Part shown: positions 1-26,460 of the stretch, piece by piece | How the letters are laid out: every line of letters begins with the position of its first letter | How positions within the stretch are numbered: the stretch's first letter is position 1 | Virus record (IMG/VR): IMGVR_UViG_3300046454_000269 | Coordinates: 1-26,460 of that record | DNA length: 26,460 bases | Source: a virus | Direction: 5' to 3' (one strand) | The notes under the pieces: generated by a model | The model's input: only the letters and a program-made list of their open reading frames with translations | Databases searched by the model: none | What the model was told of the DNA's origin: nothing | Translations under genes and position numbers: made by a program

Positions 1-261
1 CCGAAATCGACGACGGCTCGGGGTTACGGCTGGGGTCATCAGAAGCTGCGGAAGCGGTTGGCGATGCTGGTGAGCGCCGGCGGCGTGAACTGTTGGCGTT
101 GCGGGCAACCGATCCGGCCTGGTTCGGTCTGGCATCTCGGTCATCACGACTGGGACCACAGCCGGTACATGGGGCCGGAGCATCGCAGGTGCAATCTGCG
201 GGCGGCCGGGTTGAAAGCGGGGGTTTTGAAGAACTGGTCGAGGCGGTCGCAGGAGTGGTGA
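1..261 (+). CDS. HNH endonuclease, 5' end cut off
   Basis: The frame is open from base 1 to a TGA at 259-261, so the true start lies outside the window. The protein shows the HNH zinc-finger nuclease pattern: an RGYGWGHQKLRKRL opening, a CWRC knuckle, the GHHDWDHSRYMGPEH core carrying the His and Asp/His residues, and a closing RRCN. In many long-tailed phages an HNH protein of this small size sits directly before the large terminase and is needed for its nuclease activity during DNA packaging. The position here, overlapping the terminase start by 4 bases (GTGA), fits that role. An in-frame TTG at 58 could be read as a start, but conserved-looking residues lie before it. No small terminase subunit is visible; it may lie upstream. 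The family is clear; the packaging role is inferred from context. Confidence 0.85.
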   Translation, partial: PKSTTARGYGWGHQKLRKRLAMLVSAGGVNCWRCGQPIRPGSVWHLGHHDWDHSRYMGPEHRRCNLRAAGLKAGVLKNWSRRSQEW

Positions 262-1694
262 CGCCGCGGTTCGCGTGGGCGCCGCCGCGGATGCGGTCGC
301 TCGGGTCGGAGTGCATCGCGTTTTGGCGTGACGCCGGCGGGCTGCTTTTCGATTGGCAGGAGATGGTGCTTGAGGGTGTGTTGGGGCTGGACGAGGATGA
401 CCGGTGGGTGTCGTCGAACGACGGGATCGATGTTTCGCGGCAGAACGGTAAGGGCGTGATCCTTCAGGCGGTTGAGGCGTTCGCGGCGTTTGAGCTGGGT
501 TACAGCGTGGTGATGCATACGGCGCATGAGTTCGCGACGTCGCAGGAGCATCAGTTGCGGCTCGAGACGTTCATCCAGGACGCTCCTCATCTTCACGCTC
601 GGGTTCGGGATCGTGGCGGCTACCGGCACGCGAACGGGCAGGAGTCGATCAACCTGAAGTCTGGTTGCCGAATCATTTTCAAGGCGCGGACGACCGGGGG
701 CGGACGCGGCTATTCGGGTGACTTGCTTGTCTGGGACGAGGCGATGGTGATCCGTGACGCGGTGGTCGGCGCGCAGAAGCCGATGCTGCGAGCGAGCCAG
801 GCGAAGCATGGGCCGAAGACGATCTACGCGGGTTCGGCGGTGGATCAGGAGGTGCACGAGTACGGCGTGAACTTCGCTCGGTTGCGGGAGCGCGGGATCG
901 CCCGGGCCGAGAAGGTCTGCTGGTTCGAGTGGTCGGCGCCGTTCGACGATCTGTCGGAGATGACGGACGACCTGATGCGCGACCGGACGCTGTGGCGGGC
1001 GGCGAACCCGAGTATCGATGACGGGCTGATCTCGGAAGACGACATGGCGGACGAGATCGAGTCGATGCCGAAACGGACGGCGGCGGTGGAGCTGTTCGGG
1101 GTTGGTGACTGGCCGCGGACGGACGGGTTGACCGACGAGGTGATCTCCGTCGCGGACTGGTTGGGCCTGGTCGACGAGAGGTCGAAGATCGTCGGGACGA
1201 AATGGTTCAGTTTTGACGTGTCGCCCGACCGGGCGTGGGCGTCTGTCGCCGTGGCGGGGAAGCGGAAGGACGGGCGGCAGCATGTCGAGGTGACCGACCG
1301 CCGCCGCGGCACGAACTGGGTGCCCGGCCGGGTCGCGGAGCTCGTCGACCGTCACGACTGCGGAGGCGTCACTTGCGACGCGACGGGGCCGGCGACGTCT
1401 CTCGTGCACGAACTCGCTGACCTGGGGGTCGAGGTGACCGCGACGAGCGCGAGGGATCACGCGAACGCTTGCGGCCTGCTGTTCGACCTTGTCGTCGATA
1501 AGCGTGTTCGTCATCTCGGCCAGCCCGAGCTCACCTCGGCGCTGCGTGGCGCGACAACGCGGCCGTTGGGGGACGCGTGGGCGTGGGCGAGACGAACATC
1601 CGGGACTGACATCTCCCCGCTGGTCGCAGCGACGCTCGCGGTGTGGGGATCCGCGACGGTGCCGAAACCGGAGGTGTTCGCGGCGTCATGGTGA
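258..1694 (+). CDS. terL: Terminase large subunit (DNA-packaging ATPase/nuclease)
   Basis: Protein of 478 residues that would pump phage DNA into the prohead and cut it. The ATPase half has a Walker-A-like SRQNGKG (about 60-66) and a Walker B LLVWDEA (156-162). The nuclease half has the usual acidic residues in WFSFD (D320), TCDATGP (D374) and TDISPLVAATLA (D451). The frame is open further upstream to 93, but that part only reads the HNH gene out of frame. GTG at 258 overlaps the HNH stop as GTGA and gives the usual family N-terminus (APPRMRS, then FDWQ). The gene is G-rich on the plus strand and uses more G- and T-ending codons than the C-rich portal and capsid genes after it, so it may have a separate history. 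Confidence 0.93.
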   Translation: MTPRFAWAPPRMRSLGSECIAFWRDAGGLLFDWQEMVLEGVLGLDEDDRWVSSNDGIDVSRQNGKGVILQAVEAFAAFELGYSVVMHTAHEFATSQEHQLRLETFIQDAPHLHARVRDRGGYRHANGQESINLKSGCRIIFKARTTGGGRGYSGDLLVWDEAMVIRDAVVGAQKPMLRASQAKHGPKTIYAGSAVDQEVHEYGVNFARLRERGIARAEKVCWFEWSAPFDDLSEMTDDLMRDRTLWRAANPSIDDGLISEDDMADEIESMPKRTAAVELFGVGDWPRTDGLTDEVISVADWLGLVDERSKIVGTKWFSFDVSPDRAWASVAVAGKRKDGRQHVEVTDRRRGTNWVPGRVAELVDRHDCGGVTCDATGPATSLVHELADLGVEVTATSARDHANACGLLFDLVVDKRVRHLGQPELTSALRGATTRPLGDAWAWARRTSGTDISPLVAATLAVWGSATVPKPEVFAASW

Positions 1695-1948
1695 TGTCGG
1701 TGACGGTCGGCGCCACCTGGCAGGTGTGGGAGGCCCGTGAGATCGAGCATCGGATGGAGATGGCGAAGCTCCGGATGCAACAGGTCCTGTACCGGCAAGC
1801 CCTATTGGACGCTGGTTTGGATCCTCCCGACCGCGACGGCGCCGATCTGTTGGAGATGTGGGTGAAATGCCGTGAAGTGATCGTCGCTGCGAGCGAATGC
1901 TTGGCGATGCTCGGAACCTCGAAAGAACTCCTGGACGACTGGGGATGA
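1688..1948 (+). CDS. Small unknown protein after the terminase
   Basis: 86-residue protein, not recognised. It opens with a short hydrophobic stretch (MVMSVTVGATWQVW) followed by a charged, probably helical segment rich in Glu, Arg and Met (EAREIEHRMEMAKLRMQQ). It ends in DDWG. The start at 1688 has a GGAGG at 1670-1674, 13 bases upstream, and overlaps the terminase stop. ATG at 1694 is the alternative and would give 84 residues. Its stop overlaps the next start as ATGA, so it is translated within the packaging operon. The hydrophobic start could be a membrane or signal anchor, but it is short and this is not firm. Confidence 0.6.
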   Translation: MVMSVTVGATWQVWEAREIEHRMEMAKLRMQQVLYRQALLDAGLDPPDRDGADLLEMWVKCREVIVAASECLAMLGTSKELLDDWG

Positions 1949-2448
1949 TCCACCCGACCGCGGTGATCGGCGACCCGCCCGAGCACCGCGACCACCGCTG
2001 GGCCGGCGGCCCGTTCTACCAGCCGCAGATCGCCGAATCAGCGACGGTGGAAGCGTTCGTGACCGTCGACGCCGGGATCGGCCAGGCAACGTTCGTCGGT
2101 GCGGGAGCGTGGCTGATGAAACACGTCCATATCGGTCACGACGCCGCGATCGGCCCTGATTGCGAGCTCGCACCAGGCACCGTGATCGGCGGCCACGCGA
2201 TCCTCGGGGTCGGTGTCCGTTGCGGGATCGGAGCGCTCGTGAAACCGTTCGTGAAAGTCGGGCGAGGGGCGCGGCTCGGCGCCGGCGCCGTCGTTCTTCG
2301 TGACGTGCCGCCCGGGGAGGTGTGGGTCGGGAACCCGGCGGAGGAGATCGGCGGGTTCAAGGCGCGGCGCGACCTGGCGGCCGCGTTCGTGGCGTGGGAG
2401 GAGTGGTGGCGCGAACGTGAAGCTGATCGCACTCCTCACGTGGTATGA
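1945..2448 (+). CDS. Left-handed beta-helix (hexapeptide-repeat) acyltransferase
   Basis: 167 residues. The middle is a run of hexapeptide turns of the [LIV]-G-x4 type (ATVEAFVTVDAGIG, then AAIGPDCELAPGTVIG, then AILGVGVRCGIGALV), the signature of the trimeric left-handed beta-helix acyltransferases. The KHVHIGHDAAIG segment supplies a likely catalytic His (H60-H65 region). VWVGNPAEE is the typical closing loop of sugar O- or N-acetyltransferases, and a charged helix ends the protein. These enzymes usually move an acetyl or formyl group from acetyl-CoA or a similar donor onto a sugar. The gene overlaps the preceding stop by ATGA and the next gene (a glycosyltransferase) by 32 bases. A joint role in making or attaching a modified sugar to virion or cell surface is inferred. 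The frame is open upstream to 1897, but only ATG 1945 gives the family N-terminus (MIHPTAVIG). Confidence 0.87.
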   Translation: MIHPTAVIGDPPEHRDHRWAGGPFYQPQIAESATVEAFVTVDAGIGQATFVGAGAWLMKHVHIGHDAAIGPDCELAPGTVIGGHAILGVGVRCGIGALVKPFVKVGRGARLGAGAVVLRDVPPGEVWVGNPAEEIGGFKARRDLAAAFVAWEEWWREREADRTPHVV

Positions 2449-3106
2449 CGAACCGGCGTGGTGCCTGACCGAGCTCGTCACGTCGGTCGCTAAGGCCGGC
2501 GCTGACCATCTCGTCGCCGTCGACGGCGCCTACGCCCTGTATCCGAACGGGACCGCGCAATCACCCGGCGAGCAGGCCCAAGCGATCCTCGCCGCCTGCC
2601 AGGGCGCCCAGATCGGGGTGACGCTTTATTGCCCGCAGGAGGTGTGGTTCGGGAACGAGGTCGAGAAACGCTCGTTCGCGTTCGCGGCAGGGCATCAGGT
2701 CGCGATCTCGGGTGAGGACTGGTTGTGGATCGTCGACGGCGACGAGGTGATCACCGAAGCGCAAGGCTTACACGACGCGCTCGCCAAAACCAGTTTCGAC
2801 GTGGTTTCGGCGATGATGGACGAGGTCACCGCCGGCAGCCGCGAGGGCGTTGTCCCGATCCGGAAGTTCTTCCGTGCCCAACCCTCGGGGATCCACCTCG
2901 AGCACAACCATTTCACGTACCGGACCGGTGACGGGCAGCTCCTGTACGAAGGGTTCATGGTCCCGAAACCCGGTCTGGTCGAGGCCGACCATTTCGCGTT
3001 CGTCCGGTTCGACCATCGCGGCGGCCGCTCGAAGATCCGGCAGTACCAGGCGCAGGTGTATTACGACCGCCGGAAAGAGCTTGGGGCCGAACTGGTGCCC
3101 GGGTGA
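2417..3106 (+). CDS. Glycosyltransferase-like protein (GT-A fold, GT2-like)
   Basis: 229 residues. The N-terminus MKLIALLTWYDEPAWCL is a typical first strand and loop of a GT-A nucleotide-sugar-binding fold. VAVDG (33-37) and the WIVDGDEVI segment with DGD at 107-109 match the metal- and donor-binding DxD region. No transmembrane segment is evident, so it is a soluble enzyme. GTG 2417 is chosen because GGGAGGAG lies at 2396-2403 and the family-like sequence begins there; the open frame before it reads the acyltransferase gene out of frame. The stop overlaps a GTG of the following small frame. Its place between acyltransferase and portal suggests phage-encoded glycosylation, with capsid or tail protein, host surface or DNA all possible targets. 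Confidence 0.8.
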   Translation: MKLIALLTWYDEPAWCLTELVTSVAKAGADHLVAVDGAYALYPNGTAQSPGEQAQAILAACQGAQIGVTLYCPQEVWFGNEVEKRSFAFAAGHQVAISGEDWLWIVDGDEVITEAQGLHDALAKTSFDVVSAMMDEVTAGSREGVVPIRKFFRAQPSGIHLEHNHFTYRTGDGQLLYEGFMVPKPGLVEADHFAFVRFDHRGGRSKIRQYQAQVYYDRRKELGAELVPG

Positions 3107-3132
3107 GCCTCACGAGGAAACGGAGGGTCCGC

Positions 3133-3318
3133 ATGCACCTGATCGACGAAACCGCGTCCCTCCCGTCGGTCGAAGGGCTCCTCGTCTCCAGACGCCACTC
3201 GGAGTACCTCGTCGCGCTGCCGAGCCTGCTCACGTCGACGACGGGCAACCCTTCCGAGCTCGAGTCACGCTGGGTCGCGATCCCCCGCGACCGGGTCGCG
3301 TTCTACGAGGTTCTATGA
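3133..3318 (+). CDS. Small unknown protein before the portal
   Basis: 61-residue protein, not recognised. It reads as a compact alpha/beta domain ending in SRWVAIPRDRVAFYEVL. ATG 3133 is favoured because a strong ribosome site, CGGAGGG at 3121-3127, lies five bases before it. The upstream GTG at 3103 overlaps the glycosyltransferase stop by GTGA and would add ten mostly basic residues. The stop overlaps the portal start by ATGA. A structural or regulatory role in head assembly is possible but not shown. Confidence 0.65.
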   Translation: MHLIDETASLPSVEGLLVSRRHSEYLVALPSLLTSTTGNPSELESRWVAIPRDRVAFYEVL

Positions 3319-4571
3319 TCACCCGGATCCGCGGCAAAGGCCAGGTCGAGCTGCGCGCGTTCCACCTGACCGACATGATCCCGTACGGGTACGACGGGCT
3401 CCGCGGCTTCCAACCCACCGTCAGCGAATCCCAGGCCCGCGGTGTCCCCGCCCTGTACCGCGCCGCCAGGCTTAGGGCCGAAGCGCTTGCGAGCCTCCGG
3501 CTCCGCTGCTGGTCCGGTGACGGCGTCGACAAGGTCAGGCGCGACAACGTCTGGCAAGCGTTGTTGTTCCTCGCCCCGGCGAACCCCTACCAGGACAGGT
3601 TCGCGTTCTGGGAAACAATCGGGGAGTCATTGGCGTGGCGCAACAACGCGTACATCTGGAAGAACGTTGATCCCGCCACCGACCGGATCATCGAATGGTG
3701 GGCCTTGCACCCTGATCAGGTCGTCTGTCGCGGCAAAGGGATCTACACCGTCACCGTTCAGGACGGGTACATGGACCCCGTCGGGCGCGGCCCCGCGAAA
3801 TACAACACCGACTACGACACGATCATCCATTTGCGCGGCCACGGCGACGGCGGCATGTACGAGGCGCCGACACCGATCAAGCTGTTCAAAGACGCAATCT
3901 CGGGGCCCGTCAACCGGCAACGGTACGAAGCGAAACTCTGGACACGCGGCCCAAGTTTGCAGCTCGGGATCGAGTTCCCCGGCAACATCAAGAAAACCGA
4001 AGCCGAGGAGTGGAAAGACCTGTGGCAGTCCAGCTACGAGGGATTGCAGGGCGGCTCGACCGCGGTGATCGGTGGTGGCGCCAAGATCGTCCCGATCGGG
4101 ATGACCGCCCACGACGCCGAGTTCGTCAACCTCGCCCACCTGACCGTCCACGACGCCTCCAGGATCATGGGTGTCCCCGCGAACCTCCTCGGCGTCCAAC
4201 TCGAACGGGCGGTCCCGAACCTCGAGCAGGACCTCACGTCATGGTTGCGGTTCGGGCTCGGCCCCGAGCTCGAACGGATCGAGTCGGCGTTCTCCGCTGA
4301 TGAGCAGCTGTTCGGGCACGCGTACACCTACCCGAAGTTCGACACCGAGCTGTTCGTCCGCGGCGACGTCCAAACAGAAGCGACGGTGCTCGTCAGCCTC
4401 GTGCAGGCGGGGATCCTGACCCCGAACGAGGCCCGCCGTGTCCGTGGCCTCGACGACCTCCCCGGCACGATCGGCGACATCCCGCAGATCACACCGGTCG
4501 GCGGCGCCCCGAACCCGGCTGCCGCCGCGGCCACCAGCAACGGGAACGGAAACGGAGGCTATGAGGAATGA
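3315..4571 (+). CDS. Portal protein, HK97 family
   Basis: 418 residues, a usual length for HK97-type portals, which form the dodecameric DNA channel at one capsid vertex. Typical features in order are: VSESQARGVPALYRAARLRAEALASL near the N-terminus (the helix leading into the wing); FWETIGESLAWRNNAYIWK; a beta-rich ALHPDQVVCRGKGIYTV part; then HDASRIMGVPANLLG followed by LEQDLTSWLRFGLGPELERIE, the clip/stem region. The tail is Pro/Ala/Asn-rich. The in-frame extension back to 2850 only reads the genes before it out of frame. ATG 3315 overlaps the preceding stop, and the gene ends in an ATGA overlap with the protease. Confidence 0.92.
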   Translation: MITRIRGKGQVELRAFHLTDMIPYGYDGLRGFQPTVSESQARGVPALYRAARLRAEALASLRLRCWSGDGVDKVRRDNVWQALLFLAPANPYQDRFAFWETIGESLAWRNNAYIWKNVDPATDRIIEWWALHPDQVVCRGKGIYTVTVQDGYMDPVGRGPAKYNTDYDTIIHLRGHGDGGMYEAPTPIKLFKDAISGPVNRQRYEAKLWTRGPSLQLGIEFPGNIKKTEAEEWKDLWQSSYEGLQGGSTAVIGGGAKIVPIGMTAHDAEFVNLAHLTVHDASRIMGVPANLLGVQLERAVPNLEQDLTSWLRFGLGPELERIESAFSADEQLFGHAYTYPKFDTELFVRGDVQTEATVLVSLVQAGILTPNEARRVRGLDDLPGTIGDIPQITPVGGAPNPAAAAATSNGNGNGGYEE

Positions 4572-5326
4572 GTGAGAACGAGCTCCGCTACGCCGTCGCG
4601 CCGATCACGCACATCGACGTCCGCGACAACACCTCTCAGGGGACGTACACGATGAGCGGCTACGCCGCCGTGTTCAACCAGCAAACAACGCTGCTCGACT
4701 CGAAGTTCTTGAAGTTGACGGAGTCGGTCGACGTCGCGGCGTTCGATCGTGTCCTGCGCGACCAGCGGCTCGGGCAACCGTCCGGTGTCGTCCATTTCAA
4801 CTTCGGCCACGACATGAACCGCGCTGTCGCCGCCACCGACGTTCCCGCCGGCCAGCCTGGCAGCCTCAAGCTCAGCGCCGACGCTCACGGTCTCCACTTC
4901 CTCGCGAAGGTCTCGCGCGACGACCCCGACGGGCGGGCGCTCGCCGTGAAGATGGAGCACGGCGTCGTCAAGCAGGCGTCGTTCGCGTTCACGATCGCCG
5001 AGTCCGCGTACCGCGTCGTGGAATCCGACGACGACGGGCCGGACATCGAGCACCGCACCATCATGGAGCTTTCGCACTTGTACGACGTGTGCGCGACGGC
5101 GCAGGGCGCCTACAGCAGCACAGTCGCAGGACTACGCAGCTACTCGGCTGCGTTGGGTCAGCCCGATCAGGGAGACCGCCACCATCAGCCCGACTTGGGC
5201 GAGGGGAGCGTCGCCAGTCCTTCGGAAGTCGACGCGGCAACAGAAGTACCGGAACCGGTCGAATGGCCCGACCTCACGGAGGCCGTCGCCAGGCACCGAC
5301 CGATCCCGGTGGACCGAAGGGACTGA
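4568..5326 (+). CDS. HK97-type prohead protease (peptidase family U35)
   Basis: 252 residues. This serine protease matures the capsid by removing the scaffold domain of the major capsid protein. MSGYAAVFNQQT is the usual first strand. The likely catalytic His is H81 in HFNFGHDMNR and the Ser is S138 in VVKQASFAF. IMELSHLYDVCATAQGAYSSTVA is the conserved closing region. The last 60 residues are polar and rich in Asp, Glu and Pro and may be a disordered tail that is lost by self-cleavage. It overlaps the portal by four bases and is followed two bases later by the capsid gene. Confidence 0.92.
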   Translation: MSENELRYAVAPITHIDVRDNTSQGTYTMSGYAAVFNQQTTLLDSKFLKLTESVDVAAFDRVLRDQRLGQPSGVVHFNFGHDMNRAVAATDVPAGQPGSLKLSADAHGLHFLAKVSRDDPDGRALAVKMEHGVVKQASFAFTIAESAYRVVESDDDGPDIEHRTIMELSHLYDVCATAQGAYSSTVAGLRSYSAALGQPDQGDRHHQPDLGEGSVASPSEVDAATEVPEPVEWPDLTEAVARHRPIPVDRRD

Positions 5327-5328
5327 AC

Positions 5329-6675
5329 ATGGCAGCAGTCGAAGACACCCCGAAGTACGGGGAGAAAGTCAACGCCTACAACACCGCCTGCGCGAACGTC
5401 GACGCTCGCCACAAGGCGATCGAGGACGCCAAAGCCGACGAGTCGATGACTCAGGAGCAGCGCGACAAGCTGATCGAGGAGTTCACCGGCGCGGTCGAGC
5501 AGCGCGACAAGCTGTACGACGAGCTCCGCAGCGCCGAGGCGCTCGAGCGGGCACGGGAGCAGCACAAGCCGCTCCAGCTGGCCGGGAAAACGTTCCAGGT
5601 GAAAGAGCCGGACATCTACGAGGCCGGCGGCCGCTCGTTCCTCACCGACCTGTATTTCGCCCAGCTGAAGCAGAGCACCGAGGCGAGCGAGCGGATCAAC
5701 AAGCACCAGCATTACGAGATCGAGAAGCGCGCGGTGACGAGCTCGACGCTCGGCGGGATCATCCCGCCCGCGTACCTCGTCGACATGTACGCGAAGGCGT
5801 CCCGGAATGGACGCGTGTTCGCGGACCAGTGCAACAACCAGACGCTCCCCGACGTCGGCATGTCCGTCGTCGTGCCGAGACTGACGGCCGGCACCACCGC
5901 GGCCGCCCAGACGACGCAGAACACCGCCGTGGTGACCCAGGACCCCACCGAGGTCGACCTGAGCGTCCCCGTCAACACCGTCAGCGGCTACAGCCCCGTC
6001 TCGAGGCAAGCGATCGAACGGGCCGCCTACTCGGATCAGATCCTGTTCGAGGACCTGATCGCCCGCTACTGGGCCGTGTTGGACTCGTACTGCATCAACG
6101 GCTCCGGGGCGAGCAACCAGCCGGTCGGGCTGCTCGGCACCTCTTCGATCTCCGCGTCGACCGCGTCGACGGCGACCGTTGCTGGGGTGTGGCCGAAGAT
6201 CGCCGACGTGATCCAGCAGATCAACACCGCGGTCGGAGGGCTCGGGTACACCGCCACGAAGATCTTCATGCACCCGCGCAGGTGGGGGTTCTTCGAGGCT
6301 GCGCTCGACTCGTCGAACCGGCCGCTGATCGTCGCGTCCGGGCCGGTGTTCAACGCGATCGGCACCGACTCGAACCGGCAGCCCGACTACGGCCTCGTCG
6401 GGAACATGCACGGGCTCCCCGTCTACACCGACGCGAACATCCCGACCACGCTCGGGGCGACCACGAACGCCGACGCGATCATCGTGATCGCCGACCCCGT
6501 CGTGCACCTGTGGGAACGCGGCAGCGACCCGGTCACATTGTCGTTCGAGCAGCAGGCCGGCACCTCACTTCAGGTGCAGCTGATCGTGTTCGGGTACATC
6601 GCGTTCACCGCGGGCCGGTACCCGGGCGCGTCCGGTGCCGTCACCGGCGCCGGCCTCGTACCGCCGACGTTCTAG
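5329..6675 (+). CDS. Major capsid protein, HK97 fold
   Basis: 448 residues. Residues 1 to about 100 are highly charged and helical (EQRDKLIEEF, EQRDKLYDELRSAEALERAREQ), matching the HK97 delta or scaffold domain that the protease removes. The rest has the usual capsid landmarks: SSTLGGIIPPAYLVD, ADQCNNQTLPDVGMSVVVPRL, the RQAIERAAYSDQILFEDL spine region, KIFMHPRRWGFFEAAL and GLPVYTDANIPTTLG. Length and position directly after the protease agree. ATG 5329 starts two bases after the protease stop; the open frame upstream reads the protease gene out of frame. Cleavage near residues 100-110 is an inference from the domain boundary. Confidence 0.94.
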   Translation: MAAVEDTPKYGEKVNAYNTACANVDARHKAIEDAKADESMTQEQRDKLIEEFTGAVEQRDKLYDELRSAEALERAREQHKPLQLAGKTFQVKEPDIYEAGGRSFLTDLYFAQLKQSTEASERINKHQHYEIEKRAVTSSTLGGIIPPAYLVDMYAKASRNGRVFADQCNNQTLPDVGMSVVVPRLTAGTTAAAQTTQNTAVVTQDPTEVDLSVPVNTVSGYSPVSRQAIERAAYSDQILFEDLIARYWAVLDSYCINGSGASNQPVGLLGTSSISASTASTATVAGVWPKIADVIQQINTAVGGLGYTATKIFMHPRRWGFFEAALDSSNRPLIVASGPVFNAIGTDSNRQPDYGLVGNMHGLPVYTDANIPTTLGATTNADAIIVIADPVVHLWERGSDPVTLSFEQQAGTSLQVQLIVFGYIAFTAGRYPGASGAVTGAGLVPPTF

Positions 6676-6690
6676 GCCGGAACAGGCAAA

Positions 6691-6723
6691 TGGTGGGGGG
6701 TCACCTCCGCGACCCCCCCACCA
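6691..6723 (+). terminator. Strong hairpin after the capsid gene
   Basis: The 12-base arm TGGTGGGGGGTC (6691-6702) pairs with GACCCCCCCACCA (6711-6723) with a single-base bulge, around an 8-base loop. It begins 15 bases after the capsid stop. There is no U-run, so it may act as an attenuator or mRNA-stabilising structure that keeps capsid mRNA more abundant than the genes downstream, rather than as a full terminator. Confidence 0.6.
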
Positions 6724-6746
6724 ACCCTTCCCGAGAGGAGAGCCGA

Positions 6747-7001
6747 ATGGCAAAAGAGCCGCCGTACTACCCGCCGAACTTCGCTGACGCGGCCGCGTAC
6801 GCGTCCGCGCTCGAACGGGAGCTCGCCGGTTACCGCGCCAAGATCGCCGAGTGGAAAGCGCAAGGCGCGCAGGACGACGACTCCGTGATCACCGAGGCGC
6901 GCTCCGGTGAGAAAGCCGTTCTCGCCGAGCTGAAACGGGTCGGTCACGGGCAGGAGGTCGCGGAGAAGCGGCCGGCCGCGAAAACAGCGGAGAAACGGTG
7001 A
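6747..7001 (+). CDS. Small charged protein after the capsid
   Basis: 84 residues, not recognised. An N-terminal Pro/Tyr stretch (PPYYPPNFADAAAYASALE) is followed by a helix-forming charged part, and the C-terminus is Lys- and Arg-rich (EKRPAAKTAEKR). The strong ribosome site GAGAGGAG at 6734-6741 fixes ATG 6747. Position between capsid and glycosyltransferase suggests a minor head protein or small assembly factor. The stop overlaps the glycosyltransferase start as GTGA. Confidence 0.7.
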   Translation: MAKEPPYYPPNFADAAAYASALERELAGYRAKIAEWKAQGAQDDDSVITEARSGEKAVLAELKRVGHGQEVAEKRPAAKTAEKR

Positions 7002-7684
7002 GGCACCCACCCGGCGCGGTGATCGTCCCGTGCCAGGAAACAGCCCGGTACCACCGCTTCACGATCTCACTCGCGAACCTGGAGCTGCCCACCGGGTCAC
7101 AACGGATCTTCGGGATCGGCACCAGCATCGTCACGAACCTGAACGACTCGATCCGTGCGCTCCGCGACGAGGACGAATGGGTGTGGATCGTCGGCGACGA
7201 CCACGTCTTCCAGGCCGACACACTCACCCGCCTCCTCGACCGCGACGCCGACATGATCGTCCCGTTGTGCGTCAGGCGGGGGCCGCCGTTCCCACTCGTG
7301 CATTACGGCGACCCGGTCGACGAGGACAGCCCGTACCGGCGGGTGATGCAGTTCGACTATCTCCCCGACAACGACGACCCGTTCGAGGTGCAAGCCACCG
7401 GATCGCTGCCGCTGATCCGCAGGCACGTCCTGGACGAGGTCGGCGACCCGTGGTTCGAGAACACCCCAGGTCGGATGGACGAGGAGTTCGGGTTCTGCGC
7501 CAAAGTTCGCGCCGCGGGGTTCAGGGTGCTCGTCGACCCGAGTGTGACGGTCGGGCATATCGGTGAGATCGTCACCTACCCGCAACGAGGCAGCGACGGG
7601 TGGGGACTGACGGTCGAGTTCGTCGGTGCCGACAAGCACGAGGTTTTCTATCCCGGCGGGATGCGTGAAGGAGTGAGAGCGTGA
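6998..7684 (+). CDS. Second glycosyltransferase (GT-A fold)
   Basis: 228 residues. The WVWIVGDDHVF segment has the acidic GDD (66-68) at the DxD position after a hydrophobic strand. ATGSLPLIRRHVLDEVGDPWFE and GRMDEEFGFCAKVRAAGFRV are the usual acceptor/catalytic region of GT-A enzymes, with D161 or E162 as the likely base. VDPSVTVGHIG closes the fold with a His that often binds metal. No membrane segment is seen. It differs clearly from the first glycosyltransferase at 2417-3106. It begins by a GTGA overlap and ends by another, so it is translated together with its neighbours in the structural operon. Transfer of a sugar to virion proteins is the favoured inference; the substrate is unknown. 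Confidence 0.85.
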   Translation: MRHPPGAVIVPCQETARYHRFTISLANLELPTGSQRIFGIGTSIVTNLNDSIRALRDEDEWVWIVGDDHVFQADTLTRLLDRDADMIVPLCVRRGPPFPLVHYGDPVDEDSPYRRVMQFDYLPDNDDPFEVQATGSLPLIRRHVLDEVGDPWFENTPGRMDEEFGFCAKVRAAGFRVLVDPSVTVGHIGEIVTYPQRGSDGWGLTVEFVGADKHEVFYPGGMREGVRA

Positions 7685-7845
7685 AGGACATGGAAGCGAA
7701 GGTCGGGGTTGAAGAGGTGACGTTGTCGGCGGTCGTGATCCGCGCCGACGGCAGCCGTGAGGACCTCGGAGTGATCGCCGGCTCGGACCTGAGCTGGTGG
7801 CAACGATTGAAGAGGAGGTGGAGGCGTTGGCAACCGTCGTCGTAA
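7681..7845 (+). CDS. Small basic-tailed protein, 54 residues
   Basis: GTG at 7681 overlaps the glycosyltransferase stop as GTGA and the frame runs to TAA at 7843-7845. The protein has a beta-type core (VEEVTLSAVVIRADGSREDLGVIAG) and a striking Trp/Arg-rich end (WWQRLKRRWRRWQPSS). A short frame of this kind, with an xADGxxxDLGV core and a basic aromatic tail, is familiar just upstream of the next gene type in actinophages. The end overlaps the next gene by 19 bases. The basic aromatic tail could bind membrane, nucleic acid or the capsid. Function unknown. Confidence 0.62.
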   Translation: MKDMEAKVGVEEVTLSAVVIRADGSREDLGVIAGSDLSWWQRLKRRWRRWQPSS

Positions 7846-8231
7846 ACGCTGGACGCGACATCATCACGAACCGGCTGAACAGCGCCGGCACGATCCCCCT
7901 GAACATCGGGTGGGGCACCGGAGTGCAAACGACCGCGCTCGTCACCGACACCACATTGGGTCCGACCACGGTCGAGAAGCTCGTCGACCTGACAACCTCG
8001 GCCGGTACCGACCACACGACCGGAGTTGTGACCCGGCAGACGACGACGGTGTCGAACGACACGTTCCAGGTTGTCGGGACGCGGACCGCGACCGGCTCGG
8101 GGGCGGTCACCGTCTCCGGGCTGTTCGACGCAGCCTCCGGCGGGAACCTCTTTGCTAAGGGCGATTTCGCGGCCATCAACCTTGTGTCGGGCGACTCGAT
8201 CCAGTTCACCTGGAAAGTCGTGTTCGCCTAG
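7827..8231 (+). CDS. Beta-rich phage structural protein (fibre/decoration type)
   Basis: 134 residues from TTG 7827. This start is chosen because AGGAGG lies at 7813-7818, eight bases before it, and because the resulting MATVVVNAGRDIITNRLN is the usual opening of the family. Motifs in order are VVVNAGRDIITNRL, a WGTGVQTT turn, VSNDTFQVVGTRTATGSGAVTVSGLFDA and FAAINLVSGDSIQFTWKV. Such proteins are often labelled tail-fibre-like in phage genomes, but their place here, between capsid and head-tail connector, would also fit a capsid decoration or head-fibre protein. A GTG at 7797 would add ten residues. Confidence 0.75.
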   Translation: MATVVVNAGRDIITNRLNSAGTIPLNIGWGTGVQTTALVTDTTLGPTTVEKLVDLTTSAGTDHTTGVVTRQTTTVSNDTFQVVGTRTATGSGAVTVSGLFDAASGGNLFAKGDFAAINLVSGDSIQFTWKVVFA

Positions 8232-8239
8232 TTCTCTAG

Positions 8240-8929
8240 ATGGCGTTCTACGTTCGTGACAACAAGACCGGGACGCTGACGATCTCGACGGGGACGTGGG
8301 CGCTCGGCACCCTCACGAACACCCCCACGGCGGCGAACACCTTGACGCTCGAGCTCGCGTGGAACGGTGCCGACACCGTCGCCGCCGCCGGTGTCGCTGA
8401 CAGCGCCGGGAATACCTGGACGCAGGTTCAGCAGGCCGCGGAGACAACCGGGGCGGTTATTCGCACCGGGATGTGGTACACGCAAATGAACATTGGTGCC
8501 CCCACCACCGTCACGATCACCGCGACCCACACGACCGGCAACAAGATCCTGTTTGCCGTCAGGGAGTGGGCGGGGAAGTTGGTGCTCGACCAGTCGCAGC
8601 CGCGCGTGCAGACAACAACGGTGACCGCCGTCACGACTGGCACCACCGGGACGACAACGCAGCCGGTCGAGTTCGCATTGGCGATGTTCGGCCTGAGCAC
8701 GGCGCAGACGGTGTGGACGCCCGACGCGACCTACCTGTCCCCGACCACGAACCTGTCCTCGGACGTGACCCAGGCGCGTGCGCTCGCGTCCGAGTACAAG
8801 GAGCTCAGCTCGACCGGGACGCAGACCGCAACAGGGACGGTCGGCACCACCTGCCTGAACGCGGCGATCATCGGAACGTTCATGCAGCTGCCGATCCCGG
8901 ATGTCGGCATGGCCCTCACCGTCAGCTAG
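8240..8929 (+). CDS. Beta-sandwich structural protein, unknown
   Basis: 229 residues, very rich in Thr, Ala, Gly and Val with alternating beta-strand patterns (GTLTISTGTWALGTLTN, TTVTITATHTTGNKILFAVREWAG). The middle resembles extracellular or phage beta-sandwich domains in which an AVREWAG strand follows a run of Thr. No signal peptide or membrane segment is seen. No ribosome-binding site is obvious; ATG 8240 lies eight bases after the previous stop, so coupled translation is likely. Probably a virion surface protein. A Pro/Met-containing end (MQLPIPDVGMALTVS) is followed directly by the next ribosome site. Confidence 0.7.
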   Translation: MAFYVRDNKTGTLTISTGTWALGTLTNTPTAANTLTLELAWNGADTVAAAGVADSAGNTWTQVQQAAETTGAVIRTGMWYTQMNIGAPTTVTITATHTTGNKILFAVREWAGKLVLDQSQPRVQTTTVTAVTTGTTGTTTQPVEFALAMFGLSTAQTVWTPDATYLSPTTNLSSDVTQARALASEYKELSSTGTQTATGTVGTTCLNAAIIGTFMQLPIPDVGMALTVS

Positions 8930-8938
8930 GAGGCTCGG

Positions 8939-9379
8939 ATGGCTACCTACTCCGTAGGCGCGAGAACGACGAACGCACCGACCGCCACCCTGCCGGCGAT
9001 CAGCCTGTACGCGACCGCGGCCGTCAACTTCTCGATCCTCGAGATCGGGATCACGAACACCACCGCGACCGCGTGCGTCGTCGCGCTCTGCCGGTTGACG
9101 AGTGCAGGCACCCAGGGCGCCGGCCTGACCGAGGCCAACCTCGACCAGTCGAGCGTGCTCCCGACCTGTACCGCGTTCAACTCGCACACCTCGACCGGAC
9201 CGACCCTCGTCGACCTCGGGCACCGCTGGTCACTGGGCGCGGCGATCGGCTCCGGGGTGATCTGGACGTTTCAGCCGTGGGAGCTCACGGTGATACCCGC
9301 CACCGCGAACGGGATCGGTGTGTACTGCCCCACCGGCACCGGTCAGGTTTTGGACTGCTACTTGAAGTGGATCGAGTGA
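8939..9379 (+). CDS. Phage structural protein of unknown role, 146 residues
   Basis: A strong AGGAGG at 8928-8933, overlapping the previous stop codon, sits five bases before ATG 8939. The protein is beta-rich: NFSILEIGITNTTATACVVALCRLTSAGTQGAGLTEANL, then SHTSTGPTLVDLGHRWSLGAAIGSGVIWTFQPWELTV and a C-terminal VLDCYLKWIE strand. The pattern is that of a compact beta-barrel seen in uncharacterised phage virion proteins. It lies beside two other beta-rich products, so the group may form a surface assembly on the head. Function is not known. Confidence 0.72.
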   Translation: MATYSVGARTTNAPTATLPAISLYATAAVNFSILEIGITNTTATACVVALCRLTSAGTQGAGLTEANLDQSSVLPTCTAFNSHTSTGPTLVDLGHRWSLGAAIGSGVIWTFQPWELTVIPATANGIGVYCPTGTGQVLDCYLKWIE

Positions 9380-9380
9380 G

Positions 9381-9443
9381 ATGAGCCAGCTGACCCGGGC
9401 GGTCCCGCAACCCGGGTTGCGGCAGCCCGGGTCGAGCTTCTAA
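9381..9443 (+). CDS. 20-codon mini-ORF in frame with the repeat protein
   Basis: ATG 9381 begins one base after the previous TGA, so re-initiation is plausible. It encodes MSQLTRAVPQPGLRQPGSSF and ends at TAA 9441-9443. The same frame then stays open to 10343 as the tandem-repeat protein. The mini-ORF is largely made of the palindrome at 9392-9433. It could be a leader peptide, the original N-terminus of the repeat protein cut by a nonsense change, or a readthrough product. Expression is not shown. Confidence 0.35.
   Translation: MSQLTRAVPQPGLRQPGSSF
9392..9433 (+). repeat. Nested palindrome / large hairpin with three CCCGGG cores
   Basis: The outer arms GACCCGGGC (9392-9400) and GCCCGGGTC (9425-9433) pair perfectly. 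Between them is a perfect 18-base palindrome, CCGCAACCCGGGTTGCGG, at 9405-9422. RNA from either strand can fold into a long GC-rich stem. No U-run follows, so it is not a classic terminator. It lies 8 bases before the TAA of the mini-ORF and 56 bases before the TTG of the repeat protein, a position suited to controlling translation or partial termination. Confidence 0.75.
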
Positions 9444-9488
9444 CATACCCGGCCCGTCGCTGGTGGAGGCACCACCAACCCGCAAGCG

Positions 9489-10343
9489 TTGACCGCGGAC
9501 ACCGTTCTCGTCACCGCGACACTCCAGAAGCAAACGAACAAGAACGCGACCGCGACCGCCGTGGTCGTCACGGCGACGGTCGCGAAGCAAGTCAGCAGAA
9601 CGGTGACCGCGACCACGGTTGTCGTGACCGCGTCGCTCACGCAGATCAAGGTCGTTCTTAAAGCCTTGACCGCGACGACGGTGGCGGTCACAGCGTCACT
9701 GACCAAACAAGCGAACAAGCCGTTGACGGCGACAACGGTCGCTGTCACCGCCAGTCTCGTCAGACGGGTCAACAAGACCGTGACGGCGACAGCGGTCGTG
9801 GTGACCGCGTCGCTCGCGCAGATCAAGGTGATCCTTCGCACCCTGACCGCGACAACCGTCGCGGTGACCGCCAGCGTGGTGCGGCAGGCGAACAAGCCGC
9901 TGGGAGCCGCCACGGTCGCTGCTACCGCGTCAGTAGCGAAACAGGTAGGCAAGAAACTGACCGCAACCGCCGTCGCTGTCACAGCGACGCTCACCGCGGT
10001 CCGGGTGTTCCTGAGAATCCTGACCGCGACCACCGTTGTCGTCACCGCGTCGGTGAGCCGGCGTGTCGCGAAACCGCTGTCGGCCACCGTGGCGGCCACC
10101 GCGACCCTGGCGAAGCAGTTCCCGAAGGTGTTGATCGCGACCGTCACGGTGACCGGGTCGCTTGTCGCGCAGTTCGTGTCCGCGTTCATCGTCTACATCA
10201 CCGACCGGTTCCAGAGCAACGCGAACGCCTCCACCACCACCACGCCGGCGATGAACGGGTTCGACAGCGCCGACCCTGACGACAGCACGGCGACCTCGCC
10301 CACCAGCACCGCTTTCGACCCGCAGGAGCCGCATCTTGGTTGA
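9489..10343 (+). CDS. Thr/Val/Ala-rich tandem-repeat protein (putative fibre)
   Basis: 284 residues if read from TTG 9489. Residues 2-235 are twelve units of 18-21 residues with the consensus TATTVxVTASLxxQxNKxL. Residues 236-284 form a polar Ser/Thr/Asp/Pro tail. Each unit looks like a beta-strand pair with alternating Thr/Val and a short basic turn, as in fibrous beta-structures of phage fibres. The units also follow a higher order of three (19, 19, 21 residues). No ribosome site is well placed: GGTGGAGG at 9461-9468 is 20 bases off, and no other in-frame start exists after the TAA at 9441. The start is therefore uncertain. It overlaps the connector gene by 8 bases. Family not recognised; a head- or tail-attached fibre or adhesin is the best inference. 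Confidence 0.68.
   Translation: MTADTVLVTATLQKQTNKNATATAVVVTATVAKQVSRTVTATTVVVTASLTQIKVVLKALTATTVAVTASLTKQANKPLTATTVAVTASLVRRVNKTVTATAVVVTASLAQIKVILRTLTATTVAVTASVVRQANKPLGAATVAATASVAKQVGKKLTATAVAVTATLTAVRVFLRILTATTVVVTASVSRRVAKPLSATVAATATLAKQFPKVLIATVTVTGSLVAQFVSAFIVYITDRFQSNANASTTTTPAMNGFDSADPDDSTATSPTSTAFDPQEPHLG
9492..10193 (+). repeat. Coding tandem repeats with a 177-base super-repeat
   Basis: Twelve units of 57 or 63 bases (one of 54, the last irregular). They group as four super-units: 9492-9668, 9669-9845, 9846-10022 (each 177 bases, 59 codons) and 10023-10193 (171 bases). As an anchor, GCAGATCAAG occurs at 9641-9650 and again at 9818-9827, exactly 177 bases apart. Units 3, 6 and 9 carry a distinct hydrophobic end (QIKVVLKAL, QIKVILRTL, AVRVFLRIL). 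Confidence 0.85.
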
Positions 10344-11265
10344 TATCTGGCAGAGCAACACCAGTCCGAGCCTGACCGACACGATCAAGGTGAACGGGGT
10401 CGCGTTCGACCTCACCTCGGCGACGGTGAAGCTCCAGATGCGGCTCGTGACGGCCGCCGCGACCGATCCGTTGAAGATCGACGCGGCCGCCGTGATCGTC
10501 ACCCCATTGGCCGGGACGGTCAGGTACGACTGGGCGACCAGTGATGTCAACACCGCCGGCGAGTACGTCGCGTGGTGGCATGTCACGCTCCCGTCGACGA
10601 AGGTTCAGGACAGCGACGAGTTCGCGATCAACGTCCGGGCTCACGGCATCCAGACCGGGAACCTGTGCTCGCTCGCCGACGTCCGCGCGTCCTTGGAGAT
10701 GAACCCGCAGGAAACAACCCGGGACGAGCTGATCCTCAGCCTGATACCGGTCGCGTCGCAGATGCTGAGCAACTACTGCGAGCGCGAGTTCGCCCCCGTC
10801 TCGACCGCCCTCACACGCCGGTTCAAGATCACCGGCGGGATTGTCAGCCTCTCACCCTACGACCTCCAGACCGCCACAGTCGTGTCGCTCAACCCCGAGA
10901 CGAGCAGCCCGCAAACCCTTGTTGCGGGGAGCGACTACACCCTTACCCCTGTCACCAGCGGTGAGGGCGTGTACATGACCGTTCGTCTCTCCGCGTTCCT
11001 GAACGTGTTCTCGAACACGATGATCCAGTTCGGGTACGCGCTCCTCGACGTCACCGGCACCTGGGGGTTCCCGTCGATACCAGCGGTCGTGAACGAGGCG
11101 TGCTCGGACGCGGTCGCGGCGTGGATGCGCCGCGACGTGTCCGCGTTCGGGTTGCAGCTCCAGGACGGGATGGCGTTGCAGCCGGACTTCGCGACCAGCT
11201 TCGACCTTCCGATCGGGGCGATCCGGAAGGTGAACGGTTACCGCCGCTCGATCAGCGTGTTCTAG
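10336..11265 (+). CDS. Head-tail connector with an Ig-like N-terminal domain
   Basis: 309 residues in two parts. Residues 1 to about 102 form a beta-sandwich of the kind found at the N-terminus of baseplate BppU-like proteins (SPSLTDTIKVNGVAFDLTSATVKLQMR, TVRYDWATSDVNTAGEYVAWWHVTL, SDEFAINV). From about 108 the chain resembles HK97 gp6-type adaptors that sit under the portal: LCSLADVRASLEMNPQETTRDELILSLIPVASQMLSNYCEREF, then a beta-rich middle and a C-terminal helix, NEACSDAVAAWMRRD. TTG 10336 is supported by AGGAG at 10324-10328 and by the overlap with the repeat gene. Adaptors are normally about 100-200 residues, so the extra domain is unusual. The adaptor call is good; the Ig-like assignment is moderate. 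Confidence 0.78.
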   Translation: MVDIWQSNTSPSLTDTIKVNGVAFDLTSATVKLQMRLVTAAATDPLKIDAAAVIVTPLAGTVRYDWATSDVNTAGEYVAWWHVTLPSTKVQDSDEFAINVRAHGIQTGNLCSLADVRASLEMNPQETTRDELILSLIPVASQMLSNYCEREFAPVSTALTRRFKITGGIVSLSPYDLQTATVVSLNPETSSPQTLVAGSDYTLTPVTSGEGVYMTVRLSAFLNVFSNTMIQFGYALLDVTGTWGFPSIPAVVNEACSDAVAAWMRRDVSAFGLQLQDGMALQPDFATSFDLPIGAIRKVNGYRRSISVF

Positions 11266-11688
11266 ATGGCGACCTCGACGATCCCCGCCCTGAAAACCAA
11301 TCTTGTCGCCCAGCTGCAAGCCCGGGCTGCGCTCAGCCAGGTGCAGGTGTCGTACGGGCCGCCGTTGCCGAACCCGGGCCGCGAGTTCATTTGGTGCAGC
11401 ACCACCGCGGGCTCCCAGGTGTGGGAGACCGCCGCGAAAGGGAAGCTCGAGGAGTACGACCAGCGTGTCGTGATCCTCGTCGTCCGTGAGGGCGTCAACA
11501 TGCAGGCCGCCGACGCCCGCTGCTTCGCGTTGTGCGCCGAGCTCGAGAACACGCTCCGCACTGACCCGACCGTCAACGGTGCCGTCAATGACGCCTACCT
11601 CGGCGGGTTCACGTTGAGCGAGGGCGCCGGCGACTCGGAACGCGAGTCAACCCTGATCGTGCAAATCCACTGTCGCGCGTGGATCTGA
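11266..11688 (+). CDS. Tail terminator / tail completion protein
   Basis: 140 residues. An N-terminal helix (IPALKTNLVAQLQARAAL) is followed by strands and the EYDQRVVILVVREGVNMQAADARCFALCAELENTLRTDP helix-strand pattern, then FTLSEGAGDSERESTLIVQIHCRAWI. This alpha/beta order is that of the gpU/gp17-like tail terminators that cap the finished tail and join it to the head. ATG 11266 follows the connector stop directly. Position between connector and tail tube supports the call; sequence alone would be only moderate. Confidence 0.72.
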   Translation: MATSTIPALKTNLVAQLQARAALSQVQVSYGPPLPNPGREFIWCSTTAGSQVWETAAKGKLEEYDQRVVILVVREGVNMQAADARCFALCAELENTLRTDPTVNGAVNDAYLGGFTLSEGAGDSERESTLIVQIHCRAWI

Positions 11689-11714
11689 CAACAACCCGCA
11701 AAAAGGGAGGCTAG

Positions 11715-12065
11715 ATGGCAACACTCACGGTCCAGCAGATCGCGCGGGTCGGTGCAGCCCCGACGTTCGCGGCGTGCAGCGGAGGCGGCGACGCCTGCCC
11801 CGTCGGGACGAACACCTTCATCGAGGTGAAAAACACGGGCGGCACGGTCTGCATCGTCACGATCGCCACCGCTGCGTCCGCGGCACCGTTCAGCGGTACT
11901 ACGCTCGCCGCGGAGACGTTCACGGTCCCGATCACGACGGGGGACTTCATGTACGGCCCCATCAACCCGCAACTGTTCGCCGACCCGGTCACGGGGATGG
12001 CGACGATCAGCTACAGCCAGGTGACGTCCTGCACGATCGGGGCGTTCAACCTCACCCAGCCCTAG
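11715..12065 (+). CDS. Small beta-rich virion protein, unknown
   Basis: 116 residues. A good ribosome site, GGGAGG at 11705-11710, precedes ATG 11715. The chain is beta-rich with paired Cys (ACSGGGDAC) and continues VGTNTFIEVKNTGGTVCIVTIATAASA, a compact strand pattern similar to small decoration proteins that bind capsids or tails. It sits between tail terminator and tail tube and has its own strong ribosome site, which suggests high expression and a structural role. Not recognised as a named family. Confidence 0.68.
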   Translation: MATLTVQQIARVGAAPTFAACSGGGDACPVGTNTFIEVKNTGGTVCIVTIATAASAAPFSGTTLAAETFTVPITTGDFMYGPINPQLFADPVTGMATISYSQVTSCTIGAFNLTQP

Positions 12066-12074
12066 GAGGCGACC

Positions 12075-12230
12075 TTGAAGAGCTACACGATCGCGTCCGA
12101 AGAGGGCGCACAGCGGTATGGAGCCGAACAGGGCGAAACCGTCGAACTGGACCTCGAGGAGCGCGAGGAGCGGGCAGTTGTCGCCGCTGGCTGGCTCACC
12201 CCGGAGAAGAAGCCGAAGGAGGCGAAATAA
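12075..12230 (+). CDS. 51-residue acidic phage protein
   Basis: TTG 12075 is supported by AGGAGG at 12064-12069, five bases upstream and overlapping the previous stop. The frame ends at TAA 12228-12230, directly before the tail-tube ATG. The protein has a short beta motif, YGAEQGETVELDLEEREERAVVAAGWL, then a Lys-rich end. Small proteins with this G-x-x-V-x-LDL-x-E-x-EERALVAAGWL pattern are common in the head-tail gene block of actinophages. Their role is unknown; a structural or assembly-helper part is possible. Confidence 0.72.
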   Translation: MKSYTIASEEGAQRYGAEQGETVELDLEEREERAVVAAGWLTPEKKPKEAK

Positions 12231-12659
12231 ATGCCGATTGTTGGACCGTTCGTAAACGCGCTCGTCCTGGTGAACGGCGTCGATCTCTCGAGCAGCTGCC
12301 GCGGCATCCACACCGTCGACGACAGAGCACCGATCGACGTGACCACGTTCGGTAGTGGTTACACGCAGGAGACGAAAGGGTTGGGGACAGCGTCGATCAC
12401 GCTCGACTTCCTCTCCGACTTCACGGCCGCGAAGACTCACGCCACGTTGTCGCCGCTCGTCGGTTCGACAACCCCGGTCGCGATCGAGGTGCGGGCCGTC
12501 AACGCGGCCCGTTCCGCAACGAACCCTGCGGTGCTGCTCGCCGCCGCGCTGCTGTTCAGCTACGCAGCGTTGGACGGGACGATCGGGGACGCGGCCCAGT
12601 TCAGCGCCGAGTTCCGGAACGCACCGGGCGGCTCCGGGATCACCTACCCGACCTCGTAA
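12231..12659 (+). CDS. Major tail (tube) protein
   Basis: 142 residues. The opening VGPFVNALVLVNGVDLSSSCRGIHTVDDRAPIDVTTFGSGY and the later TKGLGTASITLDFLSDF strand pattern match lambda gpV/HK97-like tail tube proteins, which stack as hexameric rings. The loop VTTFG-GYTQETKGLG is the usual ring-contact region. The length is normal for the small tube proteins. The gene starts immediately after the preceding TAA and lies before the chaperone and tape measure genes, as expected. Confidence 0.83.
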   Translation: MPIVGPFVNALVLVNGVDLSSSCRGIHTVDDRAPIDVTTFGSGYTQETKGLGTASITLDFLSDFTAAKTHATLSPLVGSTTPVAIEVRAVNAARSATNPAVLLAAALLFSYAALDGTIGDAAQFSAEFRNAPGGSGITYPTS

Positions 12660-12660
12660 C

Positions 12661-13083
12661 ATGCCGGTCGGGGAAGCGGTTCGTGTCGAAGGGCTGACCG
12701 AACTGATCCGGGCGTTCGCCGTAGCCGACCGCGGCCTCGCACGCGAGGTGAAGTCCGCTTTCGTGGACGCCGGCGAGGTTGTCAAGGTGTCCGCGGAAAG
12801 CAAGGCGCGCGACAAGATCCACCATGCCGGGAAGAAGCCCGGGGCGGTCGACTGGTCAGGGATGCGGCTCGGGATCTCCCGCGAGATCGTCTATGTCGCC
12901 GAGCAGCAACGCGGCAGCCACGACCTCAAGAAGAAACGTCCGAAGTTCGGGCAGTACCTCCTCGACGAGGCGATGATCCCGGCGCTCGACGAGAACCGTC
13001 TCGCGATCGAGAAGAACGTCCGGGACGCGATCGACAACCTCAACCAGAACGCCGGGCTGATCAGAAGCCTGCACAACATCTAA
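12661..13083 (+). CDS. HK97 gp10-like tail completion protein
   Basis: 140 residues. It shows RVEGLTELIRAFAVADRGLAREVKSAFVDAGEVVKVSAESKARD, the helix of HK97-gp10-like proteins, followed by KFGQYLLDEAMIPALDENRLAIEKNV, matching the family's C-terminal pattern. These proteins work in tail completion or head-tail joining. They usually lie before the tail tube gene; here the gene comes after it. ATG 12661 is one base after the tail-tube stop. The upstream extension in the same frame reads the tail-tube gene out of frame. Confidence 0.68.
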   Translation: MPVGEAVRVEGLTELIRAFAVADRGLAREVKSAFVDAGEVVKVSAESKARDKIHHAGKKPGAVDWSGMRLGISREIVYVAEQQRGSHDLKKKRPKFGQYLLDEAMIPALDENRLAIEKNVRDAIDNLNQNAGLIRSLHNI

Positions 13084-13096
13084 GGGAAGGGAACGG

Positions 13097-13552
13097 ATGG
13101 CGGAGAAAGCAGGGGTCCGGATCAACGGGGAGGACTACTTCTTCGTCGACGCGTTCAAGCTCGGCGACCCCGCCCTCGTGTACGAGGTCACCGGGCTCGA
13201 CTGGAACACGTTCAGCGAGCTGTTCGCGAAGTCCGGGGACGGGCACCCGGACCCGAACATCATGACCGGCCTGATCGCGGTCGCGATCCAGCGGGGCCAC
13301 AGCACCTGGACGCGACGCGAGGTGTACGACTACGTCCGCGAGCTCGACTTCGCGGACCTCGACTACTTCGGCGGCGAAGGGAAGGAGGACGCGTCTGTCG
13401 CGGTCCCCCCAGACGGGTCCGGACTGACCTCCAGCAGCTCGGACGGGACGTCAGCAGCTGCGCCGGAGGAATCCCAATCGAGTCTGAGCCTGATCGATTC
13501 TGGGTCCCCTGGGTCGGGCACTACTACCCTGGAATCGCACCAGGTGGCATGA
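13097..13552 (+). CDS. Tail assembly chaperone, short form (gpG-like)
   Basis: 151 residues. The first 95 form the folded domain (INGEDYFFVDAFKLGDPALVYEVTGLDWNTFSELFAK, then HSTWTRREVYDYVRELDFADLDYFGGE). The last 45 are Ser/Gly-rich and low in complexity, as in short chaperone forms. GGGAAGGG precedes ATG 13097. Such proteins bind the tape measure and drive tube polymerisation. It lies directly before the tape measure gene and carries a slippery heptamer at 13405-13411, so a longer frameshifted form is expected too. The stop overlaps an ATG in the other frame (13549), which may allow separate translation of the tail end. Confidence 0.87.
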   Translation: MAEKAGVRINGEDYFFVDAFKLGDPALVYEVTGLDWNTFSELFAKSGDGHPDPNIMTGLIAVAIQRGHSTWTRREVYDYVRELDFADLDYFGGEGKEDASVAVPPDGSGLTSSSSDGTSAAAPEESQSSLSLIDSGSPGSGTTTLESHQVA

Positions 13553-13620
13553 CCGAGGTGTACCTCGGCATCTACGTCGCCATGTTCAGGTTCGTGAAGG
13601 ACAGGCCGGTCGGTGCCTGA
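13097..13620 (+). CDS. Tail assembly chaperone, long form by -1 frameshift (gpGT-like)
   Basis: A join of 13097-13411 and 13411-13620: after slipping at C CCC CCA (13405-13411) the ribosome continues in the -1 frame to TGA 13618-13620, giving about 174 residues. The added 69 residues begin RRVRTDLQQLGRDVSS and contain FWVPWVGHYYPGIAPGG and MTEVYLGIYVAMFRFVKD, which look like real protein, unlike the low-complexity unshifted tail. A minimal ATG at 13549 in the -1 frame would yield only the last 23 residues. The long form is the general rule in long-tailed phages; the exact slip ratio is unknown. Confidence 0.82.
13405..13411 (+). promoter_or_regulatory. Slippery heptamer for -1 ribosomal frameshifting
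   Basis: CCCCCCA is read as ..GTC CCC CCA in the chaperone frame, an exact X-XXY-YYZ arrangement with X and Y = C and Z = A. The -1 frame beyond it is open for 70 codons and encodes the long-form domain. Confidence 0.82.
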
Positions 13621-16102
13621 CGTCAAGGTTTTCCTGCTCGGCGACGCGTCGAGCCTCCAGCGCGCCTATCGTGCCGCGTCGGAAGCAACCAAGACGTTCG
13701 GGAAGCACGCCGAAACGTCGACGAGCAAAGTCAAAGGGCTCGAGCGCGGACTCACGTCCGGCACAAGCTCGCTCCACGCGTTCGCGAAGTCGGCGATCCT
13801 CGCCGGCGGAGCCTTGGTCGGCGCCGGCAGCGTCTACGAAGGCTTGAAGCTCACCGTCGACGCCGCGGAGGGGTTCAACGTCGCGCAACGGCAGCTACAG
13901 GCCCAGTTGAAAGCGAACGGCGAGAGCTTCAAGGCGGTTGCGCCGTGGGTCGAGAAGCTCCGCTCGAGCCAGGAGCAGCTCGGGTTCGACATGACCCAGA
14001 CGACCGACGCGTTCACGAAACTCGACCGTGCGTCCGGGAGTGCGGCGGTCGCGTACAAGTACATGAGCACCGCGTCGGATCTCGCCCGCACCCGCAACAT
14101 CGACCTCGGCCTGGCGGCGCAGCTCGTCGGGAAGATCATTCAGGGCAACACGTCGGCGCTGAACCGGTTCGGGATCATCCTCCCGAAGAACATCAATGCG
14201 ACGCAGGCGCTTGCGATCGTGAACAAACGACTCGCCGGCCAGGCCGCCGCGGCGGTGACGCCGTTCAACAAGCTTCACGCAGCCCTCCACGACGTCGAGA
14301 TCCAGATCGGGAACGCGCTGATGCCGACGATCACCCGGTACCTCGACAAGGTGACCGCGTGGCTGTCGCAGGCGAAGAACCAGCAACGGATCATCGACTT
14401 CGTCAAGGCCGCCGTCCGCGACCTCGTCCACTGGGTGAAGGTCGCGACCGGGATCTTCGAGGACATGCTCCCCACGTTGAAGAAGATCGGCGACCTGTTC
14501 ATCACCGGCGTCAAGACCGCGATCGACGGGGCAAGAAAAGCGTTCGACTTTCTCGCGAAGACGTTCGGGAAGCACAAGGCCGAGATGATCCTCGGGATCG
14601 CCGCGATCGGGATCGCGATCACCCTTGCGATCGGCCCAGAGGCCGCCGCGATCGTCGGTGCGATCGTCGCGCTCGGGTACATCAAAGACCACTGGGGCAC
14701 GCTCGTCGGGTTCTTCAAGACGCTGGGCCAGGAGATCAACAACTCGTTCGTCTGGTTGTGGGACCAGATCAAGATCGGCGCGCTGAAAGCCGGTCTGGAG
14801 ATCGTGAAGGCGTTCGACTTCACGATCCTCGGACACCACATCATCCCCGGTGTTCACAGCCTCGTCACCTCGATACAGGCCGAGATCGACTCGATCCATC
14901 CGCCGAACATGAACTGGTCCGCCGCGGCGCTTCAGGCTGGCGTGGCGACCGGGAGCGCGTACGGCACCGGCTTCGACCTCGGCGCCCGCGCCGCGTCGAC
15001 AGCCGCGATAGCGGCAGCATCAGCGGCCATCCCGGCGGCCGCGACCGCTCCCGGCGCCACGACCGTTCCCGGTGACACGTCCGTGGTCGGTGACGCCGCC
15101 TTCGCCGCTAAGGCAGCCGCTGCCGCCGAGAAAGCCCGCCAGAAGGCCGAGAGGGCACGCGAGGCCGCGATGAGGAAAGCACGCGCCGCGGCGAAGAGAG
15201 CCGCTGCCGCCGCGAAGAGGCATGCCGCGCTGATAGCCCGCGAGTACGCCCAGGGAATCGCGACGACCGTCGCCGGGATCGAAGGCACGCTGAAGCAGGC
15301 TCGAGCGTCAGCATCGAAAACGGAGCCGCTCGGGAAGGGCAGCACCAGCCCGCTCCGCGAGGTGTACGACCGGCTGATCGCCGAAGCCGAGAAAGAAGCG
15401 AAAGACCCGAAGCTCAGCCTGGCGCTCCGCACGAAGTACCGCTCACTCGCGGCGTCCGAGAAAGCTCAGCTCACGTCGGCGATCATCGCGCACCGAAAGG
15501 CCGCTGCCACTGCTGCTGCTGCCGCGGCGAAGAAGGCGGCGAAGGAAACCCAGTCGGCGCAGTTCGTCGCGCTCGGCCTCGGGGCGTCCGGCACCGGCCA
15601 GTCGCCGTTGAAGGAGACGCTCGCGAAGGAGCTTGCCCGGATCAAGAAATCATTGACCGGGACGATCCTCGACACCAACAAGAACACGCATCTGTTGACG
15701 CAGATCGGGAAGGTGCTCGCGGGGCAGTGGGGCACGTTGACCGACAAGACCCGGGCTGCGATCCGGAAGCTCCTCGACACGATCGACGGCGAGCTGAAGA
15801 AGCAGAAGCCCGGGTACGGCCCCTTGGGTCGTGTCGTCTCCGCCGAGTCGCTCGCCGCGAAGTTCGTCCAGCCGGGGCAGCGGAAAGCCGCTGAGATGGC
15901 GTTCGCGCAGGCGATCGCGCACAAGGGCTACGTCGCGGCCGGCCCGACGTTGCAGGGCGTCCCGACCGTGATCCACACCCATGTTCACCTGGACGGGAAA
16001 CAGATCGCGCATTCCGTCACGACCCATCAGGAGCAGCTCGGCCGCTACAAGGCACCACAGCATCGCGACCTCAACGCCGGCCGCGGACGCTACGCACCCT
16101 AA
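13613..16102 (+). CDS. Tape measure protein
   Basis: 829 residues. It sets tail length; at about 1.5 angstrom per residue the tail would be roughly 120 nm. The N-terminus MPDVKVFLLGDASSLQRAYRAAS, followed by LAGGALVGAGSVYEGLKLTV, is the usual opening. Residues about 100-250 match the helical PWVEKLR...ITRYLDKVTAWL region. Residues about 325-357 are hydrophobic (GIAAIGIAITLAIGPEAAAIVGAIVALG) and could cross the host membrane during DNA injection. An Ala/Lys/Arg-rich helix lies near 490-545. The C-terminus contains a His-rich HTHVHLDGKQIAHSVTTHQEQLG. GTG 13613 overlaps the chaperone extension, a usual arrangement. Confidence 0.92.
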   Translation: MPDVKVFLLGDASSLQRAYRAASEATKTFGKHAETSTSKVKGLERGLTSGTSSLHAFAKSAILAGGALVGAGSVYEGLKLTVDAAEGFNVAQRQLQAQLKANGESFKAVAPWVEKLRSSQEQLGFDMTQTTDAFTKLDRASGSAAVAYKYMSTASDLARTRNIDLGLAAQLVGKIIQGNTSALNRFGIILPKNINATQALAIVNKRLAGQAAAAVTPFNKLHAALHDVEIQIGNALMPTITRYLDKVTAWLSQAKNQQRIIDFVKAAVRDLVHWVKVATGIFEDMLPTLKKIGDLFITGVKTAIDGARKAFDFLAKTFGKHKAEMILGIAAIGIAITLAIGPEAAAIVGAIVALGYIKDHWGTLVGFFKTLGQEINNSFVWLWDQIKIGALKAGLEIVKAFDFTILGHHIIPGVHSLVTSIQAEIDSIHPPNMNWSAAALQAGVATGSAYGTGFDLGARAASTAAIAAASAAIPAAATAPGATTVPGDTSVVGDAAFAAKAAAAAEKARQKAERAREAAMRKARAAAKRAAAAAKRHAALIAREYAQGIATTVAGIEGTLKQARASASKTEPLGKGSTSPLREVYDRLIAEAEKEAKDPKLSLALRTKYRSLAASEKAQLTSAIIAHRKAAATAAAAAAKKAAKETQSAQFVALGLGASGTGQSPLKETLAKELARIKKSLTGTILDTNKNTHLLTQIGKVLAGQWGTLTDKTRAAIRKLLDTIDGELKKQKPGYGPLGRVVSAESLAAKFVQPGQRKAAEMAFAQAIAHKGYVAAGPTLQGVPTVIHTHVHLDGKQIAHSVTTHQEQLGRYKAPQHRDLNAGRGRYAP

Positions 16103-16111
16103 GGAGACGCC

Positions 16112-16678
16112 ATGCCCAACCCGTACCTGTCCCCGCTGATCGTCGACATCGCCGACGGCGCCCAGATCCTCAACACCGCCTCCGAGACGGTCATCTGCCC
16201 TGACTACTCGTTCGCGGCGTACGACTCCCGTATCTACCCGGGCGCGATGTTCAACATCCGCTGCTGGTTCGACGTCTCGAACGTCGTCACGACACCCGGC
16301 ACGTTGACATTGCGGGTTCGCTGGGGCGGCGTCGCCGGCGTCGTGCTCGCGTCGACCGGCGCAGTCGCACTATCGGCGACCGCGAGAGCGAACTATGCGG
16401 GGATGCTCGACCTTGACCTCGTCTGGCGCACGATCGGCGTGACCGGCACCTGTTTCGCGATGGGCGAAGTCAACCTCAACAACGTGCCTGTCGGCGCTGA
16501 TTCCGCTCCGCAGTCGACCTACACGATGACCTCTGCTGGCGCGAACGTCCCCGCCGTCGCGACCGGGTTGGACACCACAACCGCGAAAGCACTGTCGGTC
16601 ACAGCGCAGTTCTCGGTGTCGACAGCGACGACGCAGTTCACGAACCATCTCCGCAGGCTCGTCGCGATCTCGAGCTAG
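16112..16678 (+). CDS. Minor tail protein, unknown
   Basis: 188 residues. AAGGAG at 16101-16106 precedes ATG 16112. The chain is beta-rich: PLIVDIADGAQILNTASETVICPDYSF, then PGTLTLRVRWGGVAGVVLASTGAVALSATA and TAQFSVSTATTQFTNHLRRLVAISS. This pattern is familiar in small virion proteins beside the tape measure or fibres, which often have a jelly-roll fold. Position suggests a distal tail or fibre-associated part. Not assigned to a named family. Confidence 0.68.
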   Translation: MPNPYLSPLIVDIADGAQILNTASETVICPDYSFAAYDSRIYPGAMFNIRCWFDVSNVVTTPGTLTLRVRWGGVAGVVLASTGAVALSATARANYAGMLDLDLVWRTIGVTGTCFAMGEVNLNNVPVGADSAPQSTYTMTSAGANVPAVATGLDTTTAKALSVTAQFSVSTATTQFTNHLRRLVAISS

Positions 16679-16689
16679 GTCGCGCTGCT

Positions 16690-16884
16690 ATGCAACGTGT
16701 CTGTCCGCACTGCGGCCACTCGATCGAGGTCGAGCTGCGGTTCGTGCCCCGCGTTCGGAAGTTCGACCACGACCAGGCTCTTGCTCTACTCCGGTTCGGG
16801 GCTACACAGACCGAGGTGGCCAATACGTTCGGAGTCTCGAAGCAACGGATTAGTCAGATCGCCAAAAGAGCTCGGGTCGATTAA
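16690..16884 (+). CDS. Small zinc-knuckle plus HTH DNA-binding protein
   Basis: 64 residues. The start MQRVCPHCGHS has a C-x2-C pair with nearby His, suggesting half of a zinc ribbon. The C-terminal half, ALLRFGATQTEVANTFGVSKQRISQIAKRARV, is a good helix-turn-helix of the sigma-4/resolvase type, with TQTEVANTFGVS as first helix and turn and KQRISQIAKRA as recognition helix. Such a protein in the middle of tail genes is unexpected. It could regulate late transcription or be a small cargo gene. No strong ribosome site precedes ATG 16690; translation may be coupled to the upstream gene. Confidence 0.75.
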   Translation: MQRVCPHCGHSIEVELRFVPRVRKFDHDQALALLRFGATQTEVANTFGVSKQRISQIAKRARVD

Positions 16885-16887
16885 GAG

Positions 16888-18351
16888 ATGCTCGCGACCC
16901 GCGGCCCCGCGCTAGGCCCGCAGCGGCTCCCGTGGCAGATCTCGACGCAGCAGTCGGGGACCGTTGCCGCGCCCTCGACGGGGGCGGGCGGCGCCGTCTC
17001 GGGCACGCCAGCGTCTGGGCCGGCGGGGATCTGGATCGCGTACACGAACGCGTGGAACGACGTCAACCCGACCCGCGTTCGGATCGACAATCCGGCCGGG
17101 ATCTCGATCGCGACAGGATTCTCGATCCGCCGCGGCCGCTCGTACATCACCGACAAGATGGACAGCGGCACCGCCTCGGTCACGTTCGTCGACATGCACG
17201 CGAACCTCGACCCAACCAACGTCGCGAGCCCGTTCTGGCCGATGAACCCGAACTGCCCCTGCGGAATCTCGATCCAGAACCCCGTCACCACGAACTGGGT
17301 GCCGCTGTTCACCGGCCTGTTGCAAGGGATCCCGCAGCAGATCGCCGTCGACAACGCCGTCAGCCGCGGCAGCGTCGACATGGCCGACATCTTCTCGATG
17401 CTCGCGCTGATGGAAGTCCCGGCCGGCCTCGACGTCATCTACAACTCGGCGACCGGGACGGTCAGCAAACCGGCGAACACGACCGGGAACACGACCTACC
17501 AGCACGCGACCGTTCAGGACCAGATAAAAGCGTTGCTCGCCGACGCCGGCATCCCCGCAGCCCTCACAAATGTCTACTCGGGGAACGTGACGACGCAACA
17601 GGTCACGTATGCGCCCGGTGAGAAGATCCTCAGCGCGATCCAGGACGCCGCAGATGCCGAGTTTAGTGGGGTCGCGAACCTGTTCGTCGGGAAGGACGGG
17701 AAAATCAACTTCAGGGGGCGCCTCGCCCGGTTCCAGCCGCAGAACTACGGGATCAACACCTGGAACGTCACCGACACCGCCGGCGCGATCGGGAACCCTA
17801 ATCGCGCCCTCCTCCAGAGCATCAACCTCGACCGTGACGTCACCAAGATCGTCAACAACGCGCTGTTCACGCCGCAGGGGATCGCGGACACCGCGATCCA
17901 CAACCAGCTCGTCGTCGACACCGCGTCGGTCGCGAGGTACGGGCCGCGCAGCCTCACCGGGATGGACCTGATCAACGCCGGCGCGACTACCGGGGTGTAT
18001 TTCGCCGACCCCGCCGGCGAGACGAAGCTGTTCGGCACGTTCTACGTCACCAACCAGGCGAGCCCGGCTGCTCGAGTCAGCCAGGCCGCGTTCAAATGGG
18101 TCGACACCAACCATCCGAACGCCGCGTACCACTGGAACTTCCTTTGCAACGTCGAGATCGACGACATCGTCAGCATCAGGACGACGCATCCCGGCGGGGG
18201 CGGGTTCGGCGGCGACACGTTCTTCGTCGAAGGGATCACCTACGACGCGCAGCTCGGTCCGGCGAACCAGTGGGACCTCACGTTGACATTGGACCTGTCG
18301 CCGGCGGCGTACTACGTACCGCCGCCGCCGACGCAGTGGATACCGTCGTGA
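16888..18351 (+). CDS. Minor tail protein / tail hub (baseplate) protein
   Basis: 487 residues. An N-terminal Pro/Gly/Ala-rich stretch is followed by beta-rich modules: RVRIDNPAGISIATGFSIRRGRSYI, DSGTASVTFVDMHANLDPTN, then VPLFTGLLQGIPQQIAVDNAVSRGSVDMADI. The pattern with a GLLQG turn and a domain beginning GEKILSAIQDAADAEFSGVANLFVGKDGKINF is common in hub and minor tail proteins of actinophage siphoviruses. NALFTPQGIADTAIHNQLVVDTASVARYG matches the later hub domain. It likely forms the central ring at the tail tip. The stop overlaps the next start as GTGA. Confidence 0.83.
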   Translation: MLATRGPALGPQRLPWQISTQQSGTVAAPSTGAGGAVSGTPASGPAGIWIAYTNAWNDVNPTRVRIDNPAGISIATGFSIRRGRSYITDKMDSGTASVTFVDMHANLDPTNVASPFWPMNPNCPCGISIQNPVTTNWVPLFTGLLQGIPQQIAVDNAVSRGSVDMADIFSMLALMEVPAGLDVIYNSATGTVSKPANTTGNTTYQHATVQDQIKALLADAGIPAALTNVYSGNVTTQQVTYAPGEKILSAIQDAADAEFSGVANLFVGKDGKINFRGRLARFQPQNYGINTWNVTDTAGAIGNPNRALLQSINLDRDVTKIVNNALFTPQGIADTAIHNQLVVDTASVARYGPRSLTGMDLINAGATTGVYFADPAGETKLFGTFYVTNQASPAARVSQAAFKWVDTNHPNAAYHWNFLCNVEIDDIVSIRTTHPGGGGFGGDTFFVEGITYDAQLGPANQWDLTLTLDLSPAAYYVPPPPTQWIPS

Positions 18352-19508
18352 CCGGGCTGAAACCATCGATCCACGGCAGGGATCACCTCCCTTACGGCGC
18401 CGACCCGATCCCGGGTCTCGGCACCGGGGCCGGCACGATCCTCAACGTCACCGACGTTCTCACCAGCGGCGGCCTGATCCCGGTCACGAGCACCAACCCG
18501 GCGGCCCCCACCGACATCGTCACCGCGTCCACGCTCACGTTCGACGGTGCCACACAGGTGCAGATCCTGTTCTACGCCTCCGTCGTCGACGTCGACATGC
18601 GTCCGTACGCCTTCTCTAGAACCGATGAGGGCGGCGTCATCTTCGAGCTGTACCGCAACGGGGTCGCGCAAGGAGTCTTCGCGGACTACAACGCCACCCA
18701 GGGCGAATACTTCGCCTCGTCGTTGTCGGTGTCGGCGATCGACACGCCACCAGCGGGACCGTCGACGTACGCGATCAAGGCGTACCTCACCCAAGGGACA
18801 GGGGCGGCCGGGTACCCGACCTCCTCGAACGTGTACGGGTCCGGGGTGACGACGCCGCACACGACCCGGCCGGCGTTTATCGCGGTGATCCTCGGCAGCA
18901 GCACCACCCCGGTCCCGCTGTCACCGGGGGCGGTTCCGCTCGCGTTGATCGACGTGCTCGGCGACCTGATCGTCGGGACAGGCAACGACACCGTTGGCAG
19001 GCTCGGCGTCGGCGCTGACGGGCAGGTGTTGACGTCCGACTCGACCGCGTCCTTCGGGATCAAGTGGGGCGCCGTCTCGGGCGTCGGCGGCGGCCCGAAG
19101 GTCTACCTGAACAAGCCGGCCGCGAACATCACCCGGACGACGACAACGGTAGGGGCGTTCTCGACGCCGTGGCAGATCGCAGGGGTCATCGTCGCATCAG
19201 GGCAGAACGTGAGATTGACGATGAGCGCGGCGTCGTTCGGATCGGTAAACAACTCGGACATCCTGTTCGCGTTCCTCCGCGGCGGAACCCAGATCGCGTC
19301 CGCGAACTTCACGAGCATCGCGGCCGGCGGCACAGGGCAGGTTCGCACGCTCACCTGGGTCGACGAGAACCCCGGCGCCGGCACCTACACCTACGAGGTG
19401 CAAGCAGCGATGTTCACTTCAGGGACGCTCACCGTGTACCAGACGAACATCACGACCGATGTGAACGGCGGCGACTCGGTCTTTATCGCGGAGGTGTACA
19501 CGCCGTGA
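18348..19508 (+). CDS. Tail fibre / minor tail protein
   Basis: 386 residues from GTG 18348; the open frame before it reads the hub gene out of frame. HGRDHLPYGADPIPG near the N-terminus and LGDLIVGTGNDTVGRLGVGADGQVLTSDSTASFGIKWGAV in the middle are repeated motifs of fibre proteins, the latter marking a connector before a receptor-binding domain. Beta-rich flanking domains include ASTLTFDGATQVQILFYASVVDVDM and a C-terminal Gly/Thr-rich module ending in VNGGDSVFIAEVYTP. It probably contacts the host surface. It overlaps its neighbours at both ends by GTGA. Confidence 0.83.
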   Translation: MTGLKPSIHGRDHLPYGADPIPGLGTGAGTILNVTDVLTSGGLIPVTSTNPAAPTDIVTASTLTFDGATQVQILFYASVVDVDMRPYAFSRTDEGGVIFELYRNGVAQGVFADYNATQGEYFASSLSVSAIDTPPAGPSTYAIKAYLTQGTGAAGYPTSSNVYGSGVTTPHTTRPAFIAVILGSSTTPVPLSPGAVPLALIDVLGDLIVGTGNDTVGRLGVGADGQVLTSDSTASFGIKWGAVSGVGGGPKVYLNKPAANITRTTTTVGAFSTPWQIAGVIVASGQNVRLTMSAASFGSVNNSDILFAFLRGGTQIASANFTSIAAGGTGQVRTLTWVDENPGAGTYTYEVQAAMFTSGTLTVYQTNITTDVNGGDSVFIAEVYTP

Positions 19509-19867
19509 GCGTCACGACCAGCCTGCAAATGAACCAGGACACGTTCGGGTCATTGCTGCCGCCGGGGACGACGTACGGGTGGGTTGGCCCGCCGCTCGAG
19601 TCGACGGGCGCGAAAACGATCACCGCGACAACCGACGATCCGACGGTGCAGGCCGCCGTCGACCAGGCCGCCGCCTCGTTCGTCGACTACGCCGCGAACA
19701 GGGCGACGATCATCGGCCGCGCCCAACCCGCCCTGAACGCGAATCTTGCGTTTCTCGCGATCCCGAACCCGACAGCCGCGCAAGCGTCCGCGCAGATCAC
19801 CGCGCTGACCCGTCAGGTGAACATGCTGATCCGGCTCGCCGTCGATGACTACTCACTCACGAGCTGA
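19505..19867 (+). CDS. Small tail-associated protein
   Basis: 120 residues from GTG 19505, which overlaps the fibre stop. The N-terminal half is polar (QMNQDTFGSLLPPGTTYGWVGPPLESTG). The C-terminal half is helical: VQAAVDQAAASFVDYAANRATIIGRAQPALNANLAFLAIPNPTAAQASAQITALTRQVNMLIRL. Proteins with a short beta part and a helix ending LTRQxNxLIRL are frequent between fibre and lysis genes in actinophages, but their function is not established. It may be a fibre chaperone or a minor tail part. Confidence 0.7.
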   Translation: MSVTTSLQMNQDTFGSLLPPGTTYGWVGPPLESTGAKTITATTDDPTVQAAVDQAAASFVDYAANRATIIGRAQPALNANLAFLAIPNPTAAQASAQITALTRQVNMLIRLAVDDYSLTS

Positions 19868-19880
19868 AAGAGGAACCCGA

Positions 19881-20579
19881 ATGGCGTTGACGTTGACCCG
19901 GACACTTCAGTTGACGAACCCGTTGATGCACGGCGCAGACGTCACCGGGGCGCAGCAGCTCCTCACCGCCAAAGGCTTCCCCTGCAAGGCGGACGGCTAC
20001 TTCGGCACCGAGACCGGCAACGCGTGCGTCGCCGCGAAAACACGGTTGGAGTACTCGAAAGGGAAACGAACCCCGACATGCGGCAAGTTCCTCATCGCCG
20101 CGTTGGAGAAGCACGCGCCGTTCCCACCCGCGGCGATCACCTCGGCGCGGGAACGCTACACAGCCGTGCTCAGGCAGTTCTATGACGAGCGCGCCAACTG
20201 GGACTACGCCCAGGTACGGCCGATCCCGCATCCCGGGCAGGTAGGCCGGATCAAGACCGACTGCTCTGGCGGGGTGACGTACGCCGCCCAGGTCGCGAAG
20301 GTCACCGATCCGAACGGCCGCGCATTCGACGGACTCGGGTACACCGGCACCCTGCTCGAGTCGAAGTACGCCAGACGGGTCAGCCTGCTCCAGGCGCGGC
20401 CCGGGGATCTGATCGTGTACGGCGCCTACCCCGGGCATCACGTCGTCGCGATCCTCGAACCCGGCGCCGACCCGCTCGTCTGGTCGCATGGCGGGCAGGG
20501 CGACCCGAAGATCATGCGCCACTCCCAGCAGGCCGCGTATCAGCCGGCCGGCGTCGCGGTGCTCGCGTTCCTCCCGTGA
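19881..20579 (+). CDS. Endolysin: peptidoglycan-binding plus NlpC/P60-type peptidase
   Basis: 232 residues. Residues about 12-60 form a peptidoglycan-binding domain (NPLMHGADVTGAQQLLTAKGFPCKADGYFGTETGNACVAAK). From about 85 the chain has the cysteine-peptidase pattern: DCSGGVTYAAQVA with the catalytic Cys, a Leu/Gly-rich middle, PGDLIVYGAYPGHHVVAILEPG with the catalytic His, and HGGQGDPK. No signal peptide is seen, so release needs a holin. GAAAGAGGA at 19866-19874 precedes ATG 19881. It overlaps the holin-like gene as GTGA. It likely cuts peptide bonds in the cell wall at the end of infection. Confidence 0.9.
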   Translation: MALTLTRTLQLTNPLMHGADVTGAQQLLTAKGFPCKADGYFGTETGNACVAAKTRLEYSKGKRTPTCGKFLIAALEKHAPFPPAAITSARERYTAVLRQFYDERANWDYAQVRPIPHPGQVGRIKTDCSGGVTYAAQVAKVTDPNGRAFDGLGYTGTLLESKYARRVSLLQARPGDLIVYGAYPGHHVVAILEPGADPLVWSHGGQGDPKIMRHSQQAAYQPAGVAVLAFLP

Positions 20580-20911
20580 AACGGTCGACGTCGGAGTGGG
20601 TCGCCATTTTGCTCGCCGGCGGCCTCGCGCTCGCCGTCGTCAGCCTCGTCGTCGGGGTCAGCGTCGCCGCGATCCAGAACGGCAACACCGCCTCATCTTT
20701 GAGCGACAACGAGACGCAGGTCCTCACCGCCGCGTTCGGCGGGATGATCGGCGTCCTCGGCGCCTGGGTCGGCTACCGCGCCGGTAACGGCCACCAGCCG
20801 GCGGAGCCGGAGGGGTGGCCGGAGCCGCAGCCCTCCCAGCACATGGCGCTTCCGCACTGGCCCGACAAGGGCGAGCAGACCGCCGAGCTCCCACCCAAAC
20901 CACCGGAGTGA
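20576..20911 (+). CDS. Holin-like membrane protein
   Basis: 111 residues. Two membrane segments are clear: VAILLAGGLALAVVSLVVGVSVAAI (about 9-33) and VLTAAFGGMIGVLGAWVGY (about 49-67). A basic N-terminus and a long Pro/Glu-rich hydrophilic tail follow the class II holin plan. Position directly after the endolysin with a GTGA overlap supports a pore-forming lysis role. The tail (WPEPQPSQHMALPHWPDKG) is longer than in many holins. The gene ends in another GTGA overlap with a membrane peptide. Confidence 0.75.
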   Translation: MKRSTSEWVAILLAGGLALAVVSLVVGVSVAAIQNGNTASSLSDNETQVLTAAFGGMIGVLGAWVGYRAGNGHQPAEPEGWPEPQPSQHMALPHWPDKGEQTAELPPKPPE

Positions 20912-20976
20912 CGTGGCTCCTGGTGGTGCTCGCGGTGCTGCTCACCCTCGCGATCGTCGCGTCGCTACGCCGCTAG
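20908..20976 (+). CDS. 22-residue single-span membrane peptide
   Basis: GTG 20908 overlaps the holin stop (GTGA) and TAG closes it at 20974-20976. The product is VTWLLVVLAVLLTLAIVASLRR, one membrane helix with a basic end. A companion peptide of the holin (second holin or antiholin) is an inference. Its stop codon overlaps the stop of the convergent minus-strand gene. Too short for family assignment. Confidence 0.55.
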   Translation: MTWLLVVLAVLLTLAIVASLRR

Positions 20977-21311
20977 TAGCAGCTGGTCCGCCCGACCCAC
21001 AGCCCCCGGAAGTACCCGTACCTGGGAGCCTTCACGGTCCGGATACGGCCCGTGCAGTACTTCCCGTTCAGCGTCATGTCGCAGTCGAAGACGCGGAACG
21101 TCTCATCCGGGAACGAGCCGCTGTGGCCGAACCGCGGTATCCCGTTGCAGTAGGCGTGGTCGTAGGTTTTCTCGAGCAGGTTGTTGACGTCGGTTTCTTG
21201 AACCTGGTAGGCCGCGCCGGACTGCCACGAGCTCGAGGTGGCGGCCGCCGCCGGGATGATGACGAGGAGCAGGACCGCGGCTACCGCGACCCTCGCGAGA
21301 GTTGAACGCAT
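20973..21311 (-). CDS. Secreted Cys-containing protein, unknown
   Basis: 112 residues on the minus strand. A signal peptide is clear: basic MRSTLAR, a hydrophobic VAVAAVLLLVIIPAAAA core and likely cleavage before TSSSW. The mature part has a short helix (TDVNNLLEKTYDHAYCNGIP) and four Cys (YCNG, DCDM, YCTG, TSCY) that could form two disulfides. Similar small secreted proteins occur in GC-rich soil actinobacteria, but no function is known. The ribosome site AAAGGA lies before ATG (bases 21320-21325 on plus). Opposite orientation to the late genes and own regulatory region suggest expression from a lysogen. Confidence 0.75.
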   Translation of the reverse strand: MRSTLARVAVAAVLLLVIIPAAAATSSSWQSGAAYQVQETDVNNLLEKTYDHAYCNGIPRFGHSGSFPDETFRVFDCDMTLNGKYCTGRIRTVKAPRYGYFRGLWVGRTSCY

Positions 21312-21432
21312 ATCGAGTCCTTTGTCCGAGTTCCCCCGTCACCCTAAGTGGTGCGGGGTTCGAGCTCACTGTAGCTACCCTGCCCGGGCCGGCGGGGTCG
21401 CGCGCGTCCGAGTGCGCACCCCGTTGGCCTTC

Positions 21433-21463
21433 AAGTAAACCTGTTAGCCTCCGCCGTTTACTT
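21433..21463. promoter_or_regulatory. Inverted repeat, candidate operator
   Basis: AAGTAAAC (21433-21440) and GTTTACTT (21456-21463) are perfect inverted copies around 15 bases. GTTTAC half-sites are common in repressor operators of actinophages. Its place between the divergent secreted protein gene and the HTH/integrase group fits regulator binding. The cognate protein may be the HTH product of 21637 or lie outside the window. Confidence 0.55.
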
Positions 21464-21496
21464 CCCGCCGACGGGGTCGGATCGGAGGTAGCACCT

Positions 21497-21640
21497 GTGA
21501 CGTTCGTGTCGCAAACAGCGGACAAAACCGCTGTGACGGGCTACCCCCCCCCCGCGCCTCCTGAGACTTCCTGCCCTGTCCTGTGCCTTGTTGCGCCCTC
21601 TCGGGGGTCGGGTGGACGCGCTAAAACCGGGTGGCGATGA
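21497..21640 (+). CDS. 47-residue leader ORF coupled to the HTH gene
   Basis: GTG 21497 has GGAGG at 21484-21488, eight bases upstream. The frame ends at TGA 21638-21640, overlapping the next ATG as ATGA. The product begins MTFVSQTADKTAVTGYPPP and ends in a basic stretch. It has low complexity and no known domain. The good ribosome site and coupling suggest a translated leader that carries ribosomes to the HTH gene. The inverted repeat at 21515-21534 lies in its coding sequence. Confidence 0.42.
   Translation: MTFVSQTADKTAVTGYPPPAPPETSCPVLCLVAPSRGSGGRAKTGWR
21515..21534. repeat. Short inverted repeat in the leader ORF
   Basis: ACAGCGG (21515-21521) and CCGCTGT (21528-21534) pair perfectly around ACAAAA. 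Could be an operator or a small RNA hairpin controlling the coupled leader. Confidence 0.5.
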
Positions 21641-21831
21641 GTCACCTGATCACCGCCCAGGACGTCGCTGAATGGATCGGAGTCAGCGTCGACACGGTGC
21701 AGCGGTACACCCGGCAGGGTGAGCTACCAGCGTTCAAGCTCCCCGCCGGTTATCGGTACGACCCCGACGACGTGTACGCGTGGCTCGAGAAGCACCGCCC
21801 CCACACGAACGGTGACAAGCAGGGCGAGTAG
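21637..21831 (+). CDS. Excisionase-like HTH protein
   Basis: 64 residues from ATG 21637. ITAQDVAEWIGVSVDTVQRYTRQGELPAFKLPAGYRYDPDDVYAWLEKH is the classic winged HTH of the MerR/excisionase (HTH_17) family. Such small proteins bend DNA to direct the integrase toward excision, or repress. Position one base before the integrase start supports the excisionase call. A GTG at 21631 would add two residues. No separate CI-like repressor was found in the window, so this could also be the lysogeny regulator. Confidence 0.78.
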   Translation: MSHLITAQDVAEWIGVSVDTVQRYTRQGELPAFKLPAGYRYDPDDVYAWLEKHRPHTNGDKQGE

Positions 21832-21832
21832 G

Positions 21833-22921
21833 ATGCCTCCGACCATAAAAAGCCCGGCACCGCTCACACGGCCCGGGCGCGGCACAGGAGGTACAAGCTC
21901 CCATGCACGGCCTACGCTACAAAACCTCGCCGACGCAGCACGGCTGCTGCGCGAATCGGTGAAAGACAACTCGTATCGCGCGACCCCCCTCGGTCTCGAG
22001 GTCGCCCGGTACATCCGCTGGTTCCGTTCCGAGTGGGGCGCCGCCCCCGGCAGCGTCGACAAATACGAGCAAGCACTGGCGCCGCTCGCGCTCTTCTTCG
22101 CCGACCTCGAGCTCACAGATATGGAAGCCCCCGTCGGTGTCGAACGTTTGCGCGAGTGCCTCGACCACTACTGGGGCTCGGTCGAGCCCGCGACCAGGGG
22201 CCGGGTGATCGCGACGTGGCGGTCGTTCTTCGACTGGGCGATCCGCGAGAACCGCGGCATCATCTCGAACCCCGCGAGGGCGTTGAGGATGCCGAAGAAG
22301 CGCGACACCCGCCGCGAACCGTTCCCCGAGAAGTTCGTCCGCCGAGCATTGGCGCAACAGCACGCCTGCGACCGCTGCGGCGTCGTGCTGGTGCTCCTCT
22401 ACGGTGTCCGCCGCGCCGAGCTCGCCGGCGTCCGGTTCCGCCACTTCGACTTCGGCTACCGGCAGCTCTCCCTGGTCGGGAAGGGCGGCAAGGTCCGGGT
22501 GATCCCGATCGTCGAAGAGGAGTTCTGGGTCGACCTCACCAGCCTGGAGCTCGACCTCGGCGGCACAGACATTGCGGCTGACAGGTTCCTGATCTGCCCG
22601 CGCCGCCGCACAGGGATGCACACCTCGTTCTTCCACGGGAAAAGCATGCTCCCCCGGGCGATCGACCGGTGGTGGTACAACCGGCTCGAGGAGGTCGACC
22701 TCGTCCAGCCCGACGCGCGCCGTGACGCGGGGATGCACCGCGGCCGCCACACCGTCGCAACCGAGATCCTCCGCAACACCGGCAACCTCCCAGCGGCGCA
22801 GGAGCTGCTCGGCCACTCGTCGTCGGAGACAACACGGCGGTACTACGCCGGGTTCGACACCCGTGACCTCGAGGCCGTCATCCGCGCCGCCCGCGCCGCG
22901 TCAGGCAACAGCCAGATATGA
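21833..22921 (+). CDS. int: Tyrosine-type integrase (site-specific recombinase)
   Basis: 362 residues from ATG 21833; the open frame upstream reads the HTH gene out of frame. The first 25 residues are basic and disordered and could bind arm sites. A core-binding helical domain follows (SVDKYEQALAPLALFFADLEL to TWRSFFDWAIRENRGIISNPARALRMPKK). The catalytic part has Arg in YGVRRAELAGVR, Lys in VGKGGKVRVIPI, MHRGRH (His and Arg) and LGHSSSETTRRYYAGF with the conserved His and the nucleophile Tyr. The set is complete, so the enzyme should be active. It marks the element as temperate. Confidence 0.92.
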   Translation: MPPTIKSPAPLTRPGRGTGGTSSHARPTLQNLADAARLLRESVKDNSYRATPLGLEVARYIRWFRSEWGAAPGSVDKYEQALAPLALFFADLELTDMEAPVGVERLRECLDHYWGSVEPATRGRVIATWRSFFDWAIRENRGIISNPARALRMPKKRDTRREPFPEKFVRRALAQQHACDRCGVVLVLLYGVRRAELAGVRFRHFDFGYRQLSLVGKGGKVRVIPIVEEEFWVDLTSLELDLGGTDIAADRFLICPRRRTGMHTSFFHGKSMLPRAIDRWWYNRLEEVDLVQPDARRDAGMHRGRHTVATEILRNTGNLPAAQELLGHSSSETTRRYYAGFDTRDLEAVIRAARAASGNSQI

Positions 22922-23074
22922 GTGTAATACAGCTTTCGCTCAACCATGCGGTTCCTGGCGGTTTAAGACAGGAAAGCATAGTTAGGTGTCCCCAGCAACC
23001 CCGTAACCATGCGGGACGCCGCGTAGGCCTAGCGGAGTCCTTTGGCTGTTACAGGCATAAGGCCCGAAAACCAC
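22922..23074. other. Lower-GC intergenic segment, candidate attP
   Basis: Visibly richer in A and T than its surroundings and directly after the integrase. AACCATGCGG occurs twice as direct repeats (22942-22951 and 23005-23014), of suitable size for integrase arm or core sites. A GCCTAGCGGA at 23027-23036 shares ten bases with the start-associated repeats of 24944 and 25385. No tRNA 3' end was recognised, so the core is not identified. Confidence 0.4.
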
Positions 23075-23099
23075 AAAACCCTGCAAATCGCAGGGTTTT
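23075..23099. terminator. Bidirectional intrinsic terminator
   Basis: AAAACCCTGC (23075-23084) pairs perfectly with GCAGGGTTTT (23090-23099) around a five-base loop. A-run and T-run on the two sides serve both strands, closing the integrase transcript and the leftward operon that ends at 23101. Confidence 0.85.
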
Positions 23100-23100
23100 C

Positions 23101-23835
23101 TCAGCTTTCGTAGATCCGGCGGATCAGTTCGTGCAGGAGCCAGGCGCGGCTCTCGTCGGTCGTCGGTCGTTCGAGCAGCCAGCGAAGCTGCTTGCGGATC
23201 GTGCGTGGGTCGAGTGGCCGCCGTTTGTCCTTTCCGAACCCGGCCTGCTCGTCGACGAAGAGCTCGAGCGTCATGAGCAGCTCGTCGCGGCTGCGGCCGC
23301 CGAGATACCGCTCGACCTCCATCGCCATCGTGTGAACCTCCCCGGTCGTCCGCGCAGCCTGGGTCGTCTCGAGCCACGCCTCTCGGCTGTAGCGATAGGT
23401 GCTGCCGTCGACCCGCTCCGCGATCGGTGGCTTCTCAGGATTCGGGGAGTAGCGACCCTGCTCATCGACGAGCAGGGTGCCGTTGAGACGGCGCTGGCCG
23501 AGGAGCTTTCTTATCCGCGACGTCCAGACCTCGCGGGGTGTCCGCGAGAGCCGAACACCCTCCGTCTTCGGCTCTCGAACAGTTCGGCTGTACCACCGAC
23601 GGTTGGACTCGTATTGATCCCTAGCCTTACGCAGGGCGTAGCCCTGGGCGGCGCTCGTCGAGCGGTCCCAGGTGCGAGCGGCAATCGCGTCAGCGTCAAG
23701 TGGCTCGCCGGCCTCATAGAGCACGTCGAAGATGCTCTGCGCCGTCGAGCTCATCCCGCCGCCGGCCTTGCGACGGGCGGGCGTCTGCCCTGGCTCCGCG
23801 ACGACGCGAAGCCAGGGCTCTTCCCGATTGCTCAT
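23101..23835 (-). CDS. Unknown protein coupled to the ParB-like gene
   Basis: 244 residues. After a polar N-terminus, SSTAQSIFDVLYEAGEPLDADAIAARTW resembles a winged-helix DNA-binding segment. The rest is charged and helical, with a Trp/Arg-rich middle (NRRWYSRTVREPKTEGVRL) and a C-terminal LDPRTIRKQLRWLLERP. Its ATG overlaps the stop of the ParB-like gene, so the two are made together. A DNA-binding partner in partition, replication or regulation is possible. Not recognised. Confidence 0.7.
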   Translation of the reverse strand: MSNREEPWLRVVAEPGQTPARRKAGGGMSSTAQSIFDVLYEAGEPLDADAIAARTWDRSTSAAQGYALRKARDQYESNRRWYSRTVREPKTEGVRLSRTPREVWTSRIRKLLGQRRLNGTLLVDEQGRYSPNPEKPPIAERVDGSTYRYSREAWLETTQAARTTGEVHTMAMEVERYLGGRSRDELLMTLELFVDEQAGFGKDKRRPLDPRTIRKQLRWLLERPTTDESRAWLLHELIRRIYES

Positions 23836-24821
23836 GACGCCGCGGGCTCGATCTCAGTCTGCGGGTTCTCAGAGAACGCAAGCAGCACTGCACCAGCGAG
23901 GTCGTTCAGCCGCTTCCACTTCGGCTCGAGGTCAGCACGAAGCGCTGCGGGTGCGAGCTCGCCGGCAGGCACCGTCACGGTTGCGAGGAACGCGTCGATC
24001 TTGCGCCCAGCAGCGGTCGCGGCTTTGGTCAGGTTCTGCTTCTGCGGCGGCGGCCCGGCAGGCGCGAGCTTCGTCCGCGCCTCTTCGATCACCTCGAGCG
24101 CCTGGGCCTCGCTGTGAGTGTTCCCGATCTTCTCGACGAGCTCCTGCACGTCACGAGGCGGCAGCTTCACCGCCGAGACCAGCTGCACCGCTTCCTTGAA
24201 CGGCTCGTCGAGTTTGATGTCCGCGAGCGCACGCTGCGCCGTGGCCGTGACCTTCACCTCGGCGACTCCGGTCCGCTCCGCGGCGTCCTTGAAGCGGGTC
24301 TGACGACGGTAGTTGCGAATCGACTGCGGACTTTTGCCGATCGTCCGGGCGATTGCCTCGTCGGCGTGGCCGTTGCGGATCATCGTTTCGGCCGCGAGGA
24401 ACGCCTCGTCGTCGGTGAGCCTCTTGCCGCCCATCTGGTTCAGCGCCGCGCCGAGCATCGGCCCGTACGACGCCTGCGGCAGCTTCACAAGGTAGACCGG
24501 GAAGGTCTCGACGCCGTTCACGTCGCAGGCGCCCTTGCGGGTGTTGCCGTCGATCAGCCGCCGGTTGTGGGTGGCGACCATCGGCGGGAAGATCGCCCCG
24601 GCCCGCATCTGGATCGCGTACTCGTTCACGTTCTCCTGCGGGGCACGGTGCTCGATCCTCCGCACCTGCGAGTCGTCGTACTCGGTGTCGAGTTTCCGGA
24701 TCGCGAACTCCGGATCGAACTCGAAGTCGATGTTCCATTCGCGAAGCAGACTCTCAGTCCGCATGTCGCGCCGCAGGTCGCTATCGGTCATCAGCTCCTG
24801 CTCCTCAAGGATGGTGGTCAT
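23832..24821 (-). CDS. ParB-like DNA-binding protein
   Basis: 329 residues. The ATG lies at 24819-24821 with AGGAG (plus 24826-24830) just before it. A ParB/sulfiredoxin-like segment appears around 60-115, with IEHRAPQENVNEYAIQMRAGAIFPP and THNRRLIDGNTRKGACDVNG resembling the ParB IDGHRR box. An HTH follows (HADEAIARTIGKSPQSIRNYRRQ, about 152-173). The C-terminus is helical and may dimerise. Roles known for this family are CTP-dependent partition clamps, transcription regulation or nuclease activity. No ParA is in the window. With an integrase present, ParB points either to a regulator or to a plasmid-like maintenance step. The open frame upstream to 24932 is the promoter region. Confidence 0.75.
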   Translation of the reverse strand: MTTILEEQELMTDSDLRRDMRTESLLREWNIDFEFDPEFAIRKLDTEYDDSQVRRIEHRAPQENVNEYAIQMRAGAIFPPMVATHNRRLIDGNTRKGACDVNGVETFPVYLVKLPQASYGPMLGAALNQMGGKRLTDDEAFLAAETMIRNGHADEAIARTIGKSPQSIRNYRRQTRFKDAAERTGVAEVKVTATAQRALADIKLDEPFKEAVQLVSAVKLPPRDVQELVEKIGNTHSEAQALEVIEEARTKLAPAGPPPQKQNLTKAATAAGRKIDAFLATVTVPAGELAPAALRADLEPKWKRLNDLAGAVLLAFSENPQTEIEPAAS

Positions 24822-24834
24822 TACGCTCCTAGGT

Positions 24835-24875
24835 GGCGGGCCGGCCTTCGGCCTCATACCTGGGTCCGGCCCGCC
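24835..24875 (-). promoter_or_regulatory. Hairpin in the ParB-gene 5' leader
   Basis: GGCGGGCCGG (24835-24844) and CCGGCCCGCC (24866-24875) are perfect ten-base complements, with an inner GGCC TTCG GCC hairpin. It lies between the predicted leftward promoter and the ribosome site, 14 bases from the ATG side, so it would fold in the leader mRNA. It could limit translation or bind a regulator. Confidence 0.6.
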
Positions 24876-24890
24876 GTCTGTGTGAGCGGG

Positions 24891-24920
24891 AGCATAAGCC
24901 CGCGGGTGCCGCGGTGTCAA
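24891..24920 (-). promoter_or_regulatory. Leftward promoter of the ParB-like operon
   Basis: On the minus strand TTGACA (plus 24915-24920), an 18-base spacer and TATGCT (plus 24891-24896). The -35 box is a perfect sigma-70-type consensus; the -10 matches four of six. Transcription would start near 24884 and run into the ParB-like gene. Confidence 0.72.
24900..24914. promoter_or_regulatory. Operator-like palindrome inside the promoter spacer
   Basis: CCGCGG-GTG-CCGCGG occupies nearly the whole -35/-10 spacer. A protein bound here would block the promoter, possibly the ParB-like protein acting on its own gene. Confidence 0.55.
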
Positions 24921-24943
24921 GGTGTATTTCACAACCTGCCGCG

Positions 24944-24965
24944 CCTAGCGGAACATAACCAGCGT
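24944..24965 (+). repeat. Start-associated repeat, copy 1 (diverged)
   Basis: 22 bases starting CCTAGCGGA, matching copy 2 at 17 of 22 positions, and ending 13 bases before the GTG start at 24979. Confidence 0.5.
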
Positions 24966-24978
24966 TCGAGGCGGCCAG

Positions 24979-25380
24979 GTGCCAGCTAAGAAGCCCATGT
25001 CGGAGTGGAAGCACGGCACCCGCGGCACCTATATCAACGGCTGCCGCTGCGAGCCCTGCACGCACGCGAACGCGACGTACCTCCGCGACTATTACCACCG
25101 CACCCTTGAGAAGAGCCGCGCGTTCTTCCGTGACCGCTACCACCGCCGCAAGAACCAGCCGGCGGTCGTCGGCAGCTTCGACGACGCCCTCATCCGACGC
25201 GACCATGAGTACAAGAAAGCGGTTGCTGCGGCTACCGGCGAGCTCGCGACCCTCGTCGCGGAGCAGTGCGCCGACGACGTCCGCTGGATCCGGCCCGACC
25301 TCAGGTTGTACGCCCGCCCGTTCGACGAGTCGCACTGGGGCGGGTACGGCGAACCCGACCCGGACTGGGAGCCCGAGTGA
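24979..25380 (+). CDS. Small Cys-containing phage protein (HGTR...GCRCEPC type)
   Basis: 133 residues. The motif HGTRGTYINGCRCEPCTHANATYLRDYYH has three Cys with a His and is often seen in small proteins of actinobacterial phages; it looks like a metal-binding knuckle. A basic helical segment, RAFFRDRYHRRKNQ, follows, then an acidic C-terminus ending in EPDPDWEPE. DNA or RNA binding is likely but not shown. GTG 24979 has GAGGCGG before it (24968-24974). It is the first gene of the rightward group that diverges from the ParB-like operon. The stop overlaps the start of a mini-ORF as GTGA. Confidence 0.72.
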   Translation: MPAKKPMSEWKHGTRGTYINGCRCEPCTHANATYLRDYYHRTLEKSRAFFRDRYHRRKNQPAVVGSFDDALIRRDHEYKKAVAAATGELATLVAEQCADDVRWIRPDLRLYARPFDESHWGGYGEPDPDWEPE

Positions 25381-25418
25381 CCGGCCTAGCGGATCAGAAC
25401 TGGTGTAAACGGCCGTGA
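25377..25418 (+). CDS. 13-residue mini-ORF made by the repeat
   Basis: GTG 25377 overlaps the preceding stop (GTGA) and the frame ends at TGA 25416-25418, which overlaps the next GTG at 25415. The product MTGLADQNWCKRP matches the end of the next gene's protein (ALADPYWCDRP). It is either a coupling leader or a relic of a duplicated gene. Confidence 0.4.
   Translation: MTGLADQNWCKRP
25386..25418 (+). repeat. Start-associated repeat, copy 2
   Basis: 33 bases, 29 identical to 25580-25612. Both copies end in the same GGCCGTGA, in which the stop of one frame and the GTG start of the next gene overlap. Confidence 0.8.
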
Positions 25419-25612
25419 GCCTGCGCGACAAACTTGTCCAGGCTGTCAACAGGAACCCGATCTCCTCAGATGATGCGTGGGCGATCATCCATCGCTGGGA
25501 TCGTCTCGAAGACGCGCTGCGAGACATTGAGAAATACCCCGTCGGGGACGACGGCTACCAGGACGTGGCGCGGGCCGCGCTAGCGGATCCGTACTGGTGT
25601 GACCGGCCGTGA
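25415..25612 (+). CDS. Small unknown protein, 65 residues
   Basis: MSLRDKLVQAVNRNPISSDDAWAIIHRWDRLEDALRDIEKYP forms two or more helices, followed by a short loop and the end AALADPYWCDRP. The last ten codons lie in repeat copy 3. Both ends are GTGA overlaps, so translation is coupled through the group. Not recognised; a small regulator or early-gene product is possible. Confidence 0.62.
   Translation: MSLRDKLVQAVNRNPISSDDAWAIIHRWDRLEDALRDIEKYPVGDDGYQDVARAALADPYWCDRP
25580..25612 (+). repeat. Start-associated repeat, copy 3
   Basis: 33 bases with 29 identities to copy 2. Here it is inside the 3' end of the 65-residue gene and ends at the GTG start of the next gene. Confidence 0.8.
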
Positions 25613-25716
25613 CGGCGGCGCTGATGTTCATGGTCGGCGTCGCGTTCGGCGCCCTCCTGAACGCGTTGTGGACGGACCTGTGGGAGCTGTTCGACCTGTA
25701 CCGCGACGAAAGGTGA
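25609..25716 (+). CDS. 35-residue membrane peptide
   Basis: GTG 25609 overlaps the previous stop; TGA at 25714-25716. The peptide begins VTAALMFMVGVAFGALLNALW, one membrane helix, and ends in a charged DLWELFDLYRDER. Small single-span proteins of this kind often affect superinfection or membrane processes in phages, but nothing specific is known here. Confidence 0.55.
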   Translation: MTAALMFMVGVAFGALLNALWTDLWELFDLYRDER

Positions 25717-25719
25717 CCC

Positions 25720-26460
25720 ATGGCTTCACCGTTGTTCAACGGTGACTTCTCGACCGGTGACGACTCCCAATGGGAAGGAACCGGGAAGAACGGCGGCACC
25801 CAGGACTCCACCTCAAACAAGGACACGACAGCCTGCCATTTCGGCGAGCTCAAGTTCCTCCAGGATCAGTCGGGCCGGCCTGGCTGGTGGGGCCAGTTCA
25901 ACGTGCCCGCGAGCCCGTCGGTGAAGCAGCGCTGCCAGGTGATCACGCATTACGCCCCGATCCGCGTCGACACCGACGAGTACCTCACCCTCCGTGTCCA
26001 TACCGCGGCCGGCTGGACTGACGGGAACCCCGGCTGGCCCGTGCAGATCGTCGAGCCGAACTTTCAGGCGTTGGGGAAAGGGCAGGCGAACTTCACGCTG
26101 CTCCTGAAACCAACCCACATCGGAGTCTCGCTTCTCACCGGCAAGTCGTACGCGTCCGGAACGCCGTACGCGTACGAGTTCCGCTCGAGCACTGACGGGT
26201 CGAACAACAACCTCCCGAAGATGTACGCGGTCCCGAAAGGCCAGTTCATCACCGGGATCGCGTACGAGCTGATCGTTCACATCAGTTGGAAGCTCGACCG
26301 CACCGGCGTCGTCGAGACCTGGTATCGGCCATTGGGCCAGTCCGCGTCGTGGGTTCAGTCGACGTCGCAGCACGGGTTCCCGACACTCCAGACGAACCCG
26401 GACGGCACCTATAAGCCGACGACGCAGGACTGCCTCCAGCTCTACCGGGGCCCGTCGAGC
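25720..26460 (+). CDS. Polysaccharide-lyase/ConA-like protein, 3' end cut off
   Basis: Open for 247 codons to the window edge. It begins MASPLFNGDFSTGDDSQWEG, followed by many Trp, Tyr and Gly residues in beta-strand context (RPGWWGQFNVPASPS, DTDEYLTLRVHTAAGW, ITGIAYELIVHISWKLDRTG, VVETWYRPLGQSASW, CLQLYRGPSS). This order, GDF..G..SQW, then WKLDRTGVVETWYRPLG and a closing LYRG, is typical of the heparin-lyase-like jelly-roll family that degrades or binds polysaccharides. In a phage it could be a tail depolymerase or a cell-surface enzyme. No signal peptide is seen. GAAAGG just before ATG 25720 gives a ribosome site. Catalytic residues cannot be fixed from this fragment. Confidence 0.72.
   Translation, partial: MASPLFNGDFSTGDDSQWEGTGKNGGTQDSTSNKDTTACHFGELKFLQDQSGRPGWWGQFNVPASPSVKQRCQVITHYAPIRVDTDEYLTLRVHTAAGWTDGNPGWPVQIVEPNFQALGKGQANFTLLLKPTHIGVSLLTGKSYASGTPYAYEFRSSTDGSNNNLPKMYAVPKGQFITGIAYELIVHISWKLDRTGVVETWYRPLGQSASWVQSTSQHGFPTLQTNPDGTYKPTTQDCLQLYRGPSS

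Follow-up and report, generated by a model that had tools for sequence, protein, structure and literature searches.

The DNA analysed here, hereafter the window, is the whole 26,460-base virus record IMGVR_UViG_3300046454_000269, in which annotation recovers a tailed-phage gene order of terminase, portal, protease, HK97-type capsid protein, small head genes, head–tail connector, tape measure, and integrase. The nearest matches of its terminase are actinobacteriophage terminases at ~34% identity, so the window is likely a phage contig with an actinobacterial host. A gene for a tandem-repeat protein is placed between the capsid and connector genes, i.e., within the head module. The tape measure gene also contains short tandem repeats, one of 18 bases (15030–15083) and one of 21 bases (15164–15230), and a glycosyltransferase-like gene (6998–7684; PF13641 below threshold) lies between the capsid gene and a small gene that we call the partner gene. 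The features discussed below are as follows.

7797–8231, plus strand: partner gene for a small virion-type protein, phrog_5417, adjacent to the repeat gene in most loci of the family
9381–9443, plus strand: probable true start (ATG 9381) and leader, in the same frame as the repeats and closed by a TAA at 9441–9443
9489–9665, plus strand: super-unit 1, short (19 residues), short (19), long (21), from unit parsing and self-match
9666–9842, plus strand: super-unit 2, short (19), short (19), long (21), from unit parsing and self-match
9843–10019, plus strand: super-unit 3, short (19), short (19), long (21), from unit parsing and self-match
10020–10130, plus strand: the two short units of the last block, from unit parsing
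10131–10193, plus strand: terminal unit LIATVTVTGSLVAQFVSAFIV in place of a long unit, a class of its own that also occurs in relatives
10194–10343, plus strand: acidic C-terminal tail ITDRF...GFDS..P...FDPQEPHLG and stop, common to the related loci L004 and L003
10336–11265, plus strand: head–tail connector with an N-terminal BppU_N domain, overlapping the repeat gene by 8 bases

Direct repeats with a spacing of 57, 57, and 63 bases occur three times between 9483 and 10052. Self-comparison of DNA and protein, proposed as a check in an earlier note on this sequence, gave its strongest signals at lags of 177 bases and 59 residues. DNA identity at the 177-base lag was 0.583 relative to 0.348 ± 0.021 in codon shuffles (z 11, with none of 2000 shuffles reaching the observed value), and protein identity at the 59-residue lag was 0.545 vs 0.142 ± 0.025. 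Parsing resolved 9489–10193 into 12 units spaced by 19, 19, 21, 19, 19, 21, 19, 19, 21, 18, and 18 residues, the twelfth being the terminal unit. The twelve units, the 19-19-21 rhythm, and the three 59-residue (177-base) super-units described in the earlier note are thus confirmed. Its decayed fourth block was partly right: the block does differ, with 18–18 spacing, but its last unit is a distinct, conserved terminal unit that is found in relatives. The repeats do occupy 9489–10193, as first delimited, but the ORF runs to 10343 with a 49-residue non-repeat C-terminal tail, and the TTG 9489 given as its start is probably an artefact. Identity between blocks is 59–68% over the DNA and 44–51% at third codon positions, indicating that the blocks of this gene are old. 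Units follow the pattern V-T-x-T-A-T-[ML], with Thr alternating with Val, Ala, or Leu/Met, and end in [RK]-Q-[VA]-[GN]-K when short and in xAIKVILxxL when long.

The real start is probably ATG 9381, which stands 36 codons 5′ of TTG 9489; in the window the TAA is codon 21 of this frame. A second contig, L002, is identical to the window across 6,797 bases except for four differences, all at 9386–9447. Its reading frame is open through 9381–9443, one of the four differences creating the TAA of the window, and the leader of this open copy ends in GGxTxPQALTA, a motif that recurs in relatives. Because a perfect 18-base palindrome (9405–9422) lies in the middle of the differing stretch, a sequencing or assembly fault is a plausible source of the TAA, with a real broken allele as a possible alternative. 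The cluster of differences as a whole may mark either a hotspot or a fault of assembly. Stop readthrough is not supported, given that the near-identical contig is open at this position. A diversity-generating retroelement target was also considered for the cluster and is likewise not supported, as the window, which may be an incomplete contig, carries no template copy.

A profile of two super-units recovered 42 ORFs from the fetched loci, including that of the window. They derive from viral contigs, a prophage region of Acidaminobacter hydrogenoformans, and a Holophagaceae MAG, the last two both reached via the partner gene, and a few are weak matches with few recognisable units. Two further members were found in public phage records, in Rhizobium phage RHph_TM16 (QIG66716.1) and, more distantly, Myoviridae sp. 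ct2os315. Unit order was counted in 30 non-duplicate proteins with at least seven recognised units each. After a short unit the next unit follows at 18 or 19 residues in 238 of 258 cases, and most of the others are double distances with one unit missed; after a long unit the distance is 20 or 21 residues in 72 of 73. The window protein conforms, with short units of 18 or 19 residues, long units two residues longer, both in order, and the terminal unit of its own class last, and its locus likewise has a phrog_5417-type partner gene and a BppU_N connector close by. The family sharing this short-short-long rhythm is apparently undescribed. The window repeat protein has no at-threshold profile match in Pfam, PHROG, or NCBIfam, a PDB sequence search with this single protein returned no match, and known PDB fibre folds (triple beta-spiral, beta-helix, beta-bracelet) bear no sequence-detectable relation to it. 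A match of the repeat profile to PDB 9e5c (E 0.0034) was biased and was dismissed as composition. Scanning bacterial genomes with repeat peptides gave no match, and tblastn of the repeat proteins against isolated phages found none, a weak negative since repeats of this kind are hidden by low-complexity masking.

The comparison of repeat number between relatives, suggested in the earlier note, yielded 7 to 18 recognised units per protein while the protein ends remain related, and block size proved to vary too. Among 42 intervals between long units in the 30 proteins, two short units intervene 31 times, three 9 times, and one twice; the twelve units of L004 are arranged as 4+4+4, vs 3+3+3+3 in the window. 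Identity is 51% between long units of different phages and about 33% between the long and short units of one protein. Because a long unit is thus more like the long units of other phages than like its short neighbours, the short-short-long block is ancestral and constrained, common to distant phages. Comparison with relatives much strengthens the three-unit super-repeat. Short units are ~56–60% identical within a phage and ~45–50% between phages, indicating that some duplication or homogenisation has followed within individual lineages. The originally proposed growth by duplicating three-unit blocks is thus only half right: units are somewhat more alike within a protein than between phages, but the block itself is ancestral.

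These block sizes bear on the fold. The protein might be a monomeric beta-solenoid with one unit per coil, in which the three-unit block would generate a face every third coil. A length of 18–21 residues is normal for a solenoid coil, and AlphaFold2 monomer models place strands in most units. Solenoids are often well predicted, yet mean pLDDT was only 39.7 for the full-length protein with 6 sequences and 37.8 for two super-units with 15 sequences (40 and 38 when rounded). Such very low confidence despite the inclusion of relatives lends no support to a simple monomeric solenoid. Furthermore, relatives also have four-unit blocks (9 of the 42 intervals between long units) and two-unit blocks (2 of 42), which break a fixed three-coil face and weaken the earlier proposal of a face repeating every third unit. 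We consider the solenoid unlikely. The monomer models fit a fold that depends on oligomerisation, for which they are weak evidence and not proof.

Gene neighbourhood provides a second line of evidence. The partner gene served as an independent probe for family loci, and all 25 that match it over its full length and extend 1.7 kb or more beyond it have a repeat ORF. Two likenesses of the partner fall below threshold: one to PF23140 (podophage GP4 fibre I), where the threshold is the curated one, and one, at E 0.13, to a virion-associated phage protein in PDB 8jou. Scanning bacterial genomes with it gave two matches, and in the order of the Acidaminobacter host it is rare (2 of 148 genomes, one weak). 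On the other side, the connector begins no more than 1.1 kb downstream of the repeat gene in all 26 loci that yielded both and directly adjoins it in 17. The connector ORF matches the BppU_N part too in most of these 26 loci; BppU_N and connector in one gene is an unusual-looking fusion, common to most family loci. Homology between the gene at 8240–8929 and the N-terminal regions fused to some relatives was sought and not supported. Glycosylation of the Thr-rich shaft by the product of 6998–7684 was rejected as a general feature, relatives of that gene being confined to a minority of loci.

The member from RHph_TM16, an isolated phage, was located through its partner gene. Like the window protein, QIG66716.1 (annotated as ‘DUF4082 domain-containing protein’) has short and long units and the terminal unit (..SAIAQFVAAV), with a partner-type gene immediately upstream. 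Cut by eye, its shaft reads 18-18-18-20-18-18-20-18-18-18-20-18-18-20-18-18-18 residues plus a family-type terminal unit. Of its 17 block ends, 15 are Lys or Arg, a result that none of 20,000 shuffles reached but that flatters the pattern because the cuts were placed beforehand. Unlike the window protein, it has 1661 residues, other regions ahead of the shaft, and another C-terminus, and because the gene pair does not lie beside recognisable head genes, the site of the protein on the virion may differ in this phage. That displacement would suit a fibre or adhesin of the tail or baseplate whose gene, in other loci, merely happens to lie in the head module, as would the name of the BppU_N domain, taken from a baseplate protein of a lactococcal phage. 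However, the gene precedes the connector and lies apart from the genes after the tape measure, both in the window and in 25 other loci, and we regard a tail or baseplate site as very unlikely.

Several relatives carry additional domains. A LamG (lectin-like) domain occurs between repeat units in L010 and ahead of the repeats in L054. Several other members have N-terminal regions of 190–320 residues, although part of this length in at least two ORFs (L023 and L032) looks like stop-to-stop extension and is not to be counted as a domain. In the Acidaminobacter prophage (L016:9614–12703), an extra C-terminal domain (phrog_18294, E 3.8e-6) follows the repeats, sitting where the connector gene begins in other loci; the connector of this prophage is short. 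In L003, whose connector is 69% identical, the place of the shaft gene is taken by a proline-rich protein (6670–7995) with repeats around LNGxLA motifs, non-homologous to the repeat shaft and ending in a C-terminal tail of the window type. With another repeat protein at the same place and the same tail, it looks as though the shaft has been exchanged on a fixed end.

In every member counted, the repeat region carries a charge of ~+2 per unit and is almost free of acidic residues (+24 in the window), and in most the C-terminal tail is acidic. A Lys/Arg ladder of this kind, encoded in the head module, could belong to an internal DNA-binding head protein that neutralises packaged DNA or is ejected alongside it. 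The strict beta-type alternation with outward Thr, the acidic tail, and the LamG domains inserted in L010 and fused in L054 are more in keeping with an exposed protein, which makes an internal head protein quite improbable.

We infer that the window gene probably encodes a fibre shaft, oligomeric and beta in structure, located on the virion at the head or the head–tail neck. This reading is suggested by the strict unit order in 30 proteins, by a unit number that varies between related ends, and by Thr/hydrophobic alternation with strands predicted in most units. It is also suggested by the position of the gene between the capsid and connector genes, by the downstream connector (26 of 26), and by the pairing with the partner (25 of 25). 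The below-threshold likeness of the partner to fibre and virion proteins, the LamG domains in L010 and L054, and the apparent exchange in L003 also point toward a fibre. Against it stand the very low confidence of both structural models, the position of the partner likeness below the curated threshold, the RHph_TM16 gene pair apart from recognisable head genes, and the stop near the start of the window's own copy.

In the fibre that we propose, each 18/19-residue unit would form one main beta strand with Val, Ala, and Leu/Met alternating with Thr, and a short unit would finish in a basic turn ([RK]Q.[GN]K). One unit in three, or sometimes in four, would have a hydrophobic segment two residues longer (xAIKVILxxL) in place of the turn, probably a regular structural node. 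Units would be stacked lengthwise, the shaft being most likely a homo-oligomer, with fibre length set by unit number. The terminal unit together with the acidic tail (or the leader) could cap or dock one end of the fibre, a likely anchor being the partner protein (7797–8231) and/or the BppU_N domain of the connector. The LamG-like extra domains of some relatives may bind surface glycans, and together with the basic ladder they suggest a role in adhering to polyanionic or glycan surfaces.

Our broadest proposal is more tentative: that the family may represent a new oligomeric beta-fibre fold with a short/long grammar, in which long units form a repeated node and unit count determines length, used as an exchangeable shaft by phages of unrelated hosts and able to carry sugar-binding domains. 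If true, a strict, simple repeat shaft of variable length would be a new way of building phage fibres. It would also name virion proteins in environmental phages, a prophage, and an isolate that Pfam, PHROG, and NCBIfam models miss, and would offer a natural series (7 to 18 recognised units) for relating unit number to fibre length.

Known fibre systems offer several parallels. The podophage GP4 fibre I (PF23140; PDB 8jou) is weakly like the partner gene only and is unrelated to the repeat protein. The neck fibres of Anabaena myophage A-1(L), composed of gp82, gp81, and gp80, are repetitive and trimeric, and their distal component bears a carbohydrate-binding module (PMC10966104); unlike the window shaft, they form a bead chain of many separate gp81 trimers and not units of one chain. 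The phi29 head fibre gp8.5 is elongated and aids attachment (PMC7602432), but its shaft is an alpha-helical coiled coil whereas that of the window is predicted to be beta. Orsay virus delta is a head fibre with a repeated beta shaft of the beta-bracelet fold (PMC7565637); it differs in being pentameric and from a nematode virus, and the PDB search with the repeat profile gave no match to it. By analogy rather than by sequence membership, the window shaft may work as the known head and neck fibres of A-1(L), phi29, and Orsay virus do.
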